A stretch of 64,000 bases of DNA from Isosphaeraceae bacterium EP7 (GTDB lineage: Bacteria > Planctomycetota > Planctomycetia > Isosphaerales > Isosphaeraceae): contig CP151667.1 of the NCBI GenBank assembly GCA_038400315.1, positions 3,421,174 to 3,485,173 of the forward strand, given 5' to 3'. The notes beneath the pieces are model-generated. The model was not told the origin of the DNA, ran no database searches, and saw only the letters and a program-made list of their open reading frames with translations. Positions within the stretch are counted from its first letter, which is position 1; each line of letters opens with the position of its first letter. A program made the translations under genes and the position numbers. Below, in pieces: positions 1 to 64,000 of this stretch.

Positions 1-95
1 CCGACGTGGCTATCGGGGAATACGCTCGCGTAGAACTCGGCCGCCTCGCGGGCCTGGCCACGGTCGAACCAGAGGCAGGTGATCATCTTTGTCAT
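1..95 (-). CDS. VOC-family PhnB-like protein, 5' fragment (3' end outside window)
   Basis: Only the first 31 codons lie in the window; the gene runs off the left edge. Reading the minus strand from an ATG at 95 gives MTKMITCLWFDRGQAREAAE, then FYASVFPDSHV. This is the usual N-terminus of PhnB-like VOC proteins (often annotated 3-demethylubiquinone-9 3-methyltransferase), where a beta strand leads into a WFDxxAxEAAxFYxSxFP helix. A good ribosome binding site (AAGGAGAG) sits 5-6 bases before the ATG, which supports the start. The family assignment comes from this short segment only; substrate and activity cannot be judged. Confidence 0.72.
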   Translation of the reverse strand, partial: MTKMITCLWFDRGQAREAAEFYASVFPDSHV

Positions 96-264
96 GTTCG
101 CTCTCCTTGCTTGCCGCCGACGAGCGCGAAGGCGGCGACTTGCGGAGCCCCTGTCATCGCCTCGAGAAGTTCCCAGCTTCGGGGATTGGAACGATCTATC
201 GGCAGGAAGTCAACGGGTGTACAGTAAAAATCGAGAGACGGGAGGCCGTCGTCCATCCATCGCC

Positions 265-512
265 TGGACTGATCGTAGATGGCGTGCCGGGGGCGACTAC
301 ATCCTGGCCGTCAAGCGTAACCAGGAGACGCTGCACGGCGGGATCACGGGTCACTCGACATGAGTTTCGGCGAGGACCAGAACCGGACGAGAAAGGACCA
401 TGCGGCGGCCAACCTGGCGGCGTTGCGTCGGATGAGCTTGAGCCTGCTGAAGAAGGAGACAAGTGAGAAAGTCGGGATCTAGAACAAGCGGCTCGTCGCA
501 GCCCGCAGTAGT
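265..512 (+). pseudogene. Decayed ISAs1-family transposase remnant
   Basis: Three pieces of an ISAs1-type transposase can be read in different frames. Positions 266-283 read GLIVDG, 289-345 read GGDYILAVKRNQETLHGGI (the conserved strand around the DDE core region), and 351-479 read a C-terminal segment containing LDMSFGEDQNRTR, HAAANLAALRRMSLSLLKKE and KVGI. A TAG stop at 480-482 interrupts the C-terminus, and similarity continues beyond it (NKRLVAA). The second and third pieces are normally separated by more than 100 residues, so there is an internal deletion as well as a frameshift. The element cannot encode a functional enzyme. No terminal inverted repeats were found. The rest of 96-627 holds nothing recognisable apart from the ribosome binding site of the next gene. 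Confidence 0.8.
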
Positions 513-627
513 CAGAATTAGCAGGATGCGATTGCTTGCGTGCATGCATAAAATCGCGGAGGTTACTATTCATTTGTGTAGATCGCCGAGTAAGATTAAG
601 CTGCGATAAAAAAACGGAGAAGGCAAG

Positions 628-1581
628 ATGGCGAAGGCACCACGAAAGTCGATCGTAAAGCCCACAATTCTTACAGTTGAGAGAAAGATATATTTCTATC
701 GTGCGATACTTGGCAAAAACGAAGATCTATCGCCGATCGCATTTGATCCTTCGCCCGTGTTGGAGATTGTCGACCGCTTGACATTCGACCCGCCACAGCG
801 TTATCAAATTAGCATAGATGGAACAGAAACGCTCTGCATCGTTGACCGTAACACATACCCGCACCGGATCAGACTCTGCAATGTACGTCGATCGGATTTT
901 CCACATGAGGAAGAAAGAGGTGTCTTCGCTCCACTGAGTATCGCTGCGGGGAAGGGTTTGGTTGAGCCCGTTCATGTCGTCTTCTTCGCTGATAACATCG
1001 TTGGTTGTGAGTTTAACTTCTACGGACCAAGAATCGGAAAATTGAGAACCTATCTGGCGACCAAAGGCGGCGAATTCTGCCGTGAAATCACGTTCGCGGC
1101 GTTGCTACGAAAAAATGCCTCGATGGACCTTAACCGCCTTAGCTCCCTCCGCACTTTTCAACTCAAAATTCACAGCTCATTTGCGGAATCCGTCAAAAAA
1201 GCTGATGAAAGATTGGGCAGTGCGTTTGTTCAAGTGAGAGAAGTAGGAGAAGCAGAGACAATCGAAATTTGCCTCAAACCCGCAACACGCTCAGTCCTTC
1301 AAAAGCTGTCGTCAAGCCTTTTGGAATCGGCGCGTAAACTTACACGAATGCCGGATATTCGCGAACAAGCTAAAATTTTTAAGGTCGCAGGCGAAGATGA
1401 GGAGACAGGAAAGCAATTCGTGATCGATTTGCTGAGCGATCAGCTCATTGCAAAGAAGAAGATCCTCAAGTCAGATCCAAAATCGCGAGCTGTTGACTCA
1501 GAGTCTGCTTATCAGGCCATTGAGGAAGCGTACTCAGAGTTGCGGGGTGAATTGGTAAAAATGTCGGGATTATCTGTATGA
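628..1581 (+). CDS. Uncharacterised 317-aa soluble protein, first gene of a two-gene AT-richer cassette
   Basis: I do not recognise this family with confidence. The protein has 317 residues, no signal peptide and no membrane segment. It mixes charged helices with beta-rich parts; one distinctive stretch is NIVGCEFNFYGPRIGKL at about residues 124-140. The C-terminal third is charged and probably helical, with many lysine and glutamate residues. The start is supported by GGAGAAGG about 5 bases upstream. Base composition is clearly lower in G+C than the genes to the right, with many AAA, ATT and GAA codons, which points to horizontal acquisition. Its stop codon overlaps the start of the next gene as ATGA, so the two are very likely translated together. 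A defence or toxin-antitoxin role is conceivable from context (IS remnant, low G+C, paired membrane protein) but unproven. Confidence 0.8.
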   Translation: MAKAPRKSIVKPTILTVERKIYFYRAILGKNEDLSPIAFDPSPVLEIVDRLTFDPPQRYQISIDGTETLCIVDRNTYPHRIRLCNVRRSDFPHEEERGVFAPLSIAAGKGLVEPVHVVFFADNIVGCEFNFYGPRIGKLRTYLATKGGEFCREITFAALLRKNASMDLNRLSSLRTFQLKIHSSFAESVKKADERLGSAFVQVREVGEAETIEICLKPATRSVLQKLSSSLLESARKLTRMPDIREQAKIFKVAGEDEETGKQFVIDLLSDQLIAKKKILKSDPKSRAVDSESAYQAIEEAYSELRGELVKMSGLSV

Positions 1582-2081
1582 AACTTCTCGTCAGGTTCGC
1601 AGATAATCACTACACGATATTTAGTATTATGGTTGCATCTGCTTCCGAAATTACCGTCGTCTTCTGGGGCGAATGGTACGGCGGGAGGTCTGTGATGTCT
1701 AATGCTCTGCAAGGCAACCGGAGTGCCGTCTATGGAGCATTTGCGAGTATCTTCGGATCATTGCTCGGCTTCGTGATTACGGCTGTTTCCATTGTGCTGG
1801 GATTCTCAACATCCGAGCGACTTGCCATAGTCAGGAATAGTAAGCATTATCCATCGTTGTGGGCGTCCTTTACGCATACGATCAGAATTTTGGGGCTGGC
1901 CACCATTGTTTCAATAGTGTCATTGATTTGTGATCGAGATAGCAATAGTGTGATTGCGCTAACTTATATGGAAATTTATATTGTTTTTTTGTCAGTTTTA
2001 CTTTTATGTCGAAGCATCTGGGCGCTTGAGCGCGTCGTCGAAGTGGTTGCTAGTCCTGTGAAATCCTCGAAATCGGTGTAA
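1578..2081 (+). CDS. Small membrane protein, second gene of the AT-richer cassette
   Basis: This 167-aa protein starts inside the stop codon of the preceding gene (ATGA at 1578-1581), indicating translational coupling. It has about three to four hydrophobic segments: a weak one near residues 14-32, then GSLLGFVITAVSIVLGFS (about 60-77), ILGLATIVSIVSLIC (about 103-117) and IYIVFLSVLLLCRSIWAL (about 132-149). A polar loop lies between the second and third. The family was not recognised. Codon usage is AT-rich like its partner, so both probably arrived together. A soluble protein paired with a small multi-pass membrane protein resembles the architecture of several anti-phage systems, but no known effector motif is visible and no function is assigned. 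Confidence 0.75.
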   Translation: MKLLVRFADNHYTIFSIMVASASEITVVFWGEWYGGRSVMSNALQGNRSAVYGAFASIFGSLLGFVITAVSIVLGFSTSERLAIVRNSKHYPSLWASFTHTIRILGLATIVSIVSLICDRDSNSVIALTYMEIYIVFLSVLLLCRSIWALERVVEVVASPVKSSKSV

Positions 2082-2184
2082 TTATTGTTGGGGCGGCAAT
2101 GGATATTGGTAATGGTTGCAGGAGTATTGTTGTGAATAAGCCCATCCTTCAGCGGAAACCCTCTCGGGAAATGGTAGGATTGAA

Positions 2185-2204
2185 AATCGATCGTAAGATC
2201 GATT
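2185..2204. other. Perfect inverted repeat, possible operator or terminator
   Basis: AATCGATC and GATCGATT are perfect inverted repeats separated by GTAA. The repeat lies 103 bases after the membrane-protein gene and 73 bases before the tyrosinase start. It is AT-rich and lacks a following T-run, so it could be an operator for the tyrosinase gene as easily as a terminator. Confidence 0.35.
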
Positions 2205-2277
2205 AGCGGAATCACTGCTCTTTTAGCTGCGGTAAATTGGATTGTTGTTGCGAGATTCTGAATCAAAGGAGATGTTG

Positions 2278-3837
2278 ATGTCATTAGATCGATTCGCCCT
2301 GTCGCGAAGGGCGTGGCTTAGTTCTGCGGCCGGCGCATTGGTGTTGCTTCCCGGGCAGATGGCCCGGGCGCAGGCTCCCTCGGCTATCCGCAAAAATGCG
2401 TACGACCTCACGGACCTCGAATGGACTACCTTCGAGCGGGGCGTCGCCGCTATGAAGCGTATTCCGAAGCAAGCGGCTCCGTCGTGGGATTTTCAGGCGA
2501 ACATGCACGGGTATCCGCCCGGCGAGCCCGGCCCCATTCTTGCCGGGTGGCATACCTGCCAGCACGGCAATTGGTGGTTTCTGCCCTGGCATCGGGCCTA
2601 TCTCCTCTATTTTGAGAAGATTATTCGGGCTTACAGCGGTGACCCAGGATTTATGCTCCCCTATTGGGACTGGACAAGACCGGATCAGCAGTCCCTACCC
2701 GCGAGGTTTCTCAATCCTGACAGCCCTCTCTATGACGGGTCTCGGGCGTCTGAGATCAACGGTGGGTGGCCGATCAACGAAAACGCGGTATCCTGGCCTG
2801 TGGTGGCAGGACAGACTACCTTTTCGACCCCGACGAAGGGCTCTGGGATCGGTAGCCAGCGAGTTACATCATCTGGTGATGAGGGTAGTCACGGGGCCAT
2901 GGAGACCTACTGCCATGACCTTGTCCACGACTCTATTGGTGGGCAGATGGGTAATCCTGACACGGCAGCTCGCGACCCCATTTTCTGGCTACATCACGCT
3001 AACGTTGATCGCCTCTGGAGCGCGTGGTTACGAGCGCGGGGTGGAGCATTTCTTCCGCGTGAGGCAATCTGGCTCAATACGCCGTTCCTGTTCTACGGTC
3101 CGCTGGGCCGCAGCGGCTACATGACAACTGCCCAACTACTAAATACCGAAACTCTGGGTTACCGCTACCAAGATTACCCGGCGATGCCAACAATGGTGAT
3201 TGCTATGGTTCCCGGGGCTCCAGGCCAAGACGCGACGCCGGTGCCGGTCGTCGGTGCTTCACCCCAAGAGAAGAAGATTACAATCGCTTCGGCTCTCCCT
3301 CCGAGAGCCGAATTAACAAGCGAGCCGCTCACAGTGATGCTCACTCCCGATGCTCCCGGAAAGGCGCGGATCGGTAGTTTGGGAATGCCAATGGCAAAGG
3401 CACTCATCCCCGGCGAAGGCGGTGCGGCCATTCCTGTCGAGGGGGCGACACTCCAGATCGTCATCGACGACATTCGCTTCGACCAGTCGCCCGGCAGATT
3501 CTATGAAGCTTACATCAACCTGCCCGGTCAGGCGGATGCCGGCGGGCCGGGGAGTTTATATTTCGCGGGCAGCATTTCATTCTTCTCCCTCTCAGCGAGT
3601 CACGGCGGCGGTCATGTGATGGGAGATGGGCCCGCCAGTAAATCCGCTGTTATCGATGCAACTGAGGCAGTGGTTCGGCTTCGGGCGGCTGGCAAGCTCG
3701 TGGATGACCTTAAGGTCACCCTGATCGAACGTTCGGCAAGGCCGCGGCGGAATATCGTTGGAGCACCGGTCCAGGCCCAGCTTCACCCGCCAAGGGTGAC
3801 GATTGGAGCGATCCGGCTTCAATACAGCGGAGGCTAA
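2278..3837 (+). CDS. Tyrosinase-family copper oxidase, Tat-exported
   Basis: This is a type-3 dicopper oxidase, expected to oxidise phenols (monophenol or catechol oxidase) outside the cytoplasm. The N-terminus has a twin-arginine signal (SRRAWLSSAAGALVLLP, residues 9-25) ending near an ARAQA cleavage site. The CuA site is represented by His77 or His92, His96 and His105 in WHTCQHGNWWFLPWHR. The CuB site has His213 and His217 (HDLVHDSIGG) and His240 in FWLHHANVDRLW. The C-terminal third (from about residue 310) is a beta-rich domain typical of long bacterial tyrosinases. The ATG at 2278 is chosen because AAAGGAG ends 6 bases upstream; the frame is open to a TTG at 2242, but that would bury the signal peptide. 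No caddie protein or other copper chaperone is adjacent, although a metal ATPase follows. Confidence 0.93.
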   Translation: MSLDRFALSRRAWLSSAAGALVLLPGQMARAQAPSAIRKNAYDLTDLEWTTFERGVAAMKRIPKQAAPSWDFQANMHGYPPGEPGPILAGWHTCQHGNWWFLPWHRAYLLYFEKIIRAYSGDPGFMLPYWDWTRPDQQSLPARFLNPDSPLYDGSRASEINGGWPINENAVSWPVVAGQTTFSTPTKGSGIGSQRVTSSGDEGSHGAMETYCHDLVHDSIGGQMGNPDTAARDPIFWLHHANVDRLWSAWLRARGGAFLPREAIWLNTPFLFYGPLGRSGYMTTAQLLNTETLGYRYQDYPAMPTMVIAMVPGAPGQDATPVPVVGASPQEKKITIASALPPRAELTSEPLTVMLTPDAPGKARIGSLGMPMAKALIPGEGGAAIPVEGATLQIVIDDIRFDQSPGRFYEAYINLPGQADAGGPGSLYFAGSISFFSLSASHGGGHVMGDGPASKSAVIDATEAVVRLRAAGKLVDDLKVTLIERSARPRRNIVGAPVQAQLHPPRVTIGAIRLQYSGG

Positions 3838-3844
3838 TCAAGTG

Positions 3845-3880
3845 CCGGTACTCGTGGCCAATTTCGGTCGCGAGTACCGG
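3845..3880 (+). terminator. Hairpin after the tyrosinase gene
   Basis: CCGGTACTCG (3845-3854) and CGAGTACCGG (3871-3880) form a perfect 10-bp stem with a 16-base loop, starting 7 bases after the tyrosinase stop codon. There is no T-run, so intrinsic termination is not certain. The stretch 3838-4088 holds no other convincing feature. Confidence 0.5.
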
Positions 3881-4088
3881 AGTATGTCTGGAGTTGGACT
3901 TACTGATAAGCCAGGGCAATTTGAGGAATATTGGAGCACCACCGTGCAGGCGCAAGCCTCTGTCTCGCGGAGGAACCTTGAGGGGGGCCTGGTGGCGAGT
4001 AGGATGGGCGGTTGCGGGATGAATGGTTCGTGTGATTGAACGTTTATGGTTCTGTGGTCATCGCGCGAACCGAGGGATGGCAGGCCCC

Positions 4089-5990
4089 ATGGAACGACCG
4101 GCGTCGGGTAGCTTCGCGGGATTTTTCACGAAGGAAGTCGTCATCGCCGCGACCGCGCTGGCGGCGATCGGCGTCCACCTGATCCTGCGATTCGGCGCCG
4201 GGGGGGGCGGGACGGTCCTCGGGTTCCGCGGGTCCGAGATCCCGCTTTTGTTCGCCCTGGCGTGCGGGGCTCCCCTGGTGTTCGGCCTGGCGGTGCGGCT
4301 CGCACGGCTGGAGTTCAGCTCCGACCTGCTGGCGGGGATCTCCATCGTCACGTCGGTGATCCTCGGCGAGTACCTGGCCGGGACGCTCGTGGTCTTGATG
4401 CTTTCCGGCGGCCAGGCGCTGGAGAATTACGCCGTCCGCCGGGCGTCGTTCGCGCTCGAGGCGCTCGCCCGGCGGATGCCTTCGCTGGCGCACCGCAAGC
4501 GGGACGGGTCGGTGGGGGACATCCCGCTGGGTGAGGTCGCGGTCGGCGATGCCCTGGTGGTCTTCCCGCACGAGACCTGCCCGGTTGACGGGATCGTGCT
4601 GGAGGGCAGCAGCACGATGAACGAGGCGTATCTGACGGGTGAGCCCTTTCTGTTGCCCAAGACCCTGGGATCGGCGGTACTCTCGGGGGCCATCAACGGC
4701 AACGGGGCGCTGACGATCCGGGCGGAGAAGACGGCCGTCGACTCGCGGTACGCCAAGATCATGCAGGTGATGCGCGAGTCGGAGCAGAAGCGGCCCCGGT
4801 TGCGGCGGCTCGGCGACCAGCTGGGCGCGGTCTACACGCCGCTGGCCGTGGTCATCGCGCTGGTGGCCTGGGCATGGAGCGGCGACGTCCTGCGGTTTTT
4901 GGGCGTGCTGGTGGTCGCGACGCCCTGCCCGCTGCTGATCGCCATCCCGGTGGCGATCATCGGCTCGGTGTCGCTGGCGGCGCGCCGGGGGATCATCATC
5001 AAGGACCCGGCCGTGCTGGAGAAGATCGACACCTGCCGGGTCGCCATCTTCGACAAGACGGGGACGCTCACCTACGGGCAGCCGAAGCTGACCGAGGTCA
5101 TTCCCGCCGCCGGCTTCAGCGCAGACGAGGCGCTCGCCGACGTGGCCAGCCTGGAGCGCTACTCGCGGCATCCGCTCGCCTCCGCGATCCTCGAAGCCGC
5201 CGCCGAGGCCAAGCTGCCGCTCGTCGAGGCCCTGGAGGTCGGCGAGCGACCGGGCGAAGGGCTGCGCGGGGTGATCGACAGCCGGACGGTGCAGGTGACC
5301 AGCCGTAAGAAGCTGACCGCCCAGTCCCCGGAGGTCGCCGGGCTCCTCCCCCCGCTCGCCGGCGGCCTGGAATGCGTCGTGCTCTTCGACGGCCGCTATG
5401 CGGCCACGCTCAGGTTCCGCGACGAACCGAGGGCCGAGGGCAAGTCGTTCGTCCGCCACCTGAAGCCGAGGCACGGCTTCCAGCGCATCATGCTCGTCTC
5501 GGGCGACCGCGAGTCCGAGGTGAGCTACCTCGCCGAAAAGGTCGGCATCACCGAGGTCTACGCGAGCCAGAGCCCCGAGCAGAAACTGGCGCTCGTGCGC
5601 GCGGAGACCCAGCGCGCCAACACCGTCTTCATGGGAGACGGAATCAACGACGCCCCGGCGCTGACGGCCGCCACCGTCGGGATCGCGTTCGGCAAGGGGA
5701 GCGACGTCACCGCCGAGGCGGCCGGGGCGGTCATCCTGGACAGCTCCCTGGAGCGAGTCGACGAGATGCTCCACATCGGCCGACGCATGCGGTCGATCGC
5801 CCTCCAGAGCGCCATCGGCGGCATGGGCCTGAGCCTCATCGGAATGGGCATCGCCGCGGCCGGCTACCTCCCCCCCGTGGCCGGAGCCATCACCCAGGAA
5901 GTCATCGACGTCCTCGCGGTCCTCAACGCCCTCAGGACCTCCATGACCCCGAAAACGCTCACCAACTACGACCCCCGACGCACCGATTAA
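4089..5990 (+). CDS. P1B-type heavy-metal translocating ATPase with TPC motif
   Basis: This is a membrane P-type ATPase that would export or import a transition metal at the expense of ATP. Visible motifs, counted from the ATG at 4089, are LTGEP in the actuator domain, the TPCPLL metal-binding helix motif (Thr278-Pro-Cys280), the phosphorylation site DKTGTLT (Asp322), the HP motif (YSRHPLA), GEGLRG, SGDRE, and the hinge [11 protein letters not shown]. There is no N-terminal metal-binding domain. A TPC motif is the signature described for subgroup P1B-5, whose Sinorhizobium member Nia transports nickel and iron; the C-terminal hemerythrin-like domain of Nia is missing here. Metal specificity is therefore an inference. 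The frame is open to an ATG at 4023 and another at 4077; the start is not settled by a strong ribosome binding site. It lies downstream of, but not clearly in operon with, the tyrosinase. Confidence 0.9.
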
Positions 5991-6024
5991 CCTGGGGTGT
6001 CTACTGCTTGGCCGCCAACCCCCC

Positions 6025-6050
6025 CCGAAAAACTTTCGAAAGTTTTTCGG
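6025..6050. other. 26-bp perfect palindrome
   Basis: The sequence CCGAAAAACTTTC followed directly by its reverse complement GAAAGTTTTTCGG is perfectly symmetrical with no loop base. It lies 35 bases after the ATPase stop codon. Transcribed from the left it would make a GC-capped AU-rich hairpin; as DNA it could be a dyad protein-binding site. Confidence 0.6.
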
Positions 6051-6177
6051 AATTCGTGCCGGAAATCTTCCGCAATTGCAACTGACAGGATACGGCTCGC
6101 TCCGCGCCCCAAACAAAGGCAGGTGTGCGAGCCCCAGTCTCTTTGGAATCCCGAGCAAGCAGAGACGCGGGAATTCC

Positions 6178-6360
6178 CGAACGAACCCATTGCGGGGCGC
6201 CGAACGAAGCCACTCCTGAAATTGCGGAACGAACCCATTCTCGGGGTGAACGCCAGTCTTGGTAACGACTTGCGTCGAAACGGCCGGGGCCGAACGCGAT
6301 CCTTGAGAGGGCGATTTTACGAAACGAACCCGGCGCCGTTTCGAAACGAACCCAATTTTA
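6178..6360. repeat. Cluster of short AACGAACCC direct repeats between convergent genes
   Basis: The motif AACGAACCC with similar flanks occurs at about 6178-6190, 6226-6239, 6321-6331 and 6343-6360, and a variant with one change (GAACGAAGCC) at 6201-6211. Two copies continue as CCCATT, and one as CCCAATTTTA. The repeats fill the non-coding stretch 5991-6375 between the 3' ends of two convergent genes. Read as protein, the copies give NEP or TNP peptides (RNEPI, YETNP, RNEPN). From memory, NEPN/TNPI-like peptides turn up in spurious planctomycete ORFs, so this may be a lineage-specific intergenic repeat. Spacing is irregular, so it is not a CRISPR array. No gene is seen here. Confidence 0.6.
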
Positions 6361-6375
6361 CGCGGACAGGGGGGC

Positions 6376-7845
6376 TCAGGTCAGGCCGGGGATGGGGTCG
6401 GCGTGATAGAGGAAGTGGGGTCGGTCGAGGTCGTCTTGCCAGGCGGCCTGCTGCGGAATTCCGAGGGCCTGGTAGATCGTGGCGGCGAAGTTCTCGGGAC
6501 TCTGGGCGTCGGAGCTGGGGTAGGCGCCGATCTTGTCCGAGGTGCCGATGACCCGGCCGCCTTGCACGCCGCCGCCGGCCAGGAAGACGCTCTGCAAGTG
6601 CCCCCAGTGGTCGCGGCCCGGCTGCTTGTAGAACTGAGGCAGCCTGGAGATCCGAGGGGTCCGGCCGAACTCGCCGGCCATCACGATGAGGGTGGAGTCG
6701 AGGAGTCCGGTGGCGGAGAGGTCGTCCAGCAACGCGGAGAGGGCCCGGTCGGTGGGGGGGTAGAGGTTGTCCTTGAGGTGCGGGAAGGCGTTGCCGTGGG
6801 TGTCCCAGGTCTCGTTGTTCCCCAGGTTCACCTGCACCATGTTCACCCCCGCCTCGACCAGTCTGGCCGCCATTAACAGCGACCAGCCAAAGGAGTTACG
6901 TCCATAGCGGTCGAGCATCCTGGGGTCGGCCCCGGCGACGTCGAAGGCCCGTCGAACCTTGGGGTCGGTCAGCATCGAGACCGCCCCCTCGCGGTGGGCA
7001 TCGAGCCTGGCCGACGGCCCCGCATCGAGCAGCGACTCGCGCTGGCGGTCGAGCCCGGCGAGCAGCTCGAACCGGCGGGCCAGCCTGCCTGCGGCGAAGC
7101 CTTCGGGCAGGGTCAGGTCGGGGATCTGGAAGGCCTGCCGCTTCGGGGTGCGTTTCCGGTCCTGGTGGTCGAACTCATACTCGGGGAAGGCCCCATAAGC
7201 CGTGGGATCGAAGGCCGAGCACTCGACGAACCAGGGGTCGCGCTTCCGCCCCATGACCCCGCCGAACTGGCCCGGGAGCACCCGGCCCGTGGTGTGAATG
7301 AGGCGGTCGGGCAGGACCACTGCCGGCGGCAGGTTGTTCCTGGGCGTCGTCATCGCCCCGGCTACGGCGGCAATCGCCGGGTCATCGCCGGGCTTCGGCA
7401 TGTTGGGGTCGAACCCGAGCGGAGGCTTCGACCGGCCGGTCAGCATGATATGGTGACTGAACGAATGGTCATTCGACGAATGGGTCAGCGACCTGACCAA
7501 AGACCAGAGCCCGCTCCGCTGCGCCAGGCCGGGCAGGTGCTCGCAGATGGAGAGGCCAGGCGTCGCGGTCGAGATCGCCTTGAACTCGCCGCGGATGTCC
7601 TCGGTCGCCTCGGGCTTGGGGTCGAAGCTGTCATGCTGACCCAGGCCGCCCGAGAGGAAGACATAGATGACGGATTTGGCCCGGGGAGGCGCCTTCCGCC
7701 CGGAGACCTCGGCCCCTCGGAGAACGTCCAGCTGCCCCGAACCGAGCCCGAGCAGCCCGACCCCGCCCGCCTGCAACGCCAGCCGCCGGCCGAACCTGGG
7801 GTGGACGAACGAGCCGGACGCCGCCTTGTGCGTGGATTCGGCCAT
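6376..7845 (-). CDS. DUF1501 protein, Tat-exported
   Basis: This 489-aa protein belongs to DUF1501, a group within the alkaline-phosphatase/sulfatase fold that is very abundant in planctomycetes and has no established reaction. An N-terminal segment with FGRRLALQAGGVGLLGLGSG (about residues 18-37) looks like a twin-arginine signal. Family features are VIYVFLSGGLGQHDSFDPKP near residue 60, DRYGRNSFGWSLLMAARLVEAGV around residue 310, VNLGNNETWDTHG, GEFGRTPRI and GRDHWG in the C-terminal third. The start at 7845 keeps the signal near the N-terminus. Unlike the other two DUF1501 genes in the window it has no DUF1549/DUF1553 partner next to it. Its 3' end faces the metal ATPase across the repeat-filled gap. 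Confidence 0.92.
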   Translation of the reverse strand: MAESTHKAASGSFVHPRFGRRLALQAGGVGLLGLGSGQLDVLRGAEVSGRKAPPRAKSVIYVFLSGGLGQHDSFDPKPEATEDIRGEFKAISTATPGLSICEHLPGLAQRSGLWSLVRSLTHSSNDHSFSHHIMLTGRSKPPLGFDPNMPKPGDDPAIAAVAGAMTTPRNNLPPAVVLPDRLIHTTGRVLPGQFGGVMGRKRDPWFVECSAFDPTAYGAFPEYEFDHQDRKRTPKRQAFQIPDLTLPEGFAAGRLARRFELLAGLDRQRESLLDAGPSARLDAHREGAVSMLTDPKVRRAFDVAGADPRMLDRYGRNSFGWSLLMAARLVEAGVNMVQVNLGNNETWDTHGNAFPHLKDNLYPPTDRALSALLDDLSATGLLDSTLIVMAGEFGRTPRISRLPQFYKQPGRDHWGHLQSVFLAGGGVQGGRVIGTSDKIGAYPSSDAQSPENFAATIYQALGIPQQAAWQDDLDRPHFLYHADPIPGLT

Positions 7846-7950
7846 GGCGATGCGGCCCTCGGGGTCATCCGGCGCTGGTTGGAGGATTGTTGGATCCCGA
7901 TCCTACCACCGGCCGGGCTTGCGTGCCACACGCCTCTCGCAGGTGAGGCT

Positions 7951-8460
7951 TCAGGGCTTCTTCGGCGCTTCGGGTTCCGGCGTGGCCTTGCGGAAGACCA
8001 TGAGGGTCCGGCCGTCGCCGGCTTCGGCCTCGAAGGAATCGGGCCTGGTGCCATCGGGGGCGGCCATGCAGATGGTCAGCTCGTCGCCGTCGAGCTTGTA
8101 GATGCCCTGGACGACCTTGTCGCGGAACTTGCCGCCGTCGGCCACCACGTCGATTGTCTTCAGCTTGCGGGACGGGTCGAGCGTGACATGGGTGCCCGCG
8201 AACCGCTTCCCCTTGCGGGTCCAGTAGACGAAGTCGCCCTCGGCCACCCTGCGGATCTCGGCCAGGATCTCGGCGGCCGTACTCTGGCCGCCTGTCGTAT
8301 ACCGGGTCGGCTCCCAGGTCCCTTCCAGCGTTTTCAGCTCCTCCTTGACCTCGGCGCTTACCGCCTTCGGAGGCTGATCTTGCGCCGGGGCGAGGCCCGC
8401 CGAGACGAGGAATGCGGCGGCAAACAAGGCGATCTGGGCGAGGGGAATTGGCATGGCCAT
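7951..8460 (-). CDS. Secreted TIGR03067-type protein
   Basis: The protein has 169 residues from an ATG at 8460, which follows GGAAAGG by 4 bases; the open frame to 8562 has no better start. A signal peptide (PIPLAQIALFAAAFLVSAGLA) is followed by the pattern seen in the planctomycete TIGR03067 family: ELKTLEGTWEPTRYTTGG, a central FVYWTRKGKRFAGTHVTLDPS strand pair, KTIDVV, GIYKLDGDELTICMA and a closing MVFRKA. The fold is probably a small lipocalin-like beta barrel and the function is unknown. It lies 105 bases upstream of the DUF1501 gene on the same strand and could share its transcript. Confidence 0.85.
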   Translation of the reverse strand: MAMPIPLAQIALFAAAFLVSAGLAPAQDQPPKAVSAEVKEELKTLEGTWEPTRYTTGGQSTAAEILAEIRRVAEGDFVYWTRKGKRFAGTHVTLDPSRKLKTIDVVADGGKFRDKVVQGIYKLDGDELTICMAAPDGTRPDSFEAEAGDGRTLMVFRKATPEPEAPKKP

Positions 8461-8601
8461 CGGGCCTTTCCGTGGTCTGGCTCCGGCCCGTGCCCCGCGG
8501 GTTGCAGGGGTTTCGGGCCGGGGGCAGGACCCATCACTACCGACTCTCGGCGCCGGGATCAATGCCGTCGATCCCCCGGTGGGAACATCGATCCGCTCAC
8601 C

Positions 8602-9519
8602 TCAGGCGGCCTTGCGGAACCGGGCGTAGCCCAGCAGTCCGAGCAGGCCGGCGCCCATCGACACCAGGCTGGCGGGCTCGGGGACGACGGCGCCGACGAA
8701 CGCAGCGTTGATGGCGGCGTAGCCCGCCGCGTTCGGGTGGATGTCGCCCGAGGCGATGTTGGTCCACGCCAGCTCATGCCCGATGAACGGGGTGGCCAGG
8801 TCGATGTAGGTCGCCCCGAAATAGGCCGCGTCGGCCTGGATGTACTGGTTGAAGCCGGCGAGGATCGGGGCGAAGAAGGCGCTCTCGGCGGAGAACGAGG
8901 GGAACGGGTTGTAGTAGCCGGGCAGCAGCAGCCGGGCCTCGGGGGCCAGGGTTTTCAGCTCTGTCAGCACCGTCAGATAGTTGTTCTGGATCGTGTTGAG
9001 CGTGGCGATGACCATCGCCTGCTGCTCGGCGGGCGTGGCGGTCAGGAAGTCGAGCCGCTCGCTCAAGGCGAAGATGTCGTTGCCGCCGATCAGGAAGCTG
9101 ACGGTGCCGATCGTGTTGCCCGCCGCGTGGATCGCGGTGATTGACTGGATCAACAGCGAGTTCTGGGGCGTGGTCGCGTCGGGATAGTTCTGGTTGAGGC
9201 CCGGATCACGCTTCGTCCAGCCGGCCGGCGCCACCCCGCTGAAGAACGAGGTTGACAGCTCGCCCGAGACGCCCAGGTTCAGCACCTCGGGCCGGACGCC
9301 GCCATTCTGAGAGGCGAGGAAGTCGGCGAACGGCTTGACGAATCCCTGGTCGGCATTCGACGGGACGAGCGTCGACGAGTTCGAAGTGTCGAGGCCGAAC
9401 GTGATCGAGTCGCCAATCGCGAGATAGACCAAATCGGCCCGGCTCTCGGCGGGTGCCGATGTGACGGCGAGCGACAGGAGCAGGGGAATCAGGGCGATGC
9501 GGGGTGTCGGCAGGTGCAT
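8602..9519 (-). CDS. SGNH/GDSL hydrolase with PEP-CTERM sorting signal
   Basis: A secreted esterase-like protein of about 305 residues. From the ATG at 9519 there is a signal peptide (IALIPLLLSLAVTSAPAES). The SGNH blocks follow: block I YLAIGDSITFG with the nucleophile Ser, a block II Gly in NLGVSGE, block III FLIGGNDIF, and block V GDIHPNAAGY with Asp and His. The C-terminus carries VPEPASLVSMGAGLLGLLGYARFRKA: the PEP motif, a hydrophobic helix and a basic end that mark exosortase substrates. It is therefore probably cleaved at the membrane and released or attached to the surface. No exosortase lies in this window. The frame is open to 9561, but the later ATG places the signal peptide correctly. 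Confidence 0.9.
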   Translation of the reverse strand: MHLPTPRIALIPLLLSLAVTSAPAESRADLVYLAIGDSITFGLDTSNSSTLVPSNADQGFVKPFADFLASQNGGVRPEVLNLGVSGELSTSFFSGVAPAGWTKRDPGLNQNYPDATTPQNSLLIQSITAIHAAGNTIGTVSFLIGGNDIFALSERLDFLTATPAEQQAMVIATLNTIQNNYLTVLTELKTLAPEARLLLPGYYNPFPSFSAESAFFAPILAGFNQYIQADAAYFGATYIDLATPFIGHELAWTNIASGDIHPNAAGYAAINAAFVGAVVPEPASLVSMGAGLLGLLGYARFRKAA

Positions 9520-10203
9520 TAGCGGGTTAACCTCGAGGACAAAGGGGGCTGGCCGATCCATGGGGGGACATGCCCCGTCTTCTCGCCTGCGCGGCGCGCA
9601 ACTTCAACCGCCTCGCTGGCCTCCGAGGCGCAGGGAGTGGCTGCCCGGGTCCGCCGAGGCGGGCCGGATCGTTCGCATCCCGGACGAATTCGAGCGGGGA
9701 AACCTGGTCAAGACGCCGGGCATCCGCCCAGGGGAGGGGCGAACGGCGACCACCTGTCGTGGACCTCGGCGTCCGTCGCCCCGCGTGGGAGCAGACCGGT
9801 CGGGCGAGGGCATCGTCCTTGATGGTGGGTGCGTTCGCGGGCGCCGAGCCTGAGGCCCTCCTGGCATGCCTCGTCGCATGGCTTCGCGGCGACGGATCGT
9901 GACCATAGCGGCCATTCGGGCCGATCGCAAGGGACGTGGCGGAAAATCATCCCGGTGGAATCAAGCGGTCCAACGTGATGATGAACTCATGGAGCTTGAC
10001 GGATCTTCATGACCTGAATGCGAACGCAGAATGCTGCCATGGCCCCATCCGCGTCTCCGTTGTTTAACTTTTATCCTTGCAGTTTGACACCGGCTCTGTA
10101 CAGTGGACGAACGTGGATGCACCGCGGTGGCCGCAATCCGGCCGACCGCGACCACCCCCCGCCTGCCTCAAGATCGAAACACCAGTGATGAGGGGTCGTC
10201 ACG
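9520..10203. other. Intergenic stretch with no recognised gene
   Basis: This 684-base divergent gap lies between the SGNH hydrolase and the WD40/heme operon. Several G+C-driven open frames occur, but none has a recognisable protein pattern or a good start. The part around 9600-9680 weakly resembles the intergenic repeat seen at 39506 and 42201. A TTGACA box is present at 10084-10089 without a good -10 partner. GAGGGG at 10193-10198 is the ribosome binding site of the next gene. Confidence 0.4.
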
Positions 10204-11613
10204 ATGTCCCGACTCGATCGACTGCGCCCCGGGGCGTGGGCGTCTCGGGCCGCGCCAGGCTTCGCGCTTGCGGCGGCCTTCGTCAGCATCGCCGCCGCAC
10301 AGGCTGAGGAGCCCGTCAGCTTCTCGAAGCAGGTGATGCCCGTCCTCCAGCGCCGATGCCAGGGATGCCACCAGCCGGGCAAGCCCAACGGCAAGCTCGA
10401 CCTCACCTCATATGAGGCCCTCAAGAAGGGGGGCGACGCCGGCGCCGGCTTCCTGCCCAGCAAGCCCGAGGCCAGCCCCCTGGTCGAGAACGTCGTCGGC
10501 AAGACGCCCGACATGCCTCCGAACGCCACGCCGCTGGCCGCCGAAGAGGTCGCCCTGATCTCCCGCTGGGTCGCCCAGGGGGCCGTCGATGACACGCCAC
10601 CCGCCGCCCGCGACACCATCGACTCCGCCCATCCGCCGCACTACATCACGCCCCCGCTGATCACCGCGCTGGCCTTCAGCCCGGACGGCCAGATCCTGGC
10701 GGTCTCCGGATACCGCGAGGTCCTGATCCACAAAGCGGACGGTTCGGGCATGCTGCACCGGCTCGTCGGCCAGGCCCAGCGCATCGAAGGCCTGACCTTC
10801 AGCCCCGACGCCAAGACCCTGGCCGTCGTCGGCGGTTCCCCGGGTCGGTTCGGCGAGGTCCAGTTCTGGGACCCCCAGACCGCCACCCTGAAGTCGGCCA
10901 TCCGGTCCACCTATGACACGCTCTACGGCGGCGCCTACAGCCCCGACGGCAAGCGGTTCGCGTTCGGCTGCGCCGACAACTCGACCCGGCTTGTGGCCGT
11001 CGCCGACGGCAAGGAGACGCTGCGGGTGGACCACCACTCCGACTGGGTCTTCGGCACCACCTTCTCCCAGAACGGCAAGCACCTGATCACCCTGGGCCGC
11101 GACGGCGCCATCAAGCTGACCGAGACCGACACCGGCAGCTTCATCGACGACATCGGCAAGAACTACGGCGAGCTGAAGGTGCTGGCCCGCAACCCGAAGG
11201 CCGATCAGGTGGCCATCGGCGGCGACGAACGCGTCCCCCGGCTCTACCAGATCTTCCGCACGCATGCCCGCGACATGAACTATACCGACTTCAACCTCTT
11301 GAAGGCGTTCGAGACGCAGCCCGGCCCGATCTCGGCCATCGCGATCAGCCCCGACGGCAAGGCCCTGGCCGTCGGAAGCATCGGCGGCGAGGCCCGCCTG
11401 TACAATAATGCCGACGCCGCACGCATCCAGACCTTCAAGGGGCACCGCGGCGGCATCTATGCCATCGCGTTCAGCCCCGACGGCAAGCGGGTGGCCACCG
11501 GCGGATTCGACGGCACCGTGCGGCTCTTCGACGTGGCCAACGGCTCGCTCATCCGCGAATTCGTCCCGGTCCCCATCGATGCGCCCGCGGTCGCACTGAA
11601 GGTCGGCGAATGA
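10204..11613 (+). CDS. Secreted heme-c plus WD40 beta-propeller protein
   Basis: The 469-aa protein has a signal peptide (about residues 13-35), then a planctomycete-type cytochrome c segment with one heme motif, Cys52-Gln-Gly-Cys55-His56 (RRCQGCHQ), and a likely distal methionine in PDMPP near residue 105. From about residue 150 a beta-propeller follows with repeated AFSPDGQ, FSPDAK, YSPDGKR, AISPDGK and AFSPDGKRVATGG units. It starts an operon: its stop overlaps the next start (ATGA at 11610-11613), and DUF1549/DUF1553 and DUF1501 genes follow. At 57574-61134 the same two protein types are fused in one chain, which supports physical association of this product with the next one. The ATG at 10204 has GAGGGG 5 bases upstream. 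Confidence 0.92.
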   Translation: MSRLDRLRPGAWASRAAPGFALAAAFVSIAAAQAEEPVSFSKQVMPVLQRRCQGCHQPGKPNGKLDLTSYEALKKGGDAGAGFLPSKPEASPLVENVVGKTPDMPPNATPLAAEEVALISRWVAQGAVDDTPPAARDTIDSAHPPHYITPPLITALAFSPDGQILAVSGYREVLIHKADGSGMLHRLVGQAQRIEGLTFSPDAKTLAVVGGSPGRFGEVQFWDPQTATLKSAIRSTYDTLYGGAYSPDGKRFAFGCADNSTRLVAVADGKETLRVDHHSDWVFGTTFSQNGKHLITLGRDGAIKLTETDTGSFIDDIGKNYGELKVLARNPKADQVAIGGDERVPRLYQIFRTHARDMNYTDFNLLKAFETQPGPISAIAISPDGKALAVGSIGGEARLYNNADAARIQTFKGHRGGIYAIAFSPDGKRVATGGFDGTVRLFDVANGSLIREFVPVPIDAPAVALKVGE

Positions 11614-14039
11614 CCAACACGCGACGACCCGCACGCCCCCGACTGAAGACCAACGAGAGGCTGGAGACGCCCCCCGAACGAACGACCGGCGGCCCCCCTT
11701 CGACGGACGACGCGGGCCGCCCCCGCCAGGCGCCGATGACCATGCTCCGACGACCCGCCCGCATCCCCGCCGCCGCCCTGCTGCTGCTGTTGTTGACGGC
11801 CCAAGCCGAGCCCGCCCGGGCGGCCGCGCCCTCGCTGACTTCGATGGCCCCGCGCGGCCTCGAGCGGGGCAAGACCGTCGCGTTCACCCTGAACGGGGAC
11901 GGGATCGGCGGCGCCGGGGTCGAGGTCCGAACCAGCCTGCCCGGCACGCTCGGGCCGGTCGAGGTCGTCGGGCCCAACCAGATCAAGGTCTCGGCCACCG
12001 TCCCCGGCGACGCACCGGTCGGCTTCTACACCGTCCAGGCACGCACCGCCGACGGCCTGACGGCGCCGCTGACGCTGGCCGTGGGCGACCTGCCCGAGGT
12101 GGCCGAGGCCGAGCCCAATGACATTCCGGGCTCCGCGCAGGCGCTCACCCTGCCGGCGACGGTGCAGGGGGCCTGCGCCGGCACCGACCGCGACTTCGTC
12201 AAGTTCGCCGCCAAGAAGGGGCAGGCCATCGTCCTGGAGGTCGAGGCCCGCCGGCTCGGCTCGGGGCTCGACTCGGCCATCACCGTGACCGACGCCGCCG
12301 GGCTCACGCTGTCGATGGACACCGACTCGGTCCCCGTCGGCGGCGACACCCGGCTCGTCTTCGTCCCGCCGGCCGATGGCACGTATCTGGCCGTGCTCAA
12401 CGACATCAAGTTTGGCGGGGCCAACGACCCGTTCTATCGCTGGAAGATCGGCAATTACGCCGCGGCCGACGCGGTCTATCCCCTGGGTTGGCGACGCGGC
12501 GAGTGGGTCGAGGCCCAGTGGCTCGGGGGCAGCCTCCCCAGCCCGCTCCGTCTGAAGGTGCAGGCCCCGGCCGACACCGAGGTCACCTCGTCTCCGTTGA
12601 CGCTTCCCGCCTCCGGGCCGATGGGCGCCTCGCCCCTGCGGATGGTCGTCTCCGACTTGCCCGAACGCCTCGAACCCGACGCCAAGGGGCCGCACGCGCT
12701 GGCCGTCGGCACGGTGATGAACGGCCGGATCGCCGCGGCCGGCGAGACCGACGCCTATTTCATCCCCGTGAAGCCCGGTCAGGTGCTCACGCTGGGGATC
12801 GAGGCCTCCCGCCTCGGCTCCAGGCTCGACGCCGTGCTCGTCGCCCGCAAGCCCGACGGCTCGGTGCTGGCCCAGTCCGACGAGGGCGGTATGGACCCGA
12901 GCCTGGCCCTGACGATCCCCGAAGGGGTGAGCGAGATCAACGTGTCGGTCACCGACCTGCTCGGCCGCGGTGGCCCTTCGTTCGCCTATCGCCTGCTGGC
13001 CAGGCCCGCCACGCCCGACTTCGAGTTGCGCGTGAATGTGCCCGCGATCAACATCCCCAAGGGGTCGCCGGTCGTCATCCCCGTGCAGGTGGTCCGCCGC
13101 GGCTTCAATGACGCGATCCAGCTGAGCGTCTCGGGCGACCTGGCCGCGTCGGGTGTCGTCGCCACGGGTGGCCTGATCCCCGCGGGCGCCTCCGAGGGGT
13201 CGATCCTGCTGTCGGCGGCACCGGACACCGAGCCGAAGGCCCTGGCCCTGGAACTTTGGGGGACCGCCGGGTCCGCCTCGCAGCCGATCCGCCGTCGGGC
13301 CCGATCCACGACCGACGGCACCCCCGGCGGGCCCCAGAAGCCGTTCCTCCTGGCCGCCGCGGTGGGAACCGGGCCGACGATCACGCTGGCCGCTTCGGCC
13401 CCGTCGATCGTCTTCGTCCACGGTCAGAAGTCGCGGGTCGTCGTCTCCGCCAAGCGTCCGGCCGGCAACAAGGAGCCGATCGCCCTCAGCGTGACCGGGC
13501 TCCCCGCGCAGGTCACCGGCGGCACGGCCACGATCGGCCCCGACCAGACGGAAGCGACCCTTGAGTTCGACGTCGCCGCCGTGGCACCCGTTGTCGACGC
13601 CTCCGTCGGCCTGGTGGCCAAATACAAGGCGGGCGGCCGCGACGAGACGGTGACGCTCGCCCCGCTGTCCGGCCGCGTGGTCCGGCCCTACTCGGTCGAG
13701 GTGCTCACCCCCGAGGTCAAGGCCGCGCCCGGCTCGCGGGCGGCCATCGCCCTGATCGTGCGCCGGGTGCCCCCCTTCGACGGCCCGGTCCACCTGAGCG
13801 TCGAGGGGAGCGTGCCGCCGCAGGTCATCATCCTGCCCGTGGTGGTCCCCGCCGGGCAGGCGCTGGCGCAGGTCGAGGTAACCGTCGGGCCTGCCGCTCC
13901 GGCGGGGTCGCTCGATCTGCTCGTCCGGGCCGCGGCCGACATGCCGGGTCGCAAGCAGACCAAGGATTACCAGATTCCCGACGTCCCAGTGCGCATCACC
14001 GTGACGCCCCCCCCCGCAGTACCCGTTGCGGCCCAATAA
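11610..14039 (+). CDS. Secreted PPC-domain protein, partner of the WD40/heme-c protein
   Basis: A large exported beta-rich protein. After the signal peptide come an IPT/TIG-like immunoglobulin domain (SLTSMAPRGLERGKTVAFTLNG) and two bacterial pre-peptidase C-terminal (PPC) domains. PPC1 contains EAEPNDIPGSAQ, DRDFVKFAAKKGQAIVLEVEA and GTYLAVLNDI. PPC2 contains ETDAYFIPVKPGQVLTLGIEA. Ig-like beta domains fill the C-terminal half. No catalytic motif is visible, so a binding or scaffold role is more likely. The first ATG (11610) overlaps the previous stop; the signal peptide (RIPAAALLLLLLTAQAEPARA) lies behind a second ATG at 11736, which may be the real start. That would give 767 residues. Confidence 0.85.
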   Translation: MTNTRRPARPRLKTNERLETPPERTTGGPPSTDDAGRPRQAPMTMLRRPARIPAAALLLLLLTAQAEPARAAAPSLTSMAPRGLERGKTVAFTLNGDGIGGAGVEVRTSLPGTLGPVEVVGPNQIKVSATVPGDAPVGFYTVQARTADGLTAPLTLAVGDLPEVAEAEPNDIPGSAQALTLPATVQGACAGTDRDFVKFAAKKGQAIVLEVEARRLGSGLDSAITVTDAAGLTLSMDTDSVPVGGDTRLVFVPPADGTYLAVLNDIKFGGANDPFYRWKIGNYAAADAVYPLGWRRGEWVEAQWLGGSLPSPLRLKVQAPADTEVTSSPLTLPASGPMGASPLRMVVSDLPERLEPDAKGPHALAVGTVMNGRIAAAGETDAYFIPVKPGQVLTLGIEASRLGSRLDAVLVARKPDGSVLAQSDEGGMDPSLALTIPEGVSEINVSVTDLLGRGGPSFAYRLLARPATPDFELRVNVPAINIPKGSPVVIPVQVVRRGFNDAIQLSVSGDLAASGVVATGGLIPAGASEGSILLSAAPDTEPKALALELWGTAGSASQPIRRRARSTTDGTPGGPQKPFLLAAAVGTGPTITLAASAPSIVFVHGQKSRVVVSAKRPAGNKEPIALSVTGLPAQVTGGTATIGPDQTEATLEFDVAAVAPVVDASVGLVAKYKAGGRDETVTLAPLSGRVVRPYSVEVLTPEVKAAPGSRAAIALIVRRVPPFDGPVHLSVEGSVPPQVIILPVVVPAGQALAQVEVTVGPAAPAGSLDLLVRAAADMPGRKQTKDYQIPDVPVRITVTPPPAVPVAAQ

Positions 14040-14105
14040 CATTCATCGAGCCGTGCCGGGCAAGCCGACGACTCATCGACTGATGACCCCGCCGAGGAAC
14101 GACCC

Positions 14106-16556
14106 ATGAGCCCCAAGACGATCGCCACGCTGCTGGCCTTGGGCCTGCCCCTCGGGCCGGTCGCCGCCCGCGCTGCCGACACCCCTCCGCCGGTCCCCGC
14201 CTCGATCGAGGTGATGCCGGCGTCCCTGGAACTCGACGGCCCGCGCGACGCCAGGCGCGTCGTGGTCACGGGCGTCCTGGCCGACGGCCGACGCGTCGAC
14301 CTCTCGGGCCAGGCCACCTACTCGGTCGCCACCGACGGCCTGGCCGTCGACCCTTCGGGCTTCATCCACGGCCTGAAGGACGGCCCGCACACCGTCAAGG
14401 TGGCCGCCGCCGGCAAGACGTTCGACCTGCCCGTCTCGGTCCGGGACGCGGGCAAGCCCCGCCCCGTCAGCTTCGTCCGCGACGTCGAGCCCATCCTCGC
14501 CCGCGCCGGCTGCAACGCGGGGACCTGCCACGGGTCGGCCAAGGGAAAGAAGGGATTCAAGCTCAGCCTGCGGGGGTACGACCCGGATTATGACTACGCG
14601 CAGCTGGTTGAAGACCTCGCCGGCCGTCGGTTCAACCGGTCCGACCCCGACCAGAGCCTGATGCTCTTGAAGCCCACCACGGGCGTCCCCCACGAGGGGG
14701 GCAACGTGATCACCGTCGGCGACCCGTCCTACCAGATCCTCCGCGACTGGATCGCCCAGGGGGCCCCCTCCGACGTCACCACCACGGCACGCGTCGCCTC
14801 GCTTGAGGTGCTGCCCAAGATCATCGAGCTGGCCGTCGAGGGCGAGCCGCAGCAGCTCGTGGTGTTGGCCCGCTACCCCGACGGGACGAGCCGCGACGTC
14901 ACGCTCGACGCCATCTATTCCAGCAGCGTGCCCGACGTGGCGCTCGTCGATGCCAAGGGCAAGGTCGAGTCCGTCCGCCGCGGCGAGGCGGCCATCCTCA
15001 TCCGCTACGAGGGGGCCTACGCGGTCGACAACGTCACCGTCATGGGCGACCGATCCGGGTTCGCCTGGAAGGACCTGCCCGAGCTCAACGCGGTCGACAG
15101 GCTGGTCGACGCCAAGCTGAAGAAGATGAAGATCCAGCCGTCGCCGGCCTGCACCGACGCCGAATTCCTCCGCCGCGTGAGCTTCGATCTGACCGGCCTG
15201 CCGCCGTCGTCCGAGACGGTCAAGGCGTTCCTGGCCGACCCCTCCGACAGCCAGGCCAAGCGACTCAAGGTGGTCGACCAGCTCATCGACAGCCCCGAGT
15301 TCGTCGCCCACTGGACGCACAAGTGGGCCGACCTCCTCCAGGTCAACCGCAAGTTCCTGGGCGACAAGGGGACCTGGGCCTTCGTCCGCTGGATCGAGTC
15401 GGCCGTCTCCCGCAACATGCCCTACGACCAGATGGTGCGCGAGGTGATCGCCGCCCGCGGCAGCTCGTATGACACCCCGGCGGTCAACTACTACCGCACC
15501 TCGAAAGAGCCGAGCGTGGCGCTCGAGAACGCCACGCAGCTCTTCCTGGGCGTGCGGTTCTCGTGCAACAAGTGCCACGACCACCCGTTCGAGAAGTGGA
15601 CCCAGAACCAGTATTACGGCATGGCCGCCTACTGGGGCCAGGTCGGCACCAAGCCTGGCGCCCGCGAGGGGGAGCAGGTCATCTTCGACCGCCAGGCCGG
15701 CGAGGTCACCCACCCCAAGGACGGCCGGGTCATGGCCCCGACGTTCCCCTATGAGCATGCCGGCAAGATTCGCAAGACGTCGCGCCGCCAGGAGCTGGCC
15801 GACTGGATGACGGCGGCCGAGAACCCCTTCTTCGCCCGCTCGATCGTCAACCGCGTCTGGAGCTACTTCCTGGGCAAGGGGATCATCGAGCCGGTCGACG
15901 ACATCCGCTCGTCCAACCCGCCGACCAACCCCGAGCTGCTCGACTACCTGGAGAAGGAGTTCATCGCCGGCGGCTTCGACCTCCGCAAGCTGATGCGCAC
16001 CATCGCCGGCTCGCGCACCTACCAGGCGTCGATCGAGACGAATGACTTCAACCGCGACGACACGATCAACTTCTCGCACGCCACCCCCAGGCGCCTGACC
16101 GCCGAGCAGCTCCTGGATGCGATCGACATCGCCGCCGGCCGGACCCCCAAGTTCGACGGCGTGCCGACCGGCTTCCGTGCCAACCAGCTGCCCGACTCGC
16201 AGGTGTCGCAGGGCGGATTCCTCGACCTCTTCGGCAGGCCCGCCCGCGAGAGCCCCTGCGAGTGCGAGCGATCCAGCGAGGTCAGCCTGGCCCAGGCACT
16301 TAACCTGGTCAACGGCCCGACCATCGCCGATGCCCTGGTCGACCCCGACGGCCGGATCGCCCGGCTCATGAAGACGAAGCCCGACGATGATACGATCGTC
16401 CTCGAGATGTACCTTGCCGTCCTCTCGAGGCAGCCCGACGACGCCGAGTTGACCAAGGCCCGGACCTATTTGGCCGGCGTCGCCGACAAGGCCGAGGGGG
16501 CGCAAGACCTCCTCTGGGCCCTCATCAATAGCCCCGCATTCCTGTTCAATCGCTGA
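14106..16556 (+). CDS. DUF1549/DUF1553 cytochrome-like protein with Ig-like domain
   Basis: This is the planctomycete PSD1-type exported protein (816 aa). In order: a signal peptide; a Big_2-like domain (about residues 35-120); a heme-like segment with Cys-X4-Cys-His ([17 protein letters not shown], near residue 140); a second Ig-like segment; DUF1549 (about 320-530), which contains a canonical Cys-X2-Cys-His motif in [21 protein letters not shown]; and DUF1553 (about 560-800) with [21 protein letters not shown] and a cysteine-containing [13 protein letters not shown]. These proteins almost always neighbour a DUF1501 gene, as here. The role is unknown, but periplasmic electron transfer linked to polymer breakdown has been proposed. 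Start 14106 follows GAGGAACG. The gene is third in the operon. Confidence 0.93.
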
Positions 16557-16599
16557 GACGTGTCGACGGACAGACCTTGAATCGACGGAGGATGGACCG

Positions 16600-18060
<1,461 letters not shown>

Positions 18061-18094
18061 GATGCTCGGATCGTTCCCGTCGCCCAAACGACAG

Positions 18095-18133
18095 AGGGCC
18101 CGCGACTTCCACAAGGCGGAAGTCGCGGGCCCT
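18095..18133. terminator. Bidirectional terminator-like hairpin between convergent genes
   Basis: AGGGCCCGCGACTTCC (18095-18110) and its exact complement (18118-18133) form a 16-bp stem with a 7-base loop. It lies 35 bases after the DUF1501 stop and 29 bases from the 3' end of the minus-strand DUF2382 gene, so it can serve both. Only a short T-containing tail follows. Confidence 0.8.
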
Positions 18134-18161
18134 TCGTAATTCCATCAAAACAGTTCGGGAC

Positions 18162-19232
18162 TTATCGCTCGCCGGTAACCTTCTGCCAGGCGTGCTTCAC
18201 GACGTCCTTGAAGTCTTCCCAGGCCCCTTGGTTCTGCTTCTCCCACGACTTGCGTGCGAGGGGCTCGACCTTCGTCCAGTCGCCCTGGTAAGTCTTGTCG
18301 CCCGCCAGGTCATAGCCGAAGCGGTAGGCGGGGGCGTATTGCTCGTACTGGTATCCGCTGTCGGCGTACTTGGACGTGAAGTCCTTGCGGAAGCCGGTGT
18401 CGTAGGTCTCCCAGGCCGTGCCCGAGACCTTCCCCTTGCCGGCGGTCTTGGTGACCTCGACGTCGGTCTTGCGGACGGTATCGCGGACAGTCTCGGTGCG
18501 GTCGTGACCTTCCTTGCCGATGATGACCTCCTCGACGACGCGAGCCTTCTTGGCGACCACGGCCTCCTCGGTCGACTCGTGTAGCTCGAGCGTCCCCTCG
18601 CGGAAGGCCGCATCGTCGGCGGTGACCTCGCGGTTCACAGCCCGACGCTTGACGCTGACCTTCTCGTCGTGGAGATGGACCTGCTGCTCGACGGGCGTCT
18701 CGATGACCTTAGTCTCGACGTGGATGCCACCCTTCTCGACCTTGCGCTTGCCGACCTTAAGCTCTTCCTCAATGATCGGCACGACGGCCTCGCCGCCGGA
18801 GTCGAGGGTGCCCTGCGATCGGCGTTCCCAGGCGGTGCGGATGTACGGCTCGTGGTCCTCGTACTTGCCGGCACCGATCCAGCCCTTCTTCAGCTCGGCG
18901 CTGACCTGGTCGTAGCTACGGCCCTTGTGGGCGGACGACGAATAGTTCTCATATCCATATCGGTAAGCGGGCGAGACGTCGGCCCAGGTCTTCTTCCCAC
19001 GCGTGGCGGCGCCGGAAGATTCCCAATTGCGGCGGAACTCGGGCTCGGCCTCGTTGTAGTCGTACGAATTGCCGGCCAAGCCGCCCGCGGCGGCGCCGAC
19101 CACGGCACCCACCCCGGCGCCGACTGGGCCGCCCACAGCCCCGCCGATCAGGGCCCCGGCCGTCCCGCCGCCCGCCGCGCCCGCCGCCTTGGCGTCGACC
19201 TTCGCTTCGTCTTTGTCGATTTCCCTGGCCAT
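18162..19232 (-). CDS. DUF2382 (YsnF/AvaK-type) stress-associated protein
   Basis: The protein has 356 residues from ATG 19232, which is preceded by AGAGGAGGAG; an in-frame extension to 19358 is unlikely. Near the N-terminus, about residues 18-55, is a glycine-zipper run (AGALIGGAVGGPVGAGVGAVVG), which suggests membrane insertion or packing. Then comes a repeat unit with a RYGYENY and AYRFGYDL type pattern (two copies, about residues 90-140 and 290-340). Between them lies a DUF2382 domain with VVPIIEEELKVGKRKVEKGG, VHLHDEKVSVKRRAVNREV and a TLELHESTEEAVVAKKARVVEEVIIG segment. Proteins of this group are linked to general stress and photosystem-damage responses, but the mechanism is unknown. 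A second DUF2382 gene lies just upstream on the same strand, 144 bases away, and they may be co-transcribed. Confidence 0.88.
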   Translation of the reverse strand: MAREIDKDEAKVDAKAAGAAGGGTAGALIGGAVGGPVGAGVGAVVGAAAGGLAGNSYDYNEAEPEFRRNWESSGAATRGKKTWADVSPAYRYGYENYSSSAHKGRSYDQVSAELKKGWIGAGKYEDHEPYIRTAWERRSQGTLDSGGEAVVPIIEEELKVGKRKVEKGGIHVETKVIETPVEQQVHLHDEKVSVKRRAVNREVTADDAAFREGTLELHESTEEAVVAKKARVVEEVIIGKEGHDRTETVRDTVRKTDVEVTKTAGKGKVSGTAWETYDTGFRKDFTSKYADSGYQYEQYAPAYRFGYDLAGDKTYQGDWTKVEPLARKSWEKQNQGAWEDFKDVVKHAWQKVTGER

Positions 19233-19376
19233 GATCCCACTCCTCCTCTGTCGAGGTTCAAGATGTTGTGGATATGCCGAAGGCGCCGCTGCAACGCTTG
19301 GGCCCGGGTGGCTCGTGGGCGACGCCGACGAAGCATGATATCTGAGTGTGAGCAGCAAGCCGCGTGCCGTTCGAGG

Positions 19377-20000
19377 CTAATTGACCTGTGCGCCTTTGCC
19401 GATGCGTTCGACCTCGACGACTTCCGTGCGAAGGGTCACGGTCTCGGCCTTCGACTGCTCGACGCGTCGGCGGGTGATCCTCAACTCTTCCTTGAGCATC
19501 AGGCGCTTCTCGACGACGAGCACTTCTTCCATCACGGGGATGATCGTCACGTCCCCCTCCTGGCGCGTGGCGGGGGTGCTGTCGACCCTCCGGTTGACGG
19601 CCACCCGCTCGACGTCCAGCTGCTCGCTAATGAGCGGGACGTTGACCGTCTCGTCATGCACGCGTACCGTCTTGCTGATCCGGACGGTGCCCGCCTCCAC
19701 GGTGCGCTTCGAGACTTCAGCTTGCTCGGCCACGATCGGGATCACGATCTCGTCGTCGTTTTCTCCGCCCGCTGGACCGCGGAGAAGACCGAGTTCGGCC
19801 GCACCCAGTAGGAGCTGAAAGCTGCCGTCGCCCCGGTCCTTCAGCAGCGAGATGGGGACGGAGAGGCGACGCCCGTCGTCGAGCAGGACCATCGCGGACC
19901 CGGCCTCGGATGTGCCGCCCGCATTCCCATCGGCCCAGGGCTCGACCCTGCCACGCAGGCCGTCTTCGCCGAGGACCAAGCCCGGATTCAGCCGACCCAT
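19377..20000 (-). CDS. Short DUF2382 (YsnF-like) protein
   Basis: From ATG 20000 (AAGGGTG upstream, rather distant) the protein has 207 residues. The first 80 residues form a small beta-rich domain with MVLLDDGRRLSVPISLL, resembling a PRC-barrel-like segment. The rest is DUF2382: IVIPIVAEQAEVSKRTVEAG, VRVHDETVNVPLISEQLDVERVAVNRRVDS, VTIIPVMEEVLVVEKRLMLKEEL and a closing EVVEVERI. No signal peptide is seen, so it is probably cytoplasmic. It precedes the larger DUF2382 gene on the same strand. The open frame to 20099 upstream has no family similarity, and the shorter start is preferred. Confidence 0.82.
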   Translation of the reverse strand: MGRLNPGLVLGEDGLRGRVEPWADGNAGGTSEAGSAMVLLDDGRRLSVPISLLKDRGDGSFQLLLGAAELGLLRGPAGGENDDEIVIPIVAEQAEVSKRTVEAGTVRISKTVRVHDETVNVPLISEQLDVERVAVNRRVDSTPATRQEGDVTIIPVMEEVLVVEKRLMLKEELRITRRRVEQSKAETVTLRTEVVEVERIGKGAQVN

Positions 20001-20138
20001 TGCTGACCCCCGCACCCTTACCGAGAGGCCCTGGCCGTCCCCCGGCCACAAAGGCCGCGAATCGTGGCTCGCCTCATGACAGGGGGGTACCCGGTGCAAA
20101 GTGGGTGCCGCCGAAGGGTGGGTCGGATCCGAGAAAGC

Positions 20139-21218
20139 TCAGAATGCGTCGGCGCTGACGACCTCGCCGCCGTTGCGGCTCCCCAGGGCCTGCCATGTGG
20201 CGGGCTGCACGGTGTCCTTGATGAACTGGACGTGGCCGTCGCAGAAGACCGAATTGGCACCGCCGGGATGCCTGCTGCGCGCCGCCACGTTCAGGGAGAG
20301 GTTCACCCAGTCGGCGGCCGACTTGTCGCTGTGCGGCAGGCCCCCTCGGCAGTCGTAGCCATTGTCGTTGGGGACCCTTCGGTGGTTGTACATGCTATGT
20401 CCCGGGGCACCATACATCCATTTGATCCCTCGCGTGGGCTGGAATCCCGGTGGAGTCGTCGTCAGGCAGCGGGCCTGGTAGTCGGCATCCGACATGATGG
20501 GCGGGCCGTCTCCCTTGACGTTCTTGCCCGTGATGACGAACCCCAGAAGCGGAGTCCGCGCGAAGACCGTCAGTGTGTTCAGGCCCGTCGGGGCGCCGTC
20601 GACGCTGCGGATCGACTCGCTCATTGCGACCGTACCCGACGTGCCGTCGGTGATCCCCGAGACGCCAACAGCCGAGTTCTCGAACAAGACTCCGTTGGGC
20701 GGCATCATCCCGGCCGGGGGCGTTTGCACGACCGAGTAGCCCGACCCGACGTTCAGGAAATAGTTGTGTCCGGCAAACATCCCGCCCCCGACCTGCACCC
20801 GGCTCGGCCCCGAGTCCGACGGGCAGAGCAGGGCCGCGAGCGCCGTGAGTGAACCGGTTGAGTTCGCCGCGGCGATGGACGTCGTGTAATCGGGATCGGG
20901 GGAGACGTTGAAGTTGATCGCGTTGTAGATCGTCTGCTGCTCCATCTGCGGCAGGAGCTGGGCGTGCGCCCCCCAGCAATTGCCCTGGCCGGCGACGTAC
21001 GAGTTGTTCCGGCCGGGGGGGAAGACCCCGTGCGCGGAGTGGTAATTCTGCAGCGCCAGGCCGAGCTGCTTCAGGTTGTTCACGCATCCGATGCGCCTGG
21101 CGGCCTCTCGGGCGCTCTGCACGGCCGGCAGGAGCAGGGCGATCAGGACCGCGATGATCGAGATGACCACCAATAATTCAATGAGCGTGAATCCACGCCC
21201 CCGTCTCTCGCCACCCAT
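20139..21218 (-). CDS. DUF1559 pseudopilin-like protein 1
   Basis: A 359-aa protein with a type II secretion/type IV pilin N-terminus: [19 protein letters not shown] (about residues 8-26), where cleavage is expected after the Gly before Phe. [25 protein letters not shown] follows, the standard DUF1559 junction. The C-terminal end has the H-X9-DG motif ([17 protein letters not shown]). Between these is a beta-rich region with cysteines typical of this family. DUF1559 proteins are highly expanded in planctomycetes, and individual functions are unknown. The ATG at 21218 is chosen because it leaves a short basic leader (MGGERRGR); upstream frame to 21320 is AT-rich promoter-like DNA. The gene is divergent from the XRE regulator at 21412. 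Confidence 0.93.
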
Positions 21219-21411
21219 GCCCGGTCCCCCCGATCGAAGGAAATTCTCCACGATGATGTCGGGAAGAGTGTGGCAGGATTCCCTCGATGATTCAATCGTA
21301 TCGATTTTAGGTCGGATCATGGCAGCTTCTCGCGGAGAGTTGGCCCAAGACGATGCGAGAATGGGCTAGACTCTTGATCTGCACCTGACGGGGCTTTAGC
21401 GTGATACGATC

Positions 21412-22542
21412 ATGCCCACGCACGATGAGCTGATCAATGCGGTTCGGGAACACAGGCTCAGGCGTCACTGGTCTCAGGACGAGTTGGCGAGACGCTCGGG
21501 GCTTTCGCGCGCCGGCGTGAGCGCGATCGAGGTGGGGCGGCTGGTCCCCTCGACGGCGGCGGCTCTGGCGCTGGCCGAGGCGCTCGCGGTGCGCGTCGAC
21601 ATGCTCTTCCGGCTGGCGCGCAAGGCGGCGGGGGCCCCACTCTGGGCGTGGGAACCCGTACGCGTCCCCTGCCGATACTGGGTGGCCGAGGTCGGCGGCC
21701 AGGTTTGGCGGTATCCCGCCGAGGCGTCCCCGCTGGGGACGGTCCCGCACGACGGCGTCATCAAGGCCCTGGATTCGGGCGATCCCTTATTTGACGGTAT
21801 TGAGACAGGATCCCGGGATTGGGATGCGGCCGAGGGTGGGCCGACCCGGACCTTGGTCCTGGCCTGCTGCGACCCGGCCGTCGGCCTGCTGGCGGGGCCT
21901 CTCTCCAGGCTCGCGGGCGTCCGCCTGATCGTCCTGCCTCGTTCCAGCCGGTCGGCCCTCGAGTTGCTGGGCCGGGGCCTCGTTCACGTCGCGGGGGTCC
22001 ACCTATCGGGGCCCGGACTCGACGACGGCCCCGGGGCCGAGGACGGCAATGCGCAGGCGGTTCTAGCCGCGTTGGGCGATGGTTATCGGTTGCTCAGGCT
22101 GGCGCGGTGGGAGGAAGGGATCGCCTCGCTGCCAGCCCTGCGGCTGGGCTCGGTGGCCTCGGCGCTGGCGCCGGATCGCCGGTGGGTGGGGCGTGAGCCG
22201 GGATCAGGCGCGCGGCAGTGCCTTGATGCGTTGCTGGGAGACCGGCCGGCACCTGAGCACCTGGCGCGCGACCACCGGGGGGTGGCCGAGGCGGTCCGCT
22301 CGGGCTGGGCCGACCTGGGCGTCTGCCTGAGGCTGGCCAGTGAGGAGGCGGGCCTCGACTTCATCCCCTTGCGCCACGAGGATTACGACCTCTGCTACCC
22401 GGCGCAGCTCGAGGACGACCCCCGCCTGGTCGCCCTTCGCGAGGTCGTCCGCTCGGCCCCGTTCCGGCGTGCCCTGGGCGGACTGCCGGGCTATCAGGCG
22501 GCCGACACCGGCGAGGCCCGGGCCGTCGAGTCCGGGGCCTGA
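21412..22542 (+). CDS. XRE-type regulator fused to a PBP-like ligand domain
   Basis: A 376-aa transcription factor. Residues 5-65 form a Cro/CI-type helix-turn-helix (LRRHWSQDELARRSGLSRAGVSAIEVGRLVPS). Residues from about 130 form a PBP-like (PF12727-type) ligand domain with ACCDPAVGLLAG, LIVLPRSSRSALELLGRGLVHVAGVHL, and a second lobe with DHRGVAEAVRSGWADLGVCLRLASEEAGLDFIPLRHEDYDL. Regulators with this layout are often compared with molybdate-linked DNA-binding proteins; the ligand here is not known. It is divergent from DUF1559 protein 1, with 193 bases between the starts, and could control that gene or itself. No transporter gene is near. Confidence 0.87.
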   Translation: MPTHDELINAVREHRLRRHWSQDELARRSGLSRAGVSAIEVGRLVPSTAAALALAEALAVRVDMLFRLARKAAGAPLWAWEPVRVPCRYWVAEVGGQVWRYPAEASPLGTVPHDGVIKALDSGDPLFDGIETGSRDWDAAEGGPTRTLVLACCDPAVGLLAGPLSRLAGVRLIVLPRSSRSALELLGRGLVHVAGVHLSGPGLDDGPGAEDGNAQAVLAALGDGYRLLRLARWEEGIASLPALRLGSVASALAPDRRWVGREPGSGARQCLDALLGDRPAPEHLARDHRGVAEAVRSGWADLGVCLRLASEEAGLDFIPLRHEDYDLCYPAQLEDDPRLVALREVVRSAPFRRALGGLPGYQAADTGEARAVESGA

Positions 22543-22562
22543 CGCCGGCCGTCGTCGATCGG

Positions 22563-23117
22563 TCAGGGGACCTTGATCTCGATCAGCTCGGTGGTGACGG
22601 TCTTATCCGCGGATTCGACCTTCATCGACGACTTGAGGATCTTGCCCGGGACCTCGTCGGAGACCCAGGTGCGGCCCACGGCGGGCCCGTGGTCGGTGGG
22701 GGCCTCGGTCTCATACCAGCTCGCCTTGTAGTCCTTGCCCAGAACCTTCACGGTCTCGAGTCCCGCCTTCTTGCCCTTGCCGGGGTTCTCGACTTGTTCC
22801 TTGGTCATGCCGGGGAGCAGGATGAGCCCCTTGCGGTAGTCCAGGGTGATCGACGTGATGACCTTGGGCTTGCCGTTGACCGTCTCGAACGTCTCCTCGT
22901 CGATGACGGCCTTCTCGGGCGTCAGCTTGGCCAGGGTGGCGCGACGCGTCGACTCGGCGCGGACCCCTTTGGTGATGACGATTTCGCGATAGGTGACGCT
23001 GGTGCCGACCTTGGCCTTGGCCCAGCTCCGGTAGATCGGGCTCTCGACCTCCTCGGCGGAGGTGGCGTGTGACGCCAGGGCGACGGCGACTGACGCGAGC
23101 ATGAAGGTCCGCAACAT
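22563..23117 (-). CDS. Secreted hypothetical protein
   Basis: From ATG 23117 the product has 184 residues and a signal peptide (MLRTFMLASVAVALASHATSAEE). The mature part is beta-rich, with FETVNGKPKVITSITLDYRK, VKVLGKDYKASWYE and GRTWVSDEVPGKILKSSMKVES, which recalls planctomycete secreted proteins of LolA/DUF-type folds, but I do not recognise a named family. Its 3' end lies 20 bases from the end of the convergent regulator gene. The frame upstream to 23294 is open but has no signal-like start, so the shorter form is taken. Confidence 0.72.
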   Translation of the reverse strand: MLRTFMLASVAVALASHATSAEEVESPIYRSWAKAKVGTSVTYREIVITKGVRAESTRRATLAKLTPEKAVIDEETFETVNGKPKVITSITLDYRKGLILLPGMTKEQVENPGKGKKAGLETVKVLGKDYKASWYETEAPTDHGPAVGRTWVSDEVPGKILKSSMKVESADKTVTTELIEIKVP

Positions 23118-23399
23118 CGGGTTCTGGCTCCGGGTCGGGCGGCTTGAATCGAAGGCGACGCGCCGGCCGTTGGAGCGGGCCGGCGGGGGATTATGGGCCG
23201 AGGCCGCCCCACCCGCCAGACTCTTCATCAAACTTTCATCCGACCACATCTGGATCGGATTGGAAATTCCGGGCGAGTTTCGCGGTCTCTTCATCGACTC
23301 GACATCGGCCCATTATGGCCGGTCCCTACACTCTCGTCTCAGACATCGAGGCCGGAGAGGCCTTCGCCCTACTTTTCCACTCTTCCGGAGCCGAGCCAC

Positions 23400-24548
23400 G
23401 TGAGACTTCGCACCCACCGAAGCCCGTCCCGTCCGGGCTTCACCCTGATCGAGCTGCTGGTGGTGATCTCGATCATCGCCGTCCTGATCGCCCTGCTGCT
23501 CCCCGCCGTGCAGAGCGCACGAGAGGCGGCCAGGCGTGCGCAGTGCGTCAACAACCTGAAGCAGATCGGCCTGGGCTTCATGAACTTCGAGAGCGCCAAC
23601 GGCCATCTGCCGCAGGGCGCCTACGACGGCGACCCGCAGGCCGTCACCGCCTCGGGCCAGCCCGACCTTCCCTCGCGCAACTACACCGAGACCGTCGGGA
23701 CCTCCTATGAGGACTCGGTCTGCTGCAACTCGGCGTCTCCCAACGGCTGGAACCACTTCTTCAAGATCACGCCGTACATGGAGCAGCAGAACGTCTACAA
23801 TCTGGCCAACTTCAGCACCCCGCCGATCCATAACGTGTCGAACACGTATAACGGCGACTATGACGTGGCCCGAGTGGCGATTCCCGGCTTCTACTGCCCC
23901 AGCCGCCGCGCCCCGACCCGCTACGCGGGCACCCTCCTCGGCGCGGCGACCCTGATCGGCAAGAACGACTACGCCGGCTCGGCCGGGTTCATCCAGGGCC
24001 AGATCTACGAGTGCGACGGCTCCAACGGCAACTTCACGCCTGGCCGCCTCGTGCCCCCTCCCCCCAACGGCCTCCAGCCGATCGCCAACGAGCGCAATCC
24101 GATCAACGAAGGGGACACGTCGGGGCGCAAGGGTGCGATTATCCACGGCGTGCGTGGCAAGCGGAAGCTGGCCGACTTCCTCGACGGCACCTCCAACTCG
24201 ATCCTGGCCGCCGAGAAGAGCCTGCCCCCCTCGCGCCACGGCCTCGACGGCGGCGACAACGAGCGCTGGAACAACGCCGGCTGGGACGAGGACAACATCC
24301 GCTTCCACTTCGTCCCCGTGCCCGACCAGGCGGCGCCAGCCCTGAACGGCTTCTGTGCCACCCCCTCGGACCCCAGCACTGGCGGCAACCTCTGGCGGCG
24401 GATGTTCGGCGGCTCGCACCCCGGCGGCATCAACGCCGTGCTCGGCGACGGCTCGGTCCGCTTCCTCAAGTTCACGATCAACCCCAGCACCATGCGGCAA
24501 CTTGCGGTCATCGATGACGGCGAGGTCATGAGCGCCGACTCCTTCTGA
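23400..24548 (+). CDS. DUF1559 pseudopilin-like protein 2
   Basis: The pilin-type N-terminus is [19 protein letters not shown] followed by [27 protein letters not shown], and the C-terminus has [17 protein letters not shown] (H-X9-DG). I choose the GTG at 23400 as start: it gives a short basic leader ([12 protein letters not shown]) and has GGAG about 10 bases upstream; the open frame back to 23193 includes non-coding DNA. Length is 382 residues. The body contains [19 protein letters not shown], the usual DUF1559 pattern. A small lipoprotein gene follows after 48 bases, an arrangement common next to DUF1559 genes. Confidence 0.92.
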
Positions 24549-24596
24549 TCGATCGCTTCGACCCCCCACAAAACATCTCCCGATGGAGTTTTACCG

Positions 24597-24839
24597 ATGA
24601 CGCGTAAGCGAGCCTGCGGTGCCCTGATGACGGCCGTCCTCGGCCTGGCGGCCGGCTGCGGCCAGGATGACACGGTCATCATCAACCCCGCCGACCTGCC
24701 CAAGCTCAGCGCGGAAGACATCCGCCAGTTCCAGTCCGAAGACCAGCGGATCCAGGAGGAGGAGGGCGGCGCAGGCCGCGTCTTCGCCGGAAACAAGTCC
24801 CGGACGAAGGGCAGAGTCGTGCTGAAGACCAGCCGCTGA
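24597..24839 (+). CDS. Small lipoprotein following a DUF1559 gene
   Basis: An 80-aa lipoprotein with lipobox LAAGC at about residues 16-20 after a basic start (MTRKRAC). The mature part is short, acidic and then basic (EDIRQFQSEDQRIQEEEGG, NKSRTKGRVVLKTSR), without a known domain. It lies 48 bases after the DUF1559 gene on the same strand and is probably co-transcribed. Planctomycete DUF1559 genes are often followed by such short lipoproteins, suggesting a joint envelope role that has not been defined. Confidence 0.78.
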   Translation: MTRKRACGALMTAVLGLAAGCGQDDTVIINPADLPKLSAEDIRQFQSEDQRIQEEEGGAGRVFAGNKSRTKGRVVLKTSR

Positions 24840-24994
24840 ACCCGATCCCTCGCCCGGGGAGCCCCGGGGACGAACCGGAACGCCCCGAAGTGCCCGACGG
24901 CCGGAGGACTCGAAGACGAGTCGCCCGGCCGTCGGGCCATCGCCGTTGCGGTTGTCGCCGCCGTCGCAGGCTGCTAGAGTCAATGGCTCGCACG

Positions 24995-25181
24995 CCCGTC
25001 GGGCGCCCTTGTCCCCCATCAAAGCGGGGGCGGGGCAAGGAAGCCGGTGCAATTCCGGCGCGGGACCGCCGCTGTAAGCGAGGAGGAGCCCGGGCAACAC
25101 GCCACTGCGGGGGATCGATGATCCCCGCGGGAAGGCGCCCGGGAGCCGCCTGACTCGCGAGCCAGAATACGGCCCGACGGG
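24995..25181 (+). ncRNA. Cobalamin (B12) riboswitch upstream of a DUF1559 gene
   Basis: The sequence shows the ordered core of a cobalamin aptamer. The P1 stem is a perfect 10-bp pair, CCCGTCGGGC (24995-25004) with GCCCGACGGG (25172-25181). Inside are AAGGAAGCCGGTGCAATTCC and the CCGGCGCGGGACCGCC-GCTGTAAGCG block (25037-25080), then GCCACTG (25101-25107), a self-complementary stem GCGGGGGATC/GATCCCCGC, GGGAAGG (25129-25135) and the B12-box equivalent GAGCCAGAATAC (25160-25171). All conserved elements are in the right order and spacing. The next start codon on the same strand (25303) is that of a DUF1559 protein. A short hairpin near the ribosome binding site (25259-25281) could be the expression platform. 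Family identity is strong; the regulated gene is inferred from position. Confidence 0.9.
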
Positions 25182-25258
25182 TGACCATGGGATGCTCCGG
25201 CCCGAGCACCAAGGGAAGGCGCATCCCGGGGTCCGGCGTCGGCCCCGGTGCCTGCCCG

Positions 25259-25281
25259 CGCGGCCGGAGGCCCTGGCCGCG
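25259..25281 (+). promoter_or_regulatory. Hairpin just upstream of the ribosome binding site, possible riboswitch expression platform
   Basis: CGCGGCC (25259-25265) pairs with GGCCGCG (25275-25281), with a 9-base loop. The purine-rich AGGACAGGA at 25284-25292 follows directly and precedes ATG 25303. The hairpin lies 78 bases after the aptamer, so it could link ligand binding to translation initiation. This is positional inference only. Confidence 0.3.
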
Positions 25282-25302
25282 TCAGGACAGGACCCTCGAC
25301 GG

Positions 25303-26301
25303 ATGATGATGCGTCTCAGTCGGAACAAGCAAGCGCCCCGCGCGGGCCGCGGCGGCTTCACGCTCATCGAGCTGCTGGTGGTCATCTCGATCATCGCCGT
25401 GCTGATCGGCCTGCTTTTGCCCGCGGTGCAAAGCGCCCGCGAGGCCGCCCGCCAGCTCCAGTGCCGCAACAACCTGAAGCAGGTCGGCATCGCCGTGCAT
25501 AGCTATCTGGCCACGGTGAACGTCTTCCCCAAGGCGGGCTTCGGTGGCTCGCTGGCCAATGACGCGGCGATGAACACCGCGGTCGCCCGGGCCAACCGGA
25601 TCGTCAGCTGGGGCACCGCGCTGCTGCCCGGCCTGGAGCATGGCCCCCTGTTCAACGCCATCAATCAGGGGGGCTGGTATCTGGAACCGATGAACCTGTC
25701 GGCCGCGCAGACGGCGCTCCAGGTCTTCCTGTGCCCGTCGAACCCCGCCGGGTCGGCCATGAAGCCCAACGGCGACAACCAGAGCTCGCCCCTCTTCGGC
25801 CGCAATGACTACGCCGGCAACTACGGCGAGCGTGTCCTGCGCTGCTACCCGAAGACCAACTGCCAGAACAACTATGCCGATCAGGGAGACCTCAGCGGGG
25901 CAGGCCGGGGCCTGACGCTGCTGGCCGCCAACAAGACCTTGCGCATCCAGGACATCATGGACGGCACGAGCACCACGATCCTCGCGGGCGAGGCCCCCGA
26001 GGCCCTGCACGGGCTCTGGGCCGGTCATAAGAACGTGCTCGACCAGAGCGCCCCGATCAACTCGCACTACGGCCGGGGCGCCTCGACTCCCTGGGAATCG
26101 TGCCAGGCCCTGACCACCAGCCCGTTGATGGGCCGGATCGGCTGCGACTTCGGCCAGGAGTTCCACAGCCACCATTCCGGCGGGGCAAACTTCGCCTTCG
26201 CCGACGGCTCGGTCCGCTTCCTCGCCCAGACGATCAACAACCAGACCTTCGCCGCGCTGCTGTCGCGCCGGGGTAAGGAGATCATCAGCCAGGATTATTG
26301 A
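25303..26301 (+). CDS. DUF1559 pseudopilin-like protein 3, downstream of the B12 riboswitch
   Basis: The protein has 332 residues from the first of three consecutive ATG codons at 25303. It has a pilin-type N-terminus [20 protein letters not shown] (about residues 16-35), then [27 protein letters not shown], and the C-terminal SHHSGGANFAFADGSVRF (H-X9-DG). It is shorter than the other two DUF1559 proteins. The in-frame ATG at 25192 lies too close to the riboswitch and lacks a ribosome binding site. Its 5' leader carries a cobalamin aptamer, so its expression is probably repressed by cobalamin. This is unexpected, since DUF1559 proteins have no known connection with B12. Confidence 0.92.
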   Translation: MMMRLSRNKQAPRAGRGGFTLIELLVVISIIAVLIGLLLPAVQSAREAARQLQCRNNLKQVGIAVHSYLATVNVFPKAGFGGSLANDAAMNTAVARANRIVSWGTALLPGLEHGPLFNAINQGGWYLEPMNLSAAQTALQVFLCPSNPAGSAMKPNGDNQSSPLFGRNDYAGNYGERVLRCYPKTNCQNNYADQGDLSGAGRGLTLLAANKTLRIQDIMDGTSTTILAGEAPEALHGLWAGHKNVLDQSAPINSHYGRGASTPWESCQALTTSPLMGRIGCDFGQEFHSHHSGGANFAFADGSVRFLAQTINNQTFAALLSRRGKEIISQDY

Positions 26302-26387
26302 TCCGATCACCCGGCGGGCCGGCGGCGTGGAGGTTGCCGCCCGCCGGCCTTCGGCGGTACGATCGAGCCGAGGAGGCCCATCCCACG

Positions 26388-26732
26388 ATGATCGCCACCG
26401 TGAAGCAACTGCTCGCCGGGCTCGGGTCCGGTATCGAGGCCACTCCGGGCGTCTGCGGCGGGCGCCCCCGCGTCGCAGGCACGAGGGTCCCAGTCTGGAC
26501 GCTCGAACGCTACCGGCGCCTCGGCATGCCCGAGGCCGAGATCCTGGCCAGCTATCCCACCCTGCGCGCCACCGACCTGGTCAACGCCTGGGCCTACGTC
26601 GACACGCATGCGGATGAGATCGAGCGTCAGATCGCCGAGGACGAGGGAGAGTCGCGTTGGCCAGGCTCTACGCCGACGAAAATTTCCCCCATGCCGTCGT
26701 CGCCTTCCTCCGGACCGACCACGACGTCCTGA
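26388..26732 (+). CDS. DUF433 antitoxin-like protein
   Basis: A 114-aa protein with the DUF433 pattern: EATPGVCGGRPRVAGTRVPVWTLERYRRLGMPEAEILASYPTL and DLVNAWAYVDTHADEIE (DUF433 is a winged-helix antitoxin family of VapB45 type). The ATG at 26388 follows GAGGAGG. The annotated frame overlaps the toxin gene by 76 bases; the last 25 residues (after about EDEGE) are serine- and proline-rich and unlike the family. This long overlap is unusual, since these pairs typically overlap by only a few bases, so a frameshift or read-through relative to an ancestral stop is possible. Its likely role is to bind the DUF5615 toxin and the operon promoter. Confidence 0.85.
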   Translation: MIATVKQLLAGLGSGIEATPGVCGGRPRVAGTRVPVWTLERYRRLGMPEAEILASYPTLRATDLVNAWAYVDTHADEIERQIAEDEGESRWPGSTPTKISPMPSSPSSGPTTTS

Positions 26733-26995
26733 CCCGTCGCGATGCCGGCCACGCCGGATTCGCCATCCCCGACGATCGCATCCTGGCCCTGGCGCACGCC
26801 GAAGGGCGGGCGGTGTTGACGCACAACCGCGTCGACTGCCGCCATCTCCATGAGGCCGGCCTCCCGCACAGCGGTATCATCGCCTGCACGATCGACCGCG
26901 ACCTTCAGGCGTTGGCCGCAAGGATCAAGGATGCGATCGATGCCGAAGGCGACCTTGCCGGCAAGCTGATCCGGGTCGTCCGACCGCCTGGATAA
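26657..26995 (+). CDS. DUF5615 PIN-like toxin
   Basis: A 112-aa PIN-like protein with ARLYADENFPHAVVAFLRTDHDV, then DRILALAHAEGRAVLTHNRVDCRHL and the SGIIACTIDRD strand. The conserved acidic residues of PIN-like nucleases are visible as Asp7-Glu8 (ADEN) and in the segment LTHNRVDC, where most DUF5615 proteins have TxDxDF. The start is TTG at 26657, with GAGGGAGA 6 bases upstream, and no ATG is available. It follows the DUF433 gene, as in VapBC45-type toxin-antitoxin pairs, and probably acts as an RNA-cleaving toxin. The asparagine in THNRVD in place of the usual aspartate may reduce activity. Confidence 0.85.
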   Translation: MARLYADENFPHAVVAFLRTDHDVLTRRDAGHAGFAIPDDRILALAHAEGRAVLTHNRVDCRHLHEAGLPHSGIIACTIDRDLQALAARIKDAIDAEGDLAGKLIRVVRPPG

Positions 26996-27038
26996 ACGGG
27001 CCTCGGAGTCCGTTTGGCCACCTGTCCGGGCGTGGGGC

Positions 27039-27067
27039 GACGGCGGGCCGTGTGGCGGCCCGCCGTC
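27039..27067. terminator. Terminator-like hairpin between convergent genes
   Basis: GACGGCGGGCCG (27039-27050) and CGGCCCGCCGTC (27056-27067) form a perfect 12-bp stem with a 5-base loop. It lies 43 bases after the toxin gene and 15 bases from the 3' end of the xylose-isomerase-like gene on the other strand. No T-run follows. Confidence 0.75.
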
Positions 27068-27082
27068 TCGATTGTCCTCGAA

Positions 27083-28138
27083 TCAAGAACGATTCGTCAG
27101 GGCGTTCAGGATCAGCATTTCCAGCTGCTCATACTTCCGGGCCAGGCGAAGTTCCTCGACCTTGGCCTTGTCCACGCCGCGGACGATGTCGACCAGGCGG
27201 AGGAACATGGTGCGGGAGTTGGAGAGGTGGAGCATCGAGTCTTCGACGGTGGTGGTGCGCATGGCCTTGATATCCAGGCCCACGCACTCGCCGTTCTTGC
27301 CGTACCCTGCCTGCTCCAGGACCCAGACCTGGTCGAACGCACGCCGCAGGTCGGCGGAGCCGAAGGTCTTGTCCTGGTCGTACTTCAGGCCGTTCTGGTC
27401 GTTCAGGTGGACGCTCCAGAGCTTCTCGTGCCAGAGGGCGAACGCCATGTCGTCGGCGGGGTCGAGGCCCGCCAGGATCGAGTGGGCGCTCTCGATCAGG
27501 ACGCCCGACCGCTTGGGGTCGATCGTCTTGTAACCCAGGGCCAGCATGTGGCCGACGGTGGGCGCGTAGGCCTGGTCCATCGGCTCGTTCGGCTTGGCCT
27601 CGCCCATCACGCGGATGTCGGGGTCGTGCTCCAGGATCATGTTCCAGGCGTCGAGCAGGCGGCCGTAGGCGGTGACGGCGTCCTTGGCCTCGCGGATGTA
27701 GGTCCCTTCGCGGGCCAGCCAGAGAACATAATTCTTGCAGCCGACCTCGCGGGCGATGTCCACCGTCCGCTTGGCCCGGTCCAGGGCATACTTGCGGTCG
27801 ACGGGGCTGTTCGAGGTGAAGGCACCGTCGAGCGTGTGCGGGTCTTCCCAGAGGCGCGGGGCGACGATCTCGACGACTAGGCCCTCGCCGTCGAGCATGT
27901 TCTTGACGGTGGCGATCCCCTTGAGGGTCGCGGGCCAGTCGAGCCCGGCCGGCACGATGTCGTCGTCGTGCATCTGCACGGCGTCGAAGCCCAGCTCCTT
28001 GTAGGCCTTGATCTTGCGCGCGTATTCGACTTCCTTGCGGGCGGGCGGGCCGAAGGGGTCGGCGCCGGTGCTGATGTTCCAGGGGCCGAACGAGAATTTG
28101 TACTGCGTGGGCGTGGAAGGGGAAGTCGAAGCGGCCAT
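27083..28138 (-). CDS. Xylose-isomerase-like TIM-barrel protein (XylA-related)
   Basis: A 351-aa member of the class I (actinobacterial-type) xylose isomerase family; the true enzymes are longer by about 40 residues because of a C-terminal arm that is missing here. Family marks are MHDDD, FTSNSPVDRKYALDRAKRTV, GEAKPNEP with the metal-ligand Glu and the lysine, ESAHS, LNDQNGLKYDQD and GLDIK. In XylA of Streptomyces a metal ligand is Asp in HIDLN; here the equivalent reads SVHLN, so this Asp is replaced by His. The other ligands are present. The reaction is probably an aldose-ketose isomerisation, but substrate may differ from xylose. Start 28138 (MAASTSPS) is preferred over 28207. The gene stands alone on this strand. 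Confidence 0.87.
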   Translation of the reverse strand: MAASTSPSTPTQYKFSFGPWNISTGADPFGPPARKEVEYARKIKAYKELGFDAVQMHDDDIVPAGLDWPATLKGIATVKNMLDGEGLVVEIVAPRLWEDPHTLDGAFTSNSPVDRKYALDRAKRTVDIAREVGCKNYVLWLAREGTYIREAKDAVTAYGRLLDAWNMILEHDPDIRVMGEAKPNEPMDQAYAPTVGHMLALGYKTIDPKRSGVLIESAHSILAGLDPADDMAFALWHEKLWSVHLNDQNGLKYDQDKTFGSADLRRAFDQVWVLEQAGYGKNGECVGLDIKAMRTTTVEDSMLHLSNSRTMFLRLVDIVRGVDKAKVEELRLARKYEQLEMLILNALTNRS

Positions 28139-28331
28139 CGCGGGAGAGGCTCCGGGCGGGATCCGAAGGGGGTGGGCACGGACGAACGTGCGAAGCCCCG
28201 GGCGCACGGATTTCCGCGCGAAGCCAGGGGCTGCCGCATTAGACTATCACAGCGCGACGCCGAGGTCTTCAGGCCAGCCGGCCGCGTCCCGAGCTTGAAC
28301 TGCCCCGCCCCACCCGCGGAGGGCCCGTCCG

Positions 28332-28631
28332 ATGAGCGTGGGCCGCCTGATCTGCGTTGTCTTCCTGTTCGCCATCGCCTTCGCGCTCTGGCGCGAGCCG
28401 GTCGGCCGCGTGTTCGTGATCGTCTTCGGGGTCGGTCTGGTCGAGGCCTGGCTCGGCGTCTTCGCCCTCATGGCCCTGTTCGAATCGCTCCTGGCCCTCA
28501 TCGAGGCGGGAGATCCCCCCGAACGCCTCACCGCCCTCGCCGAGTCGACCGTCATCCTGATCGGCTCGGCCACCATCATGGCGTTGCTGGCAGTCATCGC
28601 CGGGGCCTTGGCCTGGCGGTTTGCAATCTAG
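28332..28631 (+). CDS. Small three-helix membrane protein
   Basis: A 99-aa protein with three hydrophobic helices: CVVFLFAIAFALW (about residues 8-20), VFVIVFGVGLVEAWLGVFALMALF (27-50) and VILIGSATIMALLAVIAGALAWRF (74-97). A short acidic loop (EAGDPPERLTALAE) joins the second and third. GGAGGG lies 7 bases before ATG 28332. No family was recognised. It is convergent with the sigma-factor operon and divergent from the xylose-isomerase-like gene. Confidence 0.6.
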   Translation: MSVGRLICVVFLFAIAFALWREPVGRVFVIVFGVGLVEAWLGVFALMALFESLLALIEAGDPPERLTALAESTVILIGSATIMALLAVIAGALAWRFAI

Positions 28632-28664
28632 GGAAATCAGCCCGCCCGGGACCCGGTCGTCGCA

Positions 28665-29090
28665 TCAGTCGGGCCGCTTGTTCACACGTTCGGCCAGAAG
28701 CGAGACTTGCCGCTGGAGATCGGCCAGGTTCGCGGCCAAGATCCGGTCCTGCGTCCTCGAGATCGCTGGCTTGTACTTTTCGTTGTACAGCGTCAGCAAG
28801 ATGGCGGTGCAGAGCGAGGCGGCGACGCAGAAAGCGAACCAGATGGTCCGGAGCGTCTCGATGATCGGGGTCTGATGGAAGAGCATCTCCAATGGGAGCC
28901 TCGCCAGGAGACCTGCGATCACGGTGGCCAGGCCGACCAGGAAGGCGAGGAAGACCTTGCGGGCCCGGATCTCCACGGCGTCGAGCGAGTTCATGAGGTT
29001 GTTCCTTGACTCTTGAAGCCGGGAGGCGGTGATCCCCCCGTCCTGGGCTAGGAGATCGGCGGCCCCTCGTCCGGGCGTTTCCTCATTCAT
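28665..29090 (-). CDS. Membrane protein coupled to an ECF sigma factor
   Basis: From ATG 29090 the product has 141 residues, with two membrane segments (VFLAFLVGLATVIAGLLARLPL, about residues 45-66, and IWFAFCVAASLCTAILLTLYN, about 82-102) and a C-terminal helix with heptad-like leucines (DRILAANLADLQRQVSLLAERV). The start overlaps the end of the sigma-factor gene by 8 bases (in ATGAATGA). This tight coupling suggests that it regulates the sigma factor, as anti-sigma proteins do, but the soluble part is short and no zinc-binding anti-sigma motif (HxxxCxxC) is visible. The role is therefore an inference from context. Confidence 0.72.
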   Translation of the reverse strand: MNEETPGRGAADLLAQDGGITASRLQESRNNLMNSLDAVEIRARKVFLAFLVGLATVIAGLLARLPLEMLFHQTPIIETLRTIWFAFCVAASLCTAILLTLYNEKYKPAISRTQDRILAANLADLQRQVSLLAERVNKRPD

Positions 29091-29646
29091 GGCAGATGGC
29101 CTCCATCTCGCGGCGAAGTTCGGCCTTGGCATAGTGAAGCCGGGACTTGATCGTTCCCAATCGTTCCCCGACAACCTCGGCGATGTCGTTCAAGCTGAGA
29201 TCTTCGAGGAAGCGTAATGTCAGCACTTCCCGATGGGGGAGCGACAATCGGCCCAGGATGTGGTGGACAAGCTCGGCATTCTCCAGGGCCTCTCGCTCGT
29301 CCCACCCGTGCAGTGCAGGGCTGTCTGCGGCGCATTCCGCGGCGACTCTCTCCTGCAATCGATGCCGCCTCAGATACGTCATCGCCTGATCGTGCGCAAT
29401 GCGATAGAGCCAGACCCGGAATGCCTCCGCGACGCGCAGCGACACGATCCGGCGATAGGCCTGGAGCCAGACCTCCTGCAAGATGTCAGTCCACTCATCG
29501 TCATCGCCGATGAGTCGTCGGATGTAGTACGAGATGCGTCGCTCGTAGATCTCGATCAGGCGCAGGAAGGCGTCCTGATCGAGATTGGTCGCCGCGACGA
29601 CGAGCAACCGCTCTTGGACCGTGTCCAGGTCGCTTTTCAGGCTCAT
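29083..29646 (-). CDS. ECF-type RNA polymerase sigma factor
   Basis: A 187-aa sigma-70 family protein. Region 2 covers about residues 25-95 (FLRLIEIYERRISYYIRRLIGDDDEWTDILQEVWLQAYRRI, then FRVWLYRIAHDQAMTYLRR), and region 4 covers about 125-180 (LGRLSLPHREVLTLRFLEDLSLNDIAEVVGERLGTIKSRLHYAKAELR). The DILQEVW promoter-recognition helix is well conserved. Its partner membrane protein overlaps by 8 bases. Start is ATG 29646. No target promoter could be identified from the sequence. Confidence 0.93.
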   Translation of the reverse strand: MSLKSDLDTVQERLLVVAATNLDQDAFLRLIEIYERRISYYIRRLIGDDDEWTDILQEVWLQAYRRIVSLRVAEAFRVWLYRIAHDQAMTYLRRHRLQERVAAECAADSPALHGWDEREALENAELVHHILGRLSLPHREVLTLRFLEDLSLNDIAEVVGERLGTIKSRLHYAKAELRREMEAICHE

Positions 29647-29754
29647 GGGCGTGTCTCATCGCCTTCACCCCGGGAAATGCGTCGATCTCCTGGAGAGAAG
29701 TCGCGTCGTCACGCCGAAAGGTTCAACGCCCGTGTCCAGGACGGACCAATCGCC

Positions 29755-31335
29755 TCACGGCTCGCGGTGGTCGCGGGGTACGAGGCACCAGCGGATGGCA
29801 TCCATCTCGGAGAGGCCCTCGGGAATCGGCGGGGCGTTGCCACGGGTGGTGGCCATCCGGTCGAAGAGGGCCCGGCGCAGGCGGTCGCGGGCGGGCGTTG
29901 CGGCGGGGTCGTCGATCAGGTCGTGGGTCTCGTCGGGGTCGTCCCGCATGTTGAACAGGTGCTCGTAAGGGCCGGGCAGGGGCCTGCCGGTGGCGTAGCC
30001 GTCCTGCCTCTGGCGACGCCCGGTGCCGACGACCAGCTTGAAGCGCTGGGTGCGGACGACCGCCTCCTCGTTCTCGGTATACTCGCTGACGATGAACGCG
30101 CGACCCTCGGCGTCGGGCAGGACTCGCAAGAGCGGGACGAGGCTCTTGCCGTGCAGGTCGGGCGGGTCAGGCAGACCGGCCAGGTCGGTCAGGGTCGGGA
30201 ACAGGTCGACCAGCTCAACGAGCGGATTCACGCGGACGCCCGGCTTCAGGTGGCCCGGCCAGCGCACGAGCAGCGGGACGCGGATGGCGGGCTCGAAGCT
30301 GCAATGCTTCTCGAACCGGCCGTGCTGGCCGAGCATGTAGCCATTGTCGCCCACGAAGGCGACCACCGTGTCGCGGCCCAGGCCCGCGTCGTCCAGGGCG
30401 TCGATCAACCGGCCGACCTGGTCGTCGGCGTACGACAAGGCCGTGTAATACGAGGCCATGATCCTCCGCTTCTCGTCGTCGGTCAGCTTCGAGAAGACCT
30501 TGGGCTGGTCGCGCAGATCGGCCTCGGAGACGGCCGGAACGTTGAACTGGTCGGGCTTCATCCGGCGTGGCCAGTCGCGCGGGAACTTGAACGGGGAATG
30601 GGGCTGCTGGATCGAGACGACCAGCGCGAACGGCTTCGGCTTGTCGGGCCCTTCGTCCAGCGTCTGGTCCCCTTTCTTGCGGCGGGCGCGGAGGAACTCG
30701 ATGGCCCGGTCGGCGATGTAGGTCGACTCCATGTCGGCGCCCGGCAGGTCGACGGGCTCGATGGCGGCGTTGAGCCAGACGGGCGCGGGGTCGTTGAACG
30801 GGCGGAACGGCTTCAGGGCCTGCGTGGCCCCGGGGCGCCTTGCGTTCAGGTCCCTGGCCCAGTCGGCGGTGTCCAGCCGATGGGAGAAACCGTGCGTCAG
30901 ATTCGAGTTGAAGTGCATCTTGCCATAGGCGGCCGTGTCGTACCCCAGGTCGCCGAGCCAGTCGCCCAGGGTGACGACGGACTCGGGCAGGGGGGTGATC
31001 AGCTGCGTGACCCCGACGGCGTGCGGCATTCGGCCCGTGATGAACGAGGCGCGGCTGGCCGTGCAGACCGGCGCGTTGCAATAGGCGTGGTCGAACCGAA
31101 CTCCTTGCCCGGCAAGTGTATCCAGCCTGGGGGTCGCGGCCCGGGGGTCGCCGTCGATCCCGAGCAACCCCCCGCCCAGGTCGTCGCAGACAATCAGCAG
31201 CATGTTGGGCCGGTACGGCGGCGCGTCCACGGGCTGCTCGGCGTGTGCCTGCGAGTGCCGTATGTCGGGATGCACCGGCAGCAAGGCCAGAAGCAGGGCG
31301 ATCCGCCAGTGTCGTCGGGGGCCGGGGAGACGCAT
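29755..31335 (-). CDS. Secreted sulfatase with a CTASR active-site motif
   Basis: A 526-aa sulfatase of the S1 family, expected to hydrolyse sulfate esters of polysaccharides outside the cytoplasm. The signal peptide is HWRIALLLALLPVHPDI. The metal site begins with MLLIVCDDLGGGLLG (residues about 45-59). The active-site sequence is Cys91-Thr-Ala-Ser-Arg95 (NAPVCTASRASFITGR). The formylglycine consensus is Cys-X-Pro-X-Arg, so the proline is replaced by alanine. GKMHFNS and later YADDQVGRLIDALDDAGLGRDTVVAFVGDNGYMLGQHGRFEKHC are standard blocks. It follows the serine-hydrolase/NamZ fusion by 59 bases and is probably the last gene of that operon. The replacement may still allow conversion, or the conversion may differ. 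Confidence 0.92.
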   Translation of the reverse strand: MRLPGPRRHWRIALLLALLPVHPDIRHSQAHAEQPVDAPPYRPNMLLIVCDDLGGGLLGIDGDPRAATPRLDTLAGQGVRFDHAYCNAPVCTASRASFITGRMPHAVGVTQLITPLPESVVTLGDWLGDLGYDTAAYGKMHFNSNLTHGFSHRLDTADWARDLNARRPGATQALKPFRPFNDPAPVWLNAAIEPVDLPGADMESTYIADRAIEFLRARRKKGDQTLDEGPDKPKPFALVVSIQQPHSPFKFPRDWPRRMKPDQFNVPAVSEADLRDQPKVFSKLTDDEKRRIMASYYTALSYADDQVGRLIDALDDAGLGRDTVVAFVGDNGYMLGQHGRFEKHCSFEPAIRVPLLVRWPGHLKPGVRVNPLVELVDLFPTLTDLAGLPDPPDLHGKSLVPLLRVLPDAEGRAFIVSEYTENEEAVVRTQRFKLVVGTGRRQRQDGYATGRPLPGPYEHLFNMRDDPDETHDLIDDPAATPARDRLRRALFDRMATTRGNAPPIPEGLSEMDAIRWCLVPRDHREP

Positions 31336-31394
31336 CTTGGTTCGGACCTCGGGCTGCGGTGGCCTTGGTTGACGCCCGTCTGAGCTGGAACAGA

Positions 31395-33812
31395 TCAGGG
31401 GTAGATGAGGGCTTTCCGGCGGACAGCGGCGAATTGTTCGAGCTCCGCCTTCCAGCCCGCCCTGATGGTCGCGGGATCCTTGCCATCGACGATGCCGCGA
31501 TACGTCGCCTCATCGGTGATGAACTTCTCCAGGTTGGCCGGCTCCCAGGCGTCGCGATACGTCGAACGCAGGGTCGTGGCCATCCCGAGGAACAGGTCCA
31601 GCGGCTCGAAGGACGACCAGTCGGTGATCGCGATGAACACGCCGCCGCACTCCTTGCCGGAGAACTGGCGTTCCGTGGGCGTGAACCGGATCGGCACGAA
31701 GCGGACGCCCTTCAGGCCCAGGTCGTTCAGGGCCAGGGCGAACGCCATCGGCTCGATGTAGGGGGCCCCCACGCGTTCGAACGGCGTGTCGGTCCCGCGC
31801 CCCGTGGCGAGGTTGGTCGCCTCCAGCAGGCCGACCCCCGGATAGAGCAGGGCCTCGGTCAGGCTGCGCATGTTGGGCGACGGGTTCACCCACATCAGGC
31901 CCGTCCGGTCGTACAGATCGCCCCGGCGCCACCCTTCGCAGGCGATGACCGTCAGGTCGGCGTCGATCTTGCGCTCGACGTTGAAAAGACGTGCGAGCTC
32001 GCCCAGGGTCATCCCGTGCCTGACGGGCAGGGCGTGGTGCGCGATGAATGACTCATACTTGTCGTCACGGACCGGCCCGTCGAAGGCCAGGCCGCCGATG
32101 GGGTTGGGCCGGTCGAGCACCAGGAGCGGGATCCCTCGCTCCTTGGCCGCCACCATGGCCAGGCCCATGGTGCTCGTGTACGTATAGAATCGGGTGCCGA
32201 TGTCCTGGATGTCATACACCAGCACGTCCAGGTCCTTCAGCAGCTCGGGCGAGGGCTTGCGCTCCTTGCCGTAGAGGCTGTGGACGTGCAGGCCGGTCTT
32301 GGCGTCGACATCGTCGTCGACGATCGGCTTGTCCTCGACGCCCCGGATGCCGTGCTCGGGGCTGAACAGGGCGACCAGCTTCACCTCGGGCGCCTTGAAA
32401 ATGGCGTCGATCGTCGGGGTCCCGTCGCGCAACCGGCCGGTGTGGTTGGTGATCAGGCCGACCCGCTTCCCCTTCAAGGGGGCGAAGCCATCGCGGGCCA
32501 GCACGTCCACGCCGCAGAGGACCGGTACACGCTTCCCCTCGGCCGCGGGCGCCGGGGCCTCTGCGACAACCGGGTCGGGCGTCGGCTCGGGCGTCGGGAT
32601 CAGGGGGGGGCCGTCGACGATCGAGGCCGCCGCCAGCGTGGCCACCTCGCGCCTCAGCGCGATGGGCGAGGGGGCCTTGCCGTCGGGGTGCAGGCGGCTG
32701 GCCAGGATGATGACGAAGACGCCCGACTCCGGGTCCATCCAGAGGCTCGTGCCCGTGAACCCGGTATGGCCGAAGCTGGAAGGCCCGAACAAGGCCCCAC
32801 GCGGCGAGCTGTACGGCGTCGACACGTCCCAGCCCAGCCCCCGACGCTGGCCGACCGGGGTCGCCGCCGGGTCGATCATCGCCCTGACCGACAGCGGGCC
32901 GAGGACCCGGTTGCCCCCCGGCAGTTGTCCGCCGCCCAGGATCGCGCCGGCGTAGGCCGCCAGGTCGTCGGCGGTGGAGAAGAGGCCCGCGTGCCCGGCC
33001 ACGCCCCCCAGCTTCCTGGCCCTCGGGTCGTGGACCAGTCCCCTGAGGGGCGCGGCGCCCCCGCTGGGCTCGGTCGGGGCGATTCGGGTCGCGGGCACCG
33101 CGGCCGCCGGGCCGGCCGTCGGCCTGAAGTCGGTGTCCGCCATCCCCAGGGGCTTGAAGATGTTCTCACGTGCGTACGAGTCCAGGGTGCGGCCCGAGAC
33201 CCGCTCCACCAGCTTGCCCAGGACGATGAACCCCACGTCGGAATAGGCGAACCGCTCGCCGGGCGGCGCATCCAGCGGCAGCTCGGCAATCTTCTTCCAG
33301 GCCTCGGCCGGCCCCCCCGCATAGTCGGCGATCGAGTTGTCGGGCGTCAGGCCCGACCTGTGTCGCAGCAGGTGGCCGACGGTGATCCCCTTCTTGCCGT
33401 GGTTGTCCAGCTCGGGCAGGTATCTCACGATCGACTCGTCGAGCCGGATCAGGCCGCGCTCGACCAGGATCATCACCGAGGTCGCCGTCGCGACCGGCTT
33501 GGTCAGCGAGGCCAGGTCGAAGGCGGTATCGCGCGTCATCGCCTCGATCGCGGGGACGGTCGCCCGCTTGCCCGACGCCTTGGCGTAGACGAGCTGCCCG
33601 TGCCGGCCCACCAGCACAACGGCCCCCGGCACCTGCCCGGCGGCGATCGCCTTGTTCACCGCGCCGTCGATGAGCGCCAGCCGCGCGGCGTCCATGCCCA
33701 CGTCGCCCGGCGGCACCTCGCTCAGGTCCCCTCGCGCGTGGACCGGAATCATCAGGGCGAGCAGGCATAAGCCCAGGGCCAGAAGGCGGCCTCGTGCGGC
33801 AAGCTGGACCAT
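31395..33812 (-). CDS. Fusion of a serine hydrolase (beta-lactamase fold) and NamZ-type DUF1343 domain
   Basis: An 805-aa exported protein from ATG 33812. After the signal peptide (RLLALGLCLLALMIPVHA) the first domain (about 30-400) is a class C beta-lactamase-like serine hydrolase with Ser102-Leu-Thr-Lys105, FAYSDVGFIVLG for the tyrosine motif, and HTGFTG near 380. A proline-rich linker (LIPTPEPTPDPVV) follows. The second domain (about 425-800) is DUF1343, to which the exo-beta-N-acetylmuramidase NamZ belongs; visible marks are GKRVGLITNHTG, FSPEHGIRG, LVYDIQDIGTRFYTY, VLDRPNPIGG and NPSPNMRSLTEALLYPGVGLLE. Together the domains suggest removal of peptide side chains and MurNAc from peptidoglycan fragments. 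The symporter gene lies 32 bases upstream and the sulfatase downstream. Confidence 0.9.
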   Translation of the reverse strand: MVQLAARGRLLALGLCLLALMIPVHARGDLSEVPPGDVGMDAARLALIDGAVNKAIAAGQVPGAVVLVGRHGQLVYAKASGKRATVPAIEAMTRDTAFDLASLTKPVATATSVMILVERGLIRLDESIVRYLPELDNHGKKGITVGHLLRHRSGLTPDNSIADYAGGPAEAWKKIAELPLDAPPGERFAYSDVGFIVLGKLVERVSGRTLDSYARENIFKPLGMADTDFRPTAGPAAAVPATRIAPTEPSGGAAPLRGLVHDPRARKLGGVAGHAGLFSTADDLAAYAGAILGGGQLPGGNRVLGPLSVRAMIDPAATPVGQRRGLGWDVSTPYSSPRGALFGPSSFGHTGFTGTSLWMDPESGVFVIILASRLHPDGKAPSPIALRREVATLAAASIVDGPPLIPTPEPTPDPVVAEAPAPAAEGKRVPVLCGVDVLARDGFAPLKGKRVGLITNHTGRLRDGTPTIDAIFKAPEVKLVALFSPEHGIRGVEDKPIVDDDVDAKTGLHVHSLYGKERKPSPELLKDLDVLVYDIQDIGTRFYTYTSTMGLAMVAAKERGIPLLVLDRPNPIGGLAFDGPVRDDKYESFIAHHALPVRHGMTLGELARLFNVERKIDADLTVIACEGWRRGDLYDRTGLMWVNPSPNMRSLTEALLYPGVGLLEATNLATGRGTDTPFERVGAPYIEPMAFALALNDLGLKGVRFVPIRFTPTERQFSGKECGGVFIAITDWSSFEPLDLFLGMATTLRSTYRDAWEPANLEKFITDEATYRGIVDGKDPATIRAGWKAELEQFAAVRRKALIYP

Positions 33813-33844
33813 CGCGGGAGGCTCCGTTGCAAGGTAAACCGGGT

Positions 33845-35302
33845 TCAGGATTTGGGCGTTGAAGACGCGGCCGTCGGCGACCAGGGCGGCAGCACGTAGC
33901 TGGCCGCCAGCCCCACCAGCACCACCGTCGACGACCCCACCAGCGCATACCAGGGCCACGCGAGCGCCGTGCCGAATGCGGCGTACGACACCGCAGCCAG
34001 CCCGGCCACGAACCCCACCAACGCCGACGCCTGCCCCACCCGGGTCGTCCAGACCCCCAGCAGGAACAGGCCCAGGATGATGCCCGTCACGAACGACGCG
34101 ATCTTCAGGGCCAGGCTCACCACGTTGTCATTCAGGCCGATCGCCCCGAAGGCCACGCCCATCTGCGCCAGGCCCCAGGCCGCCGTCATGGCCTTCGACA
34201 GCCGGAGCAGGTGGGCCTCGCTCGCCCCGGGGTGCAGCGGCCGGTACAGATCATTGATCGTCGCCGAGGCCGACGCGTTCAGCGAGCTGGAGAGCGTGCT
34301 CATCGCCGCCGAGAAGATCGCCGCCACGACCAGGCCCAGGATTCCCGTCGGTAACTCGTGCGCGATGAACGACGAGAACTCGCCGTCGCGACCCAGCGGC
34401 AGGGCCGGGGGGTGGTCCTGGTAGAATGCCCAGAGCGCCACGCCGATGAGCAGGAACAGGGCGAACTGCGCGAAGACCACCAGGCCGCTGGCCATCAGGG
34501 CACCCGCCGCCTGCCGCTCGGAACGCGCCGAGAGGTAACGCTGGACCATGATCTGGTCGGCCCCGTGGGTGGCCGTGTTCAGGATCATCCCGCCCACCGC
34601 GCCCGCCCAGAAGCTGTATGGCAGCGTGAGGTCGAACGTGAAATCGAACATCCGGAACTTGCCCGCCGCCGCCCCCCGGCTCACCAGCGCCTCCCAGCCG
34701 CCGTCGATCCGGTGGACCAGGATCCAGAGAGCCACCAGGGCACCGGCCATATAGATGAAGAACTGGATGACATCGGTCCAGATGACCCCTTTCATCCCTC
34801 CCAGATAGGTATAAATGATGGTGGCTGTGCCCATCACCACGATCGACGCGGGCAGGTCCCAACCCGACAGGTCACGCATCACGACCGCCGCCAGGAACAG
34901 GCGGAGGCCGTCGCCCAGCGTGCGGGTCACCAGGAAGAGCACCGCCGCCAGCGTCTTCGTCGCCCCGCCGAACCGCTGGTCCAGCACCTCGTAGGCGGTG
35001 TAGATCTCCCCCTTGAAGTACATCGGCAGCAGCACCGTCGACACCACCAGCCGGCCGAACAGGTAGCCGATCGCCAGCTGGAGGAACCTGAAGTCCCCTT
35101 TGTAGGCGATGCTCGGCACGCTCAGGAACGTCGCCGTGCTCGTCTCGGTCGCCACGATCGAGATCATCACCGCCCAGGCCGGGATGTTGCTCTCGCCGAG
35201 GAAATATCCCTTCAAGCCCTTGGCCGAGGAGCCTAGCCAGCTCCCAAGCAGCGTGCAGCCGACGATATAAGCGACGATGATCCCCAGGTCGACCGGGTTC
35301 AT
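33845..35302 (-). CDS. Sodium:solute symporter (SSS family)
   Basis: A 485-aa membrane protein of the SSS family with about 13 helices, from ATG 35302 (MNPVDLGIIVAYIVGCTLLG). Typical features are KGYFLGESNIPAWAVMISIVATETSTATFLSVPS (helix 1-2 region with the sodium site), the EIYTAYEVLDQRFGG loop, YTYLGGMKGVIWTDVIQFFIY and FSAAMSTLSSSLNASASATINDLY. The substrate cannot be read from the sequence. Because it precedes a NamZ-type hydrolase by 32 bases on the same strand, import of an amino sugar such as MurNAc, or a related sugar acid, is the best guess. It is probably the first gene of the symporter/hydrolase/sulfatase operon. Confidence 0.92.
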   Translation of the reverse strand: MNPVDLGIIVAYIVGCTLLGSWLGSSAKGLKGYFLGESNIPAWAVMISIVATETSTATFLSVPSIAYKGDFRFLQLAIGYLFGRLVVSTVLLPMYFKGEIYTAYEVLDQRFGGATKTLAAVLFLVTRTLGDGLRLFLAAVVMRDLSGWDLPASIVVMGTATIIYTYLGGMKGVIWTDVIQFFIYMAGALVALWILVHRIDGGWEALVSRGAAAGKFRMFDFTFDLTLPYSFWAGAVGGMILNTATHGADQIMVQRYLSARSERQAAGALMASGLVVFAQFALFLLIGVALWAFYQDHPPALPLGRDGEFSSFIAHELPTGILGLVVAAIFSAAMSTLSSSLNASASATINDLYRPLHPGASEAHLLRLSKAMTAAWGLAQMGVAFGAIGLNDNVVSLALKIASFVTGIILGLFLLGVWTTRVGQASALVGFVAGLAAVSYAAFGTALAWPWYALVGSSTVVLVGLAASYVLPPWSPTAASSTPKS

Positions 35303-35537
35303 GTGGGCTCCAAAGAATGCATGCGGCCTTGCGCCAGAGGCGACCCGAGAAGTGATCGCGCGAAGGGGCACACTCTACCGCGGGCCCCGCCAATCTGCCA
35401 CCACCCGCGTCGGTTGATGAGGCGGCGGGGAACGGCCCAAACCGCCGGCCCCCTTCCAACGGGGGGGCGGCTGGGTATACTGAAACTTGGAGTCTCGACA
35501 GGTCGTCCCTCCCCACCTCCCCTCGCGGGTGTCATCG

Positions 35538-36677
35538 ATGAGGCCGGATGGCGTCCAGCCCCGATCGTCGCGCGGACGTGTCTCGCGCCGAGGCCTGTTC
35601 CGGCCCGGCTCGAACCTGGGTGGACAGGCTCCGTCGATGCCCACCGCCGTGGCGCCCCAGGCCGGCGACCTCGTTCGCGCAGGCCGTCCCGCGATGGGTA
35701 CCACCTTCGAGGTCCGGCTCGGCCTGGCCGTCCCGGGCGCCGTCGAGCTGGCCACGCTCGCCCTCGACGTGGTCGATGAGCTCGAGGCCCAGCTCACCGT
35801 CTACCGGGATGACTCCGAGATCAGTCGGATCAATGCGACGGCGCATCTCGGGCCGATGGCCATCGAGCCCGGCCTTGCGCGGCTCTTGCGGGCGGCGATC
35901 GACCTGGGGCACGCCACCGGCGGTGCTTATGACGTGGCCTCCGGCGCCCTCTCGGCCGCCTGGGGGTTCACCCGCGGTCCCAGGCGTGTCCCCTCGCCCG
36001 AGGACCTGGCCGACGCCCGCGCCAGGACCGGCCAGCATCACCTGCGGCTCGACGCGGGGCGCAACACTATCGCCTTCGACCGGCCGGGCGTGGTGCTCAA
36101 CCTCGGCGGCATCGGCAAAGGGTATGCGATCGACCGGGCCGTCGACTTGATCCGCAAGTACTGGTGGCCGACCGGGGCCCTGGTGCATGGCGGACGATCG
36201 AGCCTGTATGCGCTCGGGTCGCCTCCGGGGCAGTTCGGCGGACGCTGGGACGTGGCCGTCCGCAATCCTTTTGCACCCGAGTTGCCCCTGGGCACCCTCC
36301 GCGTGCGTAACAGGGGAATGGGCACCTCGGGCGACGCATTTCAGCGGTTCGAGTCGGGCGGCAGGACCTATGGCCACATCATCGATCCGCGCACCGGCGA
36401 GCCCCCCCAGGATGCGCCCGCGTCGGTCACCGTGCTGGCCCCCAACGCCGCCGAGGCCGATGCGCTCTCGACCGCCTTCTACCTGCTCGGGCCCGACGCC
36501 TCCGCCTCCGTGATCGAGGCCAGGCCCGGCGTCTCGGCCCTGTTTGTCCTGGCCCCCGAATCCCCCGGCGCCCCCCCCCGCCTGCGATCGTTCGGCCTGG
36601 ATGACGCCGACTTCGTCCCCGACCCCGACGCCGTCGACCCTCGCCGTTTCGTTCCCAAGTTCATCCCGTTGAGTTAG
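35538..36677 (+). CDS. apbE: ApbE-type FAD:protein FMN transferase
   Basis: The enzyme attaches FMN covalently to flavoproteins such as subunits of NQR or RNF complexes. From the ATG at 35538 there are 379 residues with a basic N-terminus containing VSRRGLFRPG, a possible export signal of weak hydrophobicity. The ApbE signatures are GTTFEVRL (about residue 55), SEISRINA, TGGAYDVASGAL, VLNLGGIGKGYAIDRAVDL, HGGRSSLYALG and GTSGDAFQRFESGGRTYGHIIDPRTG. A TATACT box at 35476-35481 is a possible -10. The frame extends to a TTG at 35487; neither start has a strong ribosome binding site. A DoxX-like membrane protein gene follows after 120 bases on the same strand. Confidence 0.93.
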   Translation: MRPDGVQPRSSRGRVSRRGLFRPGSNLGGQAPSMPTAVAPQAGDLVRAGRPAMGTTFEVRLGLAVPGAVELATLALDVVDELEAQLTVYRDDSEISRINATAHLGPMAIEPGLARLLRAAIDLGHATGGAYDVASGALSAAWGFTRGPRRVPSPEDLADARARTGQHHLRLDAGRNTIAFDRPGVVLNLGGIGKGYAIDRAVDLIRKYWWPTGALVHGGRSSLYALGSPPGQFGGRWDVAVRNPFAPELPLGTLRVRNRGMGTSGDAFQRFESGGRTYGHIIDPRTGEPPQDAPASVTVLAPNAAEADALSTAFYLLGPDASASVIEARPGVSALFVLAPESPGAPPRLRSFGLDDADFVPDPDAVDPRRFVPKFIPLS

Positions 36678-36797
36678 TCTTCCCGGCGGGCCGACCCGCG
36701 CGACACGCTCGCCCGGCCCGCTCCCGCCGAACCGATCCGCCGGGGCCGCCCCAATCTCCCCGGGGCCCGCCCCGTCTCGTGAGGAAGGAGCAAGACC

Positions 36798-37769
36798 CTG
36801 GCCGCCTCGACCACCGCACGCTACTACCCCGGCTTCTTCGGTGCCCTCTTCCTGGTGCTGCTGCGCATCGCCATCGGCTGGCATTTCCTCTACGAAGGGC
36901 TCGACAAGTTCAAGGTCAACGAGGGGGGCAAGACCTTCAGCGCCGAGGGCTATCTGCGCGGCTCCGCGGGCCCCTTCGCCTCGCACTTCCGCAACCTCGT
37001 GCCCGACGTCGACAGCCTGGGCAAGCTCGACCTCGATACCCTCAAGAAGTCGTGGCACACGCGGGCCGATCAGATCGCCGCCCACTACGGCTACGACGGC
37101 GCCCAGCGTGCCCGGCTCGACGCCGAGTTGAAGGACACCGAGGCCAAGGCCGACGACTGGTTCCAGGCCAAGGAGAACGCCGAGAAGGGCAAGAAGTACA
37201 AGTCCGACCTCGGCAAGGTGCTGGCCATCGAGGCCAACCCCGGGTCCATGTCGTATGAGCGCGAACGAGCCGCGTCCTCACGCAAGGACCTGGACAAGGA
37301 CCGCCGTGAGCTGGTGGCCCCGCTCGACGCCATGGGGGGTGCCCTGGAAGACGCGATCGTCAAGCTGGCTACGCCCGAGCAGGCCAAGGCCGTCGCACCC
37401 TTCGCGCCGCCGCCGACCCAGGTCGACCAGATCAACCTGACGACCAAGTACGCGATGGTGATCTTCGGCACCTGCATGATCCTCGGCCTGTTCACCCCCG
37501 TGGCCGCGCTCGGCCTGGTCTGGTTCCTGGCCATGTTCTACTTCAGCCTTCCCCCCTGGCCGGGCGTGCCCAGCCCGCCCAACAGCGAGGGGCACTACTG
37601 GATCGTCAACAAGAACCTCATCGAGCTGCTGGCCTGCCTGGTCGTCGCCAGCACCCCCAGCGGCCTCTGGGTCGGCCTGGATGCCCTGATCTTCGGCCGC
37701 TTCGCCCGCCGACGCGCCATGCGTGCCGCCGAGCGGCGAGCCGAACGCGATCTCGCATCGTCAGTCTAA
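36798..37769 (+). CDS. DoxX-like membrane protein, probable CTG start
   Basis: The protein has 323 residues if started at CTG 36798. It begins LAASTTARYYPGFFGALFLV, then LLRIAIGWHFLYEGLDKF (DoxX helix 1). A long soluble insert of about 150 residues rich in Lys and Asp (SWHTRADQIAAHYG, AKENAEKGKKYKSDLGK) is followed by three helices (YAMVIFGTCMILGLFTPVAALGL, VWFLAMFYFSLPPWPG, LIELLACLVVAS). The frame has no ATG, GTG or TTG between the stop at 36780 and GTG 36855, and GTG 36855 would cut into helix 1. GGAAGGAG ends 7 bases before the CTG, so CTG is the likely start. DoxX proteins are linked to quinone or thiol redox, but the role of the insert is unknown. Confidence 0.85.
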   Translation: MAASTTARYYPGFFGALFLVLLRIAIGWHFLYEGLDKFKVNEGGKTFSAEGYLRGSAGPFASHFRNLVPDVDSLGKLDLDTLKKSWHTRADQIAAHYGYDGAQRARLDAELKDTEAKADDWFQAKENAEKGKKYKSDLGKVLAIEANPGSMSYERERAASSRKDLDKDRRELVAPLDAMGGALEDAIVKLATPEQAKAVAPFAPPPTQVDQINLTTKYAMVIFGTCMILGLFTPVAALGLVWFLAMFYFSLPPWPGVPSPPNSEGHYWIVNKNLIELLACLVVASTPSGLWVGLDALIFGRFARRRAMRAAERRAERDLASSV

Positions 37770-37842
37770 ATTGTCCCGATTCGTTTGATCATCCGCCCGG
37801 CAGCCTAACCGATCCGACACGATCACCCAGAGGGATCCAGCC

Positions 37843-39417
37843 ATGTACCTGACGCCTGAGCAGCGGGCCCTGGGCCGAGACAACGCCAACGTCGTGATCG
37901 GCTCCACCCGGCGCGACTTCCTCAAGGCCGCCGCGGCCGTCCCCGCCGCCGGCGCCTTCTACTTCGGCTACGAGAAGATGGGGGACAAGCCCGCCGTCCG
38001 CGCCGCCATCATCGGCACCGGCAACGAAGGCTGCCAGGCGATGATCCGCGACCACAACCGCGAATACGTCAACTACATCGGCTTCTGCGACGCACGCCCC
38101 AGCCAGCAGGCCCGCGCCCGCGAGGAATTCTCCAAGCACAAGGACTACACCAAGGACGACGTCGCAAAGCTCAAGAGCTACGCCGACTACAAGGAGATGC
38201 TCGCCGACCCCGACGTCGAGATGGTCGTCATCGCGCTGCCGCTCTGGCTGCACGCCCCCATCGCCATCGAGGCCATGAAGGCCGGCAAGCACGTCTTCTG
38301 CGAGAAGCTGATGGCCCACAATGTGGGCGAGTGCAAGGAGATGGTCCGCACCGCGCACGACAAGAACAGGCTCCTCGCCATCGGCCACCAGCGCCACTAC
38401 TCAGCCCTGTACGACAACGCCAACTACCTCGTCCAGAACGGCCACCTCGGCGAGATCCGCCACATCCGCGCCCTCTGGCACCGCAACAACGCCATCCCCA
38501 TGATCGAGAAGGACAAGGACGGCAAGCTCCGCTACGACGGCAAGGGCGACCCCGTCTACCTCCGCGACGACGCCGGCAACGTCCGCTACTACGACTCCTG
38601 GAAGCCCGACATCCCCGAGGCCGACAGCAAGATCGACTTCGCCAAGTACGGCTACAAGAGCCTGGACGAGCTGATCCGCTGGCGGCTCTACGATCGGACG
38701 GGCGCGGGCCTGATGGCCGAGCTGGGAAGCCACCAGCTCGACGCCTGCTCGATCTTCCTGGGCAAGATCCACCCGCTCTCCGTCAGCGGCGTCGGCGGCT
38801 CGTTCTTCTTCCGCGACGGCCGCGAGGTTGACGACCACGTCTTCGTCACTTTCGAGTTCCCCGGCAAGGAGGGGCCGAAGGACAAAGACCGTGTGGTGGT
38901 CACCTACTCGTCGATCAACACCAACGCGTTCGAGCCCTACGGCGAGACCGTCATGGGCACCCGCGGCACGATGATCGTCGAGCAGGAGCGCGAGATCATG
39001 CTCTTCAAGGAGGCCGACCGCAACAAGTCGGGCGGGGGCCCCTCCCGCACCACCTCCGTGACCGTCGAGACCAAGGCCGGCGGCAAGCCCACCGTCGAGG
39101 CCAGCCCCACCGCCGCCGGCCCCTCCGCCGCCTCCAGCCTGGGCGGCCTGGCCACCGCCGACCCCTCGCGCGGCTACCGCGAAGAGCTCGAGCACTTCGC
39201 CTACTGCATCCGCCACGGCGACGCTTCCAACTATCACGCCGACGAGAAGCACCGCCCCCGCTGCCGCGGAGAGGTCGCCCTTGCCGACGCCGTCATCGCC
39301 CTGACCAGCAACCTGGCCATGCGCCAGCGTCGCCGGATCGAGTACGACGAGCGCTGGTTCGACTACACCTCCCCCGAGGTCCCCGAAGGCGCCGCCGGCA
39401 CCATCGCCCGCTCCTGA
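37843..39417 (+). CDS. Gfo/Idh/MocA-family oxidoreductase, Tat-exported
   Basis: A 524-aa protein with a twin-arginine signal (STRRDFLKAAAAVPAAGAF, about residues 21-39). The Rossmann domain starts with VRAAIIGTGNEGC (nucleotide-binding GxGxxG-like), followed by VVIALPLWLHAPIAIEAMKAGKHVFCEK, the classic EKP-type motif with Leu in place of Pro (EKLM). The C-terminal domain (about 175-510) contains YDRTGAGLMAELGSHQLDACSIFLG and a repeat-rich Ala/Pro/Ser segment at about 405-440. Its expected role is NAD(P)-dependent sugar oxidation or sugar rearrangement in the periplasm, where pre-bound cofactor export by Tat would make sense. Substrate unknown. It is convergent with the histidine kinase. Confidence 0.92.
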   Translation: MYLTPEQRALGRDNANVVIGSTRRDFLKAAAAVPAAGAFYFGYEKMGDKPAVRAAIIGTGNEGCQAMIRDHNREYVNYIGFCDARPSQQARAREEFSKHKDYTKDDVAKLKSYADYKEMLADPDVEMVVIALPLWLHAPIAIEAMKAGKHVFCEKLMAHNVGECKEMVRTAHDKNRLLAIGHQRHYSALYDNANYLVQNGHLGEIRHIRALWHRNNAIPMIEKDKDGKLRYDGKGDPVYLRDDAGNVRYYDSWKPDIPEADSKIDFAKYGYKSLDELIRWRLYDRTGAGLMAELGSHQLDACSIFLGKIHPLSVSGVGGSFFFRDGREVDDHVFVTFEFPGKEGPKDKDRVVVTYSSINTNAFEPYGETVMGTRGTMIVEQEREIMLFKEADRNKSGGGPSRTTSVTVETKAGGKPTVEASPTAAGPSAASSLGGLATADPSRGYREELEHFAYCIRHGDASNYHADEKHRPRCRGEVALADAVIALTSNLAMRQRRRIEYDERWFDYTSPEVPEGAAGTIARS

Positions 39418-39429
39418 GCATCCAGCCAA

Positions 39430-39469
39430 CCGGCCCGGCGATTTGCCCGAAAGGCCTTCGCCGGGCCGG
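39430..39469. terminator. Terminator-like hairpin between convergent genes
   Basis: CCGGCCCGGCGA (39430-39441) and TCGCCGGGCCGG (39458-39469) form a perfect 12-bp stem with a 16-base loop, 12 bases after the oxidoreductase stop. There is no T-run. A second small inverted repeat, AGGTTTCA/TGAAACCT, lies at 39493-39514. Confidence 0.7.
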
Positions 39470-39505
39470 CCGTTCGCCCCTGGTCATCGGCGAGGTTTCA
39501 CACAC

Positions 39506-39581
39506 CTGAAACCTGTCCGCCAACCTCGTTCAGACCTGGCGTCGCCCCGGCAAGCCCGAGGCCGAGATCCTGGCGTTCGAC
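39506..39581 (+). repeat. Diverged intergenic repeat, copy A
   Basis: This 76-base sequence runs from CTGAA to TTCGAC. A copy with about 70% identity and one base less occurs at 42201-42275 in the same orientation. Both end in GAGATCCTGGCGTTCGAC or GGGATCCTGGCCTTCGAC, and in the same reading frame they give similar peptides (TWRRPGKPEAEILAFDRT and AWRQLSSREAGILAFDGS). The two copies flank the histidine-kinase gene on the window map. They may be remnants of a lineage-specific mobile or regulatory element. Identity was estimated by eye. Confidence 0.55.
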
Positions 39582-39650
39582 AGAACCGCGACCTCCTCGA
39601 CGGGGGAGGAATCGTGTTGCGGACGTATCGAGTGGCGAGGAACGGATCGG

Positions 39651-41909
39651 CTAGATCGTCTGCGTCGTGAAGATTGACATGAGCGTCTCGTAATCGACGG
39701 GCTTCACGATGTGATGATCGAACCCCGCATCCTTCGACCGCCGGAGGTCTTCGGGCTGGCCGTAACCGGTGACGGCGATGATGAGCGAGTCTTTGCAGCA
39801 CTCGTCCGACCGTAGGCGCTTCACGACCTCGTAGCCGTCCAGGCCGGGAAGGCCGATGTCGAGCAGGATGATCTCGGGATGGTGGGCACGGGCGGCCTCG
39901 ATGGCGGCTTCGCCTTCGTAGGCCACCTTGACGTCGTGCCCGAGGAGCTTCAAGAGTCGCGCGATACCCGATGCGCTGTCGGTATTGTCGTCGACGACGA
40001 GCACCCTGGAACTCGGCCGGGCGACGCGTGGCAAGCTCCACGGTCGGGGCGGTTGCTGCGGGGTCGACTCGTCCATGGCGGGCAGACGGACCGTGAAGAC
40101 GCTCCCCTTGCCGGGGCCGTCGCTCAGGGCGACGACGCTCCCGCCGTGCATCTCGGCCAGCTTCTGGACCAGCGTCAGGCCGATGCCCAGGCCCCCTTCG
40201 GACCGCGCGATCGTCCGGTCGCCCTGGGAGAAGAGCTCGAAGATCCGTGGCATCAGGTCCGGGGCGATGCCAATGCCGGTGTCTTCCACGGTGATGACGA
40301 TCTCGGGGCCGTCGTGCCGCGCCGAGAGCGAGATCTTCCCGCCGGCGTCCGTGTACTTCGCCGCGTTCGTGAGCAGGTTGATGAGGATCTGCTCGAGCCT
40401 CAGGGGATCGGCATCGAGCCTCAGGCCCACGTTGATGAGCGACAGATTCAGCTCGTGCTTACGCTCCTCCAGGAGCGGGCGGACGGACTCGACGGCGCTG
40501 CTGACGATCGGCGAGAGCGTGACGCACTCTTTCCTGAGGCTGATCTTCCCGCGCGAGATCCGAGAGACATCGAGCAGGTCGTCGATCAGGCGTGCCAGGT
40601 GCTTCACGTGCCGGATGACGACGTCCTTGGCCCAGACGAGGTCTTCCTCGGTCTCGAGCTGCCCCAGAAGATGCGCCGCGGTGCTGATCGAGGAGAGCGG
40701 GTTCCGGAGTTCGTGGGCCAGCATCGCCAGGAACTCGTCCTTCCTTCGTTCGGCCTCCTGACGCTCGGCCTCGATGAGCTTCTCCTGCGTGATGTCGCGA
40801 CCGATCTTCGACGCCCCGATGACACGCCCCTGAGCATCTCGGATGGGCGAGACGGTGAGGGAGACGTCGATCACGACGCCGTCCTTCCGCATGCGCTTCG
40901 TGTGGTAGTGGTCGATCCGCTCGCCTCGGCGGATCCGCTCCAGGATCTTCGGCATGTCCTCGACCAGCTCGGGCGGCATGATCGCCGAGATGTGCTTCCC
41001 GATGACCTCCCCGGCGGAATATCCGAGGACGCGCTCGGCCCCCTTGTTCCAGCTCGTGATGACGCCGTCCAGGGTCTTCGAAGCGATGATGTCGTCGGAC
41101 GACTCGACGATGGCGGCCAGTCGCTCGTTTAGCTCGTGGGCCCTTATCTGTTCCGTCACGTCCCGTCCGACCTTCGAGGCCCCGATGATCAGGCCTTCCG
41201 AATTCCTGACCGGGGAGACGGTGAGGGAGACGTCGATGATGGTGCCGTCCTTCCTCCTGCGTTTCGACCGATAGTGGTCGACCTTCTCGCCCCGTCGCAC
41301 ACGGCTGAGGATGGTCTCGGTGTCCTCGATGTATTCCGCCGGCATGAGCATCGAGACGTGCCGGCCGATCACCTCGTCGGCGGAATATCCGAGGAGCCGC
41401 TCGGCCCCCCCGTTCCAGCTCGTGATGATGCCGTCCAGGGTCTTCGACACGATGATGTCGTCGGACGACTCGATGACGGCCGCGAGGCGCTCGTTGGCCT
41501 CCTCGGCCTGTCGCTTCTCGGTCACATCCCTGAACACCAGGACGACGCCGGTGATGGTTTCCTGATCATCGACGATCGGTGCGCCGTTGGCTTCAATCGG
41601 CCTCTCCGTCCCCTCACGGGAGATGAGCACCAGATGGCTCGCGCGGTTCACGTCATGGCGCGTCGCCAGGATCCGATCGACCGGGTTCTCGACGGGCTGC
41701 CTGCTCACTTCGTTCACGACGTGGAAGATCTCGGCGAGGGCCTTGCCGCGCGTCTCGGCCGCCGTCCAGCCGGTGAGGAACGCGGCGACCGGGTTGATGA
41801 AGAGGATCCGGCCCATCCCGTCGGTGGCAATGACGGCGTCGCCGATGCTCCTCAACGCCGTCGAGAACCAACGCTCGTCGAACTGGGATGACTGGACCGA
41901 TTCGTTCAT
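39651..41909 (-). CDS. Hybrid histidine kinase with three PAS domains and a receiver
   Basis: A soluble 752-aa sensor kinase with no membrane segment. Three PAS domains span about residues 14-125, 140-250 and 268-380; the second and third are near repeats of each other (ERLAAVIESSDDIIVSKTLD and ERLAAIVESSDDIIASKTLD). The HisKA domain has His399 in LAMLAHELRNPLSSI. The ATPase domain (about 505-620) has NLLTNAAKYTDAGG (N box), VEDTGIGIAPDLMPRIFELF (G1/F box) and EGGLGIGLTLVQKL (G2). The receiver (about 635-750) starts RVLVVDDNTDSASGIAR and has the phosphoacceptor Asp684 (LLDIGLPG). The signal is probably intracellular, through PAS ligands or redox. No separate output regulator is adjacent, so the output is unknown. 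Start 41909 is ATG. Confidence 0.94.
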   Translation of the reverse strand: MNESVQSSQFDERWFSTALRSIGDAVIATDGMGRILFINPVAAFLTGWTAAETRGKALAEIFHVVNEVSRQPVENPVDRILATRHDVNRASHLVLISREGTERPIEANGAPIVDDQETITGVVLVFRDVTEKRQAEEANERLAAVIESSDDIIVSKTLDGIITSWNGGAERLLGYSADEVIGRHVSMLMPAEYIEDTETILSRVRRGEKVDHYRSKRRRKDGTIIDVSLTVSPVRNSEGLIIGASKVGRDVTEQIRAHELNERLAAIVESSDDIIASKTLDGVITSWNKGAERVLGYSAGEVIGKHISAIMPPELVEDMPKILERIRRGERIDHYHTKRMRKDGVVIDVSLTVSPIRDAQGRVIGASKIGRDITQEKLIEAERQEAERRKDEFLAMLAHELRNPLSSISTAAHLLGQLETEEDLVWAKDVVIRHVKHLARLIDDLLDVSRISRGKISLRKECVTLSPIVSSAVESVRPLLEERKHELNLSLINVGLRLDADPLRLEQILINLLTNAAKYTDAGGKISLSARHDGPEIVITVEDTGIGIAPDLMPRIFELFSQGDRTIARSEGGLGIGLTLVQKLAEMHGGSVVALSDGPGKGSVFTVRLPAMDESTPQQPPRPWSLPRVARPSSRVLVVDDNTDSASGIARLLKLLGHDVKVAYEGEAAIEAARAHHPEIILLDIGLPGLDGYEVVKRLRSDECCKDSLIIAVTGYGQPEDLRRSKDAGFDHHIVKPVDYETLMSIFTTQTI

Positions 41910-42200
41910 AGGTCGTCCGAATGCCGAAGCCGGGGCTCGGGGTTCTCAGTCGCGGGGCGGCGGAGACTCGTCAGCTCAGTCCTGATCGACGCACACTCAA
42001 ATCGACTCAAGCGAGGAAGGCCGATTGTAGCAGGAAGTGAAGGATTGCGAAGGACCGCGAGCGGGTCGAGGAATCGACCATCCGCGGTTTTTCCCATGGT
42101 CCCCCTCGGGCGGATCATCGGCCTGACAACCCTTGGGATGAAGACGAAGGACGGCGTTTCCCGAGCCGATGATCCGCTGTAGACTTCGACGTTGAGAACG

Positions 42201-42275
42201 CTGAATCCGCCTGTCAGCCTCGCTGAGGCTTGGCGTCAACTCAGCAGTCGTGAAGCTGGGATCCTGGCCTTCGAC
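42201..42275 (+). repeat. Diverged intergenic repeat, copy B
   Basis: This 75-base copy matches 39506-39581 (see that entry). It lies in the 534-base gap 41910-42443 between the divergent histidine-kinase and TAXI genes. The rest of that gap shows no gene; the in-frame extension of the TAXI gene to 42192 passes through this repeat and is therefore not taken as coding. Confidence 0.5.
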
Positions 42276-42443
42276 GGATCAGATGAACGCGCGGGCCGAG
42301 AAACCCTGGCCCGAACGCCGCACCGAATTCGACGATCGCTGAGTCGACTTGACGTTACCCCCCGAGTTTTTCGGCGTCGCCTCCATCGTCGGGCATTCTT
42401 GACGTTCATCAATGTTCTCGCGGCGCTTCCAGGAGATCGGTCC

Positions 42444-43826
42444 TTGCGTTCCTCATCCACGCCAATCGCGACGACGGTCAGGCGACGCAGGCGGCGAAAG
42501 ACCGCGCTGGGCGCCTGGATCTGGATCCTCGGATCTTGCATCGCCGTGCTGATCGCGACCTATCTGATCTTCGTCGAGCCGCCGCCCCCTCGCAAAGTCG
42601 TCATCGCCAGCGGCGGACGAGACGGGGCCTATCACCGATATGCCCGGAGATACGCCGAGGAATTGCAGAAGGTCGGCCTGACCGTGGAGGTCCGCGAGAC
42701 GGCGGGCTCGGTGGAGAATCTGAGCCTGCTGGGGCAGGATGACTCGGGCGTGGCGGTCGCCATCGTCCAGAGCGGCCTGGCCGGCCCGCAGGATGTGCAG
42801 CGGTTTCAGGCCCTGGGCAGCCTCTACCACGAGCCCCTCTGGGTCTTCCACCGCGGCGAGAAGCCGATCGAACGCCTCAGCCAGCTCGCCGGAAAGCGCA
42901 TCGGAGTCGGCCCGACGGGCAGCGGCACCCACGCGATCGCCATGCAATTGCTCGCGGCCAACGGCCTGGTCGAATCTGGGACTTCCTCCGGGAACCCGCG
43001 AGCCGTCCTGGTCCAGGGGCCCGTCGCCGATGCCGCCAAAGTGCTGCGGAAGGGAGAGCTGGATGCCGCCTTCATCGTCGCCGCCTTCGAGGCCGAATAC
43101 GTCCAGGCCCTCCTGACTGATCCCCATGTGACCTTGATGGATTTCGGCCAGCGCGAGGCCTACCACCGCCGCTTCCGCTTCCTGGCCCCCGCCACCCTGC
43201 CGGCCGGATTGGTCGACCTCGGCCGCAACATCCCCGCCCGGGACGTCGCCCTGCTCGCCCCCACCGCCATGCTCGTCGTCCGCAACGACTTCCACCCCGC
43301 GCTCGTCCCGCTGCTGCTCACCACCGCGACCCGCATCCACGGAAAGGGCGACGAGATCTCCAAGCCCGGCGAGTTTCCCGCCTCATCCTTCTGCGACCTC
43401 CCCGTCAGCGAAGACGCCAGGCACTTCTACAAGTCAGGCCCGCCCGTCCTCCAGCGCCTGCTCCCCTTCTGGCTGGCCTCCCTCGCCGACCGCGTCAAGG
43501 TGATGCTCATCCCCTTGATCATGCTCCTGATGCCGCTCTTGAGAGCTACCCCGCCCTTGATGCGTTGGCGAGCCAGGCGCAAGATTTACCTCTGGTATTC
43601 CGACCTCAGGGAGATCGACCAGAGGCTCGCCGCCGGCCTTTCCGCCTCCGAGATGGACGAGGAACTCGCCCGCCTCAAGGAGATCGAGCACCAGGTCGCC
43701 TACATCGAAGTGCCCCTCAGCTATATGGAAGAGTTCTACCACTTGCGCATGCACCTGGCGATGTTGCAGCACCTCTTCGAAATGCGAGCCAAGGGCGAGC
43801 CGACCGCCGTGGACGCGTCGCTCTGA
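42444..43826 (+). CDS. TAXI-type solute-binding protein with membrane anchors
   Basis: A TRAP-associated extracytoplasmic immunogenic (TAXI) family binding protein of 460 residues. I choose the TTG at 42444 because AGGAG ends 8 bases upstream and the product begins with a basic stretch followed by a membrane helix (WIWILGSCIAVLIATYLIFV, about residues 26-45). The binding domain (about 50-330) starts VVIASGGRDGAYHRYARRYAEEL and contains LAGKRIGVGPTGSGTHAIA and AKVLRKGELDAAFIVAAFE. A second hydrophobic segment (VKVMLIPLIMLLMPLL, about 350-365) and a C-terminal coiled-coil-like helix (SEMDEELARLKEIEHQVAYIE) follow. The genes for the TRAP membrane subunits are not adjacent, so it may work with a distant permease or as a sensor. 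Confidence 0.88.
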   Translation: MRSSSTPIATTVRRRRRRKTALGAWIWILGSCIAVLIATYLIFVEPPPPRKVVIASGGRDGAYHRYARRYAEELQKVGLTVEVRETAGSVENLSLLGQDDSGVAVAIVQSGLAGPQDVQRFQALGSLYHEPLWVFHRGEKPIERLSQLAGKRIGVGPTGSGTHAIAMQLLAANGLVESGTSSGNPRAVLVQGPVADAAKVLRKGELDAAFIVAAFEAEYVQALLTDPHVTLMDFGQREAYHRRFRFLAPATLPAGLVDLGRNIPARDVALLAPTAMLVVRNDFHPALVPLLLTTATRIHGKGDEISKPGEFPASSFCDLPVSEDARHFYKSGPPVLQRLLPFWLASLADRVKVMLIPLIMLLMPLLRATPPLMRWRARRKIYLWYSDLREIDQRLAAGLSASEMDEELARLKEIEHQVAYIEVPLSYMEEFYHLRMHLAMLQHLFEMRAKGEPTAVDASL

Positions 43827-43956
43827 GGGGAATTCCGTCCGCCCCTGTCAATTCGGTGTGGTGTCGTTTTCCCCCTTCGAAGGCCATCGCACACCGATCG
43901 GCGGTTGCCATTCCCATGCCTTGTAAGCCCTTGACGAAGGCTTGACGACGGAGCAT

Positions 43957-45606
43957 TCACGGGGTGCTCTCATCCTCGATGGAGAGCAGGGCGTTCGCTG
44001 CGGCATTCTTGACCGCGCCGGAGCGATGGGTTTTCATCTCGCGAATCGCGGGGATGGCCGCCGCGGCCTTCGGCCCGAACAGGCCCAGGGCCTCGACCGC
44101 CCTGAGGCAGGAGTTCCAGTTCCCGGACTGGAGGACGGGCCGCAGGGCCGCGATGGCCCGGTCCGACGATGGTTTCCCTGGCGCGATCATGCCGAGTGCC
44201 ATGGCGGCCGATTCCTGTCGCTCAAAAGAATTCGCATGCGAGGAATCTTCGAGTAAGCCGATGAGGGCGGGGACCGCCTCCTCGGCCGCCGGCCCGAACT
44301 GGCCGAGGGCGACGGCCGCCCAGCCGCGTCGGCTGATGGGGCCCGAGCGCACAACCTCGATCAAGGCCGCGATCACTTCCTTCGCCTTTGCGGTCCGTGG
44401 AGCGATCTGGCCCAACGCCGAAGCGGCCTCGCTGGCGGGCTCGAGGTTGTTGAAGGGACCCCGGTATGGTGCCGACTGGGGGTCGAACGGCTCGTTCAGG
44501 ATGCGGACTAATTCTGGGATGGCGCCGGCGGAGTAGGCCTTGAATTCGCCGAGCAGCCGGACAACTTGGCTCCGCACCTTCGCGTCCGCGCTCTTCAAGC
44601 TCGGCATCAAAACGGGGATGACGTTCGGCGTGACGGCGGGTGACTTGAACGCGAAGCTCAACATGGTCAGGCAATGGTCACGCATGGAGGGATCGGGGTC
44701 GTTCTCGGCGAGCCGGAGCAGGATGGGGACCCATGGATCGAGCCCCTGTCGGTATGGGCTCAGGCCGCTGACGGCTGCCCTACGAATTTTGGACTCCTGA
44801 TCCTTCAGGCTCTCGGCAAGCTCTCGGTGCGGGTCGCCGTTTTCGTCAGGAAGCGAGGAGATGGCCTGGATCACCGCGAGCCGGACCCCGGAATCGGGAT
44901 CGTCCAACCTGCCGATCAGCGCGTGAATGACGGCCTTGCGATCGATCAGGGGAGTCGCCCCGATGACGAACCTCGGTGAGGTGATTAATCCCAGGTTGGT
45001 CGCCGTCCTGGACCGAACGTCCGGATTCGAATCCCCGAGGCGGCGGATCAGGGCCGTCGCCGCGGGCTGGACGATCTCATCGCCCGATCTCGACTTTGAC
45101 TTCAGCGCACAGGAACCGACCGATCCCAGGGCATTGACCGTCGCGAGCCGGACCGCCGGATCCGAATCCTCGAGGCGGCGGATCAGGGACGTCACCGCAT
45201 CGCGTAAGGACTCCCTGCCAGATCCCGATTCCGCCAAGCTGGAGCCAATCGAACCCAGGGCCTCGACCGCCGCGAGGCGGACGTCGCTCACGTGATCCTC
45301 GAGGGCGGCGATCAGCGGGTGAATCGCGACCGAGCTGTCCCCCGCGTTGAGACGCTCCAGCGCCACGATCGCGGTCACACGCTCGGTCGGCTCGCCGGAC
45401 TGGAGGGCACCGATCGCCTGTTTCTGGATCGCTCGGGCCTCGATGAGCACCGGGTCGTTGTTCTCCGACAGATGCCGCCAGGCCCAAAGGACTGCCCCGC
45501 AGCACGCGACCAGGACGACGAGCGTCCTCACGCCCTGGCGGGCTCGGCGACCCTTCCTTGGACCGTCGGCCCTGGAAATCGAAGCGACATCGCTGCTCGA
45601 ACTCAT
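43957..45606 (-). CDS. Membrane-anchored HEAT-repeat protein
   Basis: A 549-aa protein started at ATG 45606, 6 bases after GGGAG. A basic cytoplasmic stretch and one membrane helix (TLVVLVACCGAVLWAW, about residues 27-42) precede a series of about 11-12 HEAT-like repeats of 35-40 residues. The repeating pattern is VRLAAVEALGSIG, VRLATVNALGSVG, IRRAAVSGLSPYR, VRSQVVRLLGEF, ISRRGWAAVALGQFGPAAEEAVPALIGLLED, and so on to the C-terminus. Such repeats bind proteins; the partner is not known. The upstream frame to 45765 is open, but the ribosome binding site favours the shorter form. Confidence 0.9.
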   Translation of the reverse strand: MSSSSDVASISRADGPRKGRRARQGVRTLVVLVACCGAVLWAWRHLSENNDPVLIEARAIQKQAIGALQSGEPTERVTAIVALERLNAGDSSVAIHPLIAALEDHVSDVRLAAVEALGSIGSSLAESGSGRESLRDAVTSLIRRLEDSDPAVRLATVNALGSVGSCALKSKSRSGDEIVQPAATALIRRLGDSNPDVRSRTATNLGLITSPRFVIGATPLIDRKAVIHALIGRLDDPDSGVRLAVIQAISSLPDENGDPHRELAESLKDQESKIRRAAVSGLSPYRQGLDPWVPILLRLAENDPDPSMRDHCLTMLSFAFKSPAVTPNVIPVLMPSLKSADAKVRSQVVRLLGEFKAYSAGAIPELVRILNEPFDPQSAPYRGPFNNLEPASEAASALGQIAPRTAKAKEVIAALIEVVRSGPISRRGWAAVALGQFGPAAEEAVPALIGLLEDSSHANSFERQESAAMALGMIAPGKPSSDRAIAALRPVLQSGNWNSCLRAVEALGLFGPKAAAAIPAIREMKTHRSGAVKNAAANALLSIEDESTP

Positions 45607-45713
45607 GAACTGCTCCCGACTTCGTGGCCCTTTGGCGGTCGAGGCAGGCGGAGTCACGGGCGATGCCGCCATGAACCGCCCCCTGCGGGACCCCTGTGTC
45701 GCATCGAATTGTA

Positions 45714-45971
45714 TCAACCGGGCAGGTGGGTGTGGAGCGATATGACCGAACGTGTTCCGCGGCAACCGGCGTTCCCCGCGCTCTCGGGTTGTCCGGGACC
45801 GAAGAGATGTTGCCGGACCTCCTGGTCTTCTTCGCCAGTGATGCGCGGCGTCTTCTCCCGCTCGCCCTGCTCTTGGGCCGTCATTCGCACGGCGGTCGAC
45901 CGGATGAGTGCCACGGCGAGGCCGAAGAGGAGAGAAATCGAGGAGATCGGCGCGACTTTCGATTTTCCCAC
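45714..45971 (-). CDS. Possible small hypothetical protein
   Basis: An open frame of 85 codons starts at a GTG (45971) with a moderately hydrophobic segment near the N-terminus (ISSISLLFGLAVALIRS), followed by a charged region. It lies 36 bases downstream of the ferredoxin gene on the same strand, so co-transcription is possible. There is no good ribosome binding site and no family similarity. It may be a chance frame. The remaining part of 45607-46007 shows nothing else. Confidence 0.25.
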   Translation of the reverse strand: MGKSKVAPISSISLLFGLAVALIRSTAVRMTAQEQGEREKTPRITGEEDQEVRQHLFGPGQPESAGNAGCRGTRSVISLHTHLPG

Positions 45972-46007
45972 GAGTCGAGACCGATCAAGATGTCGCGAAC
46001 CACAAAT

Positions 46008-46472
46008 CTATCGGCCGCTCTCGAAGGCGGTCCCCATTGCGCACAGCGGGTTCCGCGCGAACGCGTACTCCTCGACGACCTTCCCGCCGACGATGTGCTC
46101 GTCGATGATCCGATCCAGCACCTCGGGCGTCACCGAGTGGTACCAGGTCCCCTCGGGGTAGACGACCATCAGGGGGCCGCTCCGGCAGATGCTCAGGCAG
46201 TCGACCTGGGAGCGGTAAACGCGGATGCCTTCATTTGCCAGCGCCTTGAGCCGCGTTTGAAGTCGTTTCCGCGTCTCCTTCCCCTCGTCATGGTCGCCGC
46301 GGCAATTTGAGTGAGAGCAGAGCAGGACGTGCCGCGAGAAGCCGCCGTGGCCGTCCAGAGAGATTCCTCGCGACCTGGCTTTCTTCGTTGCCTTTTTGAT
46401 CCCGTCTTTTGACGAATCGTCCACGCTAGCAGCCCCCCGGACGCTCGTTGACGCACGTTTCTGGTGCATCAT
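46008..46472 (-). CDS. Thioredoxin-like [2Fe-2S] ferredoxin-type protein
   Basis: A 154-aa protein. After a basic leader of about 40 residues comes a thioredoxin-like ferredoxin domain: HVLLCSHSNCRGD (Cys-X4-Cys), then VYRSQVDCLSICRSGPLMVVYPEGTWYHSVTPEVLDRIIDEHI (Cys-X3-Cys followed by the typical P..VYP-GTWY segment). This is the pattern of thioredoxin-fold [2Fe-2S] ferredoxins and related subunits. It would carry electrons in the cytoplasm, but no partner reductase is adjacent. It follows the alpha/beta-hydrolase gene by 21 bases. The lysine-rich leader (DGIKKATKKARSR) is unusual for the family; translation may start later. Confidence 0.88.
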   Translation of the reverse strand: MMHQKRASTSVRGAASVDDSSKDGIKKATKKARSRGISLDGHGGFSRHVLLCSHSNCRGDHDEGKETRKRLQTRLKALANEGIRVYRSQVDCLSICRSGPLMVVYPEGTWYHSVTPEVLDRIIDEHIVGGKVVEEYAFARNPLCAMGTAFESGR

Positions 46473-46493
46473 CGTAACCGAACGGAGCAGGGG

Positions 46494-47693
46494 TTAGCGA
46501 CTGGGGCCCTGGGGGGTAGGCATTGGGTGCGGATGGCCCTGGGGCGATCCGACTGCGCCGGGCTGGTGCCGGTCGAGCCAGTCGATCAGGGGGGGGAAGA
46601 CTTCGCGGGGGGCGTGGCGGCTCCAGACGAGGTCGCAGTGGCCGTAGTCGCCGTAGTGGCCCTCGGCGGCGCCGAAGCGGAGCATCGTCTTGTCGGTGCT
46701 GCCCAGCCCGTTGAAGGTGATGACGCTGGCGGGGACGTCGGCGACCATGTCGGCATCGCCGACGACGAGCAAGGTCGGCGTGGTGATCTCGCCGATTCGA
46801 TTCGCGTAGTCGATCTTGCCGTCCGCGGAGAGCAGGTGGCCGTCTTCCAGATACGACGCCAGTTGCTTGAACGCCAACCGGCTGGGGGCTTCCAGCGTGT
46901 AGCCGTAGAACCTCGAAACCGTCTCGTTGTCGACGTTGTGATCGGCGAAGTAGTACTTGTCCACGCGGCTCAGGCCCGGCGGCCTGTACAACATCAGGGG
47001 CCTGGCCCAGCGGCCGGTGCTCGAGAACCGCAGCAACACCCGCAGGTTGCGCGTGGCGCGGATCATCTTGGGGTCGGTCGGGTTGGCAAGCAGCGGTGCG
47101 GCGCCCATGCTCACGAAGCTGGCGATCCGATCGCGATGGGGCGAGATCTCCAGGAACGCATACATCAGCATGCCCCCCAGGCTGTGCCCCACCCAGTCGA
47201 CCTTCTCGTGGCCGGTGACGTCGCGCACGTAGTCGAGCACGGCGGGGACGTCCTGATGGACGAGGTCGTCCATCGACCATTCCCCCTCGCCGATCTCCTT
47301 CAGGGGGGTCTGCCGCAGCAGGGTATTCACCTTCCCGCGGGCCCCGACCTGGTAGCTGCCGCCGGCCCCTCGGGTGTCGAAGACGAACACCTGGTAGCCA
47401 CGCGCGACGAGCTGGCTGGGCAAGTCGTTGTCGGCGATCGTCCAGAACGTGCCGTTCAATCCAAGCCCGTGGCAGAGCACGACGGGACGCTTGTTGGGGT
47501 CGATCACCGCCGGGCGGAAGTGCCTGACGCCCAGCATCCAGCCGTCGGCCGTGGCCGCATAGCCGTCGGTGCAGGGGCGTAAGTCGGCGTCCGAGGCGCG
47601 GGTTCGCATCGAGGCGCAGCCCGTCAGGCTGGCGCACACCAGGGCGAAAATTCCGCCGACCGCCCATCTGGCGCGCGATCCCTCGCGGTCCAT
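46494..47693 (-). CDS. Alpha/beta-hydrolase lipoprotein
   Basis: From ATG 47693 the protein has 399 residues. A lipobox (FALVCASLTGC, about residues 16-26) marks it as a lipoprotein. The alpha/beta-hydrolase fold follows: VVLCHGLGLNGTFW for the oxyanion hole, the nucleophile elbow VGHSLGGM (Ser), LLVVGDADMVADV with a likely acid residue, and the catalytic His in EGHYGDYGHCDLVW. It resembles lipases or esterases that act on poorly soluble substrates at the membrane. A ferredoxin gene follows after 21 bases on the same strand. Actual substrate unknown. Confidence 0.9.
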   Translation of the reverse strand: MDREGSRARWAVGGIFALVCASLTGCASMRTRASDADLRPCTDGYAATADGWMLGVRHFRPAVIDPNKRPVVLCHGLGLNGTFWTIADNDLPSQLVARGYQVFVFDTRGAGGSYQVGARGKVNTLLRQTPLKEIGEGEWSMDDLVHQDVPAVLDYVRDVTGHEKVDWVGHSLGGMLMYAFLEISPHRDRIASFVSMGAAPLLANPTDPKMIRATRNLRVLLRFSSTGRWARPLMLYRPPGLSRVDKYYFADHNVDNETVSRFYGYTLEAPSRLAFKQLASYLEDGHLLSADGKIDYANRIGEITTPTLLVVGDADMVADVPASVITFNGLGSTDKTMLRFGAAEGHYGDYGHCDLVWSRHAPREVFPPLIDWLDRHQPGAVGSPQGHPHPMPTPQGPSR

Positions 47694-48408
47694 ACGGTGA
47701 ATCAAAGACCGGCCTCGCCTTCCACGACGCCCACCATCCTCGGGCCGTCCCTGGCCCGCACCGCCACACTCTGCCATCTCCGCCCCGATCGATCAAGATC
47801 GACCCATGAACGGCGTCGGCAAGTCCTCCGCCGTACTCAGTGTCGGGCCGATTTTAGATCGGCAACCGATTCCTCAGAAATTGGCAAATGCCAGCCCCCT
47901 CCGTCGCCAGCCCGCATCCTTTGCCACGCTTGCCGACTCGCGCCTTTCGGCGGGCTAACCCAGGTCTTAAGGTCGCTCTGGAGCCCCCATTTTGATGGCT
48001 TTCTCAGAGTCACCGATTCTCGGCCTGTTTCCCGGAGGGATTGCATCGTTCACCCCAGGCGAAAGACCACGTCATGCTCCGCCCCTCTCTGCCAAGCTGG
48101 TGGAAATCCGTCTCCAGGCGACGGAACGAGCCCATCGAGATCGCCAGACGAAGCGACCCGGTGCGCCGACTGAAGCCATGACTCCGGCCCGTAATGAAGC
48201 CGATTCATGCCGAAGCTATTGGTGAATAACAGGTTGTGGTGACGATGTTCGCCGCTTCGATCAAAGCGGTTCGCTGTCCGGCCTCGGCTTGCCACTTGGC
48301 CGGACCGTTGGCGTAGAATCGGGAATCCCATACGACTTCACCCAGGAACCCCGGCATACGGAGCCTCGCGAGCCCGGGTTCGGGGGCGATCCTCGAGGAG
48401 CGTCCGCC
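47694..48408. other. Intergenic stretch with no recognised gene
   Basis: This 715-base divergent gap separates the hydrolase lipoprotein from the large ThuA/dehydrogenase gene. It is visibly less G+C-rich than its surroundings. No open frame in it has a recognisable family or a good start, and no RNA gene was seen. The last 14 bases contain the ribosome binding site GAGGAG for the next gene. Confidence 0.4.
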
Positions 48409-51400
48409 GTGTCACCTCGCACTTTGCTCTGCATGATGCTCTGCGGACTCGCCCCGACAACGGCCCCGGCCGCCGAGGTTCCACCCGGGCTTTCGGTGCT
48501 CTTCCTGGGCGACCAGGGGCACCACGTCCCGGCCCGGCGGTTCGCCCAGCTCGGCCCGGTGCTCGCCGGGCGAGGCATCAACGCGACCTATACCGAGGCC
48601 CTGTCCGACCTCAACCCGGCCAACCTCGCCAGGTATGACGCCCTGGTGATCTACGCCAACATCGAGGCCATCACCCCGGCGGCCGAGGCGGCCCTGGTCG
48701 AGTACGTCGAGGGGGGCGGCGGATTCGTCCCGCTCCATTGCGCCTCGTTCTGCTTCCTCAACTCGGCCCCCTACATCAAGCTCGTCGGAGCCCAGTTCGC
48801 CCGCCACGGCACCGGCGAGTTCGACACCAAGGTCGTCGACCCAGGCCACCCCATCATGAAGGGCCTGGAGCCATTTCGCACCTGGGACGAGACTTACGTC
48901 CACGCCAAGCACAACGCCCAGGGTCGACAGGTGTTGCAAGTTCGGGCCGAGGGAGACGCCGAGGAGCCCTGGACCTGGACACGCACCCAGGGCAAAGGGC
49001 GCGTCTTCTACACGGCCTACGGCCACGATCATCGGACCTGGGAGCACCCCGGTTTTCACGACCTCGTCGAGCGCGGCATCCGCTGGGCCTCGGGCAAGGG
49101 GCCCGTCGTCGACGGCAGGCCTCGGGTGGCGACCGGCCTTGAGCCGTTCGAGTTCGAGCAGGCAGGCGACAAGATCCCCAACTACGTCGCCGGGGCCAAG
49201 TGGGGCGTCCAGGCCGAGTCGTCCAACAGGATGCAGAAGCCGCTCAGCCCTGAACGTTCGATGGCCCACTACGCTCTGCCCGAAGGCTTCACGCTGAGCC
49301 TCTTCGCCGCCGAGCCCCAGATCAAGAAGCCGGTCGCCCTGGCCTGGGACCACCGAGGTAGGCTCTGGGTCGCCGAGACCTTCGACTACCCCAATGAAAA
49401 GCAGCCCGAAGGCAAAGGCCGCGACCGGATCTCGATCTGCGAGGACACCGACGGCGACGGCCGCGCCGACAAGTTCACCGTCTTCGCCGACGGCCTGTCC
49501 ATCCCCACAAGTCTCACCTTCGCCAACGGCGGCATCGTCGTCCACCAGCCCCCCGAGACCCTCTTCCTCAAGGACACCGACGGCGACGACCGGGCCGACG
49601 TCCGCACCGTCCTCTTCAGCGGCTGGAACACGGCCGACACCCACGCGGGGCCCAGCAACCTGAAGCCGGGCCTGGATAACTGGATCTATGGCATGGTCGG
49701 CTACTCGGGGTTCAAGGGGAAGGTCGGCGGCGAGGACCAGGAGTTCCGCACCGGCTTCTATCGCCTGAAGGCCGACGGGTCGGAGATCGAGTTCCTGCGC
49801 AGCACGAATAACAACTCGTGGGGCGTCGGCTTCAGCGAGGAGGGGCTGCTTTTCGGTTCCACCGCCAACAATTGCCCGAGCGTCTACCTGCCGATCCCCA
49901 ACCGGTTCTACGAGGCTGTCCGCGGCTGGTCTCCCCGGGTCTTGCAGAGCATCGCCGACGACAACCGCTTCTTCCCCGCCACCGCCAACGTCCGCCAGAT
50001 GGACTGGCACGGCGGATTCACGGCCGCCGCGGGTCACGCCCTCTACACCGCCAGGGCCTATCCCCCGCACTACTGGAACAAGGTCGCCTTCGTCACCGAG
50101 CCCACGGGTCATCTCGTGTCGACATTCTCACTCGAGACGCGCGGTGCCGACTTCGCCTCGCACAACTCCTGGAACCTGCTGGCCAGCGACGACGAGTGGT
50201 CCTCCCCCATCGCGGCCGAGGTCGGGCCTGACGGCAACGTCTGGGTCATCGACTGGTACAACTACATCGTCCAGCACAACCCGACGCCCCAGGGCTTCAA
50301 GACCGGCAAGGGCAACGCCTACGAGACACCCCTCCGCGACAAGACCCACGGCCGCGTCTACCGGGTCATCTCCGAGAAAAAACCTTCGGTGACGCCCGCG
50401 CCCCTCGACCCCGCCGACGGCCCGGGCCTCGTCGCCGCCCTGGCCCGCGATAACATGTTCTGGCGCCAGCATGCCCAGAGGCTGCTGGTGGAACGCGGGA
50501 AGACCGACGTGGTGCCGGCACTGGTGGCGTTGCTGGAAGACCGCACGGTCGACGCCGTCGGCCTGAACCCAGGCGCCATCCATGCCCTCTGGACGCTGCA
50601 AGGCCTGAACGCATTGGAGGGCGCGGCGCTCGAGGCCGCCTCGGGCTGCCTGGCCCATCCGTCGGCGGGCGTTCGACGCAACGCGGCCCTGGCCCTGGCG
50701 AAGGGCAAGTCCAGTGCGGATCGGATCGTCGCCGCAGGCCTGCTCGCCGACCCCGACCCCCAGGTCCGCCTCGCCGCCCTGTTGGCGCTGGCCGAGGCCC
50801 CTTCGTCGGACGCCGCCGCGCACGCGGTCGTCGACGCCCTGGCGAACGGACGGATGTCGAACGACCCCTGGCTGACCGACGCCTCGGTTGCCGCGGCCGC
50901 CGCGCACGACCTCCCGTTCCTGAATGCCCTGGCCGCCCATCGCTTCGACCGCGATCCCGCCTCGCCGCTACCGGAGGTCGCTCGCCGCGTCGCCGAGCAC
51001 GTCGCCCGTGGCGAGCCGACCGCGAAGGAGATCGGCGGGCTGCTCGCGGCCCTCACCAACTCGAACCCGAAACTGGCCGACGCCGTCGCGCTGGGGCTGG
51101 CCGCGGGCTGGCCCAAGACCCGGTCGATCGCTCTGGACGCTAAGGCGGAGGCCGACCTCGGCAAGCTCCTGCCGATCCTCGGCACCGAGGCCCGTGGCCC
51201 GCTCGTCGCCATTTCCGGCCGCTGGGGGGTGAAGTCCCTCGACCGATTTATCAAGGAGATCGCCGATGGATTGCTCGCCACCGTCCGCGACGAGGCCCGG
51301 CCCGACGCCGCACGCCTGGCGGCGGCCCGGCAGCTCATCGAGCTGAGCCCCGCCGACGCCGGGGCCGCGACCGCGATCCTCGACCTGGTCACTCCGGGCA

Positions 51401-52728
51401 CCTCGCCCGAGCTGGCCGCGGGGCTCGTCGAGGCCCTGGCAAAGGCCGACTCGCCTGCCGTGGGCGTCGCGCTCGCCGGCCGCCTGGGCACGCTCACCCC
51501 GGCGGCCGTTCCCCCGACGCTTCGGGCCCTGCTCGGGCGTGCCGACTGGACCGGCCCGCTGCTAGACGCCATCGCGCGCGGCGACATCCCCGCCTCTCGC
51601 CTGGCCCTCGACCAGCGTCAGGCCCTGGCCTCTCACCCCGACCGCACGCTGGCCGAACGCGCCCGCACGCTGCTGGCCGACGGCGGCGGCCTGCCCGACC
51701 CCGACCGTCAGAAGGTCATCGACGCCCTCGGCCCGCTCGTCCTCAAGGCGGGGAACGCGGGCAAGGGCAAGGACGTGTTCAAACAGCACTGTGCCAAGTG
51801 CCACACCCACGCGGGCGAGGGGGGCAAGGTCGGCCCCGACCTCACCGGCATGGCGGTCCATCCCAAGGAAGAGTTGCTCATCCACATCCTCGACCCCAGC
51901 CGGAGCGTCGAGGGCAACTTCATCCAGTACAGCGTCGCCACCAAGGACGGTCGCGTCCTCAACGGCCTGCTGGCGGGCGAATCCAAGGCCGCCGTCGAGC
52001 TGATCGACGCCGAGGGTAAGAACGCCGTCGTCCTCAGGGCGGACATCGACGCCCTCGCGGCCTCCAAGAAGTCGATCATGCCCGAGGGGTTCGAGAAGCA
52101 GGTCACCCCCGAGGCCCTGGCCGATCTCCTGGAATTCCTCACCGGCCGCGGCAAATACGTCCCGCTCGACCTCCGCAAGGCGGCCACCGCCGTCAGCACG
52201 CAAGGCATGTTCTACGACAAGGCCAGCCCCGTCGAGCGCCTGATCTTCGCCGACTGGTCCCCCAAGGTGGTCGACGGCGTCCCATTCGCCCTGGTCGATC
52301 CGATGGGCGATCGGGTCCCGAACGTGGTCCTCCTGTACGGCCCCCAGGGGACGATCCCGCCGACGATGCCGCGCTCGGTGTCCCTCGCCTGCCGGACGCC
52401 CGCCAGGGCCCTGCACCTGCTGGGGGCCGTCAGCGGCTGGGGAGCAGGCGGGCCCGACGCCCCGCACACCGTCTCGATGATCGTCCGGTTGCACTACGCC
52501 GATGGCAAGGCCGAGGACCACCCGCTTCTCAACGGCGTCCACCTGGCCGACTACATCCGCCGGGTCGACGTCCCGGGCTCCAAATTCGCCCTGAACGCCC
52601 GGAGCCAGCAGGTGCGCACCCTGTCGATCGTCCCCGGCCGCTCCGAGCCGCTCGACCATATCGAGCTGATCAAGGGGCCCGACGACACCGCGCCGGTCGT
52701 CCTGGCCATCACCGTCGAAACCAAGTAA
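48409..52728 (+). CDS. Giant ThuA / PVC dehydrogenase / HEAT / heme-c protein
   Basis: A 1439-aa exported protein. The GTG at 48409 is preferred, with GAGGAG 8 bases upstream and a signal peptide directly after it (RTLLCMMLCGLAPTTAPAA). Domains: ThuA-like (about 25-240, LSVLFLGDQGHHVPARRFAQL, DALVIYANIEAITPAAEAALVEYVEGGGGFVPLHCAS); planctomycete-type membrane-bound dehydrogenase beta-propeller (about 285-640, LAWDHRGRLWVAETFDYPNEK, ICEDTDGDGRADKFTVFADG, AGPSNLKPGLDNWIYG); HEAT-like repeats (about 665-1080); heme c with Cys1128-Ala-Lys-Cys1131-His1132 in FKQHCAKCHTHAGEGGKVGPDLTG; and a C-terminal beta domain. Proteins of this layout are typical of planctomycetes and Verrucomicrobia and are thought to oxidise sugars at the envelope. 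Substrate unproven. Confidence 0.92.
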   Translation: MSPRTLLCMMLCGLAPTTAPAAEVPPGLSVLFLGDQGHHVPARRFAQLGPVLAGRGINATYTEALSDLNPANLARYDALVIYANIEAITPAAEAALVEYVEGGGGFVPLHCASFCFLNSAPYIKLVGAQFARHGTGEFDTKVVDPGHPIMKGLEPFRTWDETYVHAKHNAQGRQVLQVRAEGDAEEPWTWTRTQGKGRVFYTAYGHDHRTWEHPGFHDLVERGIRWASGKGPVVDGRPRVATGLEPFEFEQAGDKIPNYVAGAKWGVQAESSNRMQKPLSPERSMAHYALPEGFTLSLFAAEPQIKKPVALAWDHRGRLWVAETFDYPNEKQPEGKGRDRISICEDTDGDGRADKFTVFADGLSIPTSLTFANGGIVVHQPPETLFLKDTDGDDRADVRTVLFSGWNTADTHAGPSNLKPGLDNWIYGMVGYSGFKGKVGGEDQEFRTGFYRLKADGSEIEFLRSTNNNSWGVGFSEEGLLFGSTANNCPSVYLPIPNRFYEAVRGWSPRVLQSIADDNRFFPATANVRQMDWHGGFTAAAGHALYTARAYPPHYWNKVAFVTEPTGHLVSTFSLETRGADFASHNSWNLLASDDEWSSPIAAEVGPDGNVWVIDWYNYIVQHNPTPQGFKTGKGNAYETPLRDKTHGRVYRVISEKKPSVTPAPLDPADGPGLVAALARDNMFWRQHAQRLLVERGKTDVVPALVALLEDRTVDAVGLNPGAIHALWTLQGLNALEGAALEAASGCLAHPSAGVRRNAALALAKGKSSADRIVAAGLLADPDPQVRLAALLALAEAPSSDAAAHAVVDALANGRMSNDPWLTDASVAAAAAHDLPFLNALAAHRFDRDPASPLPEVARRVAEHVARGEPTAKEIGGLLAALTNSNPKLADAVALGLAAGWPKTRSIALDAKAEADLGKLLPILGTEARGPLVAISGRWGVKSLDRFIKEIADGLLATVRDEARPDAARLAAARQLIELSPADAGAATAILDLVTPGTSPELAAGLVEALAKADSPAVGVALAGRLGTLTPAAVPPTLRALLGRADWTGPLLDAIARGDIPASRLALDQRQALASHPDRTLAERARTLLADGGGLPDPDRQKVIDALGPLVLKAGNAGKGKDVFKQHCAKCHTHAGEGGKVGPDLTGMAVHPKEELLIHILDPSRSVEGNFIQYSVATKDGRVLNGLLAGESKAAVELIDAEGKNAVVLRADIDALAASKKSIMPEGFEKQVTPEALADLLEFLTGRGKYVPLDLRKAATAVSTQGMFYDKASPVERLIFADWSPKVVDGVPFALVDPMGDRVPNVVLLYGPQGTIPPTMPRSVSLACRTPARALHLLGAVSGWGAGGPDAPHTVSMIVRLHYADGKAEDHPLLNGVHLADYIRRVDVPGSKFALNARSQQVRTLSIVPGRSEPLDHIELIKGPDDTAPVVLAITVETK

Positions 52729-52751
52729 CGAGTCGTGGATGAATGAGAGGA

Positions 52752-53834
52752 TTACTTCGAAGGCGGCCCGGCGCGGAAGGTCTCCAGCCATCCCCGCGTC
52801 ATCGCCGACCCGATATCCGGCTTCTTGGCAAGCTCCTCGGGGGTCTCCCCCCAGTAGAAGCCCACCCAGCCGGCCGCGGTCGCCTTCGAGGCCTCCAGGA
52901 ACGCGCGGAACTCAGCGCCAGAGCACTTCATCGGGAAGGTCTCCTCGATGACCACGGGCTTGCCCACGGCAAAGGCTTCGAGGGTCTTCAGGTTCTCGGC
53001 CAGCTTCCCCGCCTCGGGGTAGAGGTGGACGCAGACGAAGTCTAGCCGGACGGCGACCTTGTCGACGTCGAAGCCCGATTGCAGCCCTGGCCGGTCCAGG
53101 CTCCAATCGACCATCCCCAGCGTGACCAGGGCGCGTTTGTCGTGCTTGCGGATCGCATCGGCCATCGCCCCGATCCAGAGTCGGGCGATCTCGGGCCTGG
53201 GCCTGCCCGCCTGGTCGAGCGTGATGACCTGGACGAAGTGCTTGCCCGCGAACGCCGGCCCCAGCCAGTCGCCGGCCGCCCGCTTGCCCCCGGGCACCAC
53301 CGGCTCATTCATCAAGTCATAACAGAACACTGCCGGGCTGCCGGCGCAGACCTTGGCCACGGCCCCCCAGAACTCGGCCTGGGCCGACCAGCGGCCCGCC
53401 TCGTCGAGCGCGTCGTACCAGGCCGGCACGTCGGCCATGTGGTAGCATCCCAGCCCGGTCAGGTCGAGGTACAGGCCCAGCCGCTCGGCCACTATCAGCA
53501 GCCTGGCCAGCCGGTCGAGATTGGCCGCGTCGGGCTTGCCGGGCTCGGGCAGGAACCGGCCGAATTGCAGGTGGACCCGGACGACGTTCGCGCCAAGATC
53601 CTTCATCTCGCGGAAGTCGGCCTCGACCGTGTCCCACTCCGCGTCCCAGTAATCCTCGATCAGCCGGCTTTTCGAGTCGCGATCATAGTTGAATCCCCAG
53701 GGTACGAACGATTCCCCCGACGGCACCCTCACGAACCCACGCTTGTCGCCCGAGACCTCGATCCGGTCCATCGCCATCGAGGCGGCCGGGGCCAGCGTCA
53801 GCAGCGCCAGGGCGAGCAGTCCTCGCGTTCGCAT
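52752..53834 (-). CDS. Secreted GH5-like glycoside hydrolase
   Basis: From ATG 53834 the protein has 360 residues with a signal peptide (TRGLLALALLTLAPAASMA). The TIM-barrel pattern of clan GH-A glycosidases is visible: FVPWGFNYDRD, LGANVVRVHLQFGRFLPEP, YLDLTGLGCYHMADVPAWYDAL, then the acid/base Glu in YDLMNEPVV and the nucleophile Glu in VVIEETFPM, with FVCVHLYPE between. The closest group is cellulase-like GH5, but subfamily and substrate cannot be named by eye. It is divergent from the VOC gene with only 44 bases between starts. Confidence 0.87.
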   Translation of the reverse strand: MRTRGLLALALLTLAPAASMAMDRIEVSGDKRGFVRVPSGESFVPWGFNYDRDSKSRLIEDYWDAEWDTVEADFREMKDLGANVVRVHLQFGRFLPEPGKPDAANLDRLARLLIVAERLGLYLDLTGLGCYHMADVPAWYDALDEAGRWSAQAEFWGAVAKVCAGSPAVFCYDLMNEPVVPGGKRAAGDWLGPAFAGKHFVQVITLDQAGRPRPEIARLWIGAMADAIRKHDKRALVTLGMVDWSLDRPGLQSGFDVDKVAVRLDFVCVHLYPEAGKLAENLKTLEAFAVGKPVVIEETFPMKCSGAEFRAFLEASKATAAGWVGFYWGETPEELAKKPDIGSAMTRGWLETFRAGPPSK

Positions 53835-53878
53835 CGTCGATTCACTCCGGTTAAAATCTCCGTGATCGGAGGCCGTGG

Positions 53879-54286
53879 ATGAACGTCGATCGCCTCGACC
53901 ATCTCGTGCTGACGGTCCGCGACCTGCCCGCGACGTGCGCATTCTACACCCGCGTGCTGGGCATGCGGGAGGTTCGCTTCGACGGTCGGACGGCCCTCGC
54001 TTACGGGATCCAGAAGATCAATCTGCACCAGCGAGGCCACGAGTTCGAGCCCAAGGCGCAGGCCCCCACGCCGGGTTCGGCCGACCTCTGCTTCCTCTCA
54101 TCCACCCCGATCGATCGCGTCATCGAGCACCTCCGCGCGTGCGACGTGCCGGTCGTCGAAGGCCCCGTCCCGCGAACCGGGGCCACGGGGCCGATCCTGT
54201 CCGTCTACTTCCGCGACCCGGACGGCAACCTCATCGAGGTTTCCAACCCGGCAGACACCCCCCAGACCGAGGACCCTCGCCCTTGA
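53879..54286 (+). CDS. VOC-family (glyoxalase-like) protein
   Basis: A 135-aa single-domain VOC protein: RLDHLVLTVRDLPATCAFYTRVLGM (first beta-alpha unit with metal-ligand His8), KINLHQRGHEFEPKAQ, DLCFLSSTPIDRVIEHLRACDVPVVEGPV and the C-terminal YFRDPDGNLIEVSNP with the conserved Glu metal ligand. Such proteins include glyoxalases, dioxygenases and fosfomycin-resistance enzymes; the exact reaction cannot be told. GGAGG lies 6 bases before the ATG at 53879. The next gene starts inside its stop codon. Confidence 0.92.
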   Translation: MNVDRLDHLVLTVRDLPATCAFYTRVLGMREVRFDGRTALAYGIQKINLHQRGHEFEPKAQAPTPGSADLCFLSSTPIDRVIEHLRACDVPVVEGPVPRTGATGPILSVYFRDPDGNLIEVSNPADTPQTEDPRP

Positions 54287-55638
54287 GAAACCATGGATTT
54301 AGCAAGGATATGCTGGCGGCAGGCTTCGGTGAGCACAGCCTCGAAGCCCCTCTGGGCGCCTCGATGCCGGGCTATTTCGCCGACCGGAAGGCCACGGCCA
54401 CGCTCGACCCCTTGATGGCCAAGGTGCTCTACCTGCAACTCGGGTCGGTGCGGGGGGCCTTCGTCTCGGTCGACCTCGTCGGCCTTGAGGCACCCGAGGC
54501 CGACGCCTGCCGCGCGGCGGTGTCGAAGCGCACGGGGATCCCGGCCGCCCACGTCTGGATCCATGCCACGCACACCCACACCGGCACCATGATCCCGCGC
54601 AGGTTCACATCGGACACAGAGGCGATCCTCGGCAAGAGCATGCGCATCGGCGAGGCCGACGCCGGCTGGCTGGCCCAGTTCCCCGACCGCGTGGCCGACG
54701 CCGTCGAGGCCGCCGTCAAGGCCGCGAAGCCCGGCCCCGCGAAGCTCGCCGAGACGAGCGTCGAAGGGCTCGCCTTCTACCGCCGGTTTACCGTGAAGGA
54801 CGGCACCGTCCGCACCAACCCGGGACGGAATAATCCCGAAGTCGTCGGCCCGGCCGGCCACGCCGACCCCACCCTCACGCTCCTCGGCTTCCCCGAGAGC
54901 CGCACGCTGCTGGCCATCTTCGGCCTGCACCCCGACACCGTCAGCGGCACCGGCTATTCGGCCGACTACCCGGCGCACATGGCCAATGCCGTGCGGGAGG
55001 GACTGGGGGCCGATTGGAACCTGGTCTTTCTGAACGCCGCCTGCGGTAACATCAATCACATCAATGTGCATGACCCGAAGCAGCTGGGGGGCCCCGCCGA
55101 GGCGACCCGGATTGGCAAGGCGCTCGGCGAGGCGACCGTCGCGGCCTGGGCCAAGGCCAAACCCATCGAGGTCGACCGCCTGGCATTCGCCTCGCGCACT
55201 GTCCCCAGCCGCCTGCGCACCGTGCCCGAGGCCGACGTGAAGGAAGCCGAACGCGTGCTGAAGGAGGAGCCGGGCAAGGCGATGCCGTTCAACGGCTTCC
55301 ACGCCGCCTCGGCCAAGGTCCTGGGCCGCACCGCCGAGCGCGAGCAGAACGCCGAGATCTCGGTGGCGAGGATCGGGCCGGTGGGCCTGGCGGCCATGCC
55401 GGGCGAGGTCTTCGTCGAGCTGGCCCGGCAGATTCAGCACGATTCCCCCTTCGAGCCCACCCGGCTCATCAACCTGACTAACGGCCTGCTCGGCTACATC
55501 CCCCACGCCGATGCCTACAAGGAGGGGGGCTATGAGTCGGGCTACCTCTCGGCCCGGTTCGAGCCCCGCACCGGCCACCGCTGGGCCGAGGCCGCCATCG
55601 CCCTGCTGAAGCAACTGGCCCAGGGGGGCGGCGCCTGA
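54283..55638 (+). CDS. Neutral/alkaline ceramidase-like protein
   Basis: The product is a 451-aa protein of the planctomycete group related to neutral/alkaline non-lysosomal ceramidase. Marks are MLAAGFGEHSLEAPLGASMPGYFADRKAT (family N-terminus), LYLQLGSVRGAFVSVDLVGL, VWIHATHTHTGTM with the zinc-binding His residues, LNAACGNINHIN and an NGLLGYIPHADAYKEGGYE segment near the C-terminus. I take the TTG at 54283 as start, because it overlaps the previous stop as TTGA, with GAGGA about 9 bases upstream; the in-frame ATG at 54310 is an alternative. No signal peptide is evident. It is translationally coupled to the VOC gene. Substrate is inferred only from the family. Confidence 0.87.
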   Translation: MRNHGFSKDMLAAGFGEHSLEAPLGASMPGYFADRKATATLDPLMAKVLYLQLGSVRGAFVSVDLVGLEAPEADACRAAVSKRTGIPAAHVWIHATHTHTGTMIPRRFTSDTEAILGKSMRIGEADAGWLAQFPDRVADAVEAAVKAAKPGPAKLAETSVEGLAFYRRFTVKDGTVRTNPGRNNPEVVGPAGHADPTLTLLGFPESRTLLAIFGLHPDTVSGTGYSADYPAHMANAVREGLGADWNLVFLNAACGNINHINVHDPKQLGGPAEATRIGKALGEATVAAWAKAKPIEVDRLAFASRTVPSRLRTVPEADVKEAERVLKEEPGKAMPFNGFHAASAKVLGRTAEREQNAEISVARIGPVGLAAMPGEVFVELARQIQHDSPFEPTRLINLTNGLLGYIPHADAYKEGGYESGYLSARFEPRTGHRWAEAAIALLKQLAQGGGA

Positions 55639-55645
55639 GCCGGGC

Positions 55646-55694
55646 CGTGCGAGCCGGGCGGATGTCTGCACGAGATCAACGCCCGGCTCGCACG
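55646..55694 (+). terminator. Hairpin after the ceramidase-like gene
   Basis: CGTGCGAGCCGGGC (55646-55659) and GCCCGGCTCGCACG (55681-55694) are perfect 14-bp inverted repeats around a 21-base loop. They start 7 bases after the stop codon. No T-run follows. Confidence 0.7.
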
Positions 55695-55771
55695 CCAGGT
55701 TGAACGCGTCCGCCCGCCCCTGCTATGCTTTGTCCGTGGTCCCGCACCCCGACACGTCCCAGGTGATGCCC

Positions 55772-57493
55772 ATGTCTGCGACCGCCTACCAGCCCGAGAC
55801 GTTCCCCCACACCTGGCTGCCGGCCGAGGTCGAGCTGACGACCTGGGGGGCCATCGAGCCCTGGTACCGCAAGCTCGTCGACTGGCCGATCGCCTCGGTC
55901 GACGACCTGACCAGCTGGCTGACGGCCCTGGGCGAGCTCAACGGCGCGGTGGGGCAGGTGGGGGTCAAGCGGTACATCGCCATGACCTGCCAGACCGACG
56001 ACCCCGCCCGCGAGGCCGCTCACCTGGAGTTCGTCCGCGAGATCGAGCCCAAGCTCAAGCCGCTCCAGAACCAGCTCCGCGGCAAGTACCTCGACAGCCC
56101 CTTCCGCGCCCAGCTTCCCGCCGACCGCTACAAGGTCTTCGACCGCGCCCAGGAGAACCGACGGGCGCTCTACCGCGAGGCCAACGTCGCCCGCGAGACC
56201 CAGCTCGCGGAACTCGAGCAGCAGTACCAGAAGCTCATCGGCTCCATGACCGTGCAGTTCCGCGGCGAGGAGCGCACCCCGGCCCAGATGGCCCCGCTCT
56301 ACGAGGAGACCGACCGCACCACCCGGCAGGAGGCCTGGGAGCTGGTCGCCAACCGCCGCCTCAAGGACCGCGAGGCCCTGGATGACCTCTTCGACAAGAT
56401 GATCGCCCTGCGGGCCGAGGTCGCCACCGAGGCCGGCTTCGACAACTATGTGGACTACGCCTACAAGCTTCGCGAGCGGTTCGACTACGGCGTCGACGAC
56501 GCCGAGCGGTTCCAGGACGCCATCGCCCGGCTCGTGATGCCGCTGGTGACCCGCCTGCAAGAGGAACGCAAGGCCTCCCTGGGCGTCGACCGCCTCCAGC
56601 CCTGGGACCTGTCCGTCGACCCGCTCGGCCGCCCGCCGCTCCGCCCGTTCACCGACGTGGAGAAGCTGGCCGAAGGCTCCGAGGCGATCTTCTCGGCCGT
56701 CGACCCAGAGCTTGGCGCCCAGTTCGGCTACCTGCGGGCCAATGGCTTGCTTGACCTTGCCAATCGCAAGGGGAAGGCCCCGGGCGGCTATCAAACGACC
56801 CTGGAAGACGACCGGCTGCCGTTCATCTTCATGAACGCCGTGGGCCTCGACGGCGACGTCCGGACCCTGCTGCACGAGGGGGGCCACGCCTTCCACGCCC
56901 TGGCCAGCCGGGGCGAGCCGCTGGCCGCCTACCGCGAGAGCCCCATCGAGTTCTGCGAGGTCGCCTCCATGTCGATGGAGCTCCTCGGCGCCCGCGACCT
57001 GGGGATGTTCTACGACGAGGCCGACGCCGGCCGGTCTTATCGCCAGCTCCTCGAAGGGATCGTCACGATCCTCCCCTGGATCGCCGCGGTCGACGCCTTC
57101 CAGCACTGGATCTACAGCGTCAAGGGGCACGACCGGGTCGAGCGCCGCGAGGCCTGGGCCGCTCAGCTCGACCGCTTCGGCGGCAACGTCGACTGGACCG
57201 ACTACGACGAGGCCCGCGAGGCGTCGTGGCATCGCCAGTTGCACATCTTCCTGTATCCGTTCTATTACATCGAATACGGAATCGCGCAGCTGGGCGCCCT
57301 GCAAGTCTGGCTCAAGCACCGGGCCGACCCCAAGGCCGCGGTGGCCGACTATCGCCGGGGGCTCGCCCTGGGCGGCTCCAAGCCCCTGCCCGAGCTGTTC
57401 GAGGCCGCCGGCATCAAGTTCGACTTCAGCGAGCAGACCCTCACGCCGTTGATGAAGGCCATCGGCGATGAGCTGGACCAACTCGCCCCGTAA
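55772..57493 (+). CDS. M3-family oligoendopeptidase
   Basis: A cytoplasmic zinc metallopeptidase of 573 residues. The zinc motif is HEGGH (TLLHEGGHAFHALAS, about residue 367), and the third ligand is the Glu in SPIEFCEVASMSMELLG. The rest is the largely helical M3 fold, as in PepF, that cleaves short peptides. The family usually starts with a helical N-terminal domain as seen here (PETFPHTWLPAEVELTTWG). I chose ATG 55772 because AGGTG lies 7 bases upstream; ATG 55766 and the upstream open frame to 55700 are less likely. It stands alone between two hairpins. Confidence 0.93.
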   Translation: MSATAYQPETFPHTWLPAEVELTTWGAIEPWYRKLVDWPIASVDDLTSWLTALGELNGAVGQVGVKRYIAMTCQTDDPAREAAHLEFVREIEPKLKPLQNQLRGKYLDSPFRAQLPADRYKVFDRAQENRRALYREANVARETQLAELEQQYQKLIGSMTVQFRGEERTPAQMAPLYEETDRTTRQEAWELVANRRLKDREALDDLFDKMIALRAEVATEAGFDNYVDYAYKLRERFDYGVDDAERFQDAIARLVMPLVTRLQEERKASLGVDRLQPWDLSVDPLGRPPLRPFTDVEKLAEGSEAIFSAVDPELGAQFGYLRANGLLDLANRKGKAPGGYQTTLEDDRLPFIFMNAVGLDGDVRTLLHEGGHAFHALASRGEPLAAYRESPIEFCEVASMSMELLGARDLGMFYDEADAGRSYRQLLEGIVTILPWIAAVDAFQHWIYSVKGHDRVERREAWAAQLDRFGGNVDWTDYDEAREASWHRQLHIFLYPFYYIEYGIAQLGALQVWLKHRADPKAAVADYRRGLALGGSKPLPELFEAAGIKFDFSEQTLTPLMKAIGDELDQLAP

Positions 57494-57516
57494 GGTGGTT
57501 CTCGCTCGAATGACGC

Positions 57517-57569
57517 AGGGAAAGGGGACGGGCACCCGCGCTTCGCTGCGGAGCCAGCCCCCTTTCCCT
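57517..57569. terminator. Hairpin between convergent genes
   Basis: AGGGAAAGGGG (57517-57527) and CCCCTTTCCCT (57559-57569) form an 11-bp perfect stem with a 31-base loop. It lies between the oligoendopeptidase (ends 57493) and the minus-strand WD40/PPC fusion (ends 57574). Confidence 0.6.
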
Positions 57570-57573
57570 CGAA

Positions 57574-60500
57574 TCAAGGGGCCTTGTGGCCGGGCGGCAG
57601 CACCGTCAGCGTGATCGGCGGGGAGCTGTGCTCGGTCCCCGCCGACTCCGCCCGGCCCACCGCGTAGAAAGGTCGCTCCGTCGCCTTCACCCAGGGCTCG
57701 GCATAAAGCGTGATCGACCGCTCGACCTGCGTCTCGGTGACCAGCACGCCGTTCAGTCCGATATTCATGACCCTGACCCCGTGCGGCAAGTTCCGCACGT
57801 CGATGGGCACCCGCCCCGCGTAGGCAGGGCCGCGGGCCACGGCCAGGGTCAGCATGGCCTGCTCGCCCGGCCGGATCGTCACACCTTCGGGTCTCGCCGC
57901 GATTGCCAGGTTGGGGGCCCCGGTCACGGTGATCCTGCCGCGGGCCGGCCCGCCCGGGTCGATCTCGTGTCGGATCGCCTCGCCGGTCCCCCCGTCGGGG
58001 TTGGGACCCGAGGCGACCGCCCTCCAGGTCGGCGGCGAATACGCGGGCGCATCGGCGTCCGCCATCACCAGCAGCTCGGCCGAGCTCGCACCTTCCTCGA
58101 TTCGTGCCGAGGACGCACGGATGCCCGAGGGCAATCCCTCAAGTGTCACGTCCACCGCCCCGTCGTACCCGTCGAGCCGATCTAGGCTCGCCGTCAGCAA
58201 CGCCGTCCCACCGCGCGGCACGTTGATGTCTTCGAGGGAGAGGTTGACCCGGAAATCGGGCCTGGGCCGACGCACCACGAGGTGATACGCGTAGGGTTGG
58301 CCCCCCTCGCCCCGCACGTCCTCGACCCGCGCGATGTACTCGCCGTCGGCCGGGGCGTCGAACGTCAAGCGGCTGTCGCCGCCGAAACCAGGGCCGCCGT
58401 CGTCGTTGCGATAGGCCAGGGTCATGGCCGGCGTTCCGCCCGGCGGGAAGCTGGTCCCGGGCGGGTGCAGCTCGACCTTGTACACCGGCTGGGCCATCGG
58501 ATGCTGCTCGGGCGTCGTCTCCAGGAACCCCAGCCGCAACCCCTGGGCGTTCCTCAGCAGGGCATCGTCGTCGGGCCCCTTGGGCAGGGCCTCGATACGC
58601 ATCAGGTCTCGGCCGACGAGCAGCAGGTCGTCCTGCGCCAGCTCGGTCCACTGCGTCAGGCGGATGCGTGGGTTGCTGGAAGTGTGATCACGGAACGCCA
58701 CGGCGGTCTCGGCCACGGGGCGGACCACGGCGCGGGGCACCGGCTTGCCGGCGGCGTCCAGAATCTCCAGAACAGGGTCGAGCGGCGTGCCCAGGCGGCC
58801 TGCATACACCTCCACGATCAGCCGCTCCCCCTTCCTGGCGCGGAACCGGAAATGATCCACATCCCCGGCCCGGCCGATGCGTCCCGAGGCACCTCCGGGC
58901 GTCCCGACCGCACTGGCCGCGGCGGGGCTGTCATTCGGTTCGGCCTCTTCGACCTGCGTCCCCTCGGCCACAACTACCAGCCGGCCGCGGCCAGCCAGCG
59001 GGATCGCGGAACCGGACGGCACGCCCAGCATCGTCCCCGGCGCGGCCTCGGCGGGGGCCTGCACCGTGGCGACCTCGGAGTCGAGGTTCGACCCGCGTCG
59101 CTGCACGGTCAAGGTCGTCCCAGGCGCGACTCCCAGCGGGAACGCCTCGACCAGCGTGGGGATCGCCCCGGCGTTGATCCGATAGATCCTGTCCCCGCCC
59201 CCGGCGAGCGTCGCGTCCCCGACCTCCAGCCGTAGCACTTCGCCCTTCGTCGGCGTGTACGACAGCACCGCGTCGCCGCCCGATGAGTCGACCTCGGTCA
59301 GCGTGTGCCCCCGATCGTCGACCAGCCTCAACGTCGCATCCAGCGGCGATCCGATCGACCTCGCGACCGTTTCGAAGACGATCACCTTACCCGCCTCGCC
59401 CTGGATGGTGAAGGCATCCACGTCCCCGGGCTTGTCGATCGTGCCGACCAGGGTCGCGGGCAGCTTGGCCGCGGGCGGCTCGTCCTTCTCGGGCACCTCG
59501 GGCGCGGCCGAGACCGCGAATGGGCGGAATCCGGGGATCCCCAGCGGCGTCTGCACGCCGATTTGATGCACGCCCACGCGTGCGTCGGACGCAAGGTCCA
59601 GGTCGACCGTCAATCGGTCGGGCGCCGGCTTCTCCTCCGGAACGATCAGGCCGCCCAATCCGGGCTCGGCGAAGATCAGGGACGTGGCACGTCCCACGCC
59701 GTTCCCCGTCAGGGTCACCCGAACCTTCGTGCCCCGGACACCGCCGCGCGGGGCGGGCGGATTCAACGACGCATTCCGCGACAACTCAGGCTTCGTGGCC
59801 GCGATCGGCGCACCCCCGACCGATCGAAGCGTCGCCTCGACCTTGCCGGTCGCGGCGTCGACACGGTCGAGCGAGCCGTCGTATCGGCCGACCGCCAGCA
59901 CCTTGCCGTCGGCCGAGATGGCCATCGAGAGCGGCCAGTCCGACTGGCTTCCCAGGCGAATTCTGGGCGACAGGGTGGCAAGCTCCCAGGTCTTGATCGA
60001 TCGGTCCTCCGACGCCGAGAACAGGGTCAGCCCGTCGCGCGAGACAACCAGCCGCGTCACGGCCGCGTCGTGGGCGAATACCGAGCGCAGCAGGGGCATG
60101 CCCTTGCCCTTGGCATCCCAGACCCGGATCGAGCGGTCGACCCCGGCGCCCGCGATCGTCTCCCCCTTCGGCCCGAACACGACGGCATATTGCTCGGCGA
60201 CGGCGTCCGAGAGCGTGGCCAACTTCACACCGGTTGCCACCTCCCAGACCTTGATCGTCCGGTCCGCCGACGCCGAGGCGAGCCGCGAACCATCGGGCGA
60301 GAACCCGACGCCATGCACGGCGTCGGTGTGCTCTTTCAGGGTCCGAACCACCGAGCCTCGTTCCAGGTCCCAGATCATGACGAGCCGATCATAGCCTGCG
60401 GTCGCCAGCGTCTTGCCGTCGGGGGCGAGGTCGGCCCCCAGGATTTCGTCCGCGTGCCCTCGCAGGTCGTGGATCTTCGCTTTCGAGGCGACGTCCCAGA

Positions 60501-61134
60501 CGACCACCGAGCCGAACTGGCCGGGTCGTCCGCCGGCGGCGATCAGCCTGGTGCCGTCGGACGTGAACAGGAGCGACGTGATCGAACCGGGGTGACCGGC
60601 CAGCGTCGCGAAGGGCTTGCCGTCCGATCCATGGAGCAGGACCTCCCGGCCCACGCCCGCGGCCAGGGTCTTGCCGTCGGGGCTGTGGGCCAGGGCCGTC
60701 ACCGCGTCGGCGACCTTCGCCTTCAGCGCGACCTTGGGGGCGCCGGCGAGCGGGTCGACCAGCGAGGAGAGCGTCGTCGTCTCTTCGGATGCCCCATCAA
60801 ACTTCGCGCCCGCCTTGACCCATCGTTCGAGCGTCTCGATCTCATGCTCGCCGAGGGCGTCTTCCTTCAGGGGCATCCGCGGCTCGGCGTCGGCCTGGAT
60901 GGATTCGATCAGGCCACTCGACTCGGGGTCTCCCGCGACGATGGATTCGCCCGCCTCGCCCCCCTTCTTCAGCAGGGCGAAGGTGGCCATGTTCAGCTTG
61001 CCACCCGCCTTCTTGTCGTTGTGGCAACCGAGGCAACGCGCCACCAGGATCGGCGCGACGTCCTTGCGGAAGGACGGGGCATCCGTGGGCGCCTGGGCCA
61101 GCGCGATCAGGCCGATCAGGGGGAGGGCGAACAT
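57574..61134 (-). CDS. Heme-c / WD40 / PPC fusion protein
   Basis: A 1186-aa exported protein. After a short signal peptide come a heme-c segment with RCLGCHND (Cys-X2-Cys-His, about residues 34-38), a WD40-like propeller (about 140-435, with GHPGSITSLLFTSDGTRLIAAGG, GHADEILGADLAPDGKTLATAGYDRLVMIWDL, FSPDGSRLASASADRTIKVWEV and similar blades), an IPT-like domain, and at least two PPC domains (GTIDKPGDVDAFTIQGEAG and EAEPNDSPAAASAVG with GRAGDVDHFRFRARKGERL). The front half matches the 469-aa protein at 10204 and the back half the 809-aa protein at 11610. It follows a DUF1549/DUF1553 gene by 33 bases and is the last gene of the operon. Function unknown, but fusion argues that the two halves act together. 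Confidence 0.92.
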   Translation of the reverse strand: MFALPLIGLIALAQAPTDAPSFRKDVAPILVARCLGCHNDKKAGGKLNMATFALLKKGGEAGESIVAGDPESSGLIESIQADAEPRMPLKEDALGEHEIETLERWVKAGAKFDGASEETTTLSSLVDPLAGAPKVALKAKVADAVTALAHSPDGKTLAAGVGREVLLHGSDGKPFATLAGHPGSITSLLFTSDGTRLIAAGGRPGQFGSVVVWDVASKAKIHDLRGHADEILGADLAPDGKTLATAGYDRLVMIWDLERGSVVRTLKEHTDAVHGVGFSPDGSRLASASADRTIKVWEVATGVKLATLSDAVAEQYAVVFGPKGETIAGAGVDRSIRVWDAKGKGMPLLRSVFAHDAAVTRLVVSRDGLTLFSASEDRSIKTWELATLSPRIRLGSQSDWPLSMAISADGKVLAVGRYDGSLDRVDAATGKVEATLRSVGGAPIAATKPELSRNASLNPPAPRGGVRGTKVRVTLTGNGVGRATSLIFAEPGLGGLIVPEEKPAPDRLTVDLDLASDARVGVHQIGVQTPLGIPGFRPFAVSAAPEVPEKDEPPAAKLPATLVGTIDKPGDVDAFTIQGEAGKVIVFETVARSIGSPLDATLRLVDDRGHTLTEVDSSGGDAVLSYTPTKGEVLRLEVGDATLAGGGDRIYRINAGAIPTLVEAFPLGVAPGTTLTVQRRGSNLDSEVATVQAPAEAAPGTMLGVPSGSAIPLAGRGRLVVVAEGTQVEEAEPNDSPAAASAVGTPGGASGRIGRAGDVDHFRFRARKGERLIVEVYAGRLGTPLDPVLEILDAAGKPVPRAVVRPVAETAVAFRDHTSSNPRIRLTQWTELAQDDLLLVGRDLMRIEALPKGPDDDALLRNAQGLRLGFLETTPEQHPMAQPVYKVELHPPGTSFPPGGTPAMTLAYRNDDGGPGFGGDSRLTFDAPADGEYIARVEDVRGEGGQPYAYHLVVRRPRPDFRVNLSLEDINVPRGGTALLTASLDRLDGYDGAVDVTLEGLPSGIRASSARIEEGASSAELLVMADADAPAYSPPTWRAVASGPNPDGGTGEAIRHEIDPGGPARGRITVTGAPNLAIAARPEGVTIRPGEQAMLTLAVARGPAYAGRVPIDVRNLPHGVRVMNIGLNGVLVTETQVERSITLYAEPWVKATERPFYAVGRAESAGTEHSSPPITLTVLPPGHKAP

Positions 61135-61167
61135 GGCGGGAGGCTCCGACGCGCTGGGACATCTCGA

Positions 61168-63624
61168 TCAGTGATTGAACAGGAACTCTTTGCCCGTCAG
61201 GATCGCCCAGTACACGTCCTCGACCGCCTGGCGACGGCTCGCGGCGGCCATCGCGGGATCGGTGATCCCGGCGACCGACTCCGCGAGGACAGCGATCAGG
61301 CCGGTACGCTCGGCGTCGGTGGGGCGGCGTGAGAGGGCGGAGAGGTAGAGGCGGTCGATGATCCTTGTGTCGTCAAGCTTGTCGCGGAAGGCAAGGGCGA
61401 CCGCGCCGTCCTCGGACCGGAGCTTGTCGTTGATGGTGCTGCCGTTGGACAGGTGCAGGGCCTGGGCGATCGAGGGTTCGGCAGACCGCTCGCACGAGCA
61501 GGTGCTCACGCGTTCGGGGCGGCCGAAGGCGCCCAGGAAGGTGCTCTCCACCCTGGAGTCGGGCAGTTGCAGGCTCCGGTAGCCGGCCGGGTAGCCGGCG
61601 AACGGCGTGGGGACCCCGGCCACATCGGCGACGGCGTCGAGCAGGACCTCGGCCGGCAGCCGACGGGGGGTGAAGTGGCTGAGGAACTTGACGTCGCCCG
61701 CGTTGCCGGGCAGGGGGACGCTCGACCTCGCATAGGCGGCCGAGTTCATGATGGTGCGAGCCAGGTGCTTGGTGTCGTACTTGTGGGCGAGGAAGTCGTC
61801 GACGAGTTGCTTCATCAGCAGTTCGTCGCTGGCGGGGTTGGTGGCCCGCAGGTCGTCCTCGGGATCGACGAGCCCCCGGCCGAAGAAGTTGCGCCAAATC
61901 CGGTTGACGATGGCGCGGGCGAAGTAGGGGTTCTCGGGCTTGGCCAGCCAGTCGGCGAACGCCTCGCGGCGATCGTCGCGGCCGTTCACGTCCAGCGCCG
62001 TGTCGTCCAACGGCTGCGGGGCCATGACGCCGCCGGTGCGGGGGTGGCGGATGTCCCCCTCGGAGGCGGCCGTCACCACGACGTCGCCGGCCCCCTTGCC
62101 GTCCTTCAGGCGGACGCGCGAGAACAGGTTGGCCATCCCGTAATATTGGTCCTGCGTCCACTTCTCCATCGGGTGGTTGTGGCAGCGGGCGCAGGTCAGC
62201 GAGAGTCCGAGGAAGGCCATGCTGGCGTTCTCGGTCAGGTCGATCGGGTCGCGGTGCAGCACGAAATAGTTGCCCGCCCCGTCGGCCAGCGTGCTCCCCC
62301 TGGCCGTGATGACCCGCCGTGCGAACTCATCCCACGGCGTGTTGTCGGCTACCGCCTTGCGGACGAACCGGTAGAACGACCACATCGCCTGGGCGGGCAG
62401 GTTCTTCGACGAGATCAGGAGCAGGTCCGACCACTTGTACGACCAGTAATCGACATATTCGGGGCTCTCAAGCAGCCGGTCGACCAGCTTCGAACGCTTG
62501 GCGGGGTCGGCGTCGTCGAGGAAGGCGGCGACGGCATCAGCCCGGGGCAGGGTGCCGGTGGCGTCCAGGTAGGCCCGGCGCAGGAAGGTCGCGTCGTCGG
62601 AGTCGGGCGAGGGGGGAATGCCCAGGGCCCTCAACTTGGCGAGGTTTGCATCGTCGATGAAGTTGCGCCTGGGGGCGTCGTCGAAGACCTGGGCGGGGGG
62701 CGGCTCGGCGGCCGGGACGGTGATGGTCGACCGGCCGACGAGGCTGGAGTACCAGACGTTGACGGGGGCTTCGCCGGACCCCTCGACGGTAACACGGCCC
62801 GACTCGTCGACCTTCGCGACCGAGTCATCGGCCCCGCTGAACCTGGCCCAACGTGTCACGTCTTCGACCCGGCCGTCGGAAAACCTGGCCTGCACCAGGA
62901 TGCGCTGGGCTTGCCCACGCTTGAGGATCGCCGCATCGGGATACGTCATCAGGGCAATGGGCCTGGCATCGCCGATTGCGGGCGGCGGCGTGCCGGCCGC
63001 AATCCAGCCGGAGAGGATGCGGTATTCGGGCGAATTCACGCCGAACAGGGCGCCGCCGCCGTGCTCGATCGCGCCGGTGGGCTTGAGCAGCATCAGGCTC
63101 TCGCCGGGGGCCGTCTTGTTCACCCTGCGGCCGATGGACTGGCGAGTCAGCACGTCGTAATCGACCTCGGCCCCATACCCGCGAAGGGTCAGCCGGAGCC
63201 CGCTCTTGCCCGCCGCCGCGCCGTGGCAGGCGCCCGAGTTGCACCCGACTTTCGACAGCACCGGCAGCACGTCATTGCGGAACCCGAACGGCCGATCAAT
63301 GCCCGAGCCTTCGACCGACACGACGGCCGTGGCGGTCTTGCCGTCAACCTCAGCCCTGATCGTCGCCGTGCCGTCCGACCTGGGAATGACCGTCCCATCA
63401 GCCGAGACCTCGGCGACGGCCGGGTTGTCGCTCACGAACTTCGCCGAGGTCTGCGACTCGCCCACCCAGGCTTCGCCGCGGCGAAGCTCGGGCAGGAACC
63501 GCTGCGACGCATTCGGCCCGACCAACCGGGCGGACGACGGCAGCAGGTGCAGGTCATCTGCCGCGGCTTGCGTGGCGACGGTGAGAAGGAGGGCGAGCGC
63601 GACTCGTGCCGGATGCAGCTTCAT
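61168..63624 (-). CDS. DUF1549/DUF1553 cytochrome-like protein 2
   Basis: An 818-aa exported protein with the same layout as the one at 14106: signal peptide (ARVALALLLTVATQAAA), Big_2-like segment with KTATAVVSVEG, a Cys-X4-Cys-His segment (GCNSGACHGAAAGKSGLRL), a second Ig-like segment, DUF1549 with LTCARCHNHPMEKWTQDQYYG (Cys-X2-Cys-His), and DUF1553 with NPYFARAIVNRIWRNFFGRGL and CSCERSAEPSIAQALHL. The C-terminus is WAILTGKEFLFNH, close to [13 protein letters not shown] of the other copy. It is the middle gene of the minus-strand operon, between a DUF1501 gene and the WD40/PPC fusion. Confidence 0.93.
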   Translation of the reverse strand: MKLHPARVALALLLTVATQAAADDLHLLPSSARLVGPNASQRFLPELRRGEAWVGESQTSAKFVSDNPAVAEVSADGTVIPRSDGTATIRAEVDGKTATAVVSVEGSGIDRPFGFRNDVLPVLSKVGCNSGACHGAAAGKSGLRLTLRGYGAEVDYDVLTRQSIGRRVNKTAPGESLMLLKPTGAIEHGGGALFGVNSPEYRILSGWIAAGTPPPAIGDARPIALMTYPDAAILKRGQAQRILVQARFSDGRVEDVTRWARFSGADDSVAKVDESGRVTVEGSGEAPVNVWYSSLVGRSTITVPAAEPPPAQVFDDAPRRNFIDDANLAKLRALGIPPSPDSDDATFLRRAYLDATGTLPRADAVAAFLDDADPAKRSKLVDRLLESPEYVDYWSYKWSDLLLISSKNLPAQAMWSFYRFVRKAVADNTPWDEFARRVITARGSTLADGAGNYFVLHRDPIDLTENASMAFLGLSLTCARCHNHPMEKWTQDQYYGMANLFSRVRLKDGKGAGDVVVTAASEGDIRHPRTGGVMAPQPLDDTALDVNGRDDRREAFADWLAKPENPYFARAIVNRIWRNFFGRGLVDPEDDLRATNPASDELLMKQLVDDFLAHKYDTKHLARTIMNSAAYARSSVPLPGNAGDVKFLSHFTPRRLPAEVLLDAVADVAGVPTPFAGYPAGYRSLQLPDSRVESTFLGAFGRPERVSTCSCERSAEPSIAQALHLSNGSTINDKLRSEDGAVALAFRDKLDDTRIIDRLYLSALSRRPTDAERTGLIAVLAESVAGITDPAMAAASRRQAVEDVYWAILTGKEFLFNH

Positions 63625-63680
63625 GGGGACGGCCTCGGTGGGCTTCGGGGGCGGGCACGCTCGGGTCGAGTCGCGGAGAT

Positions 63681-64000
63681 TCAGAACAATTCGCGGATCG
63701 GCTCGACGCCGTGATCGACGACCCTGAGCGGGCGGCCCTGGGGGCCGGGCAGCTCGGTTTCGAGGGGAATGCCCAGGCCTTCGAGGACGGTGGCGGCGAT
63801 CTCGCCGGTGGTGACGGGGCGGTCGGCGGGGGCGTAGCCGGTCTCGTCGGAGGCTCCCACGACTCGGCCTCCCTGGATCGGGCCGCCGGCGAAGAGGGCC
63901 GACCAGCAGCCGGGGTGGTGGTCCCGGCCGCCTGCGGGATTGATCTTGGGGGTCCGGCCGAACTCGCCGAAGGCGAGGACCATCGTGTTGTCCAGCAGGC
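63681..64000 (-). CDS. DUF1501 protein, C-terminal part (5' end outside window)
   Basis: The C-terminal 106 codons of a DUF1501 gene, cut by the right edge. Visible marks are MVLAFGEFGRTPKINPAGGRDHHPG, GGPIQGGRVVGASDETG and IAATVLEGLGIPLETELPGPQGRPLRVVDHG. The frame continues to the window end as LLDNT before the first Met (GEFGRTP motif about 10 residues in), so the true start lies beyond 64000. It precedes the DUF1549/DUF1553 gene by 56 bases and would be at or near the start of this operon. Confidence 0.9.
   Translation of the reverse strand, partial: LLDNTMVLAFGEFGRTPKINPAGGRDHHPGCWSALFAGGPIQGGRVVGASDETGYAPADRPVTTGEIAATVLEGLGIPLETELPGPQGRPLRVVDHGVEPIRELF

Follow-up and report, generated by a model that had tools for sequence, protein, structure and literature searches.

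Isosphaeraceae bacterium EP7 carries, side by side, genes for a sodium/solute symporter and for a predicted secreted protein in which an AmiE-like serine hydrolase is fused to a NamZ exo-muramidase. Together, the two gene products quite probably make up the outer part of a pathway that scavenges MurNAc and uses the peptidoglycan of other bacteria as food. The AmiE-like domain would strip the peptides from MurNAc, and the NamZ domain would cut MurNAc off the non-reducing end of glycan fragments. Sodium-coupled uptake by the symporter would then deliver MurNAc (or the MurNAc-GlcNAc disaccharide) to the cytosol, where MurK, a BadF-type kinase, would phosphorylate it at C6, and MurQ would take off the lactyl ether to yield GlcNAc-6-phosphate for catabolism; any disaccharide taken up would be split by a cytosolic NamZ (NamZ2). 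The initial annotation had read the gene order as peptide removal, MurNAc release and import, a reading supported by the predicted intracellular pathway and by the way the symporter gene stays linked to NamZ or MurQ across genomes. All coordinates (Table 1) are positions within the window, the whole stretch of 64,000 nt that was analysed.

Table 1. Features of the symporter and fusion region.
Feature	Position	Strand	Evidence
SSS-family sodium/solute symporter, probable MurNAc (or MurNAc-GlcNAc) importer, 485 aa	33845..35302	-	Pfam SSF, TIGR00813, clade
Secreted fusion, AmiE-like serine hydrolase and NamZ exo-muramidase (predicted), 805 aa	31395..33812	-	domains, motifs, fold
Probable Sec signal peptide of the fusion, MVQLAARGRLLALGLCLLALMIPVHA	33735..33812	-	sequence
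Beta-lactamase-fold (AmiE-like) domain of the fusion, residues 50-390 (804-aa numbering)	32640..33662	-	Pfam, motifs
NamZ domain (NamZ_N and NamZ_C) of the fusion, residues 450-804 (804-aa numbering)	31398..32462	-	Pfam, motifs, fold
Sulfatase directly downstream of the fusion	29755..31335	-	CTASR signature at 91

The fusion protein

ORF and Pfam analysis placed the two genes as first described, on the same strand, with the fusion downstream of the symporter and 32 bases (33813-33844) between them. The fusion ORF runs from an ATG at 33812 to a stop codon ending at 31395, and a hydrophobic N-terminus was found in 49 of 54 fusions. That a serine hydrolase with an SLTK motif and a DUF1343/NamZ region share one polypeptide was confirmed: SLTK lies at residue 102 and the Pfam domains are complete. 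In 804-aa numbering, the matches were Beta-lactamase at 50-390 (252 bits), NamZ_N at 450-650 (271 bits, complete model) and NamZ_C at 654-803 (139 bits, complete model). Chance or artefact as the source of the fusion was ruled out by the open reading frame, its strong codon bias (third-position GC 0.91) and the 54 loci of relatives in which both domains are joined in a single open frame. Neither is the fusion something new. In the species collection, 586 stretches encode relatives of it, and the 80 loci kept from these reach Acidobacteriota, Verrucomicrobiota, Gammaproteobacteria and Armatimonadota; the fusion is widespread across several phyla, and its parts are known families.

The second half of the protein is a complete NamZ domain (DUF1343, GH171-type), with predicted muramidase activity. 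The superposition on NamZ structures proposed in the initial annotation gave a TM score of 0.91 (2.2 Å, 37% identity) between the modelled half and 4k05, and of 0.88 with 4jja. The cleft motifs SPEHG, RHGMT..GE, SPN and GRGT are all present, and the residues conserved in the fold are kept: E486 (SPEHG), H599, E605 (GELA) and R672 in 805-aa numbering. The E, H and R positions were invariant in 26 fusions aligned with both solved structures, and it is on this conservation that we assign them as putative catalytic residues. Loss of the NamZ active site, which had been raised as an objection, was ruled out by the invariance of the motifs in these 26 fusions. In the hydrolase half (805-aa numbering), the motifs are S102-L-T-K105 (SxxK), Y190-S-D and H349-T-G, and their Ser, Lys, Tyr and His were likewise invariant in the 26 aligned fusions.

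The symporter and its genomic linkage

The symporter scored above cut-off with both Pfam SSF (140 bits) and TIGR00813 (223 bits). SSS proteins carry many different substrates. The nearest solved structure was 5nv9 (200 bits), the sialic acid transporter SiaT of Proteus mirabilis; the two proteins are only distantly related, and the substrate of SiaT is, like MurNAc, an acidic N-acetylated sugar. The symporters linked to NamZ or MurQ formed a single clade (100/99, 44 rows) that extends to Acidobacteriota and whose peculiar invariant residues include E53, R134, H246 and Q279. In SiaT numbering, the carboxylate-binding Arg135 is absent from the equivalent column of this clade and the Na2-site Leu59 is replaced by Thr. 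Of the other sodium-site residues, the equivalent of Asp182 is kept in 39 of the 44 linked symporters (Glu in the other five), and those of Ser345 and Ser342 in 43 and 33, respectively.

Across 26 good Isosphaerales genomes, NamZ, MurQ and the symporter were all present in 22 and all missing in 4 (p 7e-5, uncorrected for kinship). The symporter, fusion, MurQ and kinase genes are contiguous in two genomes (G330 and G331), and MurQ, symporter and fusion are clustered in distant planctomycetes and in Acidobacteriota. In several genomes the symporter lies away from the fusion, and there it mostly adjoins murQ. Because linkage to NamZ or MurQ is conserved, the symporter is probably an importer of MurNAc or MurNAc-GlcNAc.

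The cytosolic half of the proposed pathway

A search of the genome for MurQ or MurK, also proposed in the initial annotation, revealed MurQ and a MurK-like kinase in a second locus, a murQ-murK(BadF)-namZ2 operon; MurQ was above its curated cut-off (362 bits, against 302 for TIGR00274), which rules out the lack of a MurNAc pathway. The best solved match of the kinase was the MurNAc/GlcNAc kinase MurK (8zo3, 138 bits), which makes MurNAc its putative substrate, although no curated model matched it above cut-off (the only match, NagK, was far below). NamZ2 starts right at the domain, without a signal peptide, and in most genomes with this operon its gene overlaps that of the kinase by 4 bases.

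Comparison to known systems

The closest characterised cluster is murQ-murR-murP-amiE-nagZ-ybbC (namZ) of B. subtilis, which serves recycling (PMC5061867). Both systems have an AmiE-like hydrolase, NamZ and MurQ, with digestion outside the cell followed by import, as predicted for EP7. However, AmiE and NamZ are separate proteins in B. subtilis and a single polypeptide in EP7, the PTS transporter MurP has its place taken by an SSS symporter and a BadF kinase, the B. subtilis NagZ has no counterpart in the EP7 genome, and the EP7 genes are split between two loci. Clusters in Neobacillus and Planomicrobium have a B. subtilis-like order, with nagZ between amiE and namZ; the NamZ half of the fusion shares 46% identity with the separate NamZ of the Neobacillus murQ cluster.

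A sodium-symporter-type importer encoded with a kinase and MurQ is also found in Tannerella forsythia (murT-murK-murQ), whose MurNAc importer has been placed in the sodium symporter superfamily (PMC5790795, PMC5388701). T. forsythia lacks MurA and MurB (PMC7670621) and, in contrast to the use proposed here, its MurNAc goes into its own wall. The MurT family is conserved within Bacteroidetes (PMC7670621), and we compared MurT by description only. The MurK of T. forsythia apparently belongs to another subfamily than the EP7 kinase, which matched 1zbs, a near structural relative of the T. forsythia enzyme, with only 24 bits (PMC10465942).

Alternative substrates and activities

The hydrolase half could be an esterase or a D,D-peptidase instead of a MurNAc-L-Ala amidase, which we consider unlikely. 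Its solved relatives are mostly esterases or D-peptidases, and among NCBIfam models PBP4B (YfeW) scored highest, at 147 bits far under the cut-off of 385; YfeW of E. coli, a serine hydrolase of the same fold but unfused, sits beside murQ-murP in the MurNAc operon (PMC5061867). Against this, the half is 38% identical over 379 residues (224 bits) to the protein at the amiE position of the Neobacillus murQ-amiE-nagZ-namZ cluster, and it is joined to NamZ in several phyla. Regarding the symporter, its relation to SiaT and its separation from the fusion in several genomes would fit a carrier of sialic acid, a released peptide or a neutral sugar, linked to the fusion for some other reason. This seems rather improbable, given that the separated symporters mostly adjoin murQ, that the gene is missing where NamZ and MurQ are missing, and that the linked symporters group together in a single clade marked by invariant residues not shared outside it; sialic acid transport in particular was set aside because the linkage is to MurQ and NamZ. 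Somewhat less doubtful, but still tentative, is import of the MurNAc-GlcNAc disaccharide to be split inside by NamZ2, as the missing signal peptide of NamZ2 and the overlap of its gene with the kinase gene may suggest. However, the secreted fusion is the only NamZ in many genomes, so that free MurNAc must be the substrate there.

The initial annotation offered two uses for the pathway, recycling of the cell's own wall and feeding on other bacteria, and framed them with a long-standing view that planctomycetes lack peptidoglycan. That framing needs correction: peptidoglycan synthesis is known for the phylum (PMC4432640, PMC4432595), and most of the synthesis genes are missing from one order, Isosphaerales, in which a published comparison reports the loss of murA, C, D, F, G, J and ftsW (PMC12283558). 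In the relative Paludisphaera borealis, mraY is listed as present, yet the gene set is incomplete (PMC5352709). In the EP7 genome, MraY, the sole wall synthesis gene searched there, had no match above cut-off, and two weak matches were WecA-like. The genome search also yielded no GH20, no AnmK and no GH3 match for NagZ, although the same GH3 search was positive in 10 of 14 controls; AnmK and NagZ are the enzymes looked for as markers of Gram-negative anhydro-muropeptide recycling. Recycling of the cell's own wall by these enzymes would be in line with the role of the B. subtilis cluster, with wall synthesis in the phylum and with the fusion relatives in Acidobacteriota and Verrucomicrobiota; the lack of NagZ, AnmK and any MraY above cut-off and the loss of most lipid II genes in the order make it the least probable of these alternatives. 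Of the two uses, we favour feeding: with the lipid II synthesis genes largely gone from Isosphaerales, peptidoglycan of other bacteria is the most likely substrate. Without NagZ and GH20, the proposed pathway leaves the removal of GlcNAc between MurNAc units unaccounted for.

Implications of a probable feeding pathway

Scavenging from other bacteria would give a widespread planctomycete family a testable diet and would explain why bacteria whose wall-synthesis genes have decayed retain muramic acid enzymes; the genes for these enzymes would then be no sign that such a cell has a wall of its own. The candidate MurNAc transporter clade, common to Planctomycetota and Acidobacteriota, may be useful for tracing the turnover of dead bacteria. 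A more speculative possibility, which we hold with low confidence, is that a lineage which abandoned peptidoglycan synthesis keeps, as a conserved trait, a two-stage eating pathway made of the secreted fusion, an SSS clade specific for MurNAc or MurNAc-GlcNAc and a cytosolic, disaccharide-splitting NamZ alongside MurK and MurQ. If true, there would be a muramyl-sugar transporter family across phyla, and a NamZ working inside cells.

The neighbouring sulfatase

A sulfatase does follow the fusion, as initially annotated, with 59 bases from the fusion stop to its start. As a linked partner it did not hold up: within the family, just 6 further genomes have it next to the fusion, so we set it aside as a working part, and it is probably a mere neighbour.

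The fusion gene and its neighbours

The initial annotation had proposed a possible peptidoglycan amino-sugar scavenging operon of a symporter gene and a serine hydrolase-NamZ fusion, followed by a sulfatase gene, and the arrangement itself is confirmed: the fusion gene lies 32 bases downstream of the symporter gene, and the sulfatase gene 59 bases downstream of the fusion stop. The fusion begins with a probable signal peptide, MVQLAARGRLLALGLCLLALMIPVHA, and carries Beta-lactamase (252 bits), NamZ_N (271 bits) and NamZ_C (139 bits) domains, with a Pro/Ala-rich linker between the first two. Parts and pathway alike belong to known types; what sets the system apart is how they are combined, the lineage that carries them and the clade of its symporter, and no description of the fusion or the clade was found in the limited collection of literature searched.

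Features of the window and, in the last row, of the source genome's murQ operon (locus L003)
Feature	Position	Strand	Basis
SSS symporter	33845-35302	minus	matches SSF; over TIGR00813 cut-off
Serine hydrolase-NamZ fusion, 805 aa	31395-33812	minus	Beta-lactamase, NamZ_N, NamZ_C matches
Sulfatase	29755-31335	minus	CTASR formylglycine signature
Two small overlapping genes	26298-26995		by eye, DUF433/DUF5615-type toxin-antitoxin pair
Two proteins with type IV pilin-like N-termini	23193-24548; 25192-26301		by eye, DUF1559 kind
NamZ2	L003:9218-10915 (G000:C1)		C-terminal domain (~150 aa) matching Oxidored_molyb, 48 bits

A sulfatase is also found near the fusion in six related genomes; we know of no substrate in peptidoglycan for such an enzyme. 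Proteins of the DUF1559 kind are common in planctomycetes.

The AlphaFold2 model of the fusion has a mean pLDDT of 87, with disorder confined to the linker; since its pTM is low (0.54), the mutual placement of the two halves is not fixed by the model. Using Foldseek, the serine hydrolase half matched family VIII esterases, EstG and DD-peptidases, and the NamZ half matched 4k05 (TM by target 0.91, rmsd 2.2 Å, 37% identity) and 4jja (TM 0.88). An alignment of 26 fusions, drawn from several families of planctomycetes, shows invariant residues in both halves: Ser and Lys of SLTK, Tyr190 and His349 in the hydrolase half, and Glu486 (SPEHG), His599, Glu605 and Arg672 in the NamZ half. Both the NamZ fold and the residues conserved within it are retained, and conservation suggests that Glu486 and Glu605 are catalytic.

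A predicted cytosolic MurNAc pathway

The source genome (7.2 Mb, 99.9% complete) also has the MurNAc pathway that the initial annotation would have it contain: an operon of murQ, a BadF-type kinase and a second NamZ (NamZ2). MurQ scores 362 bits with TIGR00274 (cut-off 302). Among solved structures the kinase best matches 8zo3, which carries the annotation MurNAc/GlcNAc kinase; because the operon's kinase scores far below the cut-off of the NCBIfam NagK model, the name MurK rests on this match and on context. In the source genome and most others with this operon, the NamZ2 gene overlaps the kinase gene by 4 bases and its product starts directly with the domain; NamZ2 therefore lacks a signal peptide, unlike the fusions, 49 of 54 of which have a hydrophobic N-terminus. 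The contrast suggests that NamZ acts extracellularly as well as in the cytosol. The NamZ2-Oxidored_molyb fusion recurs in one other genome (G304, locus L060); in another (G297, locus L042), an Oxidored_molyb-like stretch closely follows NamZ2 on its strand but is not part of its reading frame.

Co-occurrence and the symporter clade

Among 45 genomes of Isosphaerales, the order of the source genome, NamZ was found in 39, MurQ over the cut-off in 35 and an orthologue of the symporter in 36; where NamZ was missing (six genomes), so were MurQ and the symporter. When only genomes with a completeness of 90% or more and no more than 5% contamination were considered (n=26), 22 had all three and four had none (p = 7e-5, an optimistic value owing to the kinship of the genomes). 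In many genera the symporter gene immediately precedes the fusion; in G294, G295, G316, G317 and G320-G325 it immediately precedes murQ instead, and in G330 and G331 symporter, fusion, murQ and kinase form a single run. MurQ, symporter and fusion also cluster in distant planctomycetes (loci L077, L078, L092, L095, L097, L108 and L157; L076 has a NamZ without the hydrolase) and in Acidobacteriota (L134, L164 and L169).

A tree built from 67 SSS proteins groups 44 linked symporters into one clade (support 100/99), which three more distant linked symporters join (100/96). All 17 unlinked SSS proteins in the tree fall outside it, and three further SSS proteins that merely lie close to such loci place elsewhere. 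Residues E53, T54, Q75, R84, R134, Y184, H246 and Q279 are present in all 44 and rare in other SSS proteins. These patterns are good evidence, although not proof, that the clade shares a substrate tied to MurNAc use. MurT of Tannerella forsythia, a known MurNAc importer, belongs to the sodium symporter superfamily (PMC5790795). A more distant SSS branch (~32% identical) is found downstream of the same fusion at L133, L167 (Gammaproteobacteria) and L173, and places at the base of the MurNAc-linked clade.

Feeding or recycling

The scavenging reading is supported; as to its purpose, the initial annotation had allowed both recycling of the cell's own wall and feeding on other bacteria. The source genome, 99.9% complete, has no GH3 (NagZ), no AnmK, no GH20 and, over the cut-off, no MraY; two weak MraY matches score better as WecA-like. 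Loss of murA, murC, murD, murF, murG, murJ and ftsW has been reported for Pirellulales, Isosphaerales and Gemmatales (2025 comparison, PMC12283558), and a published CAZy table shows no GT28, to which MurG belongs, for three of the four Isosphaeraceae (PMC5352709); however, murB, murE and mraY are listed for Paludisphaera borealis (PMC5352709). Together, these absences and the reported mur losses suggest that MurQ serves to catabolize wall material of other bacteria, and we favour such feeding over recycling. With neither NagZ nor GH20 in the genome, NamZ by itself would be enough to process MurNAc-GlcNAc units that glucosaminidases leave behind.

Origin and spread of the fusion

Neobacillus (L180: murQ, serine hydrolase, NagZ (GH3), NamZ) and Planomicrobium (L175: murQ, PTS EIIBC, MupG, serine hydrolase, NagZ, NamZ) encode each half in a gene of its own, in the same layout as the B. 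subtilis MurNAc cluster, murQ-murR-murP-amiE-nagZ-ybbC (PMC5061867). The window fusion is 38% identical to the Neobacillus protein in the amiE position and 46% to its NamZ. On this evidence the fusion combines AmiE with NamZ and omits NagZ. The fusion is not rare: a search of the species collection gave 586 matching relatives, of which the best 80 loci extend to Acidobacteriota, Verrucomicrobiota, Gammaproteobacteria and Armatimonadota.
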